From: Gammaproteobacteria bacterium
Lineage (GTDB): Bacteria > Pseudomonadota > Gammaproteobacteria > Eutrophobiales > Eutrophobiaceae
Direction of reading: 5' to 3'
Assembly (NCBI GenBank): GCA_022826885.1
Contig: JAJDUB010000053.1
Span: forward strand, 62,001-126,000
DNA length: 64,000 nt
A model generated the notes under the pieces. The model was not told the DNA's origin. It did no database searches and saw nothing but the letters and a program-made list of their open reading frames with translations. Both the position numbers and the translations under genes were made by a program. Positions within the stretch are counted from its first letter, which is position 1. Each line of letters opens with the position of its first letter. Of this stretch, positions 1-64,000 are shown piece by piece.

Positions 1-1
1 C

Positions 2-1042
2 AGCAACCAGTTCGGGATTACCAGGACCTCCAGCAACTTTGAAATCGGCATGGATCTGTTCTGGGAAATCGATGTCTGGGGCAAACTGAAGGACGTTGAA
101 AAACAGGCCAGCCTGAACTGGCTGGCGGCGCAGGCGCTGTATGAAGACAGCCGCCTCAGGCTGGCGGCCAGGGTGGCGGGCGCCTGGTTCAACGTCATCG
201 GCGCCGGCGACAAGCTGGCGTTGCTGCGCGAGCGGCTGGAGAACCTTGAAGAAGACCTGGACATTATCGAGCATGCCTATAACCAGGGGCTGACGGGAGC
301 GCTGGACGTTTACCTGTCCCGGACGGGCGTCGACCAGGAACGGGCGCGCATTGCCGGGCAGGAACAGTTGCTGGCGGAAAACCGCATTACCCTGCAGTTG
401 CTGCTGGGGGATTACCCGGACGGCAGGCTGGACGTGGACAGGACGCTCCCGCTGCTGGACTCGCCCATCCCCGCGGGTCTCCCATCCGAACTCATCAGCC
501 GCCGTCCCGACCTGCAACAGGCATGGATGAACCTGCTGGCCAGTGACGCGGCTGTTGCGATTGCCCATAAACAGCGCTTCCCGCGCATAACCTTGGTGGC
601 GGCCGGCAACGACGTTTCGCAGGATCTCGGCAACCTGCTGGACGGCAGCGCGCTGGCCTGGTCGGTGCTGGGCAACCTGACCCAGCCCCTGTTCAACAGG
701 GGGCGCCTGAAAGCGCAGGAAGAACAGGCCCGGGCTCGCCTCGTACAGGCGGAAAACCTGTACCTGGACAGGCTGTACCAGGCTTTTTCCGAGGTGGAAA
801 ACACCCTCAGCCGCAACAGGTCTCTGCAGACCCGCTACCAGGTCACGCTGGCCTCGGAAAAAAATGCTGTGGCGGGACTGGACCTGGCCTTTGAACAGTA
901 TCAGCGGGGACTGGTCCCCTATACTACGGTTCTTGAGGCGCAGCGCCGCGCTTTTGATATACAATCGGGGGTTATCGACCTGCGCAACCAGTTAATACAG
1001 AACAGGATCAGCTTGTACCTGGCCCTGGGAGGCGGCTACTGA
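2..1042 (+). CDS. Outer-membrane efflux channel (TolC/OprM/NodT family), 5'-truncated by the window edge
   Basis: The open frame runs in from the left edge without a stop, so the true start lies outside; the first in-frame ATG (50) is internal. The visible 346 residues are mostly alpha-helical with heptad-rich stretches. They carry the family signature of outer membrane factors, RRPDLQQAW, followed by an alanine-rich helix ending at FPRI. The start of the visible part (DLFWEIDVWG) matches the conserved beginning of the first OMF repeat, so about the N-terminal quarter is missing. The protein would form the trimeric exit duct for the pump encoded next. The stop overlaps the following start in a CTGA arrangement, and the three genes form one operon. 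Confidence 0.9.
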   Translation, partial: SNQFGITRTSSNFEIGMDLFWEIDVWGKLKDVEKQASLNWLAAQALYEDSRLRLAARVAGAWFNVIGAGDKLALLRERLENLEEDLDIIEHAYNQGLTGALDVYLSRTGVDQERARIAGQEQLLAENRITLQLLLGDYPDGRLDVDRTLPLLDSPIPAGLPSELISRRPDLQQAWMNLLASDAAVAIAHKQRFPRITLVAAGNDVSQDLGNLLDGSALAWSVLGNLTQPLFNRGRLKAQEEQARARLVQAENLYLDRLYQAFSEVENTLSRNRSLQTRYQVTLASEKNAVAGLDLAFEQYQRGLVPYTTVLEAQRRAFDIQSGVIDLRNQLIQNRISLYLALGGGY

Positions 1043-2253
1043 AAAAATTAACGCCAATCATCATTCTTGCCGTACTCATCGGCCTGGCCTTGCTGGTTCT
1101 GCGCAACCCGCCGCAGGCGGACCGGCAGGCGGCGCCCACGGGACCGCAGCTCAGCGTGGACGTGATGAAGCTGGAGCGGGAGCCGTACCAGGTAAACCTG
1201 CAAAGCTACGGCACGGTCCAGCCGCGCACGCAGAGCACGTTGATAGCGCAGGTCTTCGGCGAGATCACTGCCATCAACGACAGCCTGAGAGACGGCGGTT
1301 TTTTCGAGAAAGGCGAAGTCCTGCTCAACATCGATCAGCGGGATTATCTGGCCAATGTAAAGATTGCCGAAGCGACCCTGCTGGACGCAAAGCAGGCGCT
1401 GGCCCAGGAGAAGGCGCGGGCCGCCCAGGCGCTGGAAGACTGGAACCGTCTCGGCAACCGGGGTGAAGCGCCGCCCCTGGTGTTGCGCAAGCCGCAATTG
1501 CTGGCGGCCGAAGCCCGGGTAATCTCTGCAGATTCGGCGCTGGACAAGGCCCGCCTGGAACTCGAGCGCACCAACATCGTAGCGCCTTATGCCGGCCGCG
1601 TGCTGACCAAGCTGGTCGACCAGGGACAGGTAGTCAACAAGAACTCGCCGCTGGCGGAAATCTATGCCGTCGACCTGGTCGAGATACGCCTGCCGCTGCG
1701 CAATCGCGACCTGTCCTTTATCGACCTGCCGGAAGACTACCGGTTCGGCGCTGAAGAACTCGTCGACGGTCCCCGGGTCACGATACGTTCCGAGTTGTCC
1801 AGGGGCGCCGAATGGCAGGGCAGGGTGGTGCGCACGGAAGGCACCATCGATGACCGCGCCAGGCAGTTGCACGTGGTCGCGCAGGTGGATGACCCGTTCG
1901 GGGTTCATGCGCAGGGAAAGACCCCGTTGAAGATCGGGCAGTATGTGACCGCCGAACTCGCCGGCAGAAACCTGCAGGATGCCCTGGTGATCCCGAGTCA
2001 GGCCATTTACCAGGGTGGTTACGTCTATGTTGTCATGGACGGCGTATTGCAGCGGCGTGAAATTGATGTCGCCTGGCAGAACCAGGAGGAGGCATTGATC
2101 GCCGGCGGTCTGGACGGGGGTGATTTGCTGGTCTTGACTCCCCTCGGACAGGTCACTTCCGGGGTGCGCGTGGCGATATCCAGGCGACCGCTCCAGGCGG
2201 ATCGCGCCATGGCTTCGGAAGAACCCTCCGCCAAAGCCATGGGCAGCATGTAA
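1039..2253 (+). CDS. RND efflux periplasmic adaptor (membrane fusion protein, HlyD/AcrA type)
   Basis: This is the periplasmic adaptor that links the RND pump to the outer-membrane channel. I choose CTG 1039 as start. It is preceded at six bases by GGGAGG, overlaps the upstream stop, and restores an N-terminal hydrophobic segment (KKLTPIIILAVLIGLALLVL) that the next start, TTG 1090, would remove. The body has the adaptor layout: a lipoyl half-motif near SLRDGGFFEKGEVL, a coiled-coil hairpin (DAKQALAQEKARAAQALEDW), the second lipoyl half (APYAGRVLTKLVDQGQVV), then beta-barrel and membrane-proximal domains. About 404 residues is normal. Only two bases separate it from the pump gene. Confidence 0.88.
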   Translation: MKKLTPIIILAVLIGLALLVLRNPPQADRQAAPTGPQLSVDVMKLEREPYQVNLQSYGTVQPRTQSTLIAQVFGEITAINDSLRDGGFFEKGEVLLNIDQRDYLANVKIAEATLLDAKQALAQEKARAAQALEDWNRLGNRGEAPPLVLRKPQLLAAEARVISADSALDKARLELERTNIVAPYAGRVLTKLVDQGQVVNKNSPLAEIYAVDLVEIRLPLRNRDLSFIDLPEDYRFGAEELVDGPRVTIRSELSRGAEWQGRVVRTEGTIDDRARQLHVVAQVDDPFGVHAQGKTPLKIGQYVTAELAGRNLQDALVIPSQAIYQGGYVYVVMDGVLQRREIDVAWQNQEEALIAGGLDGGDLLVLTPLGQVTSGVRVAISRRPLQADRAMASEEPSAKAMGSM

Positions 2254-2255
2254 CC

Positions 2256-5200
2256 ATGATCGACTGGTTCGCCAGAAACCACGTTGCCGCCAACCTGTTG
2301 CTGTTCAGCATCATCGTCGGCGGGCTTTATTCGCTTAATTCATGGCTGAAGCTGGACATGTTTCCGGAGATCGAGCCCGATATCATCACTGTCTTCGTAC
2401 CCCTGCGCGGCGCTACGCCCGAGGACATTGAACTGGGTGTCGCCATCCGTATCGAGGAAGCGGTCCAGGACCTCGAAGGCATCGACCAGATCACCAGCCG
2501 TTCCGTCGAAGGCAAAACGACGGTCAACATAGAAGTGGATTCGGACTATGAGCCGCGGGAGCTGCTCAACGACATAAAGAACCGGGTCGATTCCATCAAC
2601 ACCTTCCCTGCCGATACGGAGAAACCGGTGGTCAGCCTGGCGCAACGCACGTACACGGTCATCTCGGTGGTCGTTGCCGGTGACTACAGCGAAGGGGAAA
2701 TCCGCAGTATCGCCGAGCAGGTGCGTGACGACCTGTTACGCATCGGCGGGGTGACGCAGGTCAGGCTGGACGCGGTCAGGAAATACGAAATCAGTATAGA
2801 AGCATCCCAGAACCGGCTGCGCGAGTTCAACCTGACCCTGGCGGATATCGCCCAGGCCGTGCAGCGCAGTTCGCTGGATATCTCCGCCGGTAACGTCCGC
2901 ACCGAGGGAGGCGACGTTCTCATCCGCTCCAAGGGCCAGGCCTACCGGCGCGCGCAGTTCGAGCAGATCGTCGTCAAGACCAACCCGGACGGCAGCATCA
3001 TCCGCGTAGCCGATGTCGCCAGGGTAAACGACGGTTTTGAGGAAATCCTGTTGAAGACCGGGTTCAACGGCGGGTTTGCCGCCCTGATCCGGGTCAACCG
3101 GACCGCGGACCAGGACGCCATAGAAGTCGCGCAAAAGGTAAAGGACTATATTGCGGCGAGACAGGCGGCGTTGCCGGTGGGTATCAGCCTGAGCTACTGG
3201 GATGACAATTCCGAGTATCTGAAGGCGCGTCTCGGCACCCTGGTCAACAACGGCATACAGGGCAGTATCCTGGTGATCCTGTTACTGACCATGTTCCTCA
3301 GGCCTGCAGTGGCGCTGTGGGTGTTTATCGGCATACCGGCCAGTTTCCTGGGCGCGCTGATGCTGATGCCGTTCACCGGCGTCACCATCAACATGATCAG
3401 CCTGTTCGGTTTCATCATCGTGCTGGGCATCGTTGTCGACGATGCGATCGTCACCGGGGAGAACATCTACACCCGCCTGCGCGCAGGGGAGGATCCCCTT
3501 GCAGCCTCCGTCCTGGGCACCAAACAGGTGGCGGTGCCGGTGACCTTCGGCATCCTGACTACCATTGCCGCGTTCAGCCCGCTGGCGTTTGTCGAGGGCC
3601 GCATGGGCGATTTCATGGCGGCGATACCGGCCGTCGTCATCCCCTGCCTGGTATTTTCCCTGGTCGAGTCGAAACTGGTGCTGCCGGCGCACATGAAAAC
3701 CGTCAGAATACGCAGTGAGCCTGCAACGCTCTCAGGCTTCAGCGGCTTTCAGCAACGGTTTGCCGACGGGTTTGAACAGTTCATAGTTGATTATTACCGG
3801 CCGCTGCTGCGCTTCTCCCTGGCCAACCGTTACTCGGTCATCGCCGCGTTCCTCGGGGTCCTGGCGCTGACGCTGGCGCTGGTCCTCAGCGGCTGGGCAA
3901 AGTTCATATTTTTCCCGCGCATCGAGTCGGATGTCGCCACCGTGACCCTGTCGATGCCCGTGGGCACGCCGTTCCAGGTCACCGACAGGCACATGCAACG
4001 CATCACCGGCGCCGCCTTTGAGCTGCAGCGCAAGTATACCAATGGAGAAGGCGGGGAGCCGGTAATCCGCAATATATTATCCACGACCGGCTCAGCGCTC
4101 ATTGCGCGGGGCGGAGGACCCGGAAATAACCAGACTCTCGGCGATAATTACGGCCAGGTCATCATTGAGTTAGTGCCGTCCGATGAACGTGTCACCGACA
4201 TCAGCGCGCTTAAACTGTTGAATGAATGGCGCCGGATGATAGGTGTGGTCCCAGGCGCCGAGTCGCTGACCTATCGCGCAGAACTCATCCATGCCGGCGA
4301 CCCGGTCCATATTCAACTGAATGCCCAGTCACTGGAGACACTGGAGGCGGCGGGCGAGCAGATTAAACAACGCCTGGCCACCTACCCCACGGTGTTTGAT
4401 ATTTCGGACAGCCTGTCCGACGGCAAGGAAGAACTGCAGATCGAACTGACCCGGCAGGGCCACGTACTGGGCCTGACCCGCGCCGCGGTGGCAAACCAGG
4501 TCAGCCAGGCATTCCGCGGCTTTGAAGCCCAGCGCATTCAGCGCGGACGCGACGACATACGGGTGATCGTGCGGCTGCCGAGGGATGAGAGGAGTACGAC
4601 GGCAACGCTGGACGAATACCTGGTCACGACGCCGGACGGCCGCCAGGTGCCGCTGTCCCACGTTGCAACCCTGACACCCGGCAAGGGCCCGTCGACGATT
4701 TTGCGTATCGATCGCGAACGCACCATGAACATTACCGCCGACGTCGACAAGACCAGGACCAACATGACGGTCCTCCAGGCAGACCTGGATCAGTACCTGC
4801 AGGAGTTGCTGGCCGGCTATCCCGGAGTTACCTGGTCTTTCGAGGGTGAGGCAAAAGAACAGCGCGAATCGTTTGCCAGCCTGCAATGGGGCATGATCGT
4901 GATACTGTTCGTCATCTACGTCTTACTGGCATTGCCGCTCAAATCCTACGTCCAGCCGCTGATCGTCATGTCGGTGATCCCCTTCGGCATCATCGGCGCG
5001 GTATGGGGGCACTGGCTGCTGGGCCGCGAACTGACCTTCCCGAGCATGCTGGGCGTGATGGCCCTGGTCGGGGTGGTCGTCAACGACAGCCTGGTGCTGG
5101 TGGATTTCATCAACCAGAAGAAGGCGGAAGGCATGAGCGTGCCCGACGCGGTCTTGAATTCAGGCGTCGTCCGCTTCCGGCCGGTGATGCTGACCTCGCT

Positions 5201-5417
5201 GACCACCTTCTTCGGCCTGCTGCCGCTGCTGTTCGAGAAATCGGTACAGGCGCAGTTCCTGATCCCCATGGGCATCTCCCTCGGCTTCGGCATCCTGTTT
5301 GCGACGACGATCACCCTCATCATGATCCCGGTCAACGTCATCATCCTCGAGGACATCAAAAAACTGTTTCAATCATCCGTTATTCCTGCACCCGCCGGAT
5401 ACGTGGGGTCGGAATAG
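2256..5417 (+). CDS. RND-family multidrug efflux pump (AcrB/HAE1-like inner-membrane transporter)
   Basis: This is a proton-driven resistance-nodulation-division transporter of 1053 residues, the normal length. It has twelve membrane segments with two large periplasmic loops. TM1 begins at residue 10. TM4 carries the adjacent aspartates of the proton relay (GIVVDDAIV), and the second half has the equivalent GVVVNDSLVLVDF. The sequence resembles the MexK/AcrB-like HAE1 branch more than heavy-metal CzcA pumps, which have a different TM4. Substrate cannot be inferred. It is the last gene of the tripartite operon: no partner follows, and no regulator is visible in the window. The C-terminus is short and ends 174 bases before a hairpin. 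Confidence 0.93.
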   Translation: MIDWFARNHVAANLLLFSIIVGGLYSLNSWLKLDMFPEIEPDIITVFVPLRGATPEDIELGVAIRIEEAVQDLEGIDQITSRSVEGKTTVNIEVDSDYEPRELLNDIKNRVDSINTFPADTEKPVVSLAQRTYTVISVVVAGDYSEGEIRSIAEQVRDDLLRIGGVTQVRLDAVRKYEISIEASQNRLREFNLTLADIAQAVQRSSLDISAGNVRTEGGDVLIRSKGQAYRRAQFEQIVVKTNPDGSIIRVADVARVNDGFEEILLKTGFNGGFAALIRVNRTADQDAIEVAQKVKDYIAARQAALPVGISLSYWDDNSEYLKARLGTLVNNGIQGSILVILLLTMFLRPAVALWVFIGIPASFLGALMLMPFTGVTINMISLFGFIIVLGIVVDDAIVTGENIYTRLRAGEDPLAASVLGTKQVAVPVTFGILTTIAAFSPLAFVEGRMGDFMAAIPAVVIPCLVFSLVESKLVLPAHMKTVRIRSEPATLSGFSGFQQRFADGFEQFIVDYYRPLLRFSLANRYSVIAAFLGVLALTLALVLSGWAKFIFFPRIESDVATVTLSMPVGTPFQVTDRHMQRITGAAFELQRKYTNGEGGEPVIRNILSTTGSALIARGGGPGNNQTLGDNYGQVIIELVPSDERVTDISALKLLNEWRRMIGVVPGAESLTYRAELIHAGDPVHIQLNAQSLETLEAAGEQIKQRLATYPTVFDISDSLSDGKEELQIELTRQGHVLGLTRAAVANQVSQAFRGFEAQRIQRGRDDIRVIVRLPRDERSTTATLDEYLVTTPDGRQVPLSHVATLTPGKGPSTILRIDRERTMNITADVDKTRTNMTVLQADLDQYLQELLAGYPGVTWSFEGEAKEQRESFASLQWGMIVILFVIYVLLALPLKSYVQPLIVMSVIPFGIIGAVWGHWLLGRELTFPSMLGVMALVGVVVNDSLVLVDFINQKKAEGMSVPDAVLNSGVVRFRPVMLTSLTTFFGLLPLLFEKSVQAQFLIPMGISLGFGILFATTITLIMIPVNVIILEDIKKLFQSSVIPAPAGYVGSE

Positions 5418-5531
5418 GATACCAGTGGAGCTCCACTTTCGGCATATTCCTGCTGTTCACCCCGCCATTATAACAGCCTGTACCTGTTGAAACTCCTTGC
5501 GTCTGCAATACAATGTCGTGATACCGGGGAA

Positions 5532-5565
5532 GCTCTGAACAAATCCATCCAGGACTTGTCAGAGC
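5532..5565. repeat. Imperfect 14-bp inverted repeat (hairpin) between pump operon and GMC gene
   Basis: GCTCTGA...TCC and GGACTTGTCAGAGC form a stem with a loop of about five bases. It is followed on + by A-rich sequence rather than a T-run, so it is not a classical intrinsic terminator in either direction. It may be a dispersed palindromic repeat. It sits about 35 bases upstream of the ribosome-binding site of the next gene, so it could also affect that leader. Confidence 0.5.
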
Positions 5566-5614
5566 ACGAAAAACAAAAAATGTCAGGTACTTGACGGATG
5601 GAGGATATGCCGAC

Positions 5615-7222
5615 TTGCTGAGTGATTTTCTGGAGATGACCGACGGTCAGCACTTGAATGCTGATGTCTGTATTGTTGGCGCAGGCCCTGCCGGTATCAC
5701 GCTCGCCCGGAAACTGGCAAAACAGGGGCACGCGGTGTGTTTGCTGGAGGCCGGCGGCAAGGATTTCGAGCAGGACACCCAGTCATTGTATGCAGGCGCC
5801 AGCGTCGGTATGACCTATTATCCGCTGGAGAACGTCCGCCTCAGATTTTTTGGCGGAACGATCCAAATCTGGGGAGGGCGTTGTGCGGTGCTCGACGACA
5901 TGGACTTTGAACGGCGCGAATGGGTGGAGTACAGCGGCTGGCCGTTCAGCGCGGACGCGCTGGCCGATTACTACCGCAGCGCACACAAAATAATGCGTTT
6001 GGGCCGTTATATGTATGATGAACGCCTCTGGCGCGACATCGGCGCCTCGAAGCCGCCATTCGATGAAAGACTGCTCAGGACGCGCTTCTGGCAGTTTGAT
6101 GAGCGCGCGGAACCGTTCGCTCTCAAGCACTGCAAGGATCTGGCCGGGGATGAAAACGTAAACATCGTCCTGCATGCCAACGCGGTGCATATCCAGGCCG
6201 AGTCGAATGCGAGCAGTGTGAAACATATCAAGTTCAGCACGCTGGGCGGCAGGCAGGGGAGGGTCAGCGCCGCCTACTACGTCCTTGCCTGTGGAGGCAT
6301 AGAAAACCCCCGGCTGCTGCTCAGTTCCACCGATGTCGAGGCAAACGGTATCGGCAACGGGTACGACCAGGTTGGACGTTACTTCATGGAACACCCGCAT
6401 GGCCGCGCCGGCTACCTTGAAAGCGATCATGCCTATGCATTGTTGGCCGCGATGCGCAAAAGGTATCTTGCAGACAACATTGCCGTAGCGCCGGCGCTGC
6501 TCCCGACTGCCTCCTTGCAAAGAGAGAAGGAGATACTCAATTCCGCGCTTACGTTCAAGCTTCAGAAGGACCCTGGTCGAGGCGTCCCCTACACTACAAA
6601 ACTCTACCAGTACCTGACGCGCGAACTGGCGCCCGACCGCAGGGGCCGGCGCCTCTACCACATGTACCGCGGGCTCCGGGGCTGGTTCGACCGCAAACTG
6701 CGGCCCGCCGCAGAGTATGCGCTCCTGGTCCCGGGCGTCACCGGGCTTTCACTTATGGTGCGCGCCGAACAGGCCCCGAATCCACACAGCCGGGTGCGGT
6801 TGTCGAACCGTAAAGACATCCTGGGTCTGCCATCCCCGGAGTTGGACTGGCGCCTGACTTCCCAGGATAAGGAGACGGTCAGGGTGCTCGCCGATACGCT
6901 GCAATCGGAGTTCAGGCGCCTTGGAATGGGAGAGTTGCAGAAGAGTGGCTGGCTGGAGGAGCCGGCCCTGGAGTGGCCGGTCGATTTAAGTGTGGGTGTT
7001 CATCCCATCGGCGGCTACCACCACATGGGAACGACGCGCATGAGTGCCAATCCTGAAACAGGAGTCGTGGACGCCGATTGCAGGGTGCACAACTACCAGA
7101 ACCTGTACGTGGCGGGCAGCTCGGTATTTCCCACCAGCGGCTGGGCCAACCCGACCCTGACGATCATGGCGCTTTCACTGCGCCTGGCAGACCACCTGGA
7201 TACCCGGTTACGGAACCGGTAG
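5615..7222 (+). CDS. GMC-family FAD-dependent oxidoreductase
   Basis: This is a flavoprotein of the glucose-methanol-choline oxidoreductase family. The N-terminus has the FAD-binding fold (VCIVGAGPAGITLARKL, ending in LLEAGG). The C-terminus has the family's second signature (HHMGTTRMS, then NLYVAGSSVFPTSGWANP). About 535 residues is typical. I favour TTG 5615 because GGAGG lies ten bases upstream. TTG 5591 and ATG 5636 are in frame but have worse spacing. The substrate is unknown; relatives oxidise sugars, polyols or sterol side chains, and some act in cell-surface glycan metabolism. The downstream HAD gene begins 24 bases later and may be co-transcribed. Confidence 0.85.
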   Translation: MLSDFLEMTDGQHLNADVCIVGAGPAGITLARKLAKQGHAVCLLEAGGKDFEQDTQSLYAGASVGMTYYPLENVRLRFFGGTIQIWGGRCAVLDDMDFERREWVEYSGWPFSADALADYYRSAHKIMRLGRYMYDERLWRDIGASKPPFDERLLRTRFWQFDERAEPFALKHCKDLAGDENVNIVLHANAVHIQAESNASSVKHIKFSTLGGRQGRVSAAYYVLACGGIENPRLLLSSTDVEANGIGNGYDQVGRYFMEHPHGRAGYLESDHAYALLAAMRKRYLADNIAVAPALLPTASLQREKEILNSALTFKLQKDPGRGVPYTTKLYQYLTRELAPDRRGRRLYHMYRGLRGWFDRKLRPAAEYALLVPGVTGLSLMVRAEQAPNPHSRVRLSNRKDILGLPSPELDWRLTSQDKETVRVLADTLQSEFRRLGMGELQKSGWLEEPALEWPVDLSVGVHPIGGYHHMGTTRMSANPETGVVDADCRVHNYQNLYVAGSSVFPTSGWANPTLTIMALSLRLADHLDTRLRNR

Positions 7223-7246
7223 CCGGGTTTTGTTACACTAGCCCCG

Positions 7247-8113
7247 ATGCACGAAATCATCGCCATCATCTTCGATTTTGACGACACCCTGGCGCCGGAC
7301 AGCACCTCCGGCTACCTGGAGGAGCGTCGCGGTCTCGACGTGCGCCGTTTCTGGAAGCAGGAGGTCGGCCCCATGATGGAGACCGGCAGCGCGGCGGAGG
7401 AATGGGACCCGGTGCCCGCCTACCTGTACCGGATGATCGAGAAATCCACCGGCGGTGAGATCGAACCGATCACCCGGGACAGCCTCGCCCGCTGGGGCCG
7501 TGAACTGCCCCTGTACCCGGGGGTGGAATCGATATTCGGCCGGTTACGGGAAGTTGCCGCCGCAGTGAACTCCCGGGTCACGCTGGAGTTCTACCTGATC
7601 AGTTCCGGCATCGGCGAAGTATTGAGGAACACGGCCATCGCCCATGAATTCAAGGAGATCTGGGCCTCGGACTTCGCCTATGACGACGCGGGGCGGATTA
7701 AATTCCCCCGCAAGATCATCAGTTTTACCGACAAGACCCGCTATATCTTCCATGTCCAGAAAGGCATATTCGGTCCCGAGTACGTCGGCAAGCCGTTCGA
7801 GGTCAACCGCAAGGTCGACAACGCCAGGCTCAGGGTGCCGATCAAGCAGATGATCATGGTGGGGGACGGTTTTACCGATATCCCCTGTTTCTCCCTGGTC
7901 AAGCAGGGGGAGGGCATCGCCATCGGGGTGTACGGAGACCCCGACGACCGGGAAAAACGCAGCAAGGCCTGGGGCTTCATCGAGGACGGGCGCGTATCGA
8001 ACCTGGTGCCGGCGGACTATTCGGAGAAGTCCGCGCTGACCCATTCCCTGGTCATGGCAGTGGAGAGCCTGGCCACGCGCATCTCCCTGGCCGGCCACAT
8101 CTACCAGGGATAA
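7247..8113 (+). CDS. HAD-superfamily hydrolase
   Basis: This is a haloacid-dehalogenase-fold phosphohydrolase. Motif I is FDFDDTLAP near residue 10, with the catalytic aspartate pair. The C-terminal motif IV is MVGDGFTDIPCF near residue 203, with the Mg-binding aspartates. A large cap region lies between them. At 288 residues it is longer than phosphoserine phosphatase, and the C-terminal part is family-specific. Nothing in the sequence tells the substrate. It follows the GMC oxidoreductase on the same strand and converges on the YyaL-type gene, whose stop is 12 bases away. Confidence 0.85.
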   Translation: MHEIIAIIFDFDDTLAPDSTSGYLEERRGLDVRRFWKQEVGPMMETGSAAEEWDPVPAYLYRMIEKSTGGEIEPITRDSLARWGRELPLYPGVESIFGRLREVAAAVNSRVTLEFYLISSGIGEVLRNTAIAHEFKEIWASDFAYDDAGRIKFPRKIISFTDKTRYIFHVQKGIFGPEYVGKPFEVNRKVDNARLRVPIKQMIMVGDGFTDIPCFSLVKQGEGIAIGVYGDPDDREKRSKAWGFIEDGRVSNLVPADYSEKSALTHSLVMAVESLATRISLAGHIYQG

Positions 8114-8125
8114 GGCAAGAATCCG

Positions 8126-10186
8126 TCAGGACTCCAATTCCTGGCGTAATTCCTCAAGGTCGGAGACCGGCTCCAGGCACTGGAAGCCCGTGCAGATAAA
8201 CGCCGTTGCCGCCTGGTCGGTCTTTTTCTCACTGATCAGGTCAGGCAGGTCCGTTTCCGCGGACGGAATAGCGAACACCAGGCTCCGCACGTCCAGCAAC
8301 GGTTCCACCTGCTGCTGCCATTCGGTAATAGTATCCTCCTCGCCGCGCAGTATGATCACCCGCCCGGGGCTGTCGTATTCCATTAACGCACCCAGCAGGG
8401 CGGCGCAGGCGTGCGGCGCCCGTTGCAGCAGCCCCCAGGCGCACTTCAGGGTCTGTTCCGCCGCGTCCAGGTAATCCCGGCGCCCGGTCAGGTGCCCCAG
8501 CGCGAGCAGGGACAGGGCCGCCACGCCGTTGCCGGAAGGCATGGAGTCGTCCGTGAAGTCCTTGCGCCGTTGCAGCAGAGTCTCATGGTCGTGGGAGGTG
8601 AAGAAGAAACCGCCTTCCTCCCCGTCGAAAAACTGCTCCAGCAGGGTATCGGCCAGTTGCATGGCAAACCCCAGCCACTTGCCGGACCACCGGCAGGCAA
8701 GCAGGTGGATGATGGCGTCAATGGTGAAGGCATAGTCGTCCAGGTAGGCGTTCAGCCGCGCCCTGCCGTCCTTGTAAGTGGCCGCCAGCCGTTTCCCGTC
8801 CCAGAGGTTGGCATGGATGAACTCGAGGCAGCGCAACGCAGACTGGTAATAATCAGGTTCCTGCAGGCGCATGGCCGCCACGCTCATGCCTTTCAGCATC
8901 AGCGCGTTCCAGGATGTGAGGATCTTGTCGTCGCGGCCGGGCCGTACCCGCCGTTCCCGTTCCGTGAACAGTTTTTCCCTGGCGCTGTGCAGGTTTCGGG
9001 TTATCTCTTCAAGGTCCCGGCCGGACCGGCGGGCGATCTCCTCCGGGCTCTGCGCCACGTAGAGATGCCAGCGCCCTTCAAAGTTGTCGGGCCGGTCCAG
9101 GCTGGAGTATGGTGCGAAGTCATCGAATTCGGCCTCAGTCAGCAACCGGTGCGCCTCGCCCGGTTCCCAGGTATAGAACTTCCCTTCCTCCCCTTCCGAA
9201 TCCGCATCCAGGGAAGAGTAAAAGCCGCCTTCTCCGGATTGCATCTCGCGCATCACCCATGCCGCCGTGCCCCGGGCGACCTGCCGGAACAGATCGCGCC
9301 GGTTGCTGCGCCAGGCATTCGCGTACAGCCCCAGCAGCGGCCCGTTGTCGTACAGCATCTTCTCAAAATGCGGGATGCGCCAGTGGGCATCGACGGAGTA
9401 ACGGCAGAAACCGCCGCCGACCTGGTCGTAAATGCCGCCTTCGGCCATCTTCTCCAGCGTGAAATACGCCATGTCCCGGGCGCCGCCTTCGCCGTCCAGG
9501 GCATGCCGGCTGAGCAACAGTTCGATATTGCCCGGATGCGGGAATTTCGGCGCGCCGCCGAACCCCCCATCGCGGGGGTCGAACGCGCGCGCCAGCATGT
9601 CCACGCAACTTGTCACCGGTTTGCTGTCCAGGCCGGCTCCCGCTTCGGACGGCTCATTTGCCTGGGTCTGCTCCAGCGCTTTCATGAATGCGCTGTTCTG
9701 CTCCACCAGGGCAAGCCTGTCTTCCTGCCAGACCTGGTGGATCCTGGCCAGCAGGGACTTGAAGTCGGGCAGTCCGTGGCGCGGTTCCGGCGGGAAATAG
9801 GTGCCGCCGAAGAACGGCGTGCGGTCATCAGGCATCAGGAACATGGTCAGCGGCCAGCCGCCGGTGCGCCCGGAAAGCAGTTGTTGAGCGGTCTGGTAAA
9901 TCTTGTCGATATCGGGCCGTTCCTCCCGGTCCACCTTGATGTTGATGAAATAACGGTTCATCAGGTCCGCAGTCTCCTCATCCTCGAAGGATTCATGCGC
10001 CATCACGTGGCACCAGTGGCAGGCCGAGTAGCCGATGGACAACAATATGGGCTTCCCCTCCTTCCCGGCAAGCTCCAGTGTCTCTTCACTCCAGGGATAC
10101 CATTGAACCGGGTTGTGCGCATGCTGCAGCAGGTAAGGACTGGTCTCGCCGGCAAGCGCGTTGGGCGGGAAGGATTGATCGCTCAT
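8126..10186 (-). CDS. YyaL/SSP411-type protein: thioredoxin-like (DUF255) plus alpha/alpha-barrel domain
   Basis: A protein of 686 residues. Its N-terminal domain is a thioredoxin-like fold of the DUF255 type, with the redox motif CHWC at residues 56-59. The remainder resembles N-acylglucosamine 2-epimerase or glycosyl-hydrolase toroids. The family is widely conserved (human SPATA20, Bacillus YyaL) but lacks a settled function. The frame stays open upstream through the tRNA gene into lgt, but the start is ATG 10186. This matches the family N-terminus ([20 protein letters not shown]) and lies 36 bases from the divergently transcribed tRNA. The gene converges with the HAD hydrolase. Confidence 0.88.
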
Positions 10187-10222
10187 CCGGGCATTATCCG
10201 CTATAATGCAATGCTTATCCAG

Positions 10223-10296
10223 GCGCCTGTAGCTCAGTTGGATAGAGTGCTGCCCTCCGAAGGCAGAAGTCACAGGTTCGAATCCTGTCAGGCGCG
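10223..10296 (+). tRNA. tRNA-Arg (anticodon CCG)
   Basis: The cloverleaf folds cleanly. The acceptor arms GCGCCTG and CAGGCGC pair over seven bases. The D-arm is AGCTCAGTTGGATAGAG. The anticodon stem and loop is CTGCCCTCCGAAGGCAG with CCG at the centre. The T-arm is CAGGTTCGAATCCTG and the discriminator is G. The encoded 3' end reads CAT rather than CCA after the discriminator, so CCA must be added enzymatically. A TATAAT box at 10202-10207 lies 15 bases upstream and is the likely -10 element; no good -35 is seen at standard spacing. The gene lies between the divergent YyaL gene and lgt. Confidence 0.95.
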
Positions 10297-10324
10297 CATA
10301 ATCATTACAAAGTAGAAGCCCATC

Positions 10325-11107
10325 ATGCTGACGTTCCCGAATATTGACCCTGTTGCCGTGGACCTGGGGTTCCTGCAGATCCGCTGGTACGGCATCAGCT
10401 ACATCGCCGGCATCCTCGGCGCCTGGGCGCTGTTGCACTACCGGGCAAAGACGGGACGTTTCGGCTGGACCGTGGAACAGGTGGCGGACCTCATGTTCTA
10501 CGGTATCCTGGGGGTTATCATCGGCGGCCGGCTCGGTTCTGTGCTGTTCTACAACCTGCCTTACTACCTCGGAAACCCCCTGGACGTGTTCAAGGTCTGG
10601 CAGGGCGGCATGTCCTTCCACGGCGGGTTGCTGGGAGTCCTTGTCGCTTGCTGGCTGTACGGCCGCAGGATTAACAGGACCTTCTTCGAGGTGACCGATT
10701 TCCTGGCGCCGGTCGTGCCCGTCGGCCTGTTCACCGGCCGCATCGGCAATTTCATCAATGCGGAACTGTGGGGGAAAACAACGGATGTTCCCTGGGGCAT
10801 GGTATTCCCCGGCGCCGGCGCATTGCCCAGGCACCCTTCACAGCTCTACGAGGCATTCCTTGAAGGGCTGTGCCTGTTCATCATCCTCTGGTGGTTCTCC
10901 GCCCGCCCGCGCCCGTTGATGGCAGTCTCGGGACTGTTCCTGCTGTTCTACGGCTTGTTCCGTTTTGCCGTGGAATTTATGCGGGAGCCTGATGCCCACC
11001 TGGGCTATCTTGGTTTCGGTTGGGTGACGATGGGACAGGTTTTGTCTTTTCCCATGATCGTGGTCGGTGTAGTATTATGTGCCTTCGCTCATGGCAGGTT
11101 CAGGTAA
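10325..11107 (+). CDS. lgt: Prolipoprotein diacylglyceryl transferase
   Basis: Lgt transfers diacylglycerol from phosphatidylglycerol to the lipobox cysteine of prolipoproteins at the inner membrane. The 260-residue protein has seven hydrophobic segments. The conserved signature [13 protein letters not shown] is near residue 138, and the catalytic-region motif [10 protein letters not shown] is near residue 22. It precedes thyA on the same strand, the usual lgt-thyA pairing. Its last codons form the left arm of a 28-bp inverted repeat, so the 3' end of the transcript would fold into a strong hairpin. Confidence 0.96.
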
Positions 11108-11202
11108 GTGTTTTTTAGACACGCTGTGAATACGTCCCTGTACGCTTGGTCATCCGCCGTCCTGGCGGATGACAGTCTAAAAACACTTACCTGAACCTGC
11201 CA
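11092..11202. repeat. Large inverted repeat (28-29 bp arms) spanning the lgt stop, with nested hairpin
   Basis: The left arm is 11092-11120 and the right arm 11175-11202. They are complementary except for one extra T in the left arm. The left arm includes the last four sense codons and the stop of lgt, so the right arm is in effect an inverted copy of the lgt 3' end. Between them, 11150-11172 form a second nine-base hairpin (TCATCCGCC / GGCGGATGA). It may act as a transcription attenuator or terminator between lgt and thyA, although no terminal T-run follows. Confidence 0.85.
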
Positions 11203-11226
11203 TAACATCATCAATACATCTTTAAA

Positions 11227-12021
11227 ATGAAACAATACCTGGACCTGTTACGTCACGTGCGTCATGAAGGCAGCCGGAAATCCGACCGTACCGGCACGGG
11301 CACCCTGAGCGTCTTCGGTCACCAGATGCGCTTCGACCTGGGCCGGTCATTCCCCGCGCTGACCACCAAGAAACTGCATTTCAAGTCCATCATCCATGAA
11401 TTGTTATGGTTTCTGAAGGGGGAATCGAACATCCGCTACCTGCGCGACCACGGCGTCACCATCTGGGACGAGTGGGCCGATGAAGACGGCGAACTTGGGC
11501 CTGTCTACGGTGTGCAGTGGCGTTCATGGCCCGCGGCTGACGGGACGACCATAGACCAGGTTTCCGGTGTTATTGAACAGATCAAGGCCAACCCCGACTC
11601 GCGCCGCCTGATAGTCAGCGCCTGGAACCCCGGTGAGATCGACAAGATGGCGCTCGCCCCCTGCCATGCCTTCTTCCAGTTCTACGCCAACGATGGCGCC
11701 CTGTCCTGCCAGATGTACCAGCGTAGCGCGGATATATTCCTGGGGGTGCCATTCAACATCGCCTCATATTCCCTGCTCACCCTGATGATGGCCCAGGTAA
11801 CCGGCCTGAAACCGGGCGAATTCGTGCATACCCTGGGCGATGCCCACCTGTACCTGAACCACCTGGACCAGGCGGACGAGCAATTGAGCCGTGAACCCCT
11901 GCCGCCGCCGCAGATGCGGCTCAACCCCGATGTCAAGGATATCTTCGGCTTCCGCTACGAGGATTTTGAACTGGTCGGTTACCAGGCTCACCCGTCCATA
12001 CCGGCGCCTATAGCGGTTTGA
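11227..12021 (+). CDS. thyA: Thymidylate synthase
   Basis: ThyA methylates dUMP to dTMP with methylenetetrahydrofolate. At 264 residues it is the normal bacterial length. The nucleophile is Cys146 in [10 protein letters not shown], followed by the dUMP-binding [14 protein letters not shown]. The N-terminus has the substrate motif [13 protein letters not shown]. In related bacteria folA, whose enzyme recycles the dihydrofolate made here, sits next to thyA. Here folA is 18.3 kb away with accessory genes between. The last 15 codons are the template of two downstream copies, so the gene's 3' end behaves as an integration target. Confidence 0.97.
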
Positions 12022-12030
12022 TCCCGGGAC
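11981..12030 (+). other. Putative attachment-site core at the thyA 3' end (copy A)
   Basis: The segment encoding the ThyA C-terminus ([13 protein letters not shown] and stop) is repeated at 12934-12983 and 25063-25137 in the same orientation. Between A and B, 23 bases beginning CACCCGTCCATACCGG are identical, and the rest differs at a few sites. Direct repetition of a gene's 3' end on both sides of foreign DNA, with the coding sense preserved, is the pattern left by site-specific integration into a gene end. No integrase is visible inside the intervals. Confidence 0.65.
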
Positions 12031-12193
12031 GGGGCTCCTCAAGCAGCTATGGTCTTACGTACAAACTCAGGATCGGCCTGGATCAGACGCCCGAAATTTT
12101 GATGGCCGACCTGCCGGTGGCTTGTCGGAGGGTGCTGGGGGGAGTGATAGCAAATCGCGATTTGTAAATCCGGTTCGCAACAGTTCACGTGGC

Positions 12194-12248
12194 TTGATTC
12201 TGAAAATAATACTCCATATAATAGGTGTATAAGTGTTTATACTCCTAT
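12194..12248 (+). promoter_or_regulatory. Promoter and palindromic operator of the RHH-PIN toxin-antitoxin pair
   Basis: TTGATT at 12194-12199 and TATAAT at 12217-12222 are separated by 17 bases, a strong sigma-70 arrangement. Overlapping the -10 end and start region is an inverted repeat, 12221-12248: ATAGGTGTATAA and TTATACTCCTAT match 11 of 12. Ribbon-helix-helix antitoxins bind such palindromes to repress their own operon. The antitoxin start is at 12266. Confidence 0.7.
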
Positions 12249-12265
12249 GCGCGAGAATTTAAGTC

Positions 12266-12502
12266 ATGACTCGATGGAATCTATCTATCCCTGAAGAAAC
12301 AGACCGGACAGTCCGAATCTTCTTAGGCCGCAATGGCGGCAAGAAAGGGGACCTGTCTCGTTTCGTTGATGAAGCAGTACGACGGCGCGTGTTTGACCTT
12401 ACTGTTCAACAGGTCAAGGATCGTAATGCCGGATATGACCAGCAGGAGATCCTCAAACTGATAGATGATGAAGTGGACGCCGTGCGTGCGGGTCGTTCTT
12501 GA
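12266..12502 (+). CDS. Ribbon-helix-helix antitoxin-like protein
   Basis: A 78-residue basic protein. The N-terminus (TRWNLSIPEETDRTVRIFLG) forms a predicted beta-strand and the following helices (LSRFVDEAVRRRVFDLTV) resemble the RHH fold used by CopG-like antitoxins. It precedes and overlaps the PIN gene by 38 bases, the normal antitoxin-first order with translational coupling. A palindromic operator lies just upstream. It would neutralise the PIN RNase and repress the operon. The pair lies between two copies of the thyA 3' end, as a small mobile module. Confidence 0.75.
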   Translation: MTRWNLSIPEETDRTVRIFLGRNGGKKGDLSRFVDEAVRRRVFDLTVQQVKDRNAGYDQQEILKLIDDEVDAVRAGRS

Positions 12503-12896
12503 TACCAACATATTGATCAGCGCCCTGATCACCAGGAATACTCCTCCCGACAAGCTGTACCAGGCATGGTTACGTGGGGAGATCGAGCTTGTAATTTCCG
12601 ATGCCCAGGTTGCCGAGATTTACGATGTTCTTTCACGGCCTCGGTTACGCAGGTTTCTTGATGCCGATGAAGCAGATGCGATTGCGGAGAATATTGCCAC
12701 GCGCGCGCTTATCATCACAGAACTTCCGGTTGTAAATGTCTCCCCCGATCCAAAAGATAATCCTGTCCTGGCTTCTGCAATCGCCGGTAAGGCAGAACTG
12801 ATAGTTTCCGGCGATAAGAAACATATGCTCGATCTTGGAGAGGTAGAGGGAATTCCGATCGTAACCGCTCGTAAGGCGTTGGAGCTTATGTCCTAA
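12465..12896 (+). CDS. PIN-domain toxin (putative RNase)
   Basis: A 143-residue PIN-like protein of the COG1569 type. The acidic active-site residues are visible: VVLDTNILISAL near residue 10, E in QVAEIYDVLSRPRL near 49, and DPKDNPVLA then VSGDKKHML near 88-108. PIN toxins cut RNA, often tRNA or ribosomal sites, with Mg. I take ATG 12465; GTG 12486 is an alternative that would shorten the overlap with the antitoxin. The stop lies 38 bases before the second copy of the thyA 3' end. Confidence 0.82.
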   Translation: MMKWTPCVRVVLDTNILISALITRNTPPDKLYQAWLRGEIELVISDAQVAEIYDVLSRPRLRRFLDADEADAIAENIATRALIITELPVVNVSPDPKDNPVLASAIAGKAELIVSGDKKHMLDLGEVEGIPIVTARKALELMS

Positions 12897-12933
12897 TCTG
12901 TATCTTCAAGAGCAATCTCCGATAACCTGTGCA

Positions 12934-12983
12934 ACAGGCGCACCCGTCCATACCGGCGCCTATCGCGGTATGAGCCCGGAACG
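12934..12983 (+). other. Second copy of the thyA 3' end (attachment-like repeat, copy B)
   Basis: This reads in the thyA frame as [13 protein letters not shown] and stop. It matches copy A over a 23-base identical core, with six scattered differences outside it. Nothing upstream of the core resembles thyA. Together with copy A it bounds a module of about 0.95 kb holding only the RHH-PIN pair. Confidence 0.65.
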
Positions 12984-13037
12984 GTCCGGAATGTAATGAG
13001 AAGATTAAACTCAGTAAACTGACAAAATAGTGATATT

Positions 13038-13078
13038 TTATAATCTTTACCGGCTTAATTATAATTTGAAGATTATAT
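13038..13078. promoter_or_regulatory. Candidate operator of the TetR gene
   Basis: TTATAATCTT at 13038-13047 and AAGATTATA at 13069-13077 are inverted copies with a 21-base spacer in an AT-rich leader, ending 20 bases before the TetR start. TetR proteins usually bind palindromes in their own promoter region, which supports the call. The half-sites are AT-rich and the spacer is long, so chance is possible. Confidence 0.35.
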
Positions 13079-13098
13079 AAATCAGAAAACAAATCCAC

Positions 13099-13737
13099 AT
13101 GGAAAAAACCAGGCGAAAAAAAACAACTTCCAAACACGGCTTCATCCCACAGCAGGAAAGGAGTAAACAAACCGTTGAAAAGGTATTGAAAGTTGCTACG
13201 AAACTATTCACCAAACATGGTGTTGCTGCAGTAAACCTGGGCCAGATTGCACGTCTGGCTGATATTCCGACGGCGACAATTTACAGGTATTACCCCAATA
13301 AGGAAGAATTGATTGTGCGCCTTATGTATGACGATTTGAACATCATGCTCAGCAATGCCCAGGAAAAACTGGACAGTGCGAGGAATATAGAGGAATTTAC
13401 TTCGGCATTGTTAGTGGTGCTTTGGGATACCTACGAAGAGATACAGGATCATCCGTTTCTGCATGGGGCATTCGGAGCGTTGCTTTCGGAACGAAGTCAG
13501 AAACAAAGGTTATACGATGAGAATCAAAAATGGATAAATCTCTTCCATATGTCCGGGCGTCGCTTCGTAAACAATATTTCTGATGAACACTTACGGATAA
13601 GGTTGACGGTTCTTAACGCCATGTGGAATGCCACGGTCAGGGTAGCGTATCTCGCCACCAGGAGCGAAGGTGATATGCTGATGAAGGAAGCAATTTCAAT
13701 TTTTTGTCGGGAGTTGGATCTACCCGTTCAGGACTGA
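13099..13737 (+). CDS. TetR/AcrR-family transcriptional regulator
   Basis: A 212-residue protein with the TetR DNA-binding helix-turn-helix near residues 28-75 (KHGVAAVNLGQIARLADIPT followed by ATIYRYYPNKEELI). The ligand-binding C-terminal half is divergent, as expected. It stands at the left edge of the larger island, converging on the MFS gene with an 11-base gap, and is the only regulator in the island. It therefore probably controls the transporter, oxygenase or dehydrogenase genes. The ligand is unknown. The coding sequence is visibly AT-richer than the flanking thyA and lgt. Confidence 0.88.
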   Translation: MEKTRRKKTTSKHGFIPQQERSKQTVEKVLKVATKLFTKHGVAAVNLGQIARLADIPTATIYRYYPNKEELIVRLMYDDLNIMLSNAQEKLDSARNIEEFTSALLVVLWDTYEEIQDHPFLHGAFGALLSERSQKQRLYDENQKWINLFHMSGRRFVNNISDEHLRIRLTVLNAMWNATVRVAYLATRSEGDMLMKEAISIFCRELDLPVQD

Positions 13738-13748
13738 TCAGAGCTTCT

Positions 13749-14933
13749 TTAATTTACTCGCTGGTCCCGGGCGGATAAAACAGGATATATATTCACATGT
13801 AATAATAAAACAGAAAATGCAAGGAAGTATGAAAGCGAGCCGGCATACAGGCCGGCAACAGGATTACCAAGCCACTCGACAAATACGCTGCTTGAATAAG
13901 GTGCAATTGTTGCCGCAATCCCACTTGATACGATGATGAAGGATATGTGTTTATGTGAGGGCTGAGACACAAAATTTAATCCATATACGACAAATACGTT
14001 ATAAAGTACGGACACAGCCAGACCAAATGTCGCCGCAATCAACAAGGTAGTTGCGTAACTGTAAGCGAATGTAAACAGCAGTCCGCATAGGGCTCCTATC
14101 GATATTGCCGAGCAGATAAAATATATAATCCTGATTTTAGCTACAATATACACCCCTGCCAGAGATCCAATCAGGGCCGTACCAAATACGGATGATATAA
14201 GCTTACCTGCTTCTTCCGGCCCCAACGCCAATACATCTTGTGCATATTGAGGTAACCACAAAATTATTGAATATTTACCATGTATAACCAAAAATAAACT
14301 TACTCCCGCAATCACAATGCCGCTGTTCCATTCTACCTTTCCCTGTGACGCCGGCAGATTGTTGTCAGGGTTTATGTTAGTGAAGCTGGATTGCAATGAA
14401 AGGAACAGGATAATGACCACAAAAACGGCGACGGCCAATAAACAATAGGCCCAGGGAAGCTGGCGTAGCAGGATATAAGTAGTTACAAATGGGAAAAACA
14501 CGCCGCCCAGGTTATAAGCTGCATCCAACCCGATAAAAAAAGATTCTCTTTTCTTGGCTTCCCATAGTCTTCCAATGACTATTCCTGCAATACATGTGCT
14601 TATTCCGGTCACAAACCCGATTATCCCGAGAAATATTGGTAAAACGGAATAATTTTCAATGAACGAGATGCTTGATACGGAAATGATAAGAAGCAGGCCA
14701 TATCCGAGCACCATGGATTTTATCCTGATATAATCCAGGAGGAAATAAGCAGCAAAGGTGCCTGCCAGAAAACCGCCTGTGAGAAATGAAAAAATTGCCG
14801 TGGCGGAGGTGACTTCCTTATTATATGCGCTTGCTATCGGTCCAGTGAGCAAGCCGATCTGCGTGACAAAACCGGCGATCACGACATATATCAGGATACA
14901 GATCAGCGAAAGCCTTAACTTGTCAGAATCCAT
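13749..14933 (-). CDS. MFS transporter (TsgA-like)
   Basis: A 394-residue membrane protein with about twelve hydrophobic segments and the major-facilitator loop between TM2 and TM3. The spacing and the N-terminal pattern (LICILIYVVIAGFVTQIGLL) resemble TsgA and related permeases. It is transcribed with, and 30 bases downstream of, the Rieske oxygenase gene, which suggests uptake of the oxygenase substrate or export of a product. ATG 14933 is preferred over the TTG one codon upstream. Confidence 0.82.
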   Translation of the reverse strand: MDSDKLRLSLICILIYVVIAGFVTQIGLLTGPIASAYNKEVTSATAIFSFLTGGFLAGTFAAYFLLDYIRIKSMVLGYGLLLIISVSSISFIENYSVLPIFLGIIGFVTGISTCIAGIVIGRLWEAKKRESFFIGLDAAYNLGGVFFPFVTTYILLRQLPWAYCLLAVAVFVVIILFLSLQSSFTNINPDNNLPASQGKVEWNSGIVIAGVSLFLVIHGKYSIILWLPQYAQDVLALGPEEAGKLISSVFGTALIGSLAGVYIVAKIRIIYFICSAISIGALCGLLFTFAYSYATTLLIAATFGLAVSVLYNVFVVYGLNFVSQPSHKHISFIIVSSGIAATIAPYSSSVFVEWLGNPVAGLYAGSLSYFLAFSVLLLHVNIYPVLSARDQRVN

Positions 14934-14963
14934 CAAGATGAATGTTCAAAGGTAATACATCCT

Positions 14964-16031
14964 TTATCGCATAAAATGATAGGCAGGATGCGCCCTGGGA
15001 TATGACTTGACAAATTGCAGGAATTTGACGACGGATGCATCAGCCTCGGTCAGCAAACCCGGGTCATAATGCTGATCGCGGAGTATAATATGATCCTCAT
15101 CCAGCATGGTTTCCCACATATCTGTAATTTCAGCAATAAATTCCTGTGCTTCGGCTTCCTCCTTGTCGGAACCATTGCCTTTATGAACCGCAGCCACGTA
15201 ATAATGCGAACTTGTACCCCGTTTTGGTATGCCCAGCGCCGACAACAGAAAATGCCAGCGGCCATTGAATGTTCCGTGGTTATGCCATAATGTTGTCCCG
15301 GTAATCTGTGCTTTATATTCCAGCGTGACTTCCTCTCCACCGGGTAATTGCCGATTAACCGGGGCATCAAACTTGACGGTGTATTTATCATATTGATAGG
15401 TAGTCTCCGGATCAGGCCTGTCTTCAACCGCAATATTCATGTGGTGTACACACGCGAAATGGGCCCAGTCCGGGGTGTTCCCCCTGATAGACCACGGGTC
15501 GACCGGCCAGGGAGGGCGAGGATCCTCGAAAGTGGAAATCAGAAGCTCATCGGGCGTGTATTTTCCATCTTCAAAAAGATCAGGAAACGGATAGAGCGCA
15601 AACACTCCGTTAAAGGCAAAGATTATTCCGCAATGCTCTTCAGTGGGAAATGAGAATAACTTTGCCCTGGCGGGAGGCTTATCGCCGACACCTGTTCGAA
15701 TACACTGGCCCAGTCCGTCATATTCCCAATGGTGGAACGCGCATCTGAGTTCGTTGCCGCTAACCTTTCCGTTGGCAAGGTTAGCGCCCATGTGTAAACA
15801 ATAAGCGCTGAACACCCTTGCCATACCATCTTCACCACGAAATATCACGACCTGGCCGTCAAGAAAATCTTTGCCGATTACGCTTCCCACAGAAACTTCT
15901 GTCGACAAACAGATGGGAAACCACGATTGAGTAAACAGGTTATCGGTTCCTTCTGCCGGAATGGAGAACCTGTTTCTGGGCCTTTCCAGGTGTGGTGAAG
16001 CCGGAGCAGTATCTGCGTTTGTGTCAGTCAT
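14964..16031 (-). CDS. Rieske non-heme iron oxygenase, alpha-subunit type (KshA-like)
   Basis: A 355-residue oxygenase. The Rieske [2Fe-2S] ligands are C78-L-H80 and C97-A-F-H100. The mononuclear iron motif is D188-W-A-H191-F-A-C-V-H196, and a distal carboxylate is expected in the C-terminal half. Length and architecture resemble 3-ketosteroid 9-alpha-hydroxylase oxygenase and other single-component-type hydroxylases or N-demethylases more than the dioxygenase alpha subunits of aromatic degradation. No reductase gene is present in the window, so electrons must come from elsewhere. A 250-base AT-rich divergent region separates it from the TonB receptor and should hold promoters for both. Confidence 0.85.
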   Translation of the reverse strand: MTDTNADTAPASPHLERPRNRFSIPAEGTDNLFTQSWFPICLSTEVSVGSVIGKDFLDGQVVIFRGEDGMARVFSAYCLHMGANLANGKVSGNELRCAFHHWEYDGLGQCIRTGVGDKPPARAKLFSFPTEEHCGIIFAFNGVFALYPFPDLFEDGKYTPDELLISTFEDPRPPWPVDPWSIRGNTPDWAHFACVHHMNIAVEDRPDPETTYQYDKYTVKFDAPVNRQLPGGEEVTLEYKAQITGTTLWHNHGTFNGRWHFLLSALGIPKRGTSSHYYVAAVHKGNGSDKEEAEAQEFIAEITDMWETMLDEDHIILRDQHYDPGLLTEADASVVKFLQFVKSYPRAHPAYHFMR

Positions 16032-16282
16032 GTTAAATAAAAAATTATCCTCAGTAATATCTTATTGTTGCGTGGGAACTTGTTAAATTTTTTGCCCTGG
16101 GCTGATAAATATAATAATATCACGATAAATTTATAAAGTATAAAAATTAATTTGCAATCTATTAATTTTAATTTATAATGGCAATATAAGCTGTAAGTTT
16201 CATCATAATTCAAGACACGCAGAACTCAAGTCTCAAAGGTGTTTACTACTATGAGGTTTGATCAAGGTCAAGGGGGCAGAAT

Positions 16283-18688
16283 ATGAGTAACAACAAATCA
16301 CCGGCAAATCGTTTCGTTAACCGGCAATCAACTTTAATTTTTCTCGCGATTTTAACTGGTGGAATTTATTCACCAATAATTTATGCGCAAAGTTCCATAC
16401 TGGAAGAAGTGGTCGTTACTGCACGTAAACGCGGCGCCGAGTCCCTGCAGGACATCGGCGGCAGCATACAGGCGATCAATGGCGATGACCTGGCGGCAAA
16501 CGCGGCAACCGGCTTTAACGATTATATGCGCCTGGTCCCCAGCCTCGCCTACAATAACTCAGGGCCTGGTCAGACGCAGTTGCAGTTGCGCGGCGTCAAC
16601 ACGACAAGATTGAATCGCTTTAACGCAAACGTGCCTGCAACAGTCGGTGTCTTCTTTGATGAAACTCCCCTGACAACATCCGGTTATCAGCCCGACTCAG
16701 GTTTGATCGATATTGACCGTGTCGAAGTGTTGCGCGGTCCCCAGGGGACGCTGTTTGGCGCAAGTTCCATGTCCGGCGCCATTCGCATCATTCCCAAGGC
16801 GCCCGACGTTGAAAAGTTTGCGGCTGAAGGAGGCGTTTCTGCCTCACATACGAAACATGGCGACCCCAACTATGCGGGGCATGCGGTAATCAATCTGCCC
16901 GTTGCAGATAATTTCGCCGCGCGTTTCGTGGGTTTTCATCAATCCAATGGCGGGTTCATCGATAATGTCTATCCGCTTGGCGGCGATGAAGACTATAACA
17001 GTGACGATACCTGGGGCGGCCGCGTTTCCCTTCTCTGGGATGCCTCTGACGACCTGACCCTGAAAGGTACATTCGCCTACCAGAAAACCGAGGCGGATGG
17101 CCGGCCGGATGAGTACGTCCCCAATGACCCGATGGCGGGTATAGCAGCAGTAATGCAGGTAAGTCATCTAATATCCAGCGAATCACTGTCGCAGTGGCAG
17201 GTATCGGAAAGGCTGCAAACGGCAAAACCCATTGATGAAACGTTTGATGATGAAATGTGGTTTGCTACATTGCAGGCTGACTGGACGTTGAACGAACGTG
17301 TACAGGTGACATCAGTGACTGCTTATTCAGAACGGGACGTTCTGGATATTCTGGAGGATACCCCGCGTTTTCGCGATTTTGCCTTGCAGGCCGGCGCCAT
17401 GTGCGGGACAGTTTCAGGGGCCTGTGTCGGCGCCAACAACGATATTCCGGTTGTGGGAGTAAAAAACATCAATGATACAAAGATGGAGCGTTTCAGCCAG
17501 GACCTGCGCGCCAATTTTGAATTAACGGAAAATATCTCAGGCCTGTTGGGATTCTATTATGAAGATGAACAACGTCTTTTTATATCGGATCTACCGATAC
17601 CCGGGTGGGATGCCTGGACACTTACTCCTATTGGCAGCTTCTATGGATTTATACCCCCCAGCGTAATAGATGATTCTGAAGGTATTGACAACACCTTTCA
17701 CGGTGTATTCGATATAAATACAGAGCAATTTGCGTTTTACGGCGAAGCATCCCTTCGTTTTGGCGATATCGAGGTCACAGGAGGGTTCCGCTACTTCGAT
17801 TATACACAGGATACATTCCTGGACTGGGCAGGCTGGGCCGAGTTTGGCCGCGACATAGTTGATGAATCAATATCGGAAAATGGCGTCAACCCGAAAGGTG
17901 AAATTGTCTACCATGTAAACGACGACATGCTGTTTTACGCCTCCGTAACGAAAGGCTTCCGCCTGGGCGCGGTATCACAGGTTGTCAACCTGGGTTTTTG
18001 TGAGGGTGAAATTGCAGACCTGGGAATAACGGAACTTCCGCCCTTCGTTGAAAGCGATTCGCTTTGGAATTACGAAGGGGGTATTAAGGCAACATTAGCG
18101 GGCAATACCACGGTACGTGTATCGGGATACCATATCGACTGGAAAGATGCGCGGAATACGGTGAATCTCCAGTGTGGATGGATCGTCGAACTGGGTGATC
18201 TCCAGGTAGACAGCGACGGCATGGAACTGGAAGTCGCCAGCCAACTCGGTGAAGGCTTGTCCGTAAATTTCGCGCTGGGATATAACAAATCCGAATTGAG
18301 TAAGGACGCGGGCAACATTAACGCATTTGCAGGTGACAGGACACCATACGTTCCGGAATGGACCGCCAATGCCGGTTTCAGTTACGTCCACCCCGAGGCA
18401 TTTCTGGGTTGGGATTGGTCGCTCCGGGGAGATATGTCATACATCGATGACCAGGTTACCGAGCTGGGGACCGGCGGCGCCGTGCCGCTTCGTGTTATTC
18501 CCAGCAGCACAACCTTCAACCTTTACACCGGTTTTTCCACAGACAAGTGGGAACTGACCTTGTATGCCAAAAACCTGACGAATGAAAGAGTGATCACGGG
18601 CGCGGATTTTGATCGGCAGCAGCCGCTGCACTACACACGGGGCAGACCGCTTAACATCGGCGCATCTCTGCGCTTCTTTTTCAATTAA
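16283..18688 (+). CDS. TonB-dependent outer-membrane receptor
   Basis: An 801-residue receptor. It has an N-terminal signal peptide (hydrophobic stretch near residues 17-33, cleavage after YAQ), then a plug domain starting with ILEEVVVTARKR near residue 38. The plug carries VPSLAYNN, the LQLRGVNT motif, and VEVLRGPQGTLFGASSMSG. The rest is a 22-strand barrel ending with the usual TonB C-terminal signature (TRGRPLNIGASLRFFF). The ligand could be an organic compound processed by the neighbouring oxygenase and dehydrogenases rather than iron, since no siderophore genes are present. It is divergent from the Rieske gene and 53 bases upstream of the next enzyme. Confidence 0.92.
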   Translation: MSNNKSPANRFVNRQSTLIFLAILTGGIYSPIIYAQSSILEEVVVTARKRGAESLQDIGGSIQAINGDDLAANAATGFNDYMRLVPSLAYNNSGPGQTQLQLRGVNTTRLNRFNANVPATVGVFFDETPLTTSGYQPDSGLIDIDRVEVLRGPQGTLFGASSMSGAIRIIPKAPDVEKFAAEGGVSASHTKHGDPNYAGHAVINLPVADNFAARFVGFHQSNGGFIDNVYPLGGDEDYNSDDTWGGRVSLLWDASDDLTLKGTFAYQKTEADGRPDEYVPNDPMAGIAAVMQVSHLISSESLSQWQVSERLQTAKPIDETFDDEMWFATLQADWTLNERVQVTSVTAYSERDVLDILEDTPRFRDFALQAGAMCGTVSGACVGANNDIPVVGVKNINDTKMERFSQDLRANFELTENISGLLGFYYEDEQRLFISDLPIPGWDAWTLTPIGSFYGFIPPSVIDDSEGIDNTFHGVFDINTEQFAFYGEASLRFGDIEVTGGFRYFDYTQDTFLDWAGWAEFGRDIVDESISENGVNPKGEIVYHVNDDMLFYASVTKGFRLGAVSQVVNLGFCEGEIADLGITELPPFVESDSLWNYEGGIKATLAGNTTVRVSGYHIDWKDARNTVNLQCGWIVELGDLQVDSDGMELEVASQLGEGLSVNFALGYNKSELSKDAGNINAFAGDRTPYVPEWTANAGFSYVHPEAFLGWDWSLRGDMSYIDDQVTELGTGGAVPLRVIPSSTTFNLYTGFSTDKWELTLYAKNLTNERVITGADFDRQQPLHYTRGRPLNIGASLRFFFN

Positions 18689-18741
18689 TAGAAAGAGGCT
18701 TCGTTAACCAGGTCCGGTAGCTGGAAACGAGGGATGATGTC

Positions 18742-19614
18742 ATGAAAGTGGCTTTTATCGGGCTTGGTATCATGGGTAGCCGCATGGCTCAGAATCTCCT
18801 GGGTGCAGGGCATGAATTGGTTGTTCACAACCGGACCCGTTCAAAAGCAGAGGCATTGACAGGCAAGGGCGCTGTTTTTGCCGAATCACCTTCCCTGGCC
18901 GCACAAAATGCGGATGTATTAATCACGATGCTTGCCGAACCTGCCAGTGTCAGTGCAGTGGCGCGGGGCAAGCATGGTTTTCTCAACAGTTTATCTCCCG
19001 CTGCCGTATGGATGGATTGCAGTACCGTCGATCCGGCTTTCGCGCGCGAGATCTCTGCCGAGTGCAAACAGCGCGGACTTCGTTTTCTCGAAACTCCGGT
19101 CTCCGGCACCCGCGTACATGCGGAAGGAGGTGTTTTGAAATTCAGGGTCGGGGGAGATGAGACCGATCTGGAAGTGGTCAGGCCCTTGATGGAAGTTATG
19201 GGCAATCAAATTGAATACCTGGGTCCATGCGGAAGCGCCTCTTCCATGAAATTGGTACTGAACCATATGATGGCATGCTCGGTCGCGGCCTTTGCCGAAA
19301 GTGTCGTGCTCGGTCAGGCCCTGGGAATGGATCGCGATACATTATTCGACCTGATAACAGGCAGCGTTGTTGCGGCGCCTTTTCTGGTGACTGAAAAGGA
19401 AAAGATGAAGGGAAGGGAATTTGAACTTGATTTCCCTCTGAATTTAATGGCCAAGGACATGAAGCTGATCTCTCAAACCGCCGGTGCCGCGGGTGTCGCG
19501 ATGCCGCTGGCAACCTGTGTAAAAGAAACATACCAGCTTGCAGAAGAGCATGGATACGGCGATGATGACTATACTGCAATTTATAACTTTTTAAATCATA
19601 CACAGCGTAAATAA
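18742..19614 (+). CDS. NAD(P)-dependent 3-hydroxyacid dehydrogenase (3-hydroxyisobutyrate dehydrogenase-like)
   Basis: A 290-residue member of the beta-hydroxyacid dehydrogenase family. The Rossmann motif is VAFIGLGIMGSRMAQNLLGA at the N-terminus. The substrate-binding loop is FLETPVSGTRVHAEGG near residue 117, and the catalytic lysine is in SSMKLVLNHMMA near residue 171. Family members oxidise 3-hydroxyisobutyrate, tartronate semialdehyde, glyoxylate or succinate semialdehyde; which one cannot be told. It begins the run of same-strand catabolic genes in the island, with a good GAGGGATG-type leader. Confidence 0.85.
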   Translation: MKVAFIGLGIMGSRMAQNLLGAGHELVVHNRTRSKAEALTGKGAVFAESPSLAAQNADVLITMLAEPASVSAVARGKHGFLNSLSPAAVWMDCSTVDPAFAREISAECKQRGLRFLETPVSGTRVHAEGGVLKFRVGGDETDLEVVRPLMEVMGNQIEYLGPCGSASSMKLVLNHMMACSVAAFAESVVLGQALGMDRDTLFDLITGSVVAAPFLVTEKEKMKGREFELDFPLNLMAKDMKLISQTAGAAGVAMPLATCVKETYQLAEEHGYGDDDYTAIYNFLNHTQRK

Positions 19615-19692
19615 CATGTCTGGATTTGAAACCGGAGCGAGGTGTCACGCGAGCGGAACTAATTGCCGGGGTTCTGCAACTGAGAGAAGTTG

Positions 19693-20751
19693 ATGCAATT
19701 TTCCAATATGATTACTGCAGTGGATGCACATGCTTGCGGGGAGCCCGGGCGCGTCATTACCGCGGGGGTGCTGGATGTGCCCGGACAGTCGATGTTCGAC
19801 AAGATGAAGTGGATGGAAACCAATGCCGACCACGTCCGTCTGCGGATGTTACGTGAGCCCAGGGGATATCCGGTCCTGTGCTGCAATGTCATCATGCCTC
19901 CAACCCATCCCGACGCAGATGCCGGTTACATCATCATGGAACAGACCGAATACCCGCCCATGTCGGGAACCAACACCATCTGTGTGGCGACAGTGCTTCT
20001 CGAGTGCGGAATTATTCCCATGGTGGAACCCGTTACGGAATTGACGCTGGAAGCCCCCGCAGGATTGATCAAGGTAAAGGCTGATTGTGAGAACGGGAAG
20101 GTAACACAAGTCACTTTTGAAAACGTACCGGCATTTGCAATGCACCTGGACGTCGAAATTGATGTGCCCCATCTGGGCCAGGTTGTGGTTGATATAGCCT
20201 GGGGGGGGATGTTCTATGTCATTGCCGATGCAAAAAAACTGGGCATTGAACTCAGTTCCGAAAATGGTGGTGAAATCGCACGAGTGAGTGAAATGATCCG
20301 CGTCGCCACCTGTGAACAATTACCTGTTGTCCATCCTGAAAACAAACAGATTACGGGGCCGACAATTTCTCAGATCTCCGGCCCGCCGACACATCCTGAT
20401 GCGAGACGTAAAAATGCCGTGACGGTTGCGACCGGAACTCTTGACTGGGATAGACCGGCAACCTGGACCGGGGTATTGGACCGGTCTCCTTGCGGCACCG
20501 GCACGTGCGCAAAAATGGCCGTGATGTATGCCAGGGGTGAACTGGCTCTCAACGAAGATTTTTGCCACGAAGGGGTGCTGGGAACGCTGTTCAACGGCCG
20601 TTTAATCGAGGAAACCCGGGTTGGCGAGTACACGGCGGTTGTGCCTGCCATCAGTGGCCAGGCCTGGATTACAGGATTCGCCAACTATGTACTGGATCCA
20701 TCCGACCCCTTTCCCTGCGGTTATAAAGTAGGCGATATCTGGGCCGGCTGA
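19693..20751 (+). CDS. Proline racemase superfamily enzyme with Ser/Cys active-site pair (hydroxyproline epimerase or dehydratase-like)
   Basis: A 352-residue protein of the proline racemase / 4-hydroxyproline epimerase / trans-3-hydroxyproline dehydratase family. The first catalytic position, cysteine in racemases, is Ser91 in MSGTNTIC. The second remains Cys267 in DRSPCGTGT. Ser/Cys pairs are known in members with 3-hydroxyproline dehydratase and/or 4-hydroxyproline epimerase activity, so simple proline racemase activity is unlikely. An ornithine-cyclodeaminase-family gene lies in the same cluster. In known pathways such an enzyme reduces the pyrroline-2-carboxylate made by the dehydratase. 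ATG 19693 has GAGAGAAG just upstream. Confidence 0.85.
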   Translation: MQFSNMITAVDAHACGEPGRVITAGVLDVPGQSMFDKMKWMETNADHVRLRMLREPRGYPVLCCNVIMPPTHPDADAGYIIMEQTEYPPMSGTNTICVATVLLECGIIPMVEPVTELTLEAPAGLIKVKADCENGKVTQVTFENVPAFAMHLDVEIDVPHLGQVVVDIAWGGMFYVIADAKKLGIELSSENGGEIARVSEMIRVATCEQLPVVHPENKQITGPTISQISGPPTHPDARRKNAVTVATGTLDWDRPATWTGVLDRSPCGTGTCAKMAVMYARGELALNEDFCHEGVLGTLFNGRLIEETRVGEYTAVVPAISGQAWITGFANYVLDPSDPFPCGYKVGDIWAG

Positions 20752-20822
20752 GAACCGAATTCATTCTGCAACCTGATCGCTGAGAACACTGACCTGAATG
20801 CTCATTTTGGGATAAAAAAACT

Positions 20823-21311
20823 TTGATAAAAATAGTAAAAATAATTTTTATGGCGTCGATTGCACTTTGGGGCCTGCTGGGCGGCATTGCTAATTTGATG
20901 GCCTACCAGGACGGGTATAGTGCTGTTGCATTCACTTTTTCTATGGAAGGTGCAGAAAATGCTCCCGGTATGTGGCGGGCAGTACATAACCCGCTGCTGA
21001 TTCATATCGGTTTCGCTTTTATCTGGTTGTCAAAGTTTGCCACCGGATTGTTATGTTCGATCAGTGTCGTGCAGCTCTGGAACGCCAGAAACACGACTGC
21101 AGAAGCCTTTAATGCGGCAAAAACCATAGGCCTGGTTGGCGCTGGTATTTCCATGTTCATGCTTTTCTTCGGATTTGTCGTTATCTCCGGTTCTTATTTT
21201 GAGCTGTGGCGGGACCTGGTAACGATGGGATACGAAGCGCATGTGTATGCATTCATATATTTTGGTTTTATCGGCATCCTTACCCTGTTTATTTCCCAAG
21301 ACGACAAATAA
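20823..21311 (+). CDS. Small integral membrane protein, DUF2165 family
   Basis: A 162-residue protein with four hydrophobic helices (around residues 5-25, 58-80, 98-122 and 138-155) and a polar loop with MWRAVHNPLLIHIGF. This matches the four-helix DUF2165 small membrane proteins, whose function is unknown. The start is TTG 20823, about eleven bases after GGGAT; ATG 20850 would cut into the first helix. It lies between two enzyme genes on the same strand, so it is probably co-transcribed and could be a carrier or accessory for the pathway. Confidence 0.7.
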   Translation: MIKIVKIIFMASIALWGLLGGIANLMAYQDGYSAVAFTFSMEGAENAPGMWRAVHNPLLIHIGFAFIWLSKFATGLLCSISVVQLWNARNTTAEAFNAAKTIGLVGAGISMFMLFFGFVVISGSYFELWRDLVTMGYEAHVYAFIYFGFIGILTLFISQDDK

Positions 21312-21347
21312 TTTACTTATATAACAACCGTTACTGGTGGTTGGAAG

Positions 21348-21752
21348 ATGGCACAGAAAAAAGAAGTATTCCATCTCAATAGAGATATAGAACACAGTAT
21401 TGGCTTCTCCCAGGCTGTCAGGGCAGGAAACTTGCTTTTTGTGTCTGGAACAGTCTCTGTTAATGAAACATTTGAAGCGATTGAAACAGATAACATAGCC
21501 GGTCAGTACCGGGTCATTTATGACAAGTTAAAGAAAACTCTAGAAGCATACGGCCTCGCGTTTGGCGATGTTGTCAAAGAAAACATTTTTACAGAAGATT
21601 TACCGGCTTTTTTTGATAGCGGCAATGCGATAAGGATGGAGTATTATGACGGACTTGACTACTACCCTGCTGCTACAGCGGTTGAATCTTCCAGGATTGC
21701 ATTTGAAGGAAACCTGGTTGAAATTGAGCTGGTTGCGGTTTTCCCACACTGA
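21348..21752 (+). CDS. RidA/YjgF family protein lacking the catalytic arginine
   Basis: A 134-residue trimer-forming Rid protein. The N-terminal half has the family strand GNLLFVSGTVSVN, and the C-terminus has NLVEIELVAVFP with the conserved glutamate. The arginine that defines imine or enamine deaminase RidA (Arg105 in the E. coli protein, in a P-A-R-S context) is replaced: here the string is PAATAV. It belongs to the non-archetypal Rid groups, whose substrates are mostly unknown. In this cluster it may bind an imino or enol intermediate produced by the neighbouring racemase-family or cyclodeaminase-family enzymes. Confidence 0.83.
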   Translation: MAQKKEVFHLNRDIEHSIGFSQAVRAGNLLFVSGTVSVNETFEAIETDNIAGQYRVIYDKLKKTLEAYGLAFGDVVKENIFTEDLPAFFDSGNAIRMEYYDGLDYYPAATAVESSRIAFEGNLVEIELVAVFPH

Positions 21753-21786
21753 CGTTACCGGGCCTGGGTGCAATATCAGGAAAATT

Positions 21787-22773
21787 ATGACGCTAAATGC
21801 TGACACGAAAATCCGGATGTATGAGCAGATGTTCAGGAATCGTTACTTTGAAGCATCCATGACGGAAGTCTATATGGAAGGGAAGCGTCCTAAGTTTGAC
21901 CTGGCGAAGGGTATTTTCCCCGGTGAGTATCACGTTTCTGCCGGGCAGGAACCCTGCGCTGTCGGAGTAATGCCTCACTTACGGGATGACGACTGGTGTG
22001 GTACCGGCCATCGTTCACACCACGTTGCCATAGCCCGGGGTATTTCCGGCAAAGGCATGACCGCGGAAATGCTGGGCAAAATAACCGGGCTTTGCCGCGG
22101 ATACGGCGGTCATATGCACTTGTTTGATAAAAGCAAGAACTTTTCCACTACAGGAATCGTAGCGGAAGGGATGCCGATGGCCTTGGGCGCGGCGCTGAGT
22201 TACAAAATGCGTGGCAGAGATAATGTTGCGGCCGTTTTTGTCGGTGAGGGCGCGGCAAACCAGGGCGCATTTCATGAAACATTAAATATGGCCGGATTGT
22301 GGCGGTTACCCTTGATTACCATCATAGAAGATAACTCATGGGGAGTATCGGTATCGAAAAAAGAATCAACAGCCGTAGCATCCAATGTCACCAGGGCCGC
22401 CGGCTATAACATGCCGGGGGTCCTGGTGGAAAACAATGATCCTTACCTGGTATATGAAGCGGCACAAGAGGCTGTAGACAGGGCGCGGGAAGGTGACGGA
22501 CCGACGCTGATTGAGGTTCAAACCGTACGGCTGGAAGGGCATTTTACAGGAGATGTTGAGCAATATAGACCGGAAGAGGAAAAGAGAGGATTGCCGGAAA
22601 ACGATCCCATACCCAGATTACGGGCAAGACTTCTTGATGAAAATATTACAACTGGTGAAAAGTTGACGGCACTGGAGGATGAAGTCAAAAAAGAGGTGGA
22701 CTCTTGGATTGTGTTTGCACGTGAAAGTGAATATCCAAGGCCTGAAGATGCGTTAATTACTTCTTACGAATGA
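21787..22773 (+). CDS. 2-oxoacid (pyruvate/acetoin) dehydrogenase E1 component, alpha subunit
   Basis: A 328-residue thiamine-diphosphate enzyme subunit. The cofactor-binding motif VGEGAANQGAFHETLNMA is present and ends in the EDNSWG that stands for the canonical NN. The substrate-side motifs WCGTGHRSHHVAIARG and GYGGHMHLFD are typical of acetoin/pyruvate dehydrogenase E1 alpha. The start is ATG 21787, with AGGA seven bases upstream; the frame is open further upstream into the RidA gene but without a better start. The beta-subunit gene follows after 47 bases. Acetoin-type E1 is the best family match, but the neighbouring genes suggest another 2-oxoacid or hydroxyketone. Confidence 0.9.
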   Translation: MTLNADTKIRMYEQMFRNRYFEASMTEVYMEGKRPKFDLAKGIFPGEYHVSAGQEPCAVGVMPHLRDDDWCGTGHRSHHVAIARGISGKGMTAEMLGKITGLCRGYGGHMHLFDKSKNFSTTGIVAEGMPMALGAALSYKMRGRDNVAAVFVGEGAANQGAFHETLNMAGLWRLPLITIIEDNSWGVSVSKKESTAVASNVTRAAGYNMPGVLVENNDPYLVYEAAQEAVDRAREGDGPTLIEVQTVRLEGHFTGDVEQYRPEEEKRGLPENDPIPRLRARLLDENITTGEKLTALEDEVKKEVDSWIVFARESEYPRPEDALITSYE

Positions 22774-22820
22774 AAAATGATTCCCAGGGTTTATCAGGTA
22801 GCTAATGGAGAAACATCATA

Positions 22821-23834
22821 ATGGCAGACGCGGGTAACCGGAAGCTCAACATGGCCCGGGCAATAAGTGAGGCCATTGCCCAGGAAATGCGCCGTGATGA
22901 TCGTGTGTTCTGTATGGGAGAGGACATCAGGCATGTTGGCGGGATCTGGGGACATACCGCAGGTCTTTACGATGAATTCGGGGCAGAACGAATTATAGAT
23001 ACACCCATTTCTGAAACAGGGTTTATCGGCGCCGGTGTCGGCGCGGCAATCGAAGGAATGAGACCCATCGTAGATTTGATGTTTGTTGATTTCTTTGGTG
23101 TTTGTATGGGGCAAATCTACAGCGCCGCCGCGAAAACCCCCTACATGTCGGGGGGGCAGGTATCCGTACCGATGGTAATCAATACTGCCGTAGGCGGCAG
23201 TTATGGTGATGCTGCACAACATTCACAGTGCCTGTACAGCACATTCGCACATCTGCCGGGACTTAAGGTTGTATTGCCCTCAAATTCCCATGACGCGAAA
23301 GGAATGATGACCTCCGCCATCAGGGACGATTCCCCGGTTGTATTCATGCTGCATAAAAATTGCCTGGGCGTACCGTTCCTGGGGATGGAGGATCGGGCAA
23401 CCGTGAACGTTCCCCGCGAACAGTATTGTGTACCCCTGAATAAAGCCGGTGTTGTACGTGCAGGGACAGACGTGACCATCGCAAGCATGGGCATATGTCT
23501 CTATCACAGCCTCGACGCAGCAGATTCACTGGAAACAGATGGAATAAGTGCTGAAGTAATCGATATCCGTTCAATCGCACCGCTTGATCGCGCAACGATA
23601 TTCAACTCGGTAGAAAAGACAGGAAGGCTGGTCGTCGTGGACGATGATTACAGGAGCTATGGTGTCGGTGCGGAAATCATATCCAGTATTGTCGAAACCG
23701 ATATAGGTATTCTGAAATCCTCCCCTCAACGAGTCGCCTATCCTGATATATCGGTACCATTTTCACCACCTATGGAACAGTTCGCCTTGCCGAATGCGGA
23801 GAAAGTACTGGCAGCCGTAAAAGCACTTTTTTAG
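22821..23834 (+). CDS. 2-oxoacid (pyruvate/acetoin) dehydrogenase E1 component, beta subunit
   Basis: The partner of the preceding gene, 337 residues. The pyrimidine-binding half carries FCMGEDIRHVGGIWGHTAGL and the conserved DTPISETGFIGAGVGAA. The C-terminal transketolase domain carries VTIASMGICLYHSLDAA and IDIRSIAPLDRATIF. The alpha-beta pair makes the E1 heterotetramer that decarboxylates the substrate and loads the acyl group on a lipoyl domain. A small lipoyl protein follows 9 bases later; no E2 catalytic domain or E3 is seen in this window. Confidence 0.92.
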   Translation: MADAGNRKLNMARAISEAIAQEMRRDDRVFCMGEDIRHVGGIWGHTAGLYDEFGAERIIDTPISETGFIGAGVGAAIEGMRPIVDLMFVDFFGVCMGQIYSAAAKTPYMSGGQVSVPMVINTAVGGSYGDAAQHSQCLYSTFAHLPGLKVVLPSNSHDAKGMMTSAIRDDSPVVFMLHKNCLGVPFLGMEDRATVNVPREQYCVPLNKAGVVRAGTDVTIASMGICLYHSLDAADSLETDGISAEVIDIRSIAPLDRATIFNSVEKTGRLVVVDDDYRSYGVGAEIISSIVETDIGILKSSPQRVAYPDISVPFSPPMEQFALPNAEKVLAAVKALF

Positions 23835-23843
23835 AAAACCGGT

Positions 23844-24074
23844 ATGCATAACACAATAAAAATAGTATGGGAAGGCGATGACGAAAGCCTGTTGTCCCAA
23901 TGGTTTTTCGAAGATGGAGCGAATGTGGAAAAAGGAGATGTACTATGCGAATTAATGCAGGAGAAGGTGGCAGTTGAGGTAGAAGCGCCCGTTTCCGGGA
24001 AATTGAATATCATTATTTCCGAACCTGATTCGGAAATTGCGCCGGGTACATTAATCGGTGAAATTTCAAGTTGA
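23844..24074 (+). CDS. Free-standing biotin/lipoyl attachment domain protein
   Basis: A 76-residue protein consisting of one lipoyl domain. The modified lysine is Lys41 in LMQEKVAVEVEAP, with the conserved glycine turn VSGKL after it. The usual partner would be an E2 acyltransferase with a peripheral-subunit-binding and a catalytic domain. Here the gene ends after the lipoyl domain with a normal stop, and no E2 core follows. It could act as a mobile acyl carrier, as H-protein does, or serve an E2 encoded elsewhere. It sits between E1 beta (9-base gap) and the cyclodeaminase-like gene (15-base gap). Confidence 0.85.
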   Translation: MHNTIKIVWEGDDESLLSQWFFEDGANVEKGDVLCELMQEKVAVEVEAPVSGKLNIIISEPDSEIAPGTLIGEISS

Positions 24075-24089
24075 TATCAGATATGAATT

Positions 24090-25064
24090 ATGAGTAACGA
24101 TTCAGGCATGTCATCTTCGATACCCAGAATCATCGATGCAAATACGGTACTCGAAGCAACACCAATGGAAGTCCTGGTTGATGCAATTGATCGTGCGTTT
24201 GCCCATCCACCCGTTGCCCCCGAACGGCATCATCACACCATCGAAGTCCATGAAAACGAACCTGACGCTACTTTATTGCTTATGCCGGCGTGGCGCCCGG
24301 GCAAACATACAGGCATTAAAATAGCAACAGTTTTCCCTGGAGCCAATGCCGTGGGACTGCCTGCAGTGCAGGCTGTTTATATACTGAGTCACGGCAAAAC
24401 GGGTCAATTACTCGCCATTATAGACGGCAGCATGTTGACCGCACGCCGAACTGCAGCAGCTTCGGCTGTCGCCTCTCGTTATCTGGCCAGGGAAGATGCC
24501 GGGACATTACTGATGGTCGGAACCGGAGCGCAAGCGCCACACTTGATTGAAGCACATAGTTGTGTGCGGCCAATCAGGAAAGTATCAGTTTGGGGAAGAC
24601 AAACAGAGAAAGCCAAAAACCTTATCGAACGCGTTGAAAAAGACAATATGGAATATGAGGTCGTATCCGATCTGGAAACGGCAGCCAAAATGGCAGATAT
24701 AATTTCCTGTGCAACATTATCTGAACAACCACTAATTCCGGGAGCCTGGCTGAAACCCGGTGTCCATGTGGATTTGGTAGGCAGCTTCAAACCCAATATG
24801 CGCGAAACCGATGATGAAGCGATTCAGATTGCCAGGGTGTTTGTGGATACACGGGCAGGCGCACTTTCCGAAGCAGGAGACCTCATTCAACCGATAGCCG
24901 CAAATCTATTCAGTGAGGAGTCAGTAGTAGCTGAACTTTCCGAATTGTGTTCCGGCACGTGTGAAGGACGCACCTCTTCCGATGAAATCACTCTTTTTAA
25001 ATCAGTCGGTGCGTCTTTAGAAGACCTGGCAGCAGCTGAGATGTTAATTAACTTAATTCAATAA
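24090..25064 (+). CDS. Ornithine cyclodeaminase / mu-crystallin family protein (candidate imino-acid reductase)
   Basis: A 324-residue member of the ornithine cyclodeaminase / alanine dehydrogenase / mu-crystallin family. The NAD(P)-binding motif is LLMVGTGAQAPHLIEAHS near residue 137, after the segment LTARRTAAASAVASRYLA. Known members include ornithine cyclodeaminase, alanine dehydrogenase and delta-1-pyrroline-2-carboxylate reductase. Because a Ser/Cys proline-racemase-family enzyme lies in the same cluster, the reductase role is an attractive inference. It is the last gene of the cluster; its stop codon overlaps the start of the truncated thyA copy that ends the island. Confidence 0.85.
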   Translation: MSNDSGMSSSIPRIIDANTVLEATPMEVLVDAIDRAFAHPPVAPERHHHTIEVHENEPDATLLLMPAWRPGKHTGIKIATVFPGANAVGLPAVQAVYILSHGKTGQLLAIIDGSMLTARRTAAASAVASRYLAREDAGTLLMVGTGAQAPHLIEAHSCVRPIRKVSVWGRQTEKAKNLIERVEKDNMEYEVVSDLETAAKMADIISCATLSEQPLIPGAWLKPGVHVDLVGSFKPNMRETDDEAIQIARVFVDTRAGALSEAGDLIQPIAANLFSEESVVAELSELCSGTCEGRTSSDEITLFKSVGASLEDLAAAEMLINLIQ

Positions 25065-25137
25065 TGAGGATTTTGAACTACAGAACTACCAGGCGCACCC
25101 GTCCATCCCGGCGCCTATCGCGGTTTGATCCCCGGCA
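25063..25137 (+). pseudogene. thyA 3'-end fragment at the right edge of the island (copy C)
   Basis: From 25063 to the TGA at 25126-25128 the sequence reads [21 protein letters not shown], against [21 protein letters not shown] at the real ThyA C-terminus; the DNA matches a few bases further. It has no start or body. The similarity begins exactly at the stop codon of the preceding gene. It is the longest of the three copies and differs from the native end at silent and non-silent sites, so it looks like a thyA end brought from a related genome rather than a recent copy. Confidence 0.8.
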
Positions 25138-25220
25138 CATGGCCTGATCCTGAATTCATTCGGCGGCCACCAGGTCATCAATGTCTATACCCGGAACGTA
25201 GCCATAATCACGTATGTTTC

Positions 25221-25565
25221 CTACAGGAATTTGATAAATGTGGCGAGCAGCACCAGTGTTGTCAATTGGAGCGACACCATCCATCTGACTAACCTCAGTT
25301 CCATTTTTGCCATGTCTTCTTTTGTGGCCATTTGCAGTTCAGCCAGGTCCGCTTTTGTAGCCGCTCGGTGCTCAGCCAAGTCCGCTTTTGTAGCCGCTCG
25401 GTGTTCAGCCAGGTCCGCTTTTGTAGCCGCTCGGTGTTCAGCCATGTCCGTTTTTGTAGCCAGGTTGTCGGTGACCGGCACAACGCCGGCGGCAGCCTTG
25501 GCTTTTTCCTCGGATGTACCTGCTTCCACGAATGCTTCGAATATTTCTTTGACCATGACGCTCAT
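25221..25565 (-). CDS. Coiled-coil protein with C-terminal membrane anchor (DUF1640-like), hendecad repeats
   Basis: A 114-residue protein. The start is ATG 25565, seven bases after GGAGGG; the upstream frame is open but lacks a ribosome site. The N-terminal 30 residues are helical (VKEIFEAFVEAGTSEEKAKA). Then come three near-identical 11-residue units of the type AEHRAATKADL flanked by degenerate ones, and a C-terminal hydrophobic helix (WMVSLQLTTLVLLATFI). This layout resembles small CCDC90/DUF1640 coiled-coil proteins common next to mobile or toxin genes. Function unknown. Confidence 0.7.
   Translation of the reverse strand: MSVMVKEIFEAFVEAGTSEEKAKAAAGVVPVTDNLATKTDMAEHRAATKADLAEHRAATKADLAEHRAATKADLAELQMATKEDMAKMELRLVRWMVSLQLTTLVLLATFIKFL
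25353..25451. repeat. Three tandem 33-bp repeats inside the coiled-coil gene
   Basis: Three units, 25353-25385, 25386-25418 and 25419-25451, each begin TTTTGTAGCCGCTCGGTG and encode one 11-residue hendecad on the minus strand. They differ by one to three bases. A fourth degenerate unit precedes them (from 25321). The copy number is a likely length polymorphism; changes of whole units keep the frame. Confidence 0.85.
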
Positions 25566-25827
25566 GTTTACCCTCCATGGTTGTTGTTCAGGATAGATGG
25601 GGTCAGAGCAATTTACCCTGACCACTGGAATCCATTCTGACAGTAATAATATGTATGTAGGGTGTCAACAGGTTTTCGCAGGATTTTGTGAGTTTTCTCA
25701 CAAAACTGCGCAGTTTTCGTCATGCCGGGGCGTGGGGTCGACAGACAAAGACAGTATACAAAACCTTGACAATATTTTGGTTTAAACCTAATATATGGTT
25801 TATATATAGTCCATTAAGGCACATAAA

Positions 25828-25843
25828 GATTTATATATAAATC
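25828..25843. promoter_or_regulatory. Perfect 16-bp palindrome upstream of hipB (operator candidate)
   Basis: GATTTATATATAAATC is a perfect palindrome ending five bases before the hipB start. A second related half (GGTTTATATATA) lies about 30 bases upstream at 25794-25805. HipB-type antitoxins repress their operon by binding palindromes in the leader. The position over the ribosome-binding region would also block translation initiation or elongation of transcription. Confidence 0.6.
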
Positions 25844-25848
25844 AAACT

Positions 25849-26187
25849 ATGTCAAAGTCAGCCACTCACAGCTATTCACGATACAGCCGCGCGGCAGCCG
25901 GCCTGCTGGGCAAACTGATCCGCGCCGCACGTAAACAACGCAGGCTCACCGCCCAGGAAACGGCGGACCGGGCAGGTATTTCCAGGGGACTGCTGCAACG
26001 TATTGAGAAAGGTGATCCGAAATGCGGGATCGGCGCAGTATTTGAAGTCGCCACTATCGTCGGCGTACAACTGTTCGACGCAGATGAAGCCGCGCTTGCG
26101 GGCCATACCAGGCAGGCGGAACAGCACCTGGCCCTCCTGCCGAAGTCGGTGCGCAGGTCCCCTAGGGCGGTAACTGATGATTTCTAG
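25849..26187 (+). CDS. hipB: HipB-like antitoxin (XRE-family helix-turn-helix)
   Basis: A 112-residue regulator with an XRE helix-turn-helix near residues 24-75 (LIRAARKQRRLTAQETADRA, then GISRGLLQRIEKGDPKCGIG). It overlaps hipA by 11 bases, so the pair is translationally coupled in the standard antitoxin-first order. It should bind and inhibit HipA and repress transcription at the AT-rich palindromes just upstream. The promoter region is much more AT-rich than the gene, which is usual for this module. Confidence 0.87.
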   Translation: MSKSATHSYSRYSRAAAGLLGKLIRAARKQRRLTAQETADRAGISRGLLQRIEKGDPKCGIGAVFEVATIVGVQLFDADEAALAGHTRQAEQHLALLPKSVRRSPRAVTDDF

Positions 26188-27436
26188 CACAAGATATAAG
26201 GAAGCTTTTGTCTGGATATGGCTGCCCGGTGAAACCGAACCCGTTGTCGCCGGGAGACTCGAAGCCGACAACGGCCAGCTCCTGTTCAACTACGGGCGAA
26301 GCTATCTTGAGCGGGTCAATGATGCAAGACCGGCTATTCCCATCCATGACCCGGAATTACCGTTAAGAGCAGGTGAGTTGCCCCTTCTCAACGGGTTGAG
26401 GATGCCCGGGTGTATTCGCGATGCCTCCCCCGATGCCTGGGGACGGCGGGTGATAATCAACAAAAAGCTTGGGCCAAAGGCTGGCGGGACGGATACGGAC
26501 GAACTCGATGAACTGACCTATCTCCTGGAATCGGGGTCTGACCGTATCGGGGCGCTGGATTTTCAGCAATCGCCCACGGAGTATGTGCCTCGTTCCGCCA
26601 CTAATGCGACACTGCAGGAATTGGTTCAGTCTGCTGATCGTGTCGAGCAGGGCATACCGTTGACACCGGAACTGGACCAGGCGCTGCTGCAAGGCAGTTC
26701 AATAGGCGGCGCGCGCCCCAAGGCGCTGATCGAAGACAGAGGTGTGAAATTCGTCGCAAAGTTCTCATCCAGCAGTGATGTCTATAACGTGATCAAGGCG
26801 GAATTTATCGCGATGAGGCTGGCCGCGCTGGCGGGACTCGACGTTGCGCCGGTGGAACTGGCGAGCGCAGCCGGCAAGGATGTGCTGCTCGTCAGGCGCT
26901 TCGACCGGAATTACTCGGAGAAGGGCTGGACACGTAAACTGATGGTGTCAGCGCTGACGCTCCTGGGCCTTGATGAAATGATGGCGCGCTACGCCAGCTA
27001 CGAAGTCCTGGCCGAAATCATCCGGCATCGTTTCTCCGACCCGAAGCAGACATTGAGGGAACTATTCAAACGCCTGGTCTTCAACGTGCTGTGCGGCAAT
27101 ACGGACGACCATGCGCGTAATCACGCCGCATTCTGGGATGGAAAAGAATTATCGCTAACGCCCGCTTATGATATATGTCCGCAGGGTCGTACCGGCAACG
27201 AGGCCTCACAGGCTATGCTGATCTCGGGAAACGATAATTCCAGCCGGCTGGTAACCTGCCTTGAGAGCGCGCATAATTTCCTGCTGTCGCGGGCCGATGC
27301 GAGAGCTCTCATGGATGAGCTGCAAGCGGCAATCGAAGAACATTGGAATGCAGTGTGCGATGAGGCGCAGCTTGGTGAAGTCGATAAACGATTACTCCGG
27401 GGCAGGCAGTTCCTTAACCCCTATTCAATCAGTTAA
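26177..27436 (+). CDS. hipA: HipA-family serine/threonine kinase toxin
   Basis: A 419-residue HipA family kinase. The N-terminal subdomain is present (VWIWLPGETEPVVAGRL). The C-terminal kinase has the nucleotide-binding lysine region KFVAKFSSSSD, then LLVRRFDR, the catalytic-loop equivalent NVLCGNTDDHARNHAAF, and the metal-binding LTPAYDICP. HipA proteins phosphorylate glutamyl-tRNA synthetase or related targets and cause growth arrest; the target here is not evident. The residues needed for catalysis (N-x-D-D-H, D-I-C) are all present, so the toxin looks active. Confidence 0.9.
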   Translation: MISSTRYKEAFVWIWLPGETEPVVAGRLEADNGQLLFNYGRSYLERVNDARPAIPIHDPELPLRAGELPLLNGLRMPGCIRDASPDAWGRRVIINKKLGPKAGGTDTDELDELTYLLESGSDRIGALDFQQSPTEYVPRSATNATLQELVQSADRVEQGIPLTPELDQALLQGSSIGGARPKALIEDRGVKFVAKFSSSSDVYNVIKAEFIAMRLAALAGLDVAPVELASAAGKDVLLVRRFDRNYSEKGWTRKLMVSALTLLGLDEMMARYASYEVLAEIIRHRFSDPKQTLRELFKRLVFNVLCGNTDDHARNHAAFWDGKELSLTPAYDICPQGRTGNEASQAMLISGNDNSSRLVTCLESAHNFLLSRADARALMDELQAAIEEHWNAVCDEAQLGEVDKRLLRGRQFLNPYSIS

Positions 27437-27451
27437 GCATAAAATGATCGT

Positions 27452-29296
27452 CTAAAGGGGAGACCACAAACCCGAATCATGCACGATACGTCCGTCCACC
27501 ATGGTCAACACGGGTTTGAGATTTGGCAACTGTTTGATATCACAGGTCAGGGGATCGGTGTCAAACACCGCCAGTTCGGCTGCCATTCCCTCGGCAATAC
27601 TGCCCCGGCTGTCTTCCTCCCAATTCATGTAATGGGGCGCCTGGCAACTGATGCGTAATACTTCCTCGCGAGTCAAACGGCTTTCCCCGAGGTGCCGTTG
27701 CCCGACCTCGTCCCATCGCTCCAGCGCCTCCCAGGCGGTAAACAGCATGGAAGGCGGGACGTTGTCCGAACCCAGCGCCACGGGTATGCCTGCATCGAGC
27801 ATCTCGCGTATCGGGAAGGCAGCCTGACCAAGCTTGTGCAGGTGAAGTGGCGCCGCCTGTGAATAAATGAATGAGGGTGTAAACGTAACTACCAGGCCGA
27901 GATCGCGGATGCGGCGGATTTGCGCCGGCGTTACGTGCAGCATATGAAAACCCACGCAACGCAAATCACGGATTGGAGCCTGCCGGTCTATTTGCTCAAG
28001 CATATCAAGCGTGCCGTCCACACTGTAACGGGGCGGCGCCTCGGCGATGAGGAAATGCAGTCGGAGTTTCTGCCTGGCGGCTTCAATCCCGATCTCGACA
28101 AATTCCGATTTTGTGAGCGCCTGGTAAAAATGTCCGGCCCATTGCACGTAGGGATAATCCCGTGCAATGGGGGCAGCGACCTGTGGATCGGCATGATCGA
28201 GTGTCACCCCGGATACCCGAAAATTGCCTGCCGGTATGCCGCTACCGCCGGCTGAAGGCGCCCACTGCCTTAGCAGTTTGCTGAGATCGCGGCGGCTCAG
28301 GGCAGAGGAAGGCAGGCTGAGGGGAGCGGACATCCGCACCTTGAGATCCCCCCGTTCATTGAGCTCGCGGTAGGCGCGTAACAATGCGGGTGTAAGCCCA
28401 TGTGTTTCATAAGCCGAGGTGGTACCCAGCGCACTGTATATCTCTGCTCCGATACGTACCGACTCGAGCCGGTCCTCGTAGGTGAACCGGGGAACATTAC
28501 GAAACAGTGTGAATTCCAGCAGCGAAGTGCGATTGGTTTCAAGAAACACACCGGTAGGGTTGCCGCCGCTGTCACGTACGATCCTGATGTTGTAGGGATC
28601 GGCGCTGGCGGCAGTGATTCCGCAACGACGCATGGCTTCACTGTTGGCCACTGCCGGAAACGGAGGCCGGGTCCACCAGCCCCAGACACCGCGGATGTAA
28701 ACGGGATTGTCAGGCGCGACACGGTCAAGATCATGCCGGTTCGGGTAGCGGCCCTCTTTGAGCATGTTTACATCGTTGACATAGCCGAACGGCGGCGCGC
28801 CCATGGGCATGAAGACAATCCATTCACCGGGCCTGGCCTTCCGCGCCGCTTCCGCAACACGTTCGACGATGGCCGCCACCGAATTGGCGCCCGCTAATGA
28901 CTCGCCGCCCAGTGTCTTCAACCCTTCCCGGTCCGCATGTGGATGGGCATCAAAAAAGCCGGGCAGGACCGTTCGGCCCTTCAGGTCGATGCGCCGGGTT
29001 TCAGGCGGGACACGCTTTTCCAGGTCGGCATCCTCTCCCACGGCAAGGATTTTGCTTCCGCGGATGGCCACGGCTTCGCTGATCCTCGAACCGTCGTCCA
29101 GCGTGATTATCCTGCCGTTGTGAAGAAGCAGATCGGCACGCAATGTGGAACCGATACCTGGAGTAACTGCCGGAGATGAGGTCGAATCCCTTTGTCTGCC
29201 AAGGGCTAATCGTGGTAAAAGTGCTGTTGTACCGAAGAGGGTCAGCAGTAGTTGCAGTAACCGGCGCCGATGGCGTAAATTGCTGTTTTCACTCAT
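27452..29296 (-). CDS. Amidohydrolase family protein (YtcJ-like), exported by a twin-arginine-like signal
   Basis: A metal-dependent amidohydrolase of the YtcJ/DUF1446-like group, 614 residues. ATG 29296 is chosen because GGAGGTGAC lies just upstream. The N-terminus carries several arginines followed by a hydrophobic run (RRRLLQLLLTLFGTTALL), resembling a Tat or lipoprotein-type export signal. The catalytic domain begins with LLHNGRIITLDDGSRISEAVA, and the metal-binding HPHAD is near residue 120. The late part has VALGSDNVPPS, typical of the family. The substrate is unknown. It is divergent from the cyclase gene, 48 bases away, which suggests a shared pathway for an exported substrate. Confidence 0.85.
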   Translation of the reverse strand: MSENSNLRHRRRLLQLLLTLFGTTALLPRLALGRQRDSTSSPAVTPGIGSTLRADLLLHNGRIITLDDGSRISEAVAIRGSKILAVGEDADLEKRVPPETRRIDLKGRTVLPGFFDAHPHADREGLKTLGGESLAGANSVAAIVERVAEAARKARPGEWIVFMPMGAPPFGYVNDVNMLKEGRYPNRHDLDRVAPDNPVYIRGVWGWWTRPPFPAVANSEAMRRCGITAASADPYNIRIVRDSGGNPTGVFLETNRTSLLEFTLFRNVPRFTYEDRLESVRIGAEIYSALGTTSAYETHGLTPALLRAYRELNERGDLKVRMSAPLSLPSSALSRRDLSKLLRQWAPSAGGSGIPAGNFRVSGVTLDHADPQVAAPIARDYPYVQWAGHFYQALTKSEFVEIGIEAARQKLRLHFLIAEAPPRYSVDGTLDMLEQIDRQAPIRDLRCVGFHMLHVTPAQIRRIRDLGLVVTFTPSFIYSQAAPLHLHKLGQAAFPIREMLDAGIPVALGSDNVPPSMLFTAWEALERWDEVGQRHLGESRLTREEVLRISCQAPHYMNWEEDSRGSIAEGMAAELAVFDTDPLTCDIKQLPNLKPVLTMVDGRIVHDSGLWSPL

Positions 29297-29344
29297 TGTC
29301 ACCTCCGGGGCGAGGTTCAAACATGTCCGGTATCTGGAGGCATT

Positions 29345-30319
29345 ATGTTGAATGTAACTGAAAATCGTAGTTACCCTTTCACAGGAATTTTTTCACTATA
29401 CCTGATGTTGGCATTATGTTGTTCCGTGAACATCAGCGCAGAGGAAGCCTGGTATCCGTCGAAATACGGCGCAACAGACAGGTTGGGCGCCATAAACAAC
29501 TTGTCGCCGGCGATGGTAAAGAAGGCGGCGGCCCTGATAAAGTCAGGCACCGTCTATTCGCTCGCGATGAATACCGGGCCGGATACCCCCGCTTTTGGTC
29601 ATCGGAACTACCAGTTACTTACCAAGGCGATTGATGGAGCCGGTAATGATGCAGCCGGCCCTCCCAACAAAGTTGCCGGTTTTGATGATCTGTTGATTTC
29701 CTGGCTTGGAATCGGCACGCAAATTGACGGGTTCGGGCACGTGGCCGTCGATAGTCGGCATTATAACGGTGTGCCGGTCGCAGAAGTTTTTCATCCCCAC
29801 GGGAGCCCGGTGTACGGCATTCATCATTTACCGCCGATAGTCACCCGCGGCATCCTGCTGGATATGGCAGGCCTGATGGACAGGAAAATGCTGGATGCAG
29901 GAACGGTCTTTAACGAACCGGAATTGAAATCCGCCATGGACCGTCAGAAAGTAACCATCTCGGCAGGTGACGTGGTGTTGCTGCACACGGGATGGATGAC
30001 GATGATGGAGCAAGACCCGGAAAATTCACTCAGGACAACACCAGGCCTGGGCGTGCAGGGAGCAGAATACCTCGCAAACACGGGCGTTGTCGCAATCGGG
30101 TCTGATACCTGGGCGCTTGAAGTGTTACCGCCGGAAAATCCGCAGGAAAGATTTCCGGTGCATGGCACACTCCTGGTAAAACAAGGCGTGTACATACTGG
30201 AAAATATCAGGACCAGCCAGTTGGCCGAAGACAAGGTGTATGAGTTTTTCTTCATGCTTGCAGCGCCGAAATTTGTCGGGGCGCTGCAAACCGTCGTTCA
30301 CCCCGTTGCCATCCGATGA
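29345..30319 (+). CDS. Cyclase family protein (kynurenine-formamidase-like) with signal peptide
   Basis: A 324-residue protein. Residues 1-32 are a signal peptide (hydrophobic YLMLALCCSVNISA). The mature part is a cyclase / formamidase fold with the metal motif GTQIDGFGHVAVDSRHYNG, corresponding to the conserved H-x-G-T-H-x-D-x-x-x-H motif in degenerate form. It ends with the family block SQLAEDKVYEFFFMLAAP. The family includes kynurenine formamidase, isatin hydrolase and polyketide cyclases. The stop is one base from the folA start, so it may feed transcription into folA. Together with the divergent amidohydrolase it looks like a transferred pair. Confidence 0.83.
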   Translation: MLNVTENRSYPFTGIFSLYLMLALCCSVNISAEEAWYPSKYGATDRLGAINNLSPAMVKKAAALIKSGTVYSLAMNTGPDTPAFGHRNYQLLTKAIDGAGNDAAGPPNKVAGFDDLLISWLGIGTQIDGFGHVAVDSRHYNGVPVAEVFHPHGSPVYGIHHLPPIVTRGILLDMAGLMDRKMLDAGTVFNEPELKSAMDRQKVTISAGDVVLLHTGWMTMMEQDPENSLRTTPGLGVQGAEYLANTGVVAIGSDTWALEVLPPENPQERFPVHGTLLVKQGVYILENIRTSQLAEDKVYEFFFMLAAPKFVGALQTVVHPVAIR

Positions 30320-30320
30320 A

Positions 30321-30806
30321 ATGATCATCTCACTCATAGTCGCCATGGACCGCCGGGGCGTCATCGGCGCCGGGGGCGATTTGCCTTGGCGCCTGTCCGA
30401 TGACCTGAAACAGTTCAAGGCCATCACCATGGGCAAACCACTGGTAATGGGACGGAAGACCCACGAGTCAATCGGGTGCCCGCTGCCCGGACGCCGCAAC
30501 ATCGTCCTCACCCGGCAACGGGGTTATACGGCACAGGGCTGCGTCGTTGTTCATGACGTGGAAGACGCCCTGGCAGCCTGTGCCGGCGCGGAAGAGGTCA
30601 TGGTCATGGGCGGCGCCACGCTGTACGAGTTGTTCCTGCCCCGCGCCGGGCGCATCTACCTGACCCGGGTACAGGCGGAGGTTGACGGCGACACCTGGTT
30701 CCCGCCGTTTGACGAAAGCGCCTGGAACGAGGTCGAACGCCAGGAACGCCAGGCTGACGCACACAACGAATACCCCGTCAGCGTCCGGGTACTTGAAAGA
30801 AAGTGA
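30321..30806 (+). CDS. folA: Dihydrofolate reductase
   Basis: FolA reduces dihydrofolate to tetrahydrofolate with NADPH. The start is ATG 30321, which gives 161 residues, the usual length. The N-terminus reads SLIVAMDRRGVIGAGGDLPW, with the conserved LPW loop. The NADPH-binding VMGRKTHESIG and the MVMGGATLYELFLPRAGRIY block follow. The gene lies one base after the stop of the cyclase gene. In the ancestral order thyA precedes folA; the 18.3-kb interval here is accessory DNA. Confidence 0.95.
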   Translation: MIISLIVAMDRRGVIGAGGDLPWRLSDDLKQFKAITMGKPLVMGRKTHESIGCPLPGRRNIVLTRQRGYTAQGCVVVHDVEDALAACAGAEEVMVMGGATLYELFLPRAGRIYLTRVQAEVDGDTWFPPFDESAWNEVERQERQADAHNEYPVSVRVLERK

Positions 30807-30962
30807 AAACAGGGTCGGACCACCCAGGTTGGGCATAACTTACTGGTTATAAAGGAAATCTTTCAACAGAGAAGTGCTATTCCGGGCTTAGACTGCGTTT
30901 TTCATATACTAAAACAGGGTTTTAAGGAAGAAATATCAGGTGATGTACCTGAGAAGTGCAGG

Positions 30963-31790
30963 TTAGCCCTGCCTGGACGGCACACTGAAATATCGCTCAT
31001 CCTCCAGTCGCAACGCCACCAGTTCACCGCCCCAGACACAGCCCATGTCCAGGGGAAATACGTTGAAGCGGGCGTAGTCCTGGGGGTAATCCCTGAGCGC
31101 GGCCCAGTGCCCGAAAATGATTTTATCCGATCGGGTTTTCCTCGCCGCTATCTCAAACCAGGGTAGCGCCGCTTCGGGCTGGTTGCCCGGCGCTCCTTTC
31201 TCCTCCAGGTTGAGGCGGCCGTCCACAGAGCAATACCGCATGCGCGAAAAACAGTTGGTGATGAAGCGCAGCCGGTCCCAGCCGTCCAGGTCGGGAGACC
31301 AGACGGCCGGTTCGTTTCCGTACATGTGCGCGAAGTAGTCCCGGTAACCGGGGCCTTGCAGGACCTCTTCGACTTCCCGTGCATAACGCAGCGCCCCGGC
31401 GAGATCCCACTGCGGCGGCAGGCCGGCATGCAACATTGTGAAACCGGATTGCTCGTCGCGATGTATCAGTGGGAGCCCGCGTAGCCAGTCGAGCAATTCA
31501 TCCCGGTCCTCTGCCGCCAGGATGTCATCCAGGGTATCGCCGGCGTGCAGGTACTGGGGCTGGCCGTTGCCGATTGCCAGCAGGTGCAGTTCATGGTTGC
31601 CCAGCACCGTGGTTGCCGTATCCCCCAGGTCCTTGACGAAACGGAGGCAGTCCAGCGACTGTGGGCCGCGGTTGACCAGGTCCCCGGTAAACCAGAGCCG
31701 GTCCCGGGCAGGGTCGAAACGGATTTTCTCCAGCAGGTCCGCCAGTTCATCGAAACATCCCTGGAGATCGCCGATGGCATAGGTAGGCAT
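30963..31790 (-). CDS. apaH: Bis(5'-nucleosyl)-tetraphosphatase, symmetrical
   Basis: ApaH splits Ap4A into two ADP. The 275-residue protein has the metallophosphoesterase motifs GDLQGCFDEL (residue 7), GDLVNRGPQS (near 37) and GNHELHLL (near 65). It is in the normal apaG-apaH order on the minus strand and converges with folA across a 156-base gap in which I see no gene or clear terminator. Ap4A clearance is linked to stress, and apaH often sits with folA and rsmA; here rsmA has been separated from it by about 9 kb. Confidence 0.95.
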   Translation of the reverse strand: MPTYAIGDLQGCFDELADLLEKIRFDPARDRLWFTGDLVNRGPQSLDCLRFVKDLGDTATTVLGNHELHLLAIGNGQPQYLHAGDTLDDILAAEDRDELLDWLRGLPLIHRDEQSGFTMLHAGLPPQWDLAGALRYAREVEEVLQGPGYRDYFAHMYGNEPAVWSPDLDGWDRLRFITNCFSRMRYCSVDGRLNLEEKGAPGNQPEAALPWFEIAARKTRSDKIIFGHWAALRDYPQDYARFNVFPLDMGCVWGGELVALRLEDERYFSVPSRQG

Positions 31791-31837
31791 GTGTGCAATG
31801 TGCGACCTGACCCCGCAAAACGCGAGCAGGTTGCAGG

Positions 31838-32224
31838 TTAGTGTAGCGTAAGCGGCGTGGACAGGTTGAATACCGGAATCGGCGAAGCGAATTCGACCCC
31901 GTCTTCCGCCATGATGTCGTAAGTGCCTTCCATGCAGCCTACCGGCGTTTCCAGCACCGCGCCGCTGGTGTATTCAAAGGATTGGCCGGGATGCAGGTGC
32001 GGTTGCTCCCCGACCACGCCGTCACCGTGGACTTCCTGCACCTTGTTGTTCGCATCGGTAATGACCCAGTGCCGGCGCAGCAGGGTACCCGGAACGCTGC
32101 CCGTATTGGTGATGGAAATGGTATAGGCAAACACAAACCGGTTATCCTCGGGGACGGATTGTTCCTGCAGGTAGGCGGTTCTTACCTTGACGGTGAACTC
32201 GTAATGTTCGTTATTATCCGGCAT
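31838..32224 (-). CDS. apaG: ApaG (DUF525 domain protein)
   Basis: ApaG is a small beta-sandwich protein of unclear function, reported to affect Co/Mg efflux. The start ATG 32224 gives 128 residues, the family length. The strings NRFVFAYTISITNTGS and YDIMAEDGVEFASPIPVFNL are characteristic. A longer upstream frame exists but its extra 32 residues are not family-like. It precedes apaH with a 47-base gap, on the same strand. Confidence 0.93.
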   Translation of the reverse strand: MPDNNEHYEFTVKVRTAYLQEQSVPEDNRFVFAYTISITNTGSVPGTLLRRHWVITDANNKVQEVHGDGVVGEQPHLHPGQSFEYTSGAVLETPVGCMEGTYDIMAEDGVEFASPIPVFNLSTPLTLH

Positions 32225-32316
32225 AGCGTCTTTAACCTTATTAACTGGTAAGAGTACCAAGCGTGTCAATATCTTACCAGTTTTCATCTTTTGTTTACGG
32301 CATAAAGTCAGATGCG

Positions 32317-33828
32317 TCAACCGCCGGTAATACCGCCGCGGTAGGAGATTGCCTCGCTCAGGTGTTCCGGGAGGATGGACCCGGACCCTGCCAGGTCCGC
32401 CACGGTCCTGGCCACGCGCAGTACCCGGTACATGCCCCGGATGGACAGGTTCAGCCGTTCGACGGCCTTGTGCAGCAACGCCGTGAGAGGCGGGTCAAGG
32501 CGGCAGTATCTTTCCAGTTCCTCATTGTCCAGCATCCGGTTCTGCTTGCCGGCGCGCCCCAGTTGGATGCGGTAGGCGCGTATAACCCTGAGCCGCACCT
32601 CGGCGCTGGTTTCCCGCCGTTCATCCTGCAGCGACTCCAGGCCGCCGGGGGTGAGGTTCGGCACCTCGATGTGCACGTCGATCCGGTCCAGCAACGGGCC
32701 GGACACCTTGTTCCGGTAACGCCTGACCTGTCCGGGAGTGCAGCGGCAGCGGCCGTTGCGGTCGTCAAGATAACCGCATGGGCAGGGGTTCAGCGCCGCG
32801 ACAAGCTGGAACCCGGCGGGGAATTCGGTCTGGCGCGCGGCCCGGGAAATGCTGATCCTGCCCGCTTCCAGCGGTTCCCGCAATGCCTCCAGGACGTCGC
32901 GGTTGAATTCCGGCAACTCGTCCAGGAACAGGATGCCGTTATGCGCCAGCGATACCTCGCCGGGGCGGGGCACGCTGCCGCCGCCCACCAGGGCAACGGA
33001 TGAGGCCGAGTGGTGGGGCGCCCGCACCGGACGCTGTTTCCAGTCCTCGACCCTGAAGCCCCGGGCGCTGACGGATTGAATCATCGCCGTGGCTATGGCT
33101 TCCTCCTCGTTCATGGGCGGCAGGAGGCCCGGCAGGCGCTCGGCCAGCATCGTCTTGCCGCTGCCGGGAGGGCCTGCCAGCAACAGGTTATGACCCCCTG
33201 AAGCGCAGATTTCCAGGGCGCGTTTGGCAAAATGGTGTGATCGGACGTCCGCCAGGTCAGGGTGTGCCGGCGCCTCCGGGCGTCGAATTTTCCTGCCGCT
33301 GAAGCGCTCCAGCGCGGCGCTACCGTCAAGGTGGTTGCAGACGGAACGGAGGTGCCGCGCCGGCAACACCGGCAACTCATTGATGAGTCCGGCTTCCGCG
33401 GCATTTTGCTCCGGCAGTACCAGGGAGCGCCCGGTCCTGTTGATGGAGTACGCGCAGGGCAGCACGCCGCCCACCGGTCTTAATTCACCCGCCAGGGACA
33501 ACTCGCCGATAAACTCGTGGGACGCCAGGGCGTCGCGGGGAACCTGGCCGGTGGCCGCCAGGATCCCGACCGCAATGGCCAGGTCATACCTCCCGCCCTG
33601 TTTCGGCAGGTCGGCAGGGGCCAGGTTCACGGTGATCCGGCGTATCGGAAACTCGAAATGATTGGTCAGCAGCGCGCTCCTGACGCGTTCCCGGCTTTCC
33701 TTGACCTCGGTCTCGGGCAATCCGACGATGTGAAATTTCGGCAGTCCGGGGGAGACGTGTATATCGACGGTGACCTGCAGCGAATCGATCCCTGCCAGTG
33801 CGCGTGAATAGATCCTTGCAATCTCCAT
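32317..33828 (-). CDS. comM: YifB/ComM-type AAA+ ATPase (Mg-chelatase-like)
   Basis: A 503-residue AAA+ protein of the YifB/ComM family. ComM is a hexameric helicase promoting branch migration during natural transformation. The N-terminal Lon-like domain runs to about residue 180. The Walker A motif GPPGSGKTML is near residue 219, and the Mg-chelatase signature and Walker B FLDELPEFNRDVLEALREPL are near residue 297. The C-terminal domain has PCGYLDDRNGRCRCTPGQV. An upstream open stretch of about 70 bases separates it from ubiK. Confidence 0.93.
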   Translation of the reverse strand: MEIARIYSRALAGIDSLQVTVDIHVSPGLPKFHIVGLPETEVKESRERVRSALLTNHFEFPIRRITVNLAPADLPKQGGRYDLAIAVGILAATGQVPRDALASHEFIGELSLAGELRPVGGVLPCAYSINRTGRSLVLPEQNAAEAGLINELPVLPARHLRSVCNHLDGSAALERFSGRKIRRPEAPAHPDLADVRSHHFAKRALEICASGGHNLLLAGPPGSGKTMLAERLPGLLPPMNEEEAIATAMIQSVSARGFRVEDWKQRPVRAPHHSASSVALVGGGSVPRPGEVSLAHNGILFLDELPEFNRDVLEALREPLEAGRISISRAARQTEFPAGFQLVAALNPCPCGYLDDRNGRCRCTPGQVRRYRNKVSGPLLDRIDVHIEVPNLTPGGLESLQDERRETSAEVRLRVIRAYRIQLGRAGKQNRMLDNEELERYCRLDPPLTALLHKAVERLNLSIRGMYRVLRVARTVADLAGSGSILPEHLSEAISYRGGITGG

Positions 33829-33902
33829 TTGCTTTCCTCCTTGAATGTTACGGTGTCAGGCTGTTGTGATGGAATCCCTGATCTTGTCAGGTCTTGCGCA
33901 GT

Positions 33903-34166
33903 TTAACCTGCCCCTTGTTTTTCCGAAAGCTTTTTTTCCATCTCGGTGATTTGTTTCTGCAGATCGTCCAGCGCCGCACGGGTATTGGCGAGCAACTGTA
34001 ACTGTACGTCGAACTCTTCCCGCGTCACCAGGTTCATCCTGGAAAAAGCCGCGTTCATGGAAGCGCGCACCACCTTCTCAAGATCCTCCCGCGAGCGGCT
34101 CAGGTCCCTGGGCAGCAAGCGCAGGAACTGCTGGACGAAATCTTCAAATTCCCGTGCCCTGGTCAT
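33903..34166 (-). CDS. ubiK: UbiK accessory factor (YqiC/BMFP family)
   Basis: An 87-residue membrane-fusogenic-type protein of the YqiC/UbiK family, which helps ubiquinone biosynthesis under oxygen. It is mostly helical, with a conserved N-terminal part (FEDFVQQFLRLLPRDLSRS) and a C-terminal coiled coil (ALDDLQKQITEMEKKLSE). ATG 34166 is chosen; the frame extends upstream but the added residues are not family-like. It lies upstream of comM on the same strand. To its right begins the repeat cluster upstream of the ammonium genes. Confidence 0.88.
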   Translation of the reverse strand: MTRAREFEDFVQQFLRLLPRDLSRSREDLEKVVRASMNAAFSRMNLVTREEFDVQLQLLANTRAALDDLQKQITEMEKKLSEKQGAG

Positions 34167-34289
34167 GTTCAATAGTATCCGCAACCGGTAACCCGTACAT
34201 GATAGCCGCATCCCCGCGCCGGGACAACTTCCGCACTACGATTGTGCAACCGCACATAAATCGCCCACTCCTGGTGCAAATTCACGACG

Positions 34290-34512
34290 GAATTACAGGA
34301 CACCCATATCGGAATTACAGGACACCCATATAAAGGAAATTACAGGACACCCATATAAACGGAATTACAGGACACCCATATAAATTTCGAATTCAGGACA
34401 CCCATATAAATTTGGTGGCTGTCCTGTAATTCCAATATGGGTGTCCCGTGTTTTACCTCCTGTAATTCCGTCCGTTACCTGGGTGTCCTGTAATTCCGCT
34501 GTAATTCCGTCG
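34290..34512. repeat. GGACACCCA repeat cluster 1 (5 direct, 2 inverted copies)
   Basis: Direct copies start at 34298, 34320, 34345, 34370 and 34396; inverted copies (TGGGTGTCC) start at 34438 and 34480. The local flank is GGAATTACA before each direct copy and TGTAATTCC after each inverted one, so the whole cluster can fold into a large cruciform. Bare TGTAATTCCG remnants lie at its right end. It fills the gap between ubiK (start 34166) and the promoter at 34544; I see no gene in this 437-base stretch. Confidence 0.95.
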
Positions 34513-34543
34513 CCGGCGCGATGCGGCTATTGCTTTTCAAACC

Positions 34544-34558
34544 TGGCACGGTACATGC
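34544..34558 (+). promoter_or_regulatory. Sigma-54 (-24/-12) promoter of the TorF-AmtB-GlnK cluster
   Basis: TGGCACGGTACATGC matches the RpoN consensus TGGCACG-N4-TTGC with the invariant GG and GC elements in the right spacing; only the first base of the -12 box differs. It lies 46 bases upstream of the porin start. Genes for ammonium transport and PII are classical NtrC/RpoN targets, which makes chance unlikely. Any upstream enhancer would have to lie in or beyond repeat cluster 1. Confidence 0.75.
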
Positions 34559-34604
34559 ATGCATATTAGCGATTGTGATTAACGCAACAACCGGAGTAAA
34601 AAAA

Positions 34605-35318
34605 ATGCGAAATACCATCCTGACCCTGGCAACCCTCATTCTCGCGATCGGTTCGGCAAGTACGCGTGCGGAAGACTCGCCGCACCAGTTCAGCGGAAAC
34701 GTAGGGCTGTTTACCGATTACCTTTACCGCGGCATCTCCCAGACCAGCGAGAAGGCGGCCGTACAGGGTGGGATGGACTATTCCCATGCAACTTCAGGTT
34801 TTTACGTAGGCACCTGGGCTTCCAACGTGGATTTTGCCGAAGACCTGGAAATCGACGTTTACGGCGGCATCTCGGGTGAACTGGACGGCGGTCTCAGTTG
34901 GGACGTAGGCGGCCTCTACTACATCTATCCCAGTTCCGATGCGCAGCCGGAAGAGAACTTTTTCGAAGTGTACGCCAGCACCGGTTATACCTTCCCGGGC
35001 GCGCTGGAACCCAGTGTCGGCGTCGGCATCGCATATTCCCCGGACTTCTTCGGTGAAGATGGTGACGGCGTGTACATCAACGGCAGCCTGGACCTCACGC
35101 TGCCCCACGGCTTCGGCCTGTCGTTCTACGTCGGACACCAGGACGTGGCAGGCGACCAGACCACGGGGCCGGACGGCTTCAACTACACCCACTACAGCGT
35201 CGGCATCAGCAAGAGCCTCGGCCCCTTGAGCCTGAGCGCATCCTGGAACGATGCGGACGACGACTGCGGCGGTGAGATCTGCGAGGCGCTCGTGGGCAGT
35301 ATTTCCATGAGCTTTTAG
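34605..35318 (+). CDS. TorF-family putative porin
   Basis: A 237-residue outer-membrane beta-barrel of the TorF/TIGR02001 type. The signal peptide ends after TRA (residues 1-22, with TILTLATLILAIGSAST). Motifs include GLFTDYLYRGISQT near residue 35 and alternating aromatic strands to the final GSISMSF, which ends in phenylalanine. Ribosome-binding GGAG lies eight bases before ATG 34605. Such genes commonly precede glnK-amtB pairs. A role in ammonium or amine passage is inferred from context only. Confidence 0.85.
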   Translation: MRNTILTLATLILAIGSASTRAEDSPHQFSGNVGLFTDYLYRGISQTSEKAAVQGGMDYSHATSGFYVGTWASNVDFAEDLEIDVYGGISGELDGGLSWDVGGLYYIYPSSDAQPEENFFEVYASTGYTFPGALEPSVGVGIAYSPDFFGEDGDGVYINGSLDLTLPHGFGLSFYVGHQDVAGDQTTGPDGFNYTHYSVGISKSLGPLSLSASWNDADDDCGGEICEALVGSISMSF

Positions 35319-35375
35319 ACATATTTACACTTGAACCGAGACACGTAATACGAAGACCTGCAGGAGAAACTGATA

Positions 35376-36719
35376 ATGAAGCAATTCGGTGATTCAACCA
35401 ACGGAAAAACAATGCCGCGCAAAGCGGGGCGCATCTCCAATATAACCGGCATCCTGGCGGGACTGGCGGCATTGCTGCTGCCGCTCGGTGCCCGGGCAGA
35501 TGAATTGAGCGCGGGAGATACGGCCTGGATGCTGACTGCCACGGCCCTGGTGCTGTTCATGACGATACCGGGGCTCTCCCTTTTCTATGCCGGGATGGTC
35601 AGGAGCAAGAACGTCCTGTCGGTACTGATGCAGTGCTTCGCCATCACGTCGATGATGACCGTGCTCTGGGTGTTGTACGGTTACAGTATCGCGTTCGGCG
35701 GCGAAGGCCCCTACTGGGGCGGGCTGGACAAGATGTTCCTGGCGGGCGTCACGGTGGATTCCATGAGCGGCACCATCCCGGAATCCGTATTCATGACGTT
35801 CCAGATGACCTTTGCCATCATCACCCCGGCGCTGATCGTCGGCGCCTTCGCAGAACGCATGAAATTCAGCGCGGTGCTCCTGTTCATGGCGATCTGGCTC
35901 ACGGTGGTGTACGCCCCGGTGTGCCACTGGGTCTGGGGTGACGGCGGCTGGCTCGGTAACAAGGGTATCCTGGATTTTGCCGGCGGCACGGTTGTGCACA
36001 TCAACGCCGGCATGGCGGGACTGGTGTGCGCCCTGGTCCTGGGCAAGCGCAAGGGCTATCCGACCACTCCCATGATGCCCCACAACCTGACCTACACCGT
36101 GATCGGCGCCTCCATGCTCTGGGTGGGCTGGTTCGGTTTCAACGCCGGCAGTGAACTGGCTGCCGACGGGACCGCCGGCATGGCGATGGCGGTAACGCAG
36201 ATAGCCACCGCGTCCGCGGCGCTGGGCTGGATGATCTGCGAATGGGTCAACCACGGCAAGCCCAGCGTGCTGGGGATCGCGTCCGGGGCAGTGGGGGGGC
36301 TGGTCGCGATCACCCCGGCCTGCGGCTCCGTCGGACCCATGGGCGCCATCGTGATCGGTTTCGCCTCCGGCGTCGGCTGCTTCCTGGCGGCAGTTAAACT
36401 GAAACGCATGCTGGGCTATGACGATTCACTGGACGTGTTCGGCGTCCATGCCATCGGCGGTATCATCGGCGCCCTGCTGACGGGCGTGTTCTGCGCAGAA
36501 ACCCTGGGAGGCGCGGGGTTTGGCGTTGAAAGCGGCGGCATCGCCGCCCAGGTAGGCGTCCAGTTTACCGGCGTGATCGCGACGGTGATTTACACGGGCA
36601 TAGCCAGCTTCATCATTCTCAAGGTAGTGGACCTCGTGATCGGTTTGCGGGTTACGTCCGACGAGGAGCAGGAAGGGCTGGATATTGTCTTGCACGATGA
36701 ACGTGGCTATATTATATAG
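35376..36719 (+). CDS. amtB: Ammonium transporter (Amt family), first copy
   Basis: A 447-residue Amt channel. An N-terminal leader (ITGILAGLAALLLPLGARAD) precedes the first membrane segment. The conserved FQMTFAIITPALIVGAFAER contains the gate region. The pore histidines are in YAPVCHWVWGDGG and DVFGVHAIGGIIGAL. The C-terminus ends with LHDERGYII, which resembles the GlnK-regulated tail. The start follows AGGAG at a good distance. It is followed by glnK and a second amtB, so both transporters could be regulated by one PII protein. Confidence 0.95.
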   Translation: MKQFGDSTNGKTMPRKAGRISNITGILAGLAALLLPLGARADELSAGDTAWMLTATALVLFMTIPGLSLFYAGMVRSKNVLSVLMQCFAITSMMTVLWVLYGYSIAFGGEGPYWGGLDKMFLAGVTVDSMSGTIPESVFMTFQMTFAIITPALIVGAFAERMKFSAVLLFMAIWLTVVYAPVCHWVWGDGGWLGNKGILDFAGGTVVHINAGMAGLVCALVLGKRKGYPTTPMMPHNLTYTVIGASMLWVGWFGFNAGSELAADGTAGMAMAVTQIATASAALGWMICEWVNHGKPSVLGIASGAVGGLVAITPACGSVGPMGAIVIGFASGVGCFLAAVKLKRMLGYDDSLDVFGVHAIGGIIGALLTGVFCAETLGGAGFGVESGGIAAQVGVQFTGVIATVIYTGIASFIILKVVDLVIGLRVTSDEEQEGLDIVLHDERGYII

Positions 36720-36746
36720 TCATACAATACAGTGGTAACAATCTAA

Positions 36747-37109
<363 letters not shown>

Positions 37110-37124
37110 AGCTCGGAGTATCTT

Positions 37125-38420
37125 ATGAAACACCTTAGATTATATTCCCTGGTCCTTCTCGCCGGGACGTTATTCCCCGCACTCTGCCTGGCCCAGGATA
37201 CGCCTGAGCTGAACGGCGCCAATACCGCCTGGATCCTGGTTTCGACGGCCCTCGTGCTGTTCATGACCTTGCCGGGTCTGGCCCTGTTCTATGCGGGGCT
37301 GGTGCGCGCCAAGAACGTCCTGTCCGTATTGATGCAGTGTTTTTCCATTGCCTGCCTGATGTCCATCCTGTGGCTGGTCGCAGGCTACGGGCTGGCGTTC
37401 GGCGATGGCGGCGGCATGAACCAGTTCGTCGGCATGGGCAAGTTCTTCCTCGACGGGGTCGGCTGGGACAGCATGAGCGGCGATATCCCGGAGACCGTGT
37501 TTTTCATGTTCCAGATGACGTTTGCCATCATCACGCCCGCGCTGATCGTAGGCGGCTTCGCGGAACGCATGAAATTCTCCGCGGTACTGTGGTTTTCCGT
37601 CCTGTGGCTGTTGCTGGTGTACGCCCCCGTGTGCCACTGGGTCTGGGGCGGCGGCTGGCTGGGCGACTTGGGATTCATGGACTTTGCCGGCGGCACGGTA
37701 GTCCATATCAATGCCGGCGTGGCCGCGATCGTCGCGGCGATTGTGCTGGGCAACCGCAAGGGTTTCCCCGGCACCGCGATGCCGCCCCATAACATGACCT
37801 TGTCCGTGGCCGGGGCCTCGATGCTGTGGGTAGGCTGGTTCGGCTTCAACGCGGGCAGCGCCCTGGCCGCCGACGGCAACGCCGGCATGGCCATGCTGGT
37901 CACGCACATCTCCGCGGCGGCAGGCTCCCTGGCCTGGGTCGCCTGCGAGTGGATCAAGCACGGCAAGCCCAGCGTGCTGGGTATCGTCACCGGCATGGTG
38001 GCGGGTCTCGGCACCATCACCCCGGCCTCGGGGTTCGTCGGCCCCCTGGGCGGTCAGCTGATCGGAATCTCGGCCGGTGTCGTCTGCTATTTCGCCACCC
38101 AGTACATCAAGCGCAGTCTCAAGATCGATGACTCCCTGGACGTCTTTCCGGTGCACGGAGTCGGCGGCGCGCTTGGTTGCCTGTTGACGGCAGTCTTTTT
38201 TGCCGGCAGCCTGGGCGGCCCGGCGGATGCAGGCTACGCCATGGGTTCGCAGTTCACGATCCAGGTAATAGGCGTGGTCGCAACGGTCCTGTGGTGCGGC
38301 ATACTCAGTTTTATCATCCTGAAGGTACTCGACGCCGTCATGGGATTGCGCGTCACCGCAGATGAAGAAACCGAAGGCCTCGACCTGGTATCCCACGACG
38401 AACGCGGCTATTCCCTGTAA
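37125..38420 (+). CDS. amtB: Ammonium transporter (Amt family), second copy
   Basis: A 431-residue Amt protein following glnK by 15 bases. The signal-like N-terminus (LVLLAGTLFPALCLA) precedes the first membrane helix. The core repeats the hallmarks of the first copy: FQMTFAIITPALIVGGFAER, CHWVWGGGWLGDLGFMDFAG, and the second histidine in DVFPVHGVGGALGCLLT. It ends LVSHDERGYSL. The two copies diverge throughout, so this is not a recent duplication. Confidence 0.94.
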   Translation: MKHLRLYSLVLLAGTLFPALCLAQDTPELNGANTAWILVSTALVLFMTLPGLALFYAGLVRAKNVLSVLMQCFSIACLMSILWLVAGYGLAFGDGGGMNQFVGMGKFFLDGVGWDSMSGDIPETVFFMFQMTFAIITPALIVGGFAERMKFSAVLWFSVLWLLLVYAPVCHWVWGGGWLGDLGFMDFAGGTVVHINAGVAAIVAAIVLGNRKGFPGTAMPPHNMTLSVAGASMLWVGWFGFNAGSALAADGNAGMAMLVTHISAAAGSLAWVACEWIKHGKPSVLGIVTGMVAGLGTITPASGFVGPLGGQLIGISAGVVCYFATQYIKRSLKIDDSLDVFPVHGVGGALGCLLTAVFFAGSLGGPADAGYAMGSQFTIQVIGVVATVLWCGILSFIILKVLDAVMGLRVTADEETEGLDLVSHDERGYSL

Positions 38421-38433
38421 ATACGTAAAAACC

Positions 38434-38476
38434 GGGGTCAGAGTAAGAAATTCGCCAGAATTTTTACTCTGACCCC
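38434..38476. repeat. GGGGTCAGAGTAA-type palindromic repeat (hairpin)
   Basis: GGGGTCAGAGTAA and TTACTCTGACCCC flank a short loop (ends 38434-38453 and 38458-38476). The same element, with 16-base perfect arms, is present at 40965-41034, and a degenerate one occurs near 25599-25624. Its recurrence as a mirror-image pair in gaps suggests a REP-like element family. It also lies just after amtB and could stop transcription, although without a proper T-run. Confidence 0.8.
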
Positions 38477-38506
38477 ATATTTCCGACATCCCCATCCCCT
38501 CCCGTC

Positions 38507-38670
38507 ATTCCTGCGCATGCAGGAATCCGTATTTCCAATACAGGACACCCATGAAAATTATATGGGCAGTTCTAATACAGGACACCCATAAATTTCAGGA
38601 CACCCATATAATTTTCATGGGTGTCCTGAAATTTCTCCTGAAATTTATGGGTGTCCTGAAATTATCCTGC
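38507..38670. repeat. GGACACCCA repeat cluster 2 (3 direct, 2 inverted) with an ATTCCTG-type palindrome
   Basis: Direct copies start at 38543, 38580 and 38598; inverted copies start at 38618 and 38648. Local flanks are AATTTCA/TGAAATT. To the left, 38507-38526 is a palindrome ATTCCTGCGCATGCAGGAAT. Copies run to within 20 bases of the aroE start, so no ribosome-binding site is visible between cluster and gene. Confidence 0.92.
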
Positions 38671-38684
38671 GATACAATGTCGCA

Positions 38685-39494
38685 ATGGACAACTACGCCG
38701 TCATCGGCAACCCCATAGCACACAGCCTCTCCCCTCGTATCCACGGGTTGTTCGCTGAGCAGACCGGCGAGGAACTGGCCTATCGCGCCATACTCTCCCA
38801 TCCCGGCGAATTCACCGCCGACGTCGAGGCGTTCCGCCGGGCAGGCGGCCTGGGACTGAACATCACCCTGCCATTCAAGGAACAGGCCTGGGAATATGTC
38901 ACCCACAGCAGCGCCCGGGCGGACCGGGCGCGGGCCGCCAACCTGATCCGCTTTGACGCGGACGGCCGGGTTTACGGCGATTCCACCGACGGCGCGGGAC
39001 TGGTGCGGGATCTCGGCGCCAACGGTGTCCGGATCATCGGAAAACGTATATTGCTGGTGGGCGCGGGCGGGGCGGTCAGGAGCGTAATGGGGAACCTCCT
39101 TGACGAGCAACCGGCCGGCGTGACCATTATCAACCGTACCCGCTCTCGGGCGCTGGCGCTGCTGGAACTGTTTCCCGAAGCCGGCGGTATCCTCAGCGCG
39201 CAGGGTTTTGACGAACCCGCCGCCGGCCCATACAACCTGGTGATCAACGGCGCATCGGCGGGCCTGGCCGGCCAGCCCCTGTCCCTCCCGGACGTAATCC
39301 TGGCGCCGGGCGCCTGCTGCTATGACATGGTGTACGGCCAGGCGGCCCGGGTGTTCCTGGACTGGGCCGCAGCCAACGGTGCGGCAAAACGCCTGGACGG
39401 CCTGGGAATGCTGGTGGAACAGGCCGCCGAATCGTTCCACATCTGGCGCGGCGTGCGGCCGGATACCCAACCCGTCATCAGCGCACTGCGATAA
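38685..39494 (+). CDS. aroE: Shikimate dehydrogenase
   Basis: AroE reduces 3-dehydroshikimate to shikimate with NADPH. At 269 residues it is the normal length. The shikimate-binding GNPIAHSLSPRIHGLF is at the N-terminus, then NITLPFKEQAW (catalytic lysine), the Rossmann GAGGAVRSVMGNLL near residue 126 and the NADPH-specific INRTRSRA. No Shine-Dalgarno is visible because the leader is a repeat cluster. The next gene converges from the minus strand after a 127-base inverted repeat. Confidence 0.95.
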   Translation: MDNYAVIGNPIAHSLSPRIHGLFAEQTGEELAYRAILSHPGEFTADVEAFRRAGGLGLNITLPFKEQAWEYVTHSSARADRARAANLIRFDADGRVYGDSTDGAGLVRDLGANGVRIIGKRILLVGAGGAVRSVMGNLLDEQPAGVTIINRTRSRALALLELFPEAGGILSAQGFDEPAAGPYNLVINGASAGLAGQPLSLPDVILAPGACCYDMVYGQAARVFLDWAAANGAAKRLDGLGMLVEQAAESFHIWRGVRPDTQPVISALR

Positions 39495-39497
39495 TTT

Positions 39498-39621
39498 ATC
39501 CGCAGATGACGCAGATTAGCGCAGATATAATGTTGGTACGGTTGTCCGTCGATAGGAAAATCAATCCGTAAAAACAGAAGACTCATAAAATCATCTGCGT
39601 TCATCTGCGTCATCTGCGGAT
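39498..39621. repeat. Inverted CGCAGATGACGCAGAT-type repeat between aroE and dctM
   Basis: The left arm 39498-39526 and right arm 39593-39621 are inverted copies of ATCCGCAGATGACGCAGAT plus ten more bases, with two mismatches in 29 and a 66-base spacer. The motif is internally repetitive (GCAGAT three times). Similar words recur in many bacterial genomes as dispersed repeats. It ends exactly at the dctM stop and can serve as the transcription stop for the convergent aroE and dctM. Confidence 0.8.
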
Positions 39622-40935
39622 TTACAGTCCTTGCATCCGGTCCATCAGGTCAGGCAGCCATGTAATCAGCTTGGGGAACAGGCACAGCAGAATGATGGCG
39701 CCGACCTGTATCGAGATGAACGGAATAATCCCCTGGTAGATATGCTGGATGCGGATCTCCTTCGGAGCCACCGCCTTCAGGTAAAACAGGGAAAAACCGA
39801 AGGGCGGGGTCAGGAACGAGGTCTGCAGGTTGATGGCGATCAGCACGGCAAGCCACAACAGGTCCACCCCCATGCCGGCGGCGATGGGCGCCAGGATGGG
39901 GACGACGATGAAACAGATCTGGAGAAAATCCAGGAAGAAGCCGAGCAGGAAGATGAGGAGCATGCTGGCGATGAGAAAGCCCAGCGTGCCGCCGGGCAGG
40001 TTGGTCATCACGTCCAGCACCAGGTGGTCGCCGCCCATGCCCCGGAACACCAGGCCAAAGGCAGTGGCGCCGATCAGGATCAGGAACACCATGCTGGTGA
40101 GCCGGGTGGTAAGGCGCATGGCCTCGTTCAACCTGTCCAGGGAGAGTTGCCCGTGCAGGGCCGCCAGCAACAGCGCGCCCAGCGCGCCGACCGCGGCCGA
40201 TTCCGTGGGCGAGGCAATTCCGAAGAATATGGAACCCAGGACACCGACCACCAGCGCCAGCGGCGGCAACAGGGTCAGGAACACCTTGCGCGCCAGATTT
40301 TCGTCAGTCTCTGCCGTTATCGCGGGAGCGACTTCCGGCCTGAGCCACGCGTACAGGCAGATGTATACCAGGAACAGCGCCACCAGCAGCATCCCGGGCA
40401 CGACGGCGCCGATGAACAGGCGGCCGACGGGCACGCCCATCACATCGCCCAGCAGGATCAGGACGATACTCGGCGGGATGATCTGGCCCAGGGTGCCGGC
40501 GGCGGCGATGGTGCCGGTTGAAAGCTGCCGGGAATAATTCCGGCGCAGCATGGTGGGCAGCGCGATGATCCCCATGGTGACCACCGTGGCGCCCACGACC
40601 CCGGTAGTGGCGGCCAGCAATGCCCCGACGATCACGACGGAAACGGCCAGCCCGCCGCGCAGGCGTCCGAACAGCAGGCCCATCGTTTCCAAGAGGTCCT
40701 CAGCTAGCCCGGATTTGTCCAGCACAATGCCCATGAAGATGAACAGCGGCACCGCCAGCAAGGTGAAATTGGTCATCACCCCCCAGATCCTCAGGGGCAG
40801 CAGGTGGAAAAAATCAAAGCCCAGAAATACCCCGCCGAACAGCAGCGCAATCGCCCCGAGGGTGAACGCGACCGGGTAGCCCAGCATCAGCATGAGCATC
40901 AGGCTCAGGAACATCAGGACGATCCAGACAGTCAT
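39622..40935 (-). CDS. dctM: TRAP transporter large permease subunit (DctM family)
   Basis: A 437-residue membrane protein of the DctM / ion-transporter superfamily with about twelve hydrophobic helices. The family block LFGRLRGGLAVSVVIVGALL is near residue 88 and TGTIAAAGTLGQIIPPSI near 140. ATG 40935 is preferred over the TTG one codon upstream. TRAP systems take up organic acids using a periplasmic binding protein and the ion gradient. The small subunit dctQ is just upstream, but no DctP gene is present in this window, and an inverted repeat separates the two permease genes. Confidence 0.9.
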   Translation of the reverse strand: MTVWIVLMFLSLMLMLMLGYPVAFTLGAIALLFGGVFLGFDFFHLLPLRIWGVMTNFTLLAVPLFIFMGIVLDKSGLAEDLLETMGLLFGRLRGGLAVSVVIVGALLAATTGVVGATVVTMGIIALPTMLRRNYSRQLSTGTIAAAGTLGQIIPPSIVLILLGDVMGVPVGRLFIGAVVPGMLLVALFLVYICLYAWLRPEVAPAITAETDENLARKVFLTLLPPLALVVGVLGSIFFGIASPTESAAVGALGALLLAALHGQLSLDRLNEAMRLTTRLTSMVFLILIGATAFGLVFRGMGGDHLVLDVMTNLPGGTLGFLIASMLLIFLLGFFLDFLQICFIVVPILAPIAAGMGVDLLWLAVLIAINLQTSFLTPPFGFSLFYLKAVAPKEIRIQHIYQGIIPFISIQVGAIILLCLFPKLITWLPDLMDRMQGL

Positions 40936-40964
40936 CAATCGTTTGCCTTGAATGCCGTGATGCC

Positions 40965-41034
40965 GGGGTCAGAGTAAAAACCCATCGAAATGCGTGCTTC
41001 TATCATATATCTTGCAGGTTTTTACTCTGACCCC
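40965..41034. repeat. GGGGTCAGAGTAAAAA inverted pair between dctM and dctQ
   Basis: Perfect 16-base arms at 40965-40980 and 41019-41034, spacer 38 bases. The arms are the same word as at 38434-38476. The pair sits between two genes that are normally adjacent or overlapping. It is a candidate REP-like insertion that has split the operon. Confidence 0.85.
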
Positions 41035-41041
41035 ACCTATC

Positions 41042-41575
41042 TCACTCATCCCGGCCAGGTTCGCGGTCAAGGATAAAGCACAGGCTTTTCAGGCCCTCGC
41101 CGATGCCCTGGATGATCAGCAGGAAAAAGCCCAGTGGAATCGCCGCCTTCAGCACCCAGCGGTAGGGCAGCCCGCCCGGGTCGGGCGAACCTTCGGCAAA
41201 CTGGTAGGCCTGGAAGACGAAGGGCCAGGAGCTTTTTATGATCAGGATGCAGAACGGGACCAGGAACAGCAGCGAGCAGACCAGGTTGATCCAGGCCCGC
41301 CGGTAATCCGACATGAACCGGCTGCGGTAAACCAGGTCCAGCCGCACGTGGTCGTCATGTTTCAGGGTATAGGCCGCGCCCAGCAGGAAAATGAGGGAAA
41401 ACAGGTGCCACTCCATCTCCTGGATCGCGATGGACCCGCTCTGGAAGAAATATCGCATGATGACGTCATAGGAAACCAGCAACACCAGCGCCGGCACCAG
41501 CCAGGACAACCCCCGCCCCGAGATCTCACTGAACCACTCAATCCTCCCGGACACTTTCTCAATCAACTCCCGCAT
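41042..41575 (-). CDS. dctQ: TRAP transporter small permease subunit (DctQ family)
   Basis: A 177-residue protein with four hydrophobic helices, typical of DctQ. The conserved block near residue 60 reads FQSGSIAIQEMEWHLFSLIF, then HDDHVRLDLVYR. The start is ATG 41575. The frame continues upstream to GTG 41608, but that stretch lies in repeat cluster 3 and adds nothing family-like. It precedes dctM in transcription order but is separated by a 106-base gap filled by a repeat. Confidence 0.85.
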   Translation of the reverse strand: MRELIEKVSGRIEWFSEISGRGLSWLVPALVLLVSYDVIMRYFFQSGSIAIQEMEWHLFSLIFLLGAAYTLKHDDHVRLDLVYRSRFMSDYRRAWINLVCSLLFLVPFCILIIKSSWPFVFQAYQFAEGSPDPGGLPYRWVLKAAIPLGFFLLIIQGIGEGLKSLCFILDREPGRDE

Positions 41576-41596
41576 CCCCACATTGTAACCCTTCTC

Positions 41597-41814
41597 AAAT
41601 GAGGACACCCATAAATTCTCAAACGAGTCTCAAACGAGAGTCTCAAACGAGGACACCCATAAATCCGGTTAAATGAGGGTTAAATGAGGACACCCACAAT
41701 TCATGGGTGTCCCGGAATGTGTCCGGAATGCATGGGTGTCCCGAAATGCACATGGGTGTCCCGGAATGCATGGGTGTCCCGGAATGCACCCACAATGCAT
41801 GGGTGTCCTGGAAT
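41597..41814. repeat. GGACACCCA repeat cluster 3 (3 direct, 5 inverted)
   Basis: Direct copies start at 41603, 41651 and 41688; inverted copies start at 41704, 41733, 41753, 41771 and 41800. Local flanks are CTCAAACGA/TTAAATGA before the direct copies and GGAATGCA around the inverted ones, with nested duplications such as AAACGAG repeated three times. The cluster fills the gap between the dctQ start and the rsmA stop. Confidence 0.93.
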
Positions 41815-41820
41815 GGGGAA

Positions 41821-42579
41821 TCAGGAATTGGAGAGTTTGATGTAATCCTCGACGCTCAATTCGGCGGGTCTTGCGCCGGGCGGGATGCCCAGTTCCTCCA
41901 GTTGCCCCGCGTCGAACCACGGTTTCAACCCGTTGCTCACTTTCTTGCGGCGGGCAGAGAAGGCGGCCCGCACAAGTTCCGTGAACAGGTTGAAGTCCCT
42001 GATCCGGCCGGCCGCTTCGGGCATGGCAGTCAGTCTCACCACGGCTGAAGCGACCTTCGGCCTGGGGCTGAACGCGGCAGACCCCACGTCAAACAGCTTC
42101 TCCGTGCGGCAGCGCGCCTGCACCATCACACTGAGCCTGCCGTACTCGGGCGTGCCCGGGCCTGCGCAAATCCGGTCGACCACTTCCTTCTGCAACATGA
42201 ACAGCATGCGGCCGACCTGGTTGAAACCCAGCAGGTGGAACAGCAGGGGAGTGGAGATATTGTAGGGCAGGTTGCCCACCACCTTCAGCGGCGCCGGGCC
42301 GAATCCGGCAAAGTCCACTGTCAGTACATCCTGCCGCACCAGGTTCAAACGGCCGATACCCTCGCACCGTTCAACCAGTTCCGCGGCAAGGTCCCGGTCG
42401 ACCTCAACCACGTCCAGTTCACCAGCCGTGCGCAGCAGGGGGATGGTCAGCGCGCCCCTGCCGGGGCCGATCTCGACGATTCTCTCGCCGGGACGCGGGT
42501 CAATGGCCCGGATTATCCTGTCGACAATGGCCGCGTCCCTGAGAAAATGCTGGCCGAAGCGCCTGCGCACGGGAGCCAT
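41821..42579 (-). CDS. rsmA: 16S rRNA (adenine1518-N6/adenine1519-N6)-dimethyltransferase
   Basis: RsmA (KsgA) dimethylates two adenines in helix 45 of 16S rRNA. It has 252 residues. The N-terminus FGQHFLRDAAIVDRIIRAID precedes the SAM-binding VEIGPGRGALTIPLL, and the catalytic motif NLPYNIS is near residue 105. It follows pdxA by 15 bases, in the usual lptD-surA-pdxA-rsmA order. The next genes normally expected in this order (apaG-apaH) are about 9 kb away. Confidence 0.96.
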   Translation of the reverse strand: MAPVRRRFGQHFLRDAAIVDRIIRAIDPRPGERIVEIGPGRGALTIPLLRTAGELDVVEVDRDLAAELVERCEGIGRLNLVRQDVLTVDFAGFGPAPLKVVGNLPYNISTPLLFHLLGFNQVGRMLFMLQKEVVDRICAGPGTPEYGRLSVMVQARCRTEKLFDVGSAAFSPRPKVASAVVRLTAMPEAAGRIRDFNLFTELVRAAFSARRKKVSNGLKPWFDAGQLEELGIPPGARPAELSVEDYIKLSNS

Positions 42580-42594
42580 GAAAACCGGACCTGA

Positions 42595-43578
42595 CTATTT
42601 GCGGGCCAGGTGAATGGCCAGATCGATGGCCGCGCACATGCTGCCCGCATCGGCCTTGCCGGTTCCTGCCAGGTCGAAGGCTGTGCCGTGGTCAACCGAA
42701 GTCCGGATGATGGGCAGCCCCAGGGTGACATTCACGGTTTTGCCGAATCCATGGGATTTAAGCACCGGCAGGCCCTGGTCATGGTACATGGATATCACCG
42801 CGTCCGTATGCTCCAGAGAAGCAGCGGTAAAAGCGGTATCCGCCGGGACCGGCCCCGCCAGGTCCAGGCCCTCGGCTTTCAGTTCTTCGATGACCGGGGT
42901 GACGACCTCATTCTCCTCCTCACCCAGCAGGCCGTCCTCCCCGGCGTGGGGGTTGATGCCGCAGACCAGCAGGCGCGGCTCTATGATGCCGAATTTCGCC
43001 TGCATGTCATCGGCAACGACCCGGATGACGTCGCGCAGGTGACGGCGGGTGATGCGCCCCGCAACCTGGTTCAGGGGCACGTGCGTCGTGACCAGCGCAA
43101 TCCGGGCAAAGTCGTTCGCCAGCATCATCACCGGCGACAGGCTGCCGCAGTAATTCGCGATGTACTCGGTATGCCCCGTGAAATTGTGCCCCGCCGCGGC
43201 AATGGCGGACTTGCTCACCGGACCGGTGACCATGGCATGAAATTCACCGGACATGCAGCCGTCGACCGCGCGTTCAATGGCCGAGACCAGGCAGTCGATA
43301 TTGCGCGGCGCCGGTTTTCCGGGCTTCACCGCCGGCACCGCCAGCGGCTGGTTCAGGTATAACAGTTGCCCGGCCTTGTGCGGCTTGACCGGCGCATCGG
43401 GATCGTACTGGATTAACTCAACGTCTGTGCCGAGCAGGCGCGCCCGCGCTTCCAGCACTACGGGATCGCCGATAACGATTCTCTGCGCCCAGACCTGCTT
43501 CAGGGCGCTTGCGAGCAGAACATCGGGGCCGATACCCGCAGGGTCCCCCATGGTCAAGGCCACACGCGGACAGGTCAT
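42595..43578 (-). CDS. pdxA: 4-hydroxythreonine-4-phosphate dehydrogenase
   Basis: PdxA makes 2-amino-3-oxo-4-phosphooxybutyrate in pyridoxal phosphate synthesis. At 327 residues it has the usual length. The N-terminal MGDPAGIGPDVLLASAL, the middle region TGHTEYIANYCGS and HVPLNQV, and the C-terminal YHDQGLPVLKSHGFGKTVNV are diagnostic. It overlaps surA by four bases (ATGA), so translation is coupled. Confidence 0.95.
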   Translation of the reverse strand: MTCPRVALTMGDPAGIGPDVLLASALKQVWAQRIVIGDPVVLEARARLLGTDVELIQYDPDAPVKPHKAGQLLYLNQPLAVPAVKPGKPAPRNIDCLVSAIERAVDGCMSGEFHAMVTGPVSKSAIAAAGHNFTGHTEYIANYCGSLSPVMMLANDFARIALVTTHVPLNQVAGRITRRHLRDVIRVVADDMQAKFGIIEPRLLVCGINPHAGEDGLLGEEENEVVTPVIEELKAEGLDLAGPVPADTAFTAASLEHTDAVISMYHDQGLPVLKSHGFGKTVNVTLGLPIIRTSVDHGTAFDLAGTGKADAGSMCAAIDLAIHLARK

Positions 43579-44867
43579 GAATCCAGCCGGTACTCCACGT
43601 ACGCCTCGTCGCGCATCTGCCGCAACCAGTCGGTGCGCGCCTCTTCCAGTTTGCGCCGGCGGATCGCCTCCCTGGCCCGCGCCCGCTTGATGTCCTCGGT
43701 GCTGTCGTGCTCCCGCCTGTCAAGCACCTGGACGATGTGAAAACCGTACTGGGACGGGAACGGCTCGCTGGTGGCGCCGGGCTCGAGGGAGTTCATCATG
43801 TTCTCGAACTCCGGCACCAGGTCGCCGGGGTTCACCCAGCCCAGGTCGCCGCCATCGGCGGCGCTCATGGTATCGACGGAATGGGCCTTGGCCAGTTCGG
43901 CAAAATCGTCCCCGCCCTCGATGCGCATCCGCAACTGCCGCAGCCGGCGCAGGGCGTCCTCCGCCGTGGTCAGTTCATCGGGCCGGACCAGGATATGCCT
44001 GGCCCTGGTCTGGGTGACGACCACCTGTTCGCTGCTGCGCTTGTCCAGCAGCTTGACGATGTGGTAGCCGCTGGCGCTCTTGATGATGCCGCTGAGCCCG
44101 CCGACTTCCAAATCGGAGATGAAATTGGCAAACAGCGTCGGGACCTGGCCCGCCTCGCGCCAGCCCAGGTCGCCGCCGTCCAGCGCCTGCTGGCCGTCGG
44201 AGTAGGTGGCGGCTATACTGGCGAAATCAGCGCCGCCCTGCAACTCGCCCAACGCCTTCTCCGCGGTTTCCCTGGCGCGCGTCACCTGGCGCGTGGAAGC
44301 CCCTTCGGGTATGGCGATCAGGATATGGGCGATATGGAACTCGATGTCCGTTTCACCCTGGTGCTCCTGGTTTGACAGGTAGTTGTCGATCTCCCGGTCG
44401 GTGACGACGACCCGGTTATCGACCTGGCGCTGCTGCAGCCGGGAAATGAGGATTTCGTCGCGGATCTCCCTGCGGAAATTCTCATAGCCGTAACCGTCCT
44501 GCTCCAGGATCTCCCTGAACTGGTTCAGGCTCAACTCGTTTTCCCTGGCTATATTGCTGATGGTGCGGTTCAGGGTTTCATCATCGACCCGGATGCCCGT
44601 GTTCTGCGCCATCTGGATCTGGAGTTTGGTCATGATCAACCTGTCCAGCACCTGTTTCTCCAGGATGTCCCGGGGGGGCAGGGGGACATTCTGCTCCTCC
44701 ATCTGCGAGGTCACTCCCCTGATCTTCTCCACCAGTTCGCTGCGCATGATCACGTCATCGTTGATGACCGCAACGATCCGGTCCAGGTCCTGTATCGCCG
44801 TTGCCCGGCCGCACAGCAACGTCCCGGCAAGCGCCAGCAGCGCAATTGGATACCGGACCCGTCTCAT
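43575..44867 (-). CDS. surA: Periplasmic peptidyl-prolyl isomerase SurA
   Basis: SurA is a chaperone and prolyl isomerase escorting outer-membrane proteins, including LptD. The 430-residue protein has an N-terminal signal (LLALAGTLLCGRATA), the SurA N-domain (LDRIVAVINDDVIMRSELVE), and two parvulin domains near residues 175-275 and 285-385, each with the ARHILV or AHILIAI motif. It overlaps the lptD stop and the pdxA start by four bases each. Confidence 0.96.
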   Translation of the reverse strand: MRRVRYPIALLALAGTLLCGRATAIQDLDRIVAVINDDVIMRSELVEKIRGVTSQMEEQNVPLPPRDILEKQVLDRLIMTKLQIQMAQNTGIRVDDETLNRTISNIARENELSLNQFREILEQDGYGYENFRREIRDEILISRLQQRQVDNRVVVTDREIDNYLSNQEHQGETDIEFHIAHILIAIPEGASTRQVTRARETAEKALGELQGGADFASIAATYSDGQQALDGGDLGWREAGQVPTLFANFISDLEVGGLSGIIKSASGYHIVKLLDKRSSEQVVVTQTRARHILVRPDELTTAEDALRRLRQLRMRIEGGDDFAELAKAHSVDTMSAADGGDLGWVNPGDLVPEFENMMNSLEPGATSEPFPSQYGFHIVQVLDRREHDSTEDIKRARAREAIRRRKLEEARTDWLRQMRDEAYVEYRLDS

Positions 44868-47233
44868 TGCAGCGGCAGGCTGTCGCCGTACCCCGGTATG
44901 GCCTGGTTCAGGAGATCAACAGTCCTTTGACCGATGCTTCCCAGCCCCTTCAGCTCCAGTTGCAGGAAGAAACCGGTATTGAAATCGCCTTCCAGGTTGG
45001 ACAGGAAGCGCCGGCCGACGGCCTTGATGGCGAAACAGCAACCCTCGTATTCCATCCCGAAGAACAGGTCCAGTGTGCGGCCCTCGGACACCGCGTAGTT
45101 CCAGCGGCCCACGGCATTCAGCCTGTCTGTCAGGGGCCAACTGAACGACACGTCGGATTGTTCGATGTCCGTCGGGGTGCGCCGTATCTGGCCGGTCTCG
45201 GCCCGCCTTACCCGGTAAGCCAGGTTGACGACCTTGCTGCCCTCCGGGTTGTATTGCGCGGTGAGCGCCATTTTCCGGGTGAGACGGTCGTTGATGTCCC
45301 AGTAAATCTCCGCGCCCAGGGTCAGATCGTCACGCACGGAGGCGTCGGCCTCGATGATCAGCGGTGAGAGCAGGTCGTTTTCCGGTATGCCGATATCCAC
45401 CAGTTCACCGTGCGCGCCCAGGATCTGCCTGATGACGTCCTGGTCTTCCAGGTAAAATGACTGCGCCACCTGCAGCGAAGCGAGCTGTTTGCCCGAATCC
45501 CGGCTGATCAGCCGGCTGCCCAGGGCCAGGGTGACCTGGTTCGTGTCGCCGATGCGGTCGTAGCCGCTGAAACGGTTTTCCCGGAACAGGGCGTTATAGT
45601 CCAGGTTGAAAACGGACGAATCGAACACCGGCAGGTCGTTCTGGTCCTCGTACGGCACGTACAGGTAGAACAGCCGCGGTTCCAGCGTGTGCTGGAAGTC
45701 GCGGTCCCGCATCCGGAAATCCCGCTCCAGGAACACGCCGCTGTCCACGCTGACGATGGGCAGGGTCCGGTTCGGACTCTTTGTGAAAGGCCCCTGCCGG
45801 TCCAGTTCGTACTGGGTGAAGCGCACCCCGACCTTGGGCACCAGGAAAGCCGCCTGGGTGCGTATCGGGTAGCTGATGGACGGGTACAGGTCGGCGCGGA
45901 ACCCGGTCACGTCCACCGTGACCCCGGCCTCGCCGGTCCGGTCGAAATAGGTGAAATCCGTCAGCAGGTTGAGGTTGATTTTCTTGTTGCCGCTCAGGGG
46001 GCGGTACCTGAATTGCAGGCGCGGCAGGTTTTTATAGGGCCTGGAAGTCACCGCGATACTCTGGTCGACAATCTGGTAGCTGTGCAGGCGGCCCAGCACG
46101 CTCCAGTTGCGCCCGCGGTAGGTCAGGTCCGCCCGGCGCGGCAGGAAGCGGGTAGAGGAAATGGCCAGGTCGGTGCCGAAATCCTCCAGGTATTCCGGGT
46201 CCGAGGCCCGGTTGTAATTCACGTACAGTTTGCCCCGGCCGAGGAAGGACTGGTTGAGTTCGATATTGATCATGCTGCGGTCGCGGTCGCCGAAGCCGAC
46301 GTCGCCGGGCAGGTATTCAAGACTCACCTGGCCCTCGCCTCCCGTGACCAGGTAGCGGTATTCGAGCATGCCCATGACGCCGCTGTTGGCCAGCACCCTG
46401 GGCGTGATGGTCGCGTCCATGTTGGGCGAGATATTCCAGTAATAGGGCAACCGGGTCTCAAACCCGCCGTGGCTGTTCTTGCCGATGCCCGGCGCGAGAA
46501 AGCCGGATTTGCGGTCCCTGCTCAGGGGAAAGGTGAAGTAGGGCGCATAGAATACCGGGATGTCCTTGATCTTGAGGACGATGTTCCTGCCCGAACCGCG
46601 GTCCGTGTTATGGTCGAGCGTCAGTTCCCGCGCGCTGATGCGCCAGAAATTCTCCTCGATGCCGCCGCCGTTCTCCGGCGCGCAGGTGGTGAACGTCATG
46701 CCTTCCCCGGAAGTGAGGGTCCCGGGGTCGATGAACAGTTCATCGGCCCTGCCCCGGGCGTCGCTGTCTGGCAGGTAGTATTCGGCGCCGGACACGGTTG
46801 CCGTGCTGTCCTCAATGTCGATCCGGGCGCCCTCGCCGGCCAGGAACAGCGATTCCTCCCAGAACTTCACGTCGCCGGACAGGTCGACGATACTCTCCGG
46901 GTCGTTGTACACCGCGTCGTCCGCGCGCGCCTGCCATGTGTCCGTGGACATCTCGACGGACCCCGTCAGGTGCGAGATACCCTGTTCGGTGAGGTCGATG
47001 CTGTCGGCATTGACGTAGGTATCGCCTTCCTCCCTCTCGACATCGACCACCGGCCGCTCAGGCACCTGGAACACGATGGGGCAGAACGGCCCGCCGGCAA
47101 CCGGCGTCTCCTGCGCCGGGGCCGCCCCGGTCCACAGCAGGGCCACTAATATAATGTGCCGCCACGGGCGGCAAGTTGTCTTACTGGATTCCCGCCTGCG
47201 CGGGAATGACGCCCGAAAAGACAGGACACCCAT
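44864..47233 (-). CDS. lptD: LPS-assembly protein LptD
   Basis: LptD is the outer-membrane beta-barrel that inserts LPS with LptE. The C-terminal barrel runs from about residue 250 to the end. The N-terminal periplasmic domain contains VNADSIDLTEQGISHLTGSV and GSVEMSTDTWQARADDAVYN, a typical LptA-like repeat. The start is uncertain: the signal (WRHIILVALLWTGAAPAQ) is in frame with ATG 47233, whose ATG is the centre of a TGGGTGTCC repeat. ATG 47284 has an AGGA ribosome site but adds a repeat-encoded segment. Length is about 789 residues with the first choice, 806 with the second. Confidence 0.94.
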   Translation of the reverse strand: MGVLSFRASFPRRRESSKTTCRPWRHIILVALLWTGAAPAQETPVAGGPFCPIVFQVPERPVVDVEREEGDTYVNADSIDLTEQGISHLTGSVEMSTDTWQARADDAVYNDPESIVDLSGDVKFWEESLFLAGEGARIDIEDSTATVSGAEYYLPDSDARGRADELFIDPGTLTSGEGMTFTTCAPENGGGIEENFWRISARELTLDHNTDRGSGRNIVLKIKDIPVFYAPYFTFPLSRDRKSGFLAPGIGKNSHGGFETRLPYYWNISPNMDATITPRVLANSGVMGMLEYRYLVTGGEGQVSLEYLPGDVGFGDRDRSMINIELNQSFLGRGKLYVNYNRASDPEYLEDFGTDLAISSTRFLPRRADLTYRGRNWSVLGRLHSYQIVDQSIAVTSRPYKNLPRLQFRYRPLSGNKKINLNLLTDFTYFDRTGEAGVTVDVTGFRADLYPSISYPIRTQAAFLVPKVGVRFTQYELDRQGPFTKSPNRTLPIVSVDSGVFLERDFRMRDRDFQHTLEPRLFYLYVPYEDQNDLPVFDSSVFNLDYNALFRENRFSGYDRIGDTNQVTLALGSRLISRDSGKQLASLQVAQSFYLEDQDVIRQILGAHGELVDIGIPENDLLSPLIIEADASVRDDLTLGAEIYWDINDRLTRKMALTAQYNPEGSKVVNLAYRVRRAETGQIRRTPTDIEQSDVSFSWPLTDRLNAVGRWNYAVSEGRTLDLFFGMEYEGCCFAIKAVGRRFLSNLEGDFNTGFFLQLELKGLGSIGQRTVDLLNQAIPGYGDSLPLQ

Positions 47234-47308
47234 ATAATTTTGGTGGGTGTCCTGTCTTTTATATGGGTGTCTTGTAAAAGGCATCGTCATTCCTGCGAAT
47301 GCAGGAAT
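47188..47308. repeat. GGACACCCA repeat cluster 4 inside the lptD leader, flanked by two ATTCC-type palindromes
   Basis: One direct copy starts at 47224, an inverted copy at 47244, and a variant inverted copy (TGGGTGTCT) at 47264. They are flanked by the palindromes ATTCCCGCCTGCGCGGGAAT (47188-47207) and ATTCCTGCGAATGCAGGAAT (47289-47308). The first fits the form ATTCCC-N8-GGGAAT, as in the neisserial dRS3 element. The whole composite lies at, and probably within, the 5' end of the lptD frame. Confidence 0.88.
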
Positions 47309-47358
47309 CCAGTCAAATACCGCGTCGCCCGGAGGGCGACTCTTTATTACCGGACCCA

Positions 47359-47925
47359 TCATGTCTTCGGCAACGTGACCCCTGTCTGGCCCTGGTACTT
47401 CCCCTTCCTGTCCATGTAGGACGTCTCGCAGGCCTCATCGGATTGCAGGAAGATCACCTGGGCGACCCCCTCGTTGGCATAAATCTTCGCCGGCAGCGGT
47501 GACGTATTGGAAAACTCCAGGGTGACGTGGCCCTCCCATTCCGGTTCCAGCGGCGTCACGTTGACGATGATGCCGCAGCGGGCATAAGTGGACTTGCCCA
47601 GGCATATCGTCAGCACGTCCCGGGGGATGCGGAAATACTCGACGGTGCTGGCCAGGGCGAACGAATTGGGCGGGATGATGCAGACGTCCCCCTTGAAGTC
47701 CACGAAACTGTCCTCGTCGAAACCCTTCGGGTCGACGACGGCGGAATTGATGTTGGTGAAAATCTTGAACTCATCCGAGCAGCGTACGTCATAGCCGTAA
47801 CTGGAAGTGCCGTAAGACACCAGCGGCGTGGAACCGTTGTGTTTGACCTGCCGGGGCGAAAACGGTTCAATCAGGCCCCGGGTCTCGGCCATCTCGCGAA
47901 TCCATTTATCGCTCTTTACCGGCAT
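47359..47925 (-). CDS. dcd: dCTP deaminase
   Basis: Dcd deaminates dCTP to dUTP. The 188-residue protein has the family N-terminus (SDKWIREMA) and the conserved [20 protein letters not shown] near residue 36. The catalytic [20 protein letters not shown] region and [20 protein letters not shown] with the active-site glutamate follow. It starts directly at the mrp stop, so the two genes form one transcript. Confidence 0.97.
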
Positions 47926-49017
47926 TCATGCGTTCTCGACGACGATTTTCGGGAACCTGGCGCTGTAGTCTTTCGCCCGTAACGACAATCTCGCCGCGGC
48001 CTTGCGGGAGATGGCGCGGTAAGTCTCGGAAATGGGTGAATCCGGCTCCATCGCCACGGTGGGCCGGCCGTTGTCCACGCCCTCGCGGATGCCGGTCTCC
48101 AGGGGCAGGGAACCGAGCAGGTCGACGTCATACTGCTCCGCCATCTGCAGCCCGCCGCCGCTGCCGAAGATGTGCTCCTCGTGGCCGCACTTGCTGCAGA
48201 TATGGGTGCTCATGTTCTCCACGATGCCCAGCACCGGGACCTCGACCTTTTCGAACATTTTCAGGCCCTTGCGGGCGTCCAGCAGGGCGATGTCCTGGGG
48301 CGTGGTCACGATGATGGCGCCCGACACCGGGATTTTCTGGCACAGGGTCAACTGGATGTCGCCGGTGCCCGGCGGCAGGTCGATGACCAGGTAATCCAGG
48401 TCCGACCAGTTGGTGTCGCCCAGCAACTGCTCCAGCGCCGAAGTGACCATGGGGCCGCGCCAGATCATCGGCGTCTCCTCGTTCACCAGGTAGCCGATGG
48501 ACATGGATTGCAGGTGGTAACTGATGTTCGGTTCGATGGATTTGCCGTCATGGCTGTCCGGCTTGGCGCGGCAGCCCAGCATGCGCGGCTGGCTCGGCCC
48601 GTAGATGTCCGCATCCAGGATGCCCGTCTTCGCCCCTTCCGCATGCAGCGCCAGCGCCAGGTTCACGGCCGTCGTCGATTTGCCCACGCCGCCCTTGCCG
48701 GACGCCACCGCGATGGTATTCTTCACGTTGTCTACGGGTTTCACGCCGCGCTGCACCGCGTGGGACCTGATATCGGTACTGACGCCGATATCGACGTGCT
48801 TCACGCCCGGAATGTGCCGCAACTGCCCGCTGATCGCATCCCGCAGCGCGTCTATGTATCCGTTCGCCGGGTAACCCATTTGCAGGGAAATTCTGATGTT
48901 ATCTCCATCGATTTGAATATCCTTGACCATTTCGGCGGACACCAGATCTTTTTCCAGGTTGATGTCCCGCACCTGTGCCAGCGCAGCTTCAATTGCCCCA
49001 CGACTCGTTATAGACAT
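47926..49017 (-). CDS. apbC: Mrp/ApbC/NBP35-type P-loop ATPase, Fe-S cluster carrier
   Basis: A 363-residue Fe-S scaffold of the Mrp/Nbp35 family. An N-terminal MIP18-like domain (residues 1-90) is followed by the deviant Walker A VASGKGGVGKSTTAVNLALA near 107. Later come Walker B (YLVIDLPPGTGD) and the C-terminal CSKCG with two cysteines for cluster binding. It is usually next to metG, as here, but the genes are divergent across a 322-base repeat-filled gap. Confidence 0.95.
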   Translation of the reverse strand: MSITSRGAIEAALAQVRDINLEKDLVSAEMVKDIQIDGDNIRISLQMGYPANGYIDALRDAISGQLRHIPGVKHVDIGVSTDIRSHAVQRGVKPVDNVKNTIAVASGKGGVGKSTTAVNLALALHAEGAKTGILDADIYGPSQPRMLGCRAKPDSHDGKSIEPNISYHLQSMSIGYLVNEETPMIWRGPMVTSALEQLLGDTNWSDLDYLVIDLPPGTGDIQLTLCQKIPVSGAIIVTTPQDIALLDARKGLKMFEKVEVPVLGIVENMSTHICSKCGHEEHIFGSGGGLQMAEQYDVDLLGSLPLETGIREGVDNGRPTVAMEPDSPISETYRAISRKAAARLSLRAKDYSARFPKIVVENA

Positions 49018-49059
49018 GAAACACCCGTCACGTAAGTTCCAAAGTAACTATTTTACACA

Positions 49060-49312
49060 AATCCGGGACACCCATAAATCACAAATCCGGGACACCCACA
49101 AATTACGTCGCAAGATCGCTCCAACTACCCCGACTATATGGGGGCGCGCAAATCGGGGACGCGCAAATCGGGGACACCCATAAATTATGCAAATTCGGGA
49201 CACCCATAAATTACGTCACAACATCGCTCCAACTACCCCGACTATATGGGTGTCCCAATTTTCTCTTCCCAAGTTTCTCTGAAAAAGAAATTATGGGTGT
49301 CCTGAACTTTTC
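49060..49312. repeat. GGACACCCA repeat cluster 5 (4 direct, 2 inverted) with two 43-bp direct repeats
   Basis: Direct copies start at 49066, 49090, 49172 and 49198; inverted copies start at 49247 and 49294. A 43-base block (AAATTACGTCGCAAGATCGC... to the GGG of TATATGGG) at 49100-49143 is repeated at 49208-49250 with two mismatches. The cluster fills the 322-base gap between the divergent mrp and metG; I see no other element in it. No Shine-Dalgarno is apparent before metG. Confidence 0.93.
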
Positions 49313-49339
49313 CGTAGAAGATTATGGTAAGTTGTCGCA

Positions 49340-51523
49340 ATGACGGAACCACGGCGTAAAATCTTTGTCACGAGCGCATTGCCCTATGCGAATGCGTCGA
49401 TCCATATCGGCCACCTGCTGGAGGCGATCCAGACCGATATCTGGGTGCGCTTCCAGAAGCTGCGCGGCCACGACTGCCTGTACATCTGCGCGGACGACGC
49501 CCACGGCACGCCCATCATGCTGAGCGCAGACAGCCAGGGCATTACCCCGGAACAGTTGATCGACCGCATCCATGCCGAACACGAACGCGACTACGCCGGC
49601 TTCGGGGTCGGTTTCGACAACTTCCATACCACCCATTCCGGGGAAAACCGGGAGTTCGCGGAGAACATCTACGCCCGCCTCGACGCCGCAGGCCACATCA
49701 AGCGCCGCACCATCACGCAGTTCTACGACCCGGTAAAGGAAATGTTCCTGCCGGACCGGTTCATCCGCGGCGAATGCCCGTTCTGCGGCGCACAGGACCA
49801 GTACGGCGACAGTTGCGAGTCCTGCAACCGCACCTATACGCCCACGGACCTGGTCAACCCGGTATCGTCCATATCCGGGGCGACGCCGGTGGAAAAGGAA
49901 TCCGAGCATTACTTTTTCGATCTGCCTGCGTTCGAGGCCGTATTGCGCGACTGGGTCGGCGCCGGGCACCTGCAGCCGGAGGTCGCCAACAAGCTGGACG
50001 AATGGTTCGACGCAGGGTTGAGGGAATGGGACATCTCCAGGGACGCGCCGTATTTCGGTTTCGAGATCCCCGGCGCGCCGGGCAAGTATTTCTACGTGTG
50101 GGTGGACGCCCCCATGGGCTATTTCGCCAGCCTGAAGAACCTTCTGGATCGGCAGGGCAGGGACGTGGAGGAGTACATCGGCGCCGGCAGCAGCGCCGAG
50201 ATGTACCACTTCATCGGCAAGGACATCATGTACTTCCATACCCTGTTCTGGCCGGCCCTGCTGCACGGCAGCGGCCACCGCCTGCCCGACAACGTGTTCG
50301 TGCATGGCTTCCTCACCGCCAACGGCCAGAAAATGTCCAAGTCCCGGGGCACCTTCATCAATGCCCGCACCTACCTGGAGCACCTGGACCCGGAGTACCT
50401 GCGCTATTACTTCGCCGCCAAGTCGGGCAGCGGCGTGGATGACATCGACCTCAACCTGGAGGATTTCCGCCAGCGCGTGAACGCCGACCTGGTGGGCAAG
50501 GTGGTGAACGTCGCCAGCCGCTGCGCCGGGTTCATCCACAAACGCTTCGGCGGGAAGCTGGCCGCGGCCGTGCACGACCAGGCGCTGCTGCAGGAATTCA
50601 CCGGGGCCGCCGAGGCCATCGCGGCAGACTATGAAGCCCGGGAATACGCCCGCGCCATGCGCGGGATCATGGCCCTGGCTGACCGGGCGAACCAGTATAT
50701 CGACCGGCACAAGCCCTGGGAGATGGCCAGGTCCGACCCCGGCTCGGCCGAACTGCAACAGGTATGCTCCCTGGGCCTGAACCTGTTCCGCATCCTTATC
50801 ATCTACCTGAAACCGGTGCTGCCCGGCCTGACCCGGCGCGCCGAGGAGTTCCTCGGTGTCGAACCGCTGGCCTGGGACGGCCTGGACGCGCCGCTGCTGG
50901 ACCACCCGGTACAGAAATTCAAGCCACTGCTCACCCGGGTGGAACAGGCGCGCATCGACGCCGTAGTCGAGGCCAGCAAGGAAACCCTGGGAGCCGGGAA
51001 CGGCGGCGGGGAAAATGAGGACGGGGAAAATGAGGACACCCATGTTGTAAATACAGGCGGCAAAAGACAGGACACCCATAAAAAAGACAGGACACCCATA
51101 GAAATTGCAGGACACCCAAGCGAAAACGAAAACGAGGACACCCATGCCGTGAATGCAGATGCCGTCAACAAACACCTGGTTGAAGACCCCGTTGCCCCGG
51201 AGATTTCCTTCGATGAATTCACAAGAACAGACCTGCGCGTGGCGACAATCACCCACGCCTCCTACGTGGAAGGAGCGGACAAGCTACTGCAACTGACCCT
51301 GGACCTGGGCGGCGAGACCAGGAACGTATTCGCCGGCATCAGGAGCGCCTACCGGCCCGAAGACCTCATCGGCAGGCAGACGGTAATGGTGGCCAACCTG
51401 GCGCCCCGCAAAATGCGCTTCGGCGTCTCCGAAGGCATGGTCCTGGCCGCCGGCCCCGGCGGCAAGGACATCTACCTGCTCAGCCCCGACACAGGCGCCG
51501 CCCCAGGCATGAGAGTCAAGTAA
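49340..51523 (+). CDS. metG: Methionyl-tRNA synthetase with a repeat-expanded linker
   Basis: MetRS charges tRNA-Met. The 727-residue protein has the HIGH motif (IHIGHLLEA, residue 17), a zinc-binding domain ([17 protein letters not shown] near residue 145) and KMSKS ([10 protein letters not shown] near 332). It also has the C-terminal tRNA-binding OB domain ([20 protein letters not shown] near 620). Homologues of about 675 residues are shorter in the linker: residues about 553-613 contain five GGACACCCA words coding for EDTH, QDTH, RTPI, GHPS and EDTH, in three reading frames without a stop. The catalytic and anticodon-binding parts look intact, so the enzyme should work. Confidence 0.95.
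51020..51146 (+). repeat. GGACACCCA repeat cluster 6, inside the metG coding sequence (5 direct copies)
   Basis: Copies start at 51034, 51070, 51090, 51110 and 51136, all in the same direction, in the linker between the catalytic core and the tRNA-binding domain. Local flanks are AAAGACA and AAAACGA. All three frames of GGACACCCAT lack stops. The length from 51020 to 51146 is 127 bases and the frame is kept overall. Confidence 0.93.
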
Positions 51524-51580
51524 AAGAGAGGACACCCAAGCAAAAGAGAGGACACCCAAGTAAATTACAGGACACCCATA
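51524..51580. repeat. GGACACCCA repeat cluster 7 upstream of rnfA (3 direct copies)
   Basis: Copies start at 51530, 51550 and 51570, each preceded by AAAGAGA or ATTACA. The cluster starts right after the metG stop and ends seven bases before the rnfA ATG; no other ribosome-binding site is visible, so the leader consists of the repeat itself. Confidence 0.92.
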
Positions 51581-51585
51581 GAACA

Positions 51586-52152
51586 ATGTCTGAATTAATA
51601 TTCATCCTGCTCGCAGCCTCCCTGGCCAACAACCTGGTGACCGATCACCTGCTCGGCGCAAGCCCTATGCTGGCGGCCGCACAAAGGCTCGACGTGGCAT
51701 TCGACATGGCAAAAGCCGTCATCGGTATCACCACTGCGGTCGCACTCATCACCTGGCTGCTGGACAACCTGCTCATTACCCCGCTAAACCTGGAAAACTA
51801 CCGCCTGCTCATCCTGGTGATGACCGTCGCCGGCGTCAGCCAGGTGCTCCGGACAATGCCGGGTAGGTACTGCCCGCGCCTGTTCGACCGGGACGGCAGG
51901 TTCTACCCGCTGCTGCTGTTGAACTGCATGCTGCTGGGCGTGATGCTGCTCGGCGCACAACAGGATACCGGCCCGCTCGGCGCCCTGGCGTACGGCGCCG
52001 GTGCCGGCCTGGGTTACTCCCTGGTGCTGCTTGGCTTCACCGCCATCAACCTGCGCCTGGAAGTCACCGATCTTCCGGCGCCCGTGAAGGGACTGCCCCT
52101 GCAGGTGATCACCCTCGGCCTGATCTCCCTGTCGTTCACGGCCATCATCTGA
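51586..52152 (+). CDS. rnfA: Rnf electron-transport complex subunit RnfA
   Basis: A 188-residue membrane protein with six hydrophobic helices, slightly shorter than the 193-residue norm. The N-terminus (LIFILLAASLANNLVTDHLL) and the C-terminus (LPAPVKGLPLQVITLGLISL) match RnfA, although sequence in the middle has drifted. RnfA pairs with RnfE in the membrane core of the complex that moves electrons between ferredoxin and NAD coupled to ion flow. rnfB follows after eight bases. Confidence 0.88.
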   Translation: MSELIFILLAASLANNLVTDHLLGASPMLAAAQRLDVAFDMAKAVIGITTAVALITWLLDNLLITPLNLENYRLLILVMTVAGVSQVLRTMPGRYCPRLFDRDGRFYPLLLLNCMLLGVMLLGAQQDTGPLGALAYGAGAGLGYSLVLLGFTAINLRLEVTDLPAPVKGLPLQVITLGLISLSFTAII

Positions 52153-52160
52153 TTCCCCCG

Positions 52161-52670
52161 ATGCTGGAACTGATTGTTGCGACCACGGCGCTATTTTTGC
52201 TGGGAGTATTGCCAGCCCTGCTGCTCTCTGGAAAAGATGAGGCCGGTCAAAGCGATCGGGAGAAAACCATCACGGCGATAGATGCTTTGCTGCCGCAGAC
52301 TCAATGCGGCGACTGTGGGTATCCCGGTTGCCTGCCCTATGCACAGGCTATCGCCGACTGGGACGTGTCCCTTAACTTATGTCCTCCCGGCGGTGACGCT
52401 ACCGTCAGGAAGCTGGAGAAACTGCTGGGAAAAAGTTACCGGCACACCCCCCCGCCCATGCTGGAGAGCGCTGTCGCCCTGATTGACGAGGAAACCTGTA
52501 TAGGCTGCGTAAAATGTATCGTTGCCTGTCCCGTAGACGCCATCGCCGGCAGTGCAAAACAACTCCACGCAGTCATCCCGGAATACTGCACAGGTTGCAA
52601 ACTATGTCTGCCTCCCTGCCCTGTAGACTGCATCACAATGATCCCCTACGAAGCCCCTATCACTTTCTAA
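52161..52670 (+). CDS. rnfB: Rnf complex Fe-S subunit RnfB
   Basis: A 169-residue RnfB with an N-terminal membrane helix (LIVATTALFLLGVLPALLL). The 4Fe-4S domain CGDCGYPGCLPYAQAI is near residue 50. Two ferredoxin-type clusters are present in the second half: CIGCVKCIVACPVD near 114 and CTGCKLCLPPCPVDC near 143. All cysteines are present. In the usual operon rnfCDGE would follow; instead the next 120 bases are a repeat cluster, then the RAYT gene, and rnfCDG lie inverted downstream. Confidence 0.9.
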   Translation: MLELIVATTALFLLGVLPALLLSGKDEAGQSDREKTITAIDALLPQTQCGDCGYPGCLPYAQAIADWDVSLNLCPPGGDATVRKLEKLLGKSYRHTPPPMLESAVALIDEETCIGCVKCIVACPVDAIAGSAKQLHAVIPEYCTGCKLCLPPCPVDCITMIPYEAPITF

Positions 52671-52679
52671 ACCAGCACT

Positions 52680-52796
52680 TTCTAAAGCAGGACACCCATA
52701 AATTCAGGGAGTCCCTGAACCAAGTCCCTGAACCAGGACACCCACAAATTTCGAGCGTCAACAATTTTATGATGCAACTTATGGGTGTCCTGCAAA
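52680..52796. repeat. GGACACCCA repeat cluster 8 (2 direct, 1 inverted), left breakpoint of the rnf split
   Basis: Direct copies start at 52690 and 52736; an inverted copy starts at 52782. The first part also repeats the rnfB tail CACTTTCTAAA. The cluster lies between rnfB and the RAYT gene. Confidence 0.92.
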
Positions 52797-52870
52797 TTAA
52801 TTTAATTGACATCGAACTGCGTGCCGGTATAATCAGTATTCTGGGAATAACCTACTATTTGGAGGGATCC

Positions 52871-53836
52871 ATGACCACATCTCGAAGTCAACAGATCTGC
52901 CTGACTGAAACCTGTTATTATCACTGTATTTCCCGTTGTGTTCGCCGTGCATTCCTGTGCGGTTATGACGAATATTCCGGGAAAAGCTATCAACATCGTC
53001 GAGACTGGGTGGAACAACAACTGCTCAGACAATCCCGGGCATTTTGCATCGATGTGGCGGGTTACGCCGTAATGTCAAATCATTTTCATGTGATTATCAG
53101 AGTTAATCCAGAACTGGCTGCTTCCCTCTCTGCTGAAGCGATACTTGACCGCTGGCAACAGCTATACCGCCTTGATCCGCTTATGGCCCGCTTCAAAGAA
53201 GGAGACGTGCTAACAGATGATGAAAAGCATATTGTCGATAATGAGATTGTTAGGATGCGTGATGTCCTGATGAGCATTAGCCGTTTCATGGGATATCTGA
53301 ATGAACGTATCGCCCGCAGAGCTAATGCAGAGGATGGCTGCAAGGGCCGATTTTGGGAAGGACGCTTCCGCTCACAGGCCTTACTTGATGAAGTCGCTTT
53401 GCTGCAATGCTTGGCCTATGTGGATTTAAACCCTGTTCGAGCCGGTATCAGCCAAAACCCATTGCAATCAGAGTACACCTCCATTAAACGACGACTGGAC
53501 GGTAACAGCTCCGACCTGCTGGAATTCAAAACGGATAAACCGGGAAAGATGTCGGAGAATTACAACGAACTTCCGTTTCATATTAAAGACTATCTGGAGA
53601 TACTTGAGTGGTCGGGCTGTATTATTCAGGGGGATAAACGTGAAGCTATCACTGAAAACGCACCCGCCTTGATTGAGAAATTCGTTATAGAGCCGACTCG
53701 TTGGCATGCAGCGATGAAGCCTCCTCTACCCTGGCATCAGAAGGCGTTAGGGTCAGCCAGAAATATAAAGAAGTACTGTGAAGCAATTGGCCAACGTTGG
53801 CTGCGTCAGGCCGATTATGCGTTAAATTATACTTAA
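52871..53836 (+). CDS. REP-associated tyrosine transposase (RAYT, IS200/Y1_Tnp-like)
   Basis: A 321-residue single-strand transposase of the RAYT group. The HUH metal motif is in MSNHFHVIIRV near residue 78, and the catalytic tyrosine lies in LAYVDLNPVRAGI near residue 180. The start is ATG 52871 with GGAGGG five bases upstream; the frame extends further left but the extra part is not family-like. RAYTs are single-copy genes that act on REP palindromes. This one is flanked on both sides by GGACACCCA clusters (52680-52796 and 54010-54092), making it the obvious candidate for their mobilisation. It interrupts the rnf operon. Confidence 0.88.
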   Translation: MTTSRSQQICLTETCYYHCISRCVRRAFLCGYDEYSGKSYQHRRDWVEQQLLRQSRAFCIDVAGYAVMSNHFHVIIRVNPELAASLSAEAILDRWQQLYRLDPLMARFKEGDVLTDDEKHIVDNEIVRMRDVLMSISRFMGYLNERIARRANAEDGCKGRFWEGRFRSQALLDEVALLQCLAYVDLNPVRAGISQNPLQSEYTSIKRRLDGNSSDLLEFKTDKPGKMSENYNELPFHIKDYLEILEWSGCIIQGDKREAITENAPALIEKFVIEPTRWHAAMKPPLPWHQKALGSARNIKKYCEAIGQRWLRQADYALNYT

Positions 53837-54009
53837 TCCCTCAAGAGCTACCTTACATCGCTTCCTGGCAGGTGGGTTGCCCCTGTTTGGAATCTCGTTC
53901 TGGAGCATATAAAACGCTCGCAGATGCTTGTGTGTTTCATAACATTTTTCTCCCAAAAGTCTGAGGAAATATTACTCATCACGTTGTCTTGCAGAGTTTT
54001 TGTGAAAAT

Positions 54010-54092
54010 CGAAAATTCGGGGAAAATTCGGGGACACCCAATAGAGAAAATTCGGGGACACCCAATAGAATAATTATGGGTGTCCTGCAATT
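54010..54092. repeat. GGACACCCA repeat cluster 9 (2 direct, 1 inverted) downstream of RAYT
   Basis: Direct copies start at 54032 and 54056 with the local flank GAAAATTCGG; an inverted copy starts at 54077. It lies in the 338-base gap between the RAYT stop and the rnfG stop, in which I see no gene. Confidence 0.92.
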
Positions 54093-54174
54093 TACTTAAC
54101 CCTCTAACTCTTTTCATGCCACGTCCTTCCCGGCGGGCTTCCATGTAAATCCCGAAGGGACAGCTTATTTCCGG

Positions 54175-54783
54175 TTAATACAGAGTATCCCGGTTGGCGC
54201 GGTACTGGTTCAGGGTAAATTCCACGGCGCGGATGACGGCGCGCTGGCTGGATGTAGCGCCGCTGATGTGGTCGAAATTGCCGCCGTCTTTCTCCACTGC
54301 CCAAGCGTCCTTGGGCGTGTTATCCAGAGAGCGGCCATTGAAACCGAGTATCCAGGGCGTATTGTCCTGGTGCACCTGGTCGCCCAGGCCCGGTGTTTCC
54401 CGGTGTTCCAGCACCCGCACCCCGGCAAGCGTGCCGTCGTACCGGACGCCAATTGCCAGTTCCATCATGCCGTTGTAGCCCCTGGCCCGGACGGGACTGA
54501 ATATCAGGCCCACGGGCTCTGCGCCGCGCCGGGCGCGGAACACGTCGGTCGCCGCCTCCGTTCCGAAATAGGTCGGCAGGTCGATACTGATCCTGTCCGC
54601 GGGCAGGTCATTATCGTACTCCAGGGGCAGAACCTGCGCGCCGATCTCCAGGATCGGCAGGTTGCGGTTGCGCGTGATGGTGTCCTGGAAGTAATTCCCC
54701 AGGGCATAAATTCCCAACACCGCAGCGAAGCAGATGAACAGCAGCGGCAAGGTATCCAACAGTAGGTTTTTCCTGGTAGCCAT
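54175..54783 (-). CDS. rnfG: Rnf complex subunit RnfG (covalent FMN)
   Basis: A 202-residue protein with one N-terminal membrane helix (LPLLFICFAAVLGIYALG) and a periplasmic domain. The flavinylation motif is SGATSS near residue 175, with the FMN-linked threonine. Its start overlaps the rnfD stop by one base. The order on this strand is rnfC-rnfD-rnfG. rnfE, which normally follows, is absent: after the stop come a repeat cluster and the RAYT gene. Confidence 0.92.
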   Translation of the reverse strand: MATRKNLLLDTLPLLFICFAAVLGIYALGNYFQDTITRNRNLPILEIGAQVLPLEYDNDLPADRISIDLPTYFGTEAATDVFRARRGAEPVGLIFSPVRARGYNGMMELAIGVRYDGTLAGVRVLEHRETPGLGDQVHQDNTPWILGFNGRSLDNTPKDAWAVEKDGGNFDHISGATSSQRAVIRAVEFTLNQYRANRDTLY

Positions 54784-55799
54784 TATTGCTCTCCGAACAC
54801 CTTGGGGCGGGTCAGCAGGTCAATCAACGGCACGAAAACATTGGCAAGCAGCACTGCGAACGCCACCCCGTCCGGATATGCCCCCCACCCGCGCAGCAGG
54901 ATGACGAGCGCCCCGATCAAAACGCCGTAGATGAGTCTCCCGGGCCAGGTCGTTGACGCGGTAACCGGGTCCGTAGCGATAAAGAAGGCGCACAGCATCG
55001 TACCGCCGCTGAACAGGTGGAACAACGGCGAAGCATGGACTTCCGGGTCGTACAGGTAAAACGGCAGGCTGACGAGGACAACGCCGGCCAGGACCGCAAC
55101 CGGGATGTGCCACTTTATTACGCCGCGCGCCAGCAGGTAAATGCCGCCCAGAAGGTAAAGAAAGTTAATCCACTCCCAGCCGGCCCCGGCAACATATCCG
55201 AATATCATGGGTGTCCCGGTTTCCGACTTGATTTCCGATACCATCTCCATCAGTTCCAGGCGGTTTTTCAGTTCATCCAGGGCTGTCGCGCCGCTCAGCA
55301 TGTCCGGCGCCGTGGTGCCCATGGGGAAGATGCTGTCCAGCGAGGCGCCGATGCCGTGGGCCGGCAGGGCCGGCCAGGTATTCATCTGCACCGGGAAACA
55401 GGCCAGTACGAACACGTATCCCGCCATGGCCGGGTTGAACAGGTTGCAGCCGATACCGCCGAAAGCATGTTTGGCGATGATGACGGCAAACGCGATCCCG
55501 CACAGGCAGACCCACCAGGGCGCCAGCGGGGTGATGCTGACCGCGAACAGCAAGGCGGTCACGGTTACGCTGCCGTCCCGCAGGAACAGCGCCGGGTCGC
55601 GGCCGCGCAGCCTGAGGACGGCGAACTCCAGCAGCAGGGCGAAACAGACGGCCAGCGCACACTGGATCAATACGCCGGGACCGAACAGCCAGGCGTAGCA
55701 GATCAGGCCGGGGACCAGCGCAATGCACACGTCCGCCATGACTGTGCCGACGCTCCGGCCGTCATGCCAGTGGGGCGAACTGCCTGTCCTGTCAATCAT
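54783..55799 (-). CDS. rnfD: Rnf complex subunit RnfD (covalent FMN)
   Basis: A 338-residue membrane protein with about ten hydrophobic segments. The flavin-attachment region is near residue 184 (LSGATALDELK), after the FPMGTTAPD segment. The start is ATG 55799, overlapping the rnfC stop by eight bases; the frame is open further upstream but only within rnfC. A single GGACACCCA word lies in the coding sequence (complement of 55208-55216, giving GTPM), possibly by chance or a solitary insertion. Confidence 0.92.
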   Translation of the reverse strand: MIDRTGSSPHWHDGRSVGTVMADVCIALVPGLICYAWLFGPGVLIQCALAVCFALLLEFAVLRLRGRDPALFLRDGSVTVTALLFAVSITPLAPWWVCLCGIAFAVIIAKHAFGGIGCNLFNPAMAGYVFVLACFPVQMNTWPALPAHGIGASLDSIFPMGTTAPDMLSGATALDELKNRLELMEMVSEIKSETGTPMIFGYVAGAGWEWINFLYLLGGIYLLARGVIKWHIPVAVLAGVVLVSLPFYLYDPEVHASPLFHLFSGGTMLCAFFIATDPVTASTTWPGRLIYGVLIGALVILLRGWGAYPDGVAFAVLLANVFVPLIDLLTRPKVFGEQ

Positions 55800-57321
55800 C
55801 TGTATCTGTCTGCCCGGCGTCCCCGTCCCCGGGAGACTGCTGCCGGCGTTTTGCCCGGGTCCGGACCAGCGCCTCCTCCACGTAGGCCTTTTTCTCCGCC
55901 CTGGTGTCCTGTTCCGGGCCGGGCGCCCGCCGTTGCCTGCTGGTATCAGCTTCAATCCTCAGGCGATCGGTTTTCCTGTTAAAACGCTGCCTGGCCGCCG
56001 CCGCTTCATTGCCCTGTTGCTCTTCAAGGACGACCTGCGATTTGGCCCGGCGGTAATAGTGCACGAGGGGGATCCGGCTGGGGCAGACGTAGGCGCAACA
56101 GCCGCATTCTATACAATCGAACAGGCGATATTCCCGGAGCCGGTCGGAATCCCCGGCTGCGGCAAACCAGTACAGTTGCTGGGGCAACAGCAGTTCCGGG
56201 CACACGTCCGCGCAATCGCCGCAACGGATACAGGGCATCTCCGGCCGGGCCGGTGCGTTCTCCTCGATGATGATGCAGTTGGTGGTCTTGATCACGGGCA
56301 TGTTGGGACTGGTGACGCGCAGGCCCATCATGGGGCCGCCGATGATCACCTTGTTGTCCTCACTGTGCCGGTAGCCGCAGGTGGCGAGGCAGTCCTCGAC
56401 CGGCGTGCCGATAAGCACCTGCAGGTTGACGGGGTTGTCCACCTTCCCCGTCACCGTGATGTAGCGCGAGACGATGGGCTCCCCGCGCGTCACGGCGCGG
56501 TACACCGCGGCGGCCGTGGCCACGTTGTGGATGACTATGCCGATGTGAATCGGCAACCCCCCGCTGGGGACGTCCTTGCCGGTCAATGTCCTGATGAGCT
56601 GTTTCTCCCCTCCCGCGGGGTAACGGACAGGCACCCTGACCAGTTCCAGGTCGTCATCAACCAGACCGGCCAGGGCGTCGTAAGCCAGATCCATGTCGTC
56701 CTCTACCGCGATGACGCAGTGCCTGGCCTGCACCGCGTGGCGTATCATGCGGGCCCCGGAGACGACGTAGGAGGCTTTTTCCTGGATCAGCCGGTCGTCG
56801 CAGGTGATATGCGGTTCGCATTCGACGCCGTTGATGATCAGGGTATCGACCGCGTTTTCCACGCCCTCCATCAGTTTGACGTGGGCCGGGAAACCGGCGC
56901 CGCCCAGGCCGGCTATGCCGCAATCCCGGATCAGCTCCTGCAATTTCGCCGGTTCGGCGCGGTCGTATTCCTCGGTGGGTTCGATATCGAACCAGGCGTC
57001 ATTGCCGTCCGGTTCCAGCACGATACACGGCGCCTTGCTTATCGTCGGATTGGGGACCGGGTAATCGCCGATATCCGTAATCGTCCCGGAGGTGCTGGCA
57101 TGGACGGGGACGCTCACATAACCATCGGGCCGGGCGATGATCTGGCCTTTCAGCACCTTGTCGCCGATTTTGACCGCCGGCACGGCAGGCAGGCCGATAT
57201 GCTGCTGCAGAGGCAGGAACATGCGCGCCGGCAAGGGATGCAGGATGGACATCTTCTGGTCCGTAATCTCCTTGTGCGGCTCCAGCAGCAGCCCGCCCGG
57301 AAATTCATGTAATTCACGCAT
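55792..57321 (-). CDS. rnfC: Rnf complex subunit RnfC
   Basis: A 509-residue soluble subunit with an N-terminal glycine-rich barrel (GDKVLKGQIIARPDGYVSVP), the NADH/FMN-binding domain similar to NuoF (GLGGAGFPAHVKL), and two 4Fe-4S motifs: CIRCGDCADVCPELLLP near residue 365 and CIECGCCAYVCPSRIPL near 404. The start is ATG 57321; the frame extends 13 codons upstream into the repeat word. It is transcribed away from cysG, with cluster 10 between. The long charged C-terminal tail is partly coding for rnfD in another frame. Confidence 0.93.
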   Translation of the reverse strand: MRELHEFPGGLLLEPHKEITDQKMSILHPLPARMFLPLQQHIGLPAVPAVKIGDKVLKGQIIARPDGYVSVPVHASTSGTITDIGDYPVPNPTISKAPCIVLEPDGNDAWFDIEPTEEYDRAEPAKLQELIRDCGIAGLGGAGFPAHVKLMEGVENAVDTLIINGVECEPHITCDDRLIQEKASYVVSGARMIRHAVQARHCVIAVEDDMDLAYDALAGLVDDDLELVRVPVRYPAGGEKQLIRTLTGKDVPSGGLPIHIGIVIHNVATAAAVYRAVTRGEPIVSRYITVTGKVDNPVNLQVLIGTPVEDCLATCGYRHSEDNKVIIGGPMMGLRVTSPNMPVIKTTNCIIIEENAPARPEMPCIRCGDCADVCPELLLPQQLYWFAAAGDSDRLREYRLFDCIECGCCAYVCPSRIPLVHYYRRAKSQVVLEEQQGNEAAAARQRFNRKTDRLRIEADTSRQRRAPGPEQDTRAEKKAYVEEALVRTRAKRRQQSPGDGDAGQTDTDD

Positions 57322-57344
57322 GCCTGAATTGTATAGGAGATATG

Positions 57345-57484
57345 AAATGAGGACACCCAAATAAATTACAGCAATAAATTACAGGACACCCAATAAAAAG
57401 AGATGGGTGTCCTGTAAAAGACATGGGTGTCCTGTTATTGCGCCGCCGCTGTTATTGCGCTGGTAAAAGAGATGGGTGTCCTGG
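57345..57484. repeat. GGACACCCA repeat cluster 10 (2 direct, 3 inverted), right breakpoint of the rnf inversion
   Basis: Direct copies start at 57351 and 57384; inverted copies start at 57404, 57424 and 57473. The local flank varies between ATTACA, AGAGAT and ACAT. The cluster lies between the divergent rnfC and cysG starts, at the opposite end of the inverted rnfCDG block from clusters 8 and 9. Confidence 0.92.
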
Positions 57485-57523
57485 TATAGGGGAATATGGG
57501 GGGAGTTGTGGTAGAGTAGCCCG

Positions 57524-58903
57524 ATGCGGCATTTCCCGGTTTTTCTGGACCTGAACAAGCGCCGGTGCCTGGTGGTGGGTGGTGGTGAAGTGGCCGCGAG
57601 AAAGGTGCAGCAACTGCTCAGGTCGAACGCCGACGTCGTGGTTGTCGCGCCTCGGGCGGGGAATGACATCCGGGACCTGGATGAACAGGGAAAGGTGCGC
57701 CATGAGGCGAGAGAGTTCGAGAGCAAAGACATTTCCGGCTGCGCACTGGTGATTGCCGCGACCGCCGACCCGCAGGTGAACAGCCGGGTCGCCGCCGCCG
57801 CCAGGGCCGAAAACGTCCCGGTCAACGTGGTCGATAACCCCGCGCTATGCAGTTTCATCATGCCCTCGGTAGTGGACCGGGACCCGGTACAGGTCGCCGT
57901 GTCCACGGGCGGCGCCTCACCAATCCTGGCCAGGCTGCTGCGGGCGAAGCTGGAAACGCTGATACCGGCGACCTACGGGCGGCTGGCAACGGTGGTGCGG
58001 GAGTTCCGCGGCCGGGTAAGACAGCGCTTCCCGGAATTCCGCCAGCGCCGCCGTTTCTGGGAGAACGTCCTGCAGGGGCCGATCGTCGAGATGCTGTTCT
58101 CCGGGCGGGAACAGGCGGCCATCCAGGCCCTGGAGCGCGAACTCGAAAATGCCGCGCCCGCGGACCTTCAGGCCGGGGAAGTGTACCTGGTCGGCGGCGG
58201 TCCCGGAGACCCCGACTTGCTGACTTTCCGCGCCCTGCGCCTGATGCAACAGGCCGACGTGGTGCTGTACGACCGGCTGGTGTCACCGGCCATCGTGGAA
58301 CTTGCCAGGAAGGAGGCGCAGCGCATCTACGTCGGCAAACAGAGCGACGTCCACACGGTACCACAGTCCGAGCTTAACGAGATGATGGTAAAGCTGGCGC
58401 AACAGGGGAAACGCGTGCTGCGCCTGAAGGGCGGCGACCCGTTCATATTCGGACGCGGCGGCGAGGAAATCGAGGAACTGGCCGCCGCCGGCATCCCGTT
58501 CCAGGTGGTGCCGGGCATCACCGCAGCCGCCGGTTGCGCCTCCTACGCTGGCATCCCGCTGACCCACCGCGACCTGGCCCACTCCTGCCTGTTCGTCACC
58601 GGCCACCTCAAGGACGGCAGGCTGGACTTCAACTGGCCCGCCCTGCTGCAACCGAAACAGACGGTGGCCATCTACATGGGGGTGAAAGGGGTCAACGTGC
58701 TGCAGAAGAGCCTGCTGGAACAGGGGATGCGGCCCGACATGCCTGCCGCCATCGTCCAGCAGGGCACCACACCGGACCAGCGGGTTTACACGGGTTCCGT
58801 CTCCACCCTGACAAACCTGGTCGCGGAAAAGGAGATCAAGCCCCCCTCAATGATCATCATAGGCGAAGTGGTAACACTGCACGAGAAGCTGGCCTGGTTT
58901 TAG
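57524..58903 (+). CDS. cysG: Siroheme synthase CysG (trifunctional)
   Basis: CysG methylates uroporphyrinogen III, oxidises precorrin-2 and inserts iron to form siroheme. The 459-residue protein is the E. coli length. The N-terminal NAD-binding CysG domain (CLVVGGGEVAARKVQQLL) covers residues 1-200 or so. The SUMT methyltransferase domain begins near 215 (VYLVGGGPGDPDLLTFRALR) and has LRLKGGDPFIFGRGGEEIEE near 302 and VVPGITAAAGCASYAGIPLT near 329. Confidence 0.96.
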   Translation: MRHFPVFLDLNKRRCLVVGGGEVAARKVQQLLRSNADVVVVAPRAGNDIRDLDEQGKVRHEAREFESKDISGCALVIAATADPQVNSRVAAAARAENVPVNVVDNPALCSFIMPSVVDRDPVQVAVSTGGASPILARLLRAKLETLIPATYGRLATVVREFRGRVRQRFPEFRQRRRFWENVLQGPIVEMLFSGREQAAIQALERELENAAPADLQAGEVYLVGGGPGDPDLLTFRALRLMQQADVVLYDRLVSPAIVELARKEAQRIYVGKQSDVHTVPQSELNEMMVKLAQQGKRVLRLKGGDPFIFGRGGEEIEELAAAGIPFQVVPGITAAAGCASYAGIPLTHRDLAHSCLFVTGHLKDGRLDFNWPALLQPKQTVAIYMGVKGVNVLQKSLLEQGMRPDMPAAIVQQGTTPDQRVYTGSVSTLTNLVAEKEIKPPSMIIIGEVVTLHEKLAWF

Positions 58904-58910
58904 AGTGAAT

Positions 58911-58945
58911 ACAGGACACCCATGTAATTTATATGGGTGTCCTGT
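58911..58945. repeat. GGACACCCA repeat cluster 11: palindromic pair between convergent cysG and msrB
   Basis: One direct copy (58914) and one inverted copy (58934) form a 13-base perfect stem ACAGGACACCCAT / ATGGGTGTCCTGT around a seven-base loop. It lies between two convergent stops and is the simplest, BIME-like form of the repeat. It could act as a bidirectional stop but has no T-runs. Confidence 0.9.
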
Positions 58946-58947
58946 AA

Positions 58948-59355
58948 TTACTGATCTTTTTCCAGGTACAGGGCCACAGAGTTAATGCAGTAACGCAGGC
59001 CCGTGGGCGCCGGGCCGTCCGGGAACACGTGGCCGAGGTGGGCGTCGCAGGCGCTGCACAGCACTTCGGTGCGCGGCCGGCCGAACAGGCTGTCATCGAC
59101 CTCGGTCCTCACCGCGGCGGCGCGTTCCGGCTCAAAGAAACTGGGCCAGCCGGTGCCGGAGTCAAACTTTGATGCGGAACTGAACAGGGGCTGGCCGCAG
59201 CACGCGCAACGGTACATGCCGGCGTCCTTGCATTTGTTGTACCTGCCGGAAAAAGGCATCTCCGTTCCCTTGCGCCGGCACACCTCATACTGTTCCGGCG
59301 TCAGTTCCTTTTGCCACTCCTGCTCGGATTTCACGACTTTATTGTTCTCAGACAT
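58948..59355 (-). CDS. msrB: Peptide-methionine (R)-S-oxide reductase MsrB
   Basis: MsrB repairs methionine-R-sulfoxide. From ATG 59355 (GGAG eight bases upstream) it is 135 residues. The zinc-binding pairs CACCG and CSACD are present, and the catalytic cysteine is in [12 protein letters not shown]. The central [10 protein letters not shown] is diagnostic. A longer frame starts in the repeat upstream (MGVLKLP) but has no ribosome site. It converges on cysG. Confidence 0.95.
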
Positions 59356-59375
59356 GTTCACTCTCCTCTGAGGTA

Positions 59376-59508
59376 ATTTCAGGACACCCACACAATCAAA
59401 TTATGGGTGTCCTGATTTACGGGTGTCAGGACACCCACAGAATCAAATTATGGGTGTCCTGAATTATGCCCTGAATTATGGGTGTCCTGAATTACGCTGA
59501 ATTACGCC
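59376..59508. repeat. GGACACCCA repeat cluster 12 (2 direct, 3 inverted)
   Basis: Direct copies start at 59382 and 59429; inverted copies start at 59404, 59451 and 59479, with one overlapping partial at about 59421. The local flank is AATCAAATTA. The cluster lies between the mltF stop and the msrB start; its left end is 21 bases from the msrB start, whose own ribosome site (GGAG) is intact. Confidence 0.92.
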
Positions 59509-59511
59509 ACG

Positions 59512-60903
59512 TTATTGCTGCTGCGGAATTGTCCCTGTCCCGGCATCCCCGTAGGTCAGGTGCTCCAGCATCACCTGGTACCTGCGAATGTTTTCCACGA
59601 ATTTAACCGGTTCGTGCCCCCTTGCATAACCGAACCGGGTCCGCGAGTACCACTTGTGTTCGGTCAGCAGGGGCAGGGACTTCTTCACGTCAGACCAGAT
59701 ATCGGGGTCGCTGCCGTTCTCCTGGGTGATCACCCTGGCGTCCTCCAGGTGGCCGAAGCCGACGTTATAGGAGGCCAGGGCAAACCAGGTGCGGTCCGGC
59801 TCGGAGACCCGCTGCGGGATTTTGTCTACCAGGGTGAACAGGTACCTGGCGCCGCCGTGTACGCTCAGCACCGGGTCCAGCCGGTCGCTGATACCCACCT
59901 GCCGCGCCGTCTGCTGCGTCAGCATCATCAGCCCGCGCACGCCGGTGGGAGAGCGCGCCGCCTTTTTCCAGTGGGATTCCTGGTAGCTGATGGCAGCCAG
60001 CAGGCGCCAGTCGAAACCGAACTCGTCCGCGGCGCTCATGAAATAAGGTTTCAGTTCCGGCAGCACCTCGTTATAGCGGTCGATGAAGCTGCGCGCTTCC
60101 ACGTAATCGAAGCTGTCCGCAAACGGGTAGGCCTGCTCGAGCAGGCCGGCAAGCTGCCCGCTGTTCCTGATGCGGTCGTGGAACTCCCGGATTGCCCTGA
60201 CCAGGGAGTCATCGCCCCGGGACCGCCCGACAGCCCAGCCCAGGGGTTCGGGGGAGGTCAGGTCGAAGGCCGCCCGGAGTTCCGGCAGGGAGATGCGCGA
60301 CCAGACCACTTCGTTGGACGCCGCCACCGCGTAGAGGATCTTGCCGTACTCGACCATCTCCAGCAGTTCAAGGCTGCTCTTGTCTTCATGCAGCACCAGG
60401 TTGAGGTCCGGATAACGGAAGCGCAGGCGCTCGAGGTCCTCCGGCGCAAGGGCATTGCGGGCAACATGCAGCTTGTGGGGGGGAATGTCTGCCGGCGACG
60501 ACGGGCGGATGTAGCCGTAGCGATACACCACCTGCCGCGTCACCCACTGGAAACCCGGGCCATACACCAGGGGGTCGTCCGGCCTGAAGGTCCGGGGTAA
60601 CCCGGCTGCGGCCAGGTCCGCCTGCCCGGTCGCCAGCATGTCGGTGATCTCCTCCCTGCCGGCGGCCAGGCTCAACTTCAGATCGACGCCCAGCGAAGCG
60701 GCGAACAGCCTGACCAGTTCGTATTCCAGGCCGCGTTCCTCCTCCCGGTCGTTGCGCTGGTACGTCGTCGGGCCCGATTTGGTGACCACGTGAAGCGCGC
60801 CACGCTCACGGATCTGCTCCAGGTGGGACTTTTCCCCGGCGCAGCCCGGCAACAGCAGGCAAGCGGGCAGCAGAAGAATGATCAAAACAGGGAAATTTTT
60901 CGT
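59512..60903 (-). CDS. mltF: Membrane-bound lytic murein transglycosylase MltF-like lipoprotein
   Basis: MltF cleaves murein glycan. It has an N-terminal lipoprotein signal (FPVLIILLLPACLLLPGC), a substrate-binding SBP_bac_3 domain (about residues 40-265) and a C-terminal SLT domain. The catalytic glutamate is in ISYQESHWKKAARSPTGVRG. I choose a start at 60903, read as ACG, because KNFPVLIILLLP follows, GGGAG is seven bases upstream and no ATG, GTG or TTG is better. A longer upstream frame to 61008 overlaps egtD and is not family-like. The start may be a mutated or miscalled ATG. About 463 residues. Confidence 0.88.
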   Translation of the reverse strand, partial: TKNFPVLIILLLPACLLLPGCAGEKSHLEQIRERGALHVVTKSGPTTYQRNDREEERGLEYELVRLFAASLGVDLKLSLAAGREEITDMLATGQADLAAAGLPRTFRPDDPLVYGPGFQWVTRQVVYRYGYIRPSSPADIPPHKLHVARNALAPEDLERLRFRYPDLNLVLHEDKSSLELLEMVEYGKILYAVAASNEVVWSRISLPELRAAFDLTSPEPLGWAVGRSRGDDSLVRAIREFHDRIRNSGQLAGLLEQAYPFADSFDYVEARSFIDRYNEVLPELKPYFMSAADEFGFDWRLLAAISYQESHWKKAARSPTGVRGLMMLTQQTARQVGISDRLDPVLSVHGGARYLFTLVDKIPQRVSEPDRTWFALASYNVGFGHLEDARVITQENGSDPDIWSDVKKSLPLLTEHKWYSRTRFGYARGHEPVKFVENIRRYQVMLEHLTYGDAGTGTIPQQQ

Positions 60904-60907
60904 GTCG

Positions 60908-61909
60908 CTACTCCCGCCGCGCCAGGACCAGGGAAAAATAGCGGTTGTCCGGCTCAAAATGGCGGACGATCTCAAGTCCCGAATCCTCCAGCAGTGTTTC
61001 CAGTTCATCGAAGTAAAACTTGTAACTCAACTCGGTCAGTATCCGCTCCCCGCGTTCGAGCGTGAAACCGGCATCGAGGCGGCCCAGGGTGATTTCCTGG
61101 TCCAGCCGGGATACGAGATACATTTCAATCCTGTTCAACTCATTATTATAGACGGCCAGGTGAGCGAAGTTATCCGCGCGGAAGTCCGCGCCCAGTTCCC
61201 GGTTCAGCACCTGCAACACGTTCAGGTTGAACAGGGCGGTGATTCCCTGCGCATCATTATATGCCGCATTCAGCACCGTGGGGTCCTTGACCCGGTCTGC
61301 GCCCAGCAGCAGGAAATCGCCCGGTTCCATCCGCTGCCGGATGCCGCCGATGAAGGCGCGCGCCTCCCCGGGGGTGAAATTGCCGATCGTGCTGCCCAGG
61401 AACAGGAACATCTTCACGCCTGCGTAGTCCGGCAGGTGATCCAGTCCCGCATGATAGTCCCCCAGCAGCGGCCTGACATCCAGCCACTCGTAATCATCCT
61501 GCAGTTTGCCGGCCGCTTCCGCCAGCGCCGGTTCGCAGATATCGAACGGCGAGTAGATACAGGTGTGGCCCTGCCGTTCACAGGCGTCAAACAGGTTGGC
61601 CGTCTTACCGGAGCTGCCGCTGCCCAGTTCAATAAGGTAGTCGGGACAGGTCAGCGCAATGATGTCAGCGCTGCATTGCCGCAGTAACGCATCCTCGGTG
61701 CGGGTCAGGTAGTACTCCGGCGTTTCACAGATGCGGTTGAACAACGCCGCCCCGCGTTCGTCATAGAAATACTTGGGAGGCAGCGACCGCGGAGGCTCGA
61801 GCAGTCCCTCGCGGACATCATCTGCCAGACCGGGAACATGCCTGGCCGGCACAACGGGAACACACCGAAGAGCACCGGAATGCCGGGAGAAGCCGGTAAT
61901 CGTATCCAT
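60908..61909 (-). CDS. egtD: EgtD-like histidine N-alpha-methyltransferase
   Basis: A 333-residue SAM-dependent methyltransferase of the EgtD type, which trimethylates histidine for ergothioneine. The SAM motif LIELGSGSSGKTANLFDAC is near residue 93. FLFLGSTIGNFTPGEARAFI is near 170 and the C-terminal half carries GITALFNLNVLQVLNRELGA. ATG 61909 is preferred over GTG 61912. The partner EgtB is not in the window, so ergothioneine production cannot be shown. It lies four bases from the mltF start and would be co-transcribed with it. Confidence 0.88.
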   Translation of the reverse strand: MDTITGFSRHSGALRCVPVVPARHVPGLADDVREGLLEPPRSLPPKYFYDERGAALFNRICETPEYYLTRTEDALLRQCSADIIALTCPDYLIELGSGSSGKTANLFDACERQGHTCIYSPFDICEPALAEAAGKLQDDYEWLDVRPLLGDYHAGLDHLPDYAGVKMFLFLGSTIGNFTPGEARAFIGGIRQRMEPGDFLLLGADRVKDPTVLNAAYNDAQGITALFNLNVLQVLNRELGADFRADNFAHLAVYNNELNRIEMYLVSRLDQEITLGRLDAGFTLERGERILTELSYKFYFDELETLLEDSGLEIVRHFEPDNRYFSLVLARRE

Positions 61910-61927
61910 CACCCAAAGGGTAACATA

Positions 61928-62158
61928 ATTTCAGGACACCCATAATTTGGACACACAGTTTCAGGACACCCACCTAAAACACAGGACACCCATGTAACTT
62001 TGTTGGGTGTCCTGTTTTACTGTCCCGGATAATTTCGTAATTTCGGGACACCCATTAAATTATTTTATGGGTGTCCTGAATTAAGATGCCCAACAAAGTT
62101 ACATGGGTGTCCTGAATTAAGGTGTCCTGAATTAAGATGATTTCATGGGTGTCCCGAT
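61928..62158. repeat. GGACACCCA repeat cluster 13 (4 direct, 4 inverted)
   Basis: Direct copies start at 61934, 61964, 61984 and 62046; inverted copies start at 62004, 62068, 62104 and 62146. Local flanks are TTTCA, AACACA and ATTAAGATG. The cluster fills the gap between the divergent egtD and the gene at 62183; no other gene is seen in it. Confidence 0.92.
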
Positions 62159-62182
62159 TTAAGATGCGATAAACTTTTGAAA

Positions 62183-63427
62183 ATGATTATTTCGGCGAGA
62201 TACCTCCTACTGTTCCTGTGCGGCGTCTGCCTGCCCGTGTCCGGGGCGCCCGAACAGTCCGGGGTCGCGCAGCAACAGTCCATCGCCCGTTACGAGTCCC
62301 GCATCGCCGACCTGGAAGCGGCCGACGGGCCCCATGCCGAAGAACTCATCGAGGCCCGCCAGAGCCTGGGGCTGTTGCTCCAGCAGGCCGGGGAGCATGG
62401 CCGGGCGGTGGATGCATTGCAGGACGCCCTGCAGTCCGTGCGCGTCAACGAGGGGCTGTACAGCATGAGCCAGATCCCCATCGTGGAGGCCATCATCGAC
62501 AGCCATGTCGCGCTCAGCGCCAGGAGCGAACTGCGCCGGAACTACGAATACCTGTTCTGGCTGTACCGGCGCAACTACGGCGACGGCAACGCGGGCCTGG
62601 TGCCGGTGATAAAGAGAATAGGCCGGTGGTACTTCGACCTCTACAACTTCAGCCCCCCGAACACCACGGTGGAACCGCTGATCGCGGCGGACGACCTGTA
62701 CTCGAAGGCGCTGGACATCCTCCCGGATGACGCTCCGCCCCGGGACCGGGCAGACATATTATATAAGGTAGCCGTCATCAACCACCACGTCGCCGAGGAC
62801 GTGCTGGACCCCATGCTGTCCCACCGGGAAATCCGTGAAGCCATGATCCCCCACGGCAGGCCCACCCCGTACCTCAACGAAACCGCGGTGCGCCAGTACT
62901 ACGCCGACCAGAGCTTCTACAAGGGCAAGCGCTCGCTGAAACGCATAGTGGAGGACTATGAAGCAAACCTGCCCGGCGCCATCACGGAGTATGCCCGGGC
63001 GCTGGTGTTCATGGGCGACTGGCTAACCGTGCAACGCCGGGTCATCGAAGGCTCCCGCATGTACCAAACGGCCTGGGATGCCCTGGCCGAATACGACGCG
63101 CCCCCGGCGCTGGCGGATGAACTGTTCGGCGAACCGCAACCCATCGAGCAACTCCCCATCCCGGGCGAGGAAGAACCGGAAACCGGCGCGGACAGCTACT
63201 ACGCGGATGCGCTCCTGGACGTGCCCGAGTCAGGCTGGCCCCGGAATATCAGGATACAGGCAGTCCACCCGCCCGCAGAAACCACGTTAATCAAACGCGC
63301 CAAACGCGGCATCGCCGCCACCCGCTACCGCCCCCGCTACCGCGATGGCCAACCGATCGTCACCACGGACGTCCCCCTGCGCTTCATCTTCAAGCACAAG
63401 GACCAGCCCGGCTGGCTCCACTTTTAA
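62183..63427 (+). CDS. Exported protein of unknown function with TonB-like C-terminal domain and TPR-like middle
   Basis: A 414-residue protein. I choose ATG 62183, two codons after TTG 62177; the signal peptide is YLLLFLCGVCLPVSGAPE. Residues about 40-150 are helical repeats resembling tetratricopeptides (ARQSLGLLLQQAGEHGRAVD). The last 90 residues have the pattern of the TonB/energy-transducer C-terminal domain (RIQAVHPPAETTLIKRAKRG, then ATRYRPRY, ending VPLRFIFKH). No known family can be assigned. It is possibly a periplasmic partner of a TonB-linked system. Confidence 0.6.
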   Translation: MIISARYLLLFLCGVCLPVSGAPEQSGVAQQQSIARYESRIADLEAADGPHAEELIEARQSLGLLLQQAGEHGRAVDALQDALQSVRVNEGLYSMSQIPIVEAIIDSHVALSARSELRRNYEYLFWLYRRNYGDGNAGLVPVIKRIGRWYFDLYNFSPPNTTVEPLIAADDLYSKALDILPDDAPPRDRADILYKVAVINHHVAEDVLDPMLSHREIREAMIPHGRPTPYLNETAVRQYYADQSFYKGKRSLKRIVEDYEANLPGAITEYARALVFMGDWLTVQRRVIEGSRMYQTAWDALAEYDAPPALADELFGEPQPIEQLPIPGEEEPETGADSYYADALLDVPESGWPRNIRIQAVHPPAETTLIKRAKRGIAATRYRPRYRDGQPIVTTDVPLRFIFKHKDQPGWLHF

Positions 63428-63430
63428 AAA

Positions 63431-63660
63431 AAACAGGACACCCATAAAACTTTCAGGACACCCGACAAAACTCTATGGGTGTCCTGAAACTTTGAGGACA
63501 CCCAACAAAATTATATGGGTGTCCTGTAATTACACTCTCCCTCCTGTAATCAACACCCAACAAAATTACATGGGTGTCCTCTAATTCACATGGGTGTCCT
63601 CAAATTCACATGTCCTCAAATTCACATGCCCAACAAAATTACATGGGTGTCCCGTAATTA
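63431..63660. repeat. GGACACCCA repeat cluster 14 (2-3 direct, 5 inverted)
   Basis: Direct copies start at 63436, 63456 (variant GGACACCCG) and 63496; inverted copies start at 63476, 63516, 63571, 63591 and 63644. Local flanks are CAAAATTA and TAATTACA. It occupies most of the 362-base gap; the promoter of the last gene lies just after it. Confidence 0.92.
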
Positions 63661-63690
63661 CTCTCCTGTAATTGCTCCCCCCCAAAACCC

Positions 63691-63719
63691 TTGACACTTC
63701 CACCAGTCAGAAATATAGT
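63691..63719 (+). promoter_or_regulatory. Sigma-70 promoter of the right-edge coiled-coil gene
   Basis: TTGACA at 63691-63696 and TATAGT at 63714-63719 are separated by 17 bases, a near-consensus promoter. The transcript would begin near 63726, about 65 bases before the start codon. The element lies directly beside repeat cluster 14, but no repeat copy is inside it. Confidence 0.75.
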
Positions 63720-63789
63720 CCAACACAGGAGAGACGGACTTCAGGTCCCTCCCCGGAGCATCAATCAAGGCAACTAAGGAGAGTACGAC

Positions 63790-64000
63790 ATGTCGAACGA
63801 ACTGATTGCGATCATAGGCATCGGTGTCACACTGGCCGGTCTTAACCTGTATAACTATCACTATCTGCGCGCTGATGTGCAGTCCCTGCGCGAGGAAACC
63901 CAGGCAGAATTCAAAGCCCAGCGGGCAGAAACCCAGGCAGAATTCAAAGCCCAGCGGGCAGAGAACCAGGCAGAGTTCAAAGCCTTGAGGGAAGAGATGC
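63790..64000 (+). CDS. Membrane-anchored coiled-coil protein with hendecad repeats, truncated by the window edge
   Basis: The frame starts at ATG 63790 with GGAG eleven bases upstream and runs off the right edge. The N-terminus is a membrane helix (LIAIIGIGVTLAGLNLYNY). It is followed by a coiled coil built of 11-residue units ETQAEFKAQRA repeated twice, with a third variant. The layout mirrors, in reverse order, the coiled-coil protein at 25221-25565, and the DNA repeats are again 33 bases long. Function unknown. Confidence 0.7.
   Translation, partial: MSNELIAIIGIGVTLAGLNLYNYHYLRADVQSLREETQAEFKAQRAETQAEFKAQRAENQAEFKALREEM
63895..63993. repeat. Three tandem 33-bp repeats in the right-edge coiled-coil gene
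   Basis: Units 63895-63927, 63928-63960 and 63961-63993; the first two are identical, the third differs at several sites. Each encodes an 11-residue hendecad. The array probably continues beyond the window. Confidence 0.85.

Follow-up and report, generated by a model that had tools for sequence, protein, structure and literature searches.

The 64-kb stretch of DNA analysed here, hereafter called the window, encodes a REP-associated tyrosine transposase (RAYT) that probably has the short word GGACACCCA as its cognate terminal repeat, and that would both spread units bounded by this word and build local arrays of it. In the best reading, the whole constitutes a TIRtron/REPIN-like system with an unusual word, which is neither GTAG-type nor palindromic. 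As far as the literature searched shows, this would be the first cognate repeat for subclass 2.3 of the TnpA-Y1 transposases, i.e., a testable substrate for a widespread group of HUH enzymes with none on record.

The RAYT gene and the words around it

The RAYT gene (52871..53836, + strand) is intact, encodes 321 aa and is the sole representative of its clade in this genome. A predicted sigma-70 promoter, TTGACA-16-TATAAT, matching the consensus at 12/12 positions (52806..52833, + strand), ends 37 bp upstream of the start codon. The initial annotation had described a RAYT with an HFH version of the HUH motif and with YVDLNP, and both were recovered, namely as N70-H-F-H73 and as the motif containing the predicted catalytic Y183, together with FWE at residues 161-163 and a Pfam Y1_Tnp match of 24.4 bits, narrowly above the cut-off of 23; the NCBIfam model for REP-associated tyrosine transposases gave 43 bits, under its cut-off of 80. 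Where the window protein reads NHFH, FWEG and YVDLNP, the 93 proteins of its clade carry NHYH in 72 cases, FWEG in 68 and YVDLNP in 90. On the basis of length and motifs, the protein is placed in TnpA-Y1 subclass 2.3. Its sequence profile found no match among solved structures and a comparison of folds was thus needed. The closest structure to the AlphaFold model (pLDDT 85.9) is 4ER8, the E. coli RAYT, with a Z of 12.9 against 7.6 for the next entry; 4ER8 is aligned over 160/165 residues within residues 1-290 of the model, which retains extra segments. Thg1-like guanylyltransferases and viral Rep proteins, also matched by fold at lower Z, were discarded as sharing a common core fold with no functional meaning. 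With a dN/dS of 0.09-0.15 relative to congeners, the RAYT is judged from codon comparison to be under purifying selection.

The word GGACACCCA is present in 71 copies in the window, where shuffled sequences hold 0.72 on average and 3 at the most, which rules out chance (about 0.7 expected) as the source of its abundance. All of these copies except one (70/71) lie between 34.3 and 63.7 kb. The genome totals 126 words, as compared with 29 occurrences of the reversed control pattern, and 72/126 are found within 30 kb of sequence surrounding the RAYT (C54:96.3-126.3 kb); as such, the word was rejected as a genome-wide REP in this genome, its distribution being mostly regional. Isolated inverted pairs of words also occur on other contigs, the spacing of inverted pairs is mostly 20 bp, and the words are mostly intergenic. 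The position preceding the word (-1) is an A in 55/71 window words, and the majority of them read AGGACACC, GGGGACAC being found at 54030 and 54054 in the cluster to the right of the RAYT. The suggestion that the word differs from textbook REPs holds, the GTAG/GTGG foot being absent from the 71 aligned window words and their flanks. A literature search for the word within repeats returned only primer noise and unrelated papers.

The RAYT lies, as had been proposed, amid word clusters on both sides that include inverted copies, i.e., a left cluster at 52690..52790 (52690+, 52736+ and 52782-), which folds into a long hairpin (z -5.5), and a right cluster at 54032..54085 (54032+, 54056+ and 54077-). 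Upstream of this unit, word positions delineate clusters of seven words at 34298..34488, five at 38543..38656 with an inverted pair at 20 bp spacing, and eight at 41603..41808, then an inverted pair, also at 20 bp spacing, at 47224..47252, six words at 49066..49302 separating metG from the divergent gene upstream of it, and three direct words with a 20-bp period at 51530..51578 (+ strand) between metG and rnfA. Downstream are found five words at 57351..57481, an inverted pair extended to a stem of about 16 bp at 58914..58942, five words comprising two inverted pairs at 22 bp at 59382..59487, eight words at 61934..62154 and seven at 63436..63652. Elsewhere in the window, two adjacent genes in opposite orientation (35376-36719 and 37170-38495) share about 70% DNA identity.

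The word at RAYT loci and across genomes

Linkage was assessed at 93 loci of clade RAYTs outside the genus, from many families of Gammaproteobacteria, 83 being counted upstream and 82 downstream. GACANCCA is found upstream and pointing inward (>) in 57/83 loci, and reversed in 4/83; downstream, it is inverted (<) in 46/82 and reversed in 8/82. When no word was chosen beforehand, the commonest oriented 7-mer was GACACCC on the upstream side (46/83) and TGGGTGT on the downstream side (32/82). The distances are tight, the upstream word lying at a median of 86 bp from the RAYT start and the downstream one at 198 bp from the stop. Around six RAYTs of another type, taken as controls, 0-1 words were counted within 1.5 kb. 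With such fixed orientation and distance, the word behaves as a terminal inverted repeat of the RAYT unit. This linkage, together with the orientation and spacing, is regarded as established. Of the RAYT-REP pairing put forward in the initial annotation, the link is supported and the term REP is somewhat inexact, considering the lack of a GTAG tag, the lack of a hairpin in the single word and the TIR-like placement.

In the tree of the clade, the word is found throughout, with one subclade exhibiting GACAGCCA instead. About one third of clade RAYTs have no upstream word, which counts against the favoured explanation, some of them having variant words or sitting on long branches, and 24/103 examined loci have no word on either side. 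Orthologues flanked by unrelated repeats had been named in advance as contrary evidence, and this condition was checked with the outcome just given. Three further loci may be mentioned in their own right. Around a clade RAYT without the word in Thalassolituus marinus (L019), 15 occurrences of GCTCCTACA/TGTAGGAGC were counted in 10.9 kb, and this sequence resembles a GTAG-type repeat. In a Planctomycetaceae locus (L022) whose RAYT is 46% identical, GCCACCCA/TGGGTGGC occurs five times in the RAYT flanks and is possibly a diverged word. A subclass-2.1-like RAYT of 283 aa (L211:3642-4493) is preceded by AAGGGGTCAG immediately before TTGACA, the same layout of word then promoter as in subclass 2.3 units.

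At the level of genomes, clade RAYT matches were obtained in 33/193 relatives (some of them weak) and in 52/369 sampled Gammaproteobacteria genomes, two samples that partly overlap. Inverted word pairs were found in 8/193 and 8/369 genomes, and the co-occurrence that the initial annotation had suggested looking for was observed in 7/8 of them in each sample (Fisher p 1e-6 and 5e-6, respectively). The same annotation held that genomes with many words and no such RAYT would speak against the pairing; pairs without a detected RAYT are limited to two genomes, neither of which was retained as a counter-example. In G287, a truncated clade RAYT adjoins one word pair. G010 is a fragmented MAG, 77% complete, whose contigs cover the rnf region piecemeal, and the absence of a RAYT is therefore not scorable there.

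Such a distribution bears on the view in which the word would be a regulatory site of the host, e.g., an operator, a terminator or a recombination site, among which the RAYT would merely happen to lie. The mostly intergenic location of the words is compatible with it, as is the promoter-like TTGACA frequently seen in RAYT units immediately internal to the left word. On the contrary, word pairs are nearly confined to genomes with a clade RAYT, at RAYT genes from many unrelated families the words form inverted repeats at the ends, some words lie in frame inside metG, and congeners lacking a RAYT in the region have no words in it. In RAYT-free genomes, no conserved group of orthologues with the word in front of them was seen. 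A regulatory origin is thus considered very improbable.

Dispersed units, two-word elements and local arrays

Congeneric genomes exhibit the word in two dispersed forms. G007 carries four RAYT units, mostly 94-97% identical in DNA, at unrelated sites, where homology stops at the words on both sides; modules of about 160-220 bp at the right end are repeated word to word. G009 carries 31 dispersed word pairs with a 34-bp spacing, a conserved body of about 54 bp and unrelated flanks, the element reading AATTTGGGACACCCATRAATT...TTAATTYATGGGTGTCCCAAATT without a GTAG/GTGG foot. The four whole-unit copies and the dispersed two-word element are likewise regarded as established. The majority of words in G007 are far from its RAYT copies, so that local concentration is not universal, a further point against the favoured explanation. 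In the same genome, seven direct words in a single orientation, repeated every 33 bp or so, were observed at G007:C1:2474404-2474629 (in L203).

As a single strand, the G009 element folds with a z of -7.0 and the half element does not fold; inverted word pairs in general reach z -4.0 to -8.2, while for single or direct units the folding is not stronger than in shuffled sequences (z -0.5 and +0.9). A single-unit hairpin, TGGG-ACA-CCCA in G009, was considered but is weak and is lost in the present genome, which has A instead of G at -1. That the single word does not fold, in contrast to known Y1 substrates, also counts against the favoured explanation. It weighs as well on the supposition of an ordinary GTAG-type REP/RAYT system, from subclass 2.2 or 2.5, with divergent repeats. 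While the enzyme has the fold of the E. coli TnpA-REP (Z 12.9 with 4ER8) and the inverted pairs form REPIN-like hairpins, such a system is scarcely credible when the GTAG/GTGG foot is missing, the single unit has no stable hairpin, the protein has the motifs and length of subclass 2.3, and the word sits TIR-like at both ends of the RAYT unit.

The rnf-metG region, syntenic in G005, G006, G008, G009 and G007, provides a contrast within the genus. In G008, where a RAYT was not detected, the region contains zero exact words, rnfA-B-C-D-G is uninterrupted, and 39 bp only are present at the site of the RAYT in G005; in G007, the RAYTs are at other sites and the rnf region is essentially word-free. 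That presence or absence of the word tracks the RAYT within the genus is regarded as established. In the window, the segment RAYT-rnfG-rnfD-rnfC (52797..57350) is inverted relative to G005, G009, G007 and G008, with both breakpoints in word clusters, the outer one being the cluster at 57351..57481; the inversion is common to this genome and G006 and splits the rnf operon. The metG ORF (49340-51523) likewise contains five words (51034..51144, + strand), which fall in the linker preceding the C-terminal domain and preserve the frame; G006 has four there and they are absent from G008, G009, G007 and other family members. As such, the region offers a natural case in which the repeats of a transposase pile up around its own gene, enter the linker of a tRNA synthetase in frame, and flank an inversion splitting an operon.

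Regarding the growth of arrays, words within one cluster have a common private prefix. For terminal words outside the genus, the 8-mer just outside the word recurs within 45 nt in 26/112 cases, the one just inside in 7/112, and random positions in 1.35/112; the corresponding values for window words are 23/71, 4/71 and 0.6/71. This duplication of the outside flank is regarded as established. The array periods are short and regular, from 8 to 24 nt and often 20 bp. The pattern is consistent with the DNA being broken or nicked next to the word and then copied anew locally, via the RAYT 3'-OH or via host slippage, and the latter may partly account for local growth. In G007, inside recurrence is common (18/52 words); the outside/inside asymmetry is therefore not general, which again counts against the favoured explanation.

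Host processes could even be thought sufficient, i.e., words having begun as RAYT unit ends, the arrays here would have arisen passively, through slippage during replication and template switches at hairpins, the RAYT no longer taking part. The short regular periods and the strong folding of inverted pairs are in line with this, and so is the finding that word clusters occupy orthologous places in G000, G006, G009 and G010, where copy number is the main difference; cluster places are common to the species, with turnover affecting the number of words and their flanking prefixes, as slippage could also yield, and this too is counted against the favoured explanation. Passive amplification nonetheless appears unlikely in view of the 31 uniform 54-bp elements dispersed at unrelated sites in G009, the isolated pairs on other contigs of the present genome, the lack of words in the region in congeners without a RAYT there, and the purifying selection acting on the RAYT.

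In the favoured explanation, namely a subclass 2.3 RAYT with GGACACCCA as terminal repeat, the autonomous unit would consist of a word, about 85 bp with the promoter, the RAYT gene, about 200 bp and an inverted word. The RAYT would recognise the word on single-stranded DNA and cleave adjacent to it; the whole unit would be moved occasionally, and short RAYT-less units of two inverted words, REPIN-like, would spread more often. Words would multiply near the RAYT, with the DNA just outside the word being duplicated, giving rise to private local arrays. We infer in this scheme the binding, the position of cleavage, the strand polarity, the mobilisation by the RAYT, and the RAYT rather than host slippage as the maker of arrays. 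It is plausible given the known chemistry of TnpA-REP, where cleavage leaves a 5'-phosphotyrosine and a free 3'-OH able to prime synthesis or attack (PMC8266576). A bolder proposal, put forward tentatively as one possibility, is that the substrate of this RAYT branch is a short linear word and not a hairpin; the cut would prime several rounds of copying of the adjacent 8-24 nt of host DNA, outside the word, so that private arrays would grow in cis instead of, or besides, transposition, and would later enter coding linkers (metG) and give rise to inversions (rnf).

Relation to known RAYT and Y1 systems

Proteins of TnpA-Y1 subclass 2.3 have been described with the HuH motif NHYH (NHY/FH), the W motif WE, the Y motif YVDLNP, a median length of about 325 aa, core inserts and a long C-terminal tail, in several copies per genome in some hosts, and neither automatic nor manual searches gave REP-like sequences for them (Quentin et al., 2018, PMC6006769). 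The window RAYT agrees in length (321 vs. a median of 325 aa) and in motifs (NHFH, FWE and YVDLNP) but differs from that survey, devoid of REP-like repeats, by the cognate repeat proposed here. With the IS200/IS605 family (IS608, ISDra2), it has in common a Y1 HUH transposase for which a single-strand mechanism is expected by homology; the window RAYT nonetheless has YVDLNP instead of Y---Q as well as additional domains, and the ends are short inverted words that do not fold singly instead of subterminal hairpins.

Compared with the REPIN/BIME elements associated with the E. coli TnpA-REP (4ER8), the protein fold is alike and so are the dispersed hairpin elements made of inverted unit pairs, whereas the present units lack the GTAG foot and do not form a hairpin singly, and their arrays are concentrated around the RAYT. 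Repeat concentration near tnpA-REP has been reported for Marinomonas REPtrons (PMC8266576) and the local concentration seen here is thus not new in kind. In TIRYTs/TIRtrons, a RAYT gene is bounded by GGGGWSAS terminal inverted repeats, copies of which also occur at other sites, either alone, as dimers or in clusters (Di Nocera et al., 2013, PMC3733652). Here as well, the RAYT is flanked by terminal inverted repeats with dispersed copies in the genome. The motif GGGGWSAS matches GGGGACAC, present in the right cluster of the window, although position -1 is A in 55/71 window words. While the TIRYTs of Di Nocera et al. were assigned to subclasses 2.1 (mostly), 2.2 and 2.5, and not 2.3 (PMC6006769), the present RAYT is placed in subclass 2.3 and most of its words are AGGACACC and not GGGGACAC. 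The partnership between RAYTs and repeats would thereby be extended beyond GTAG hairpins, linking the GGGGWSAS TIR-type and the REP-type systems.
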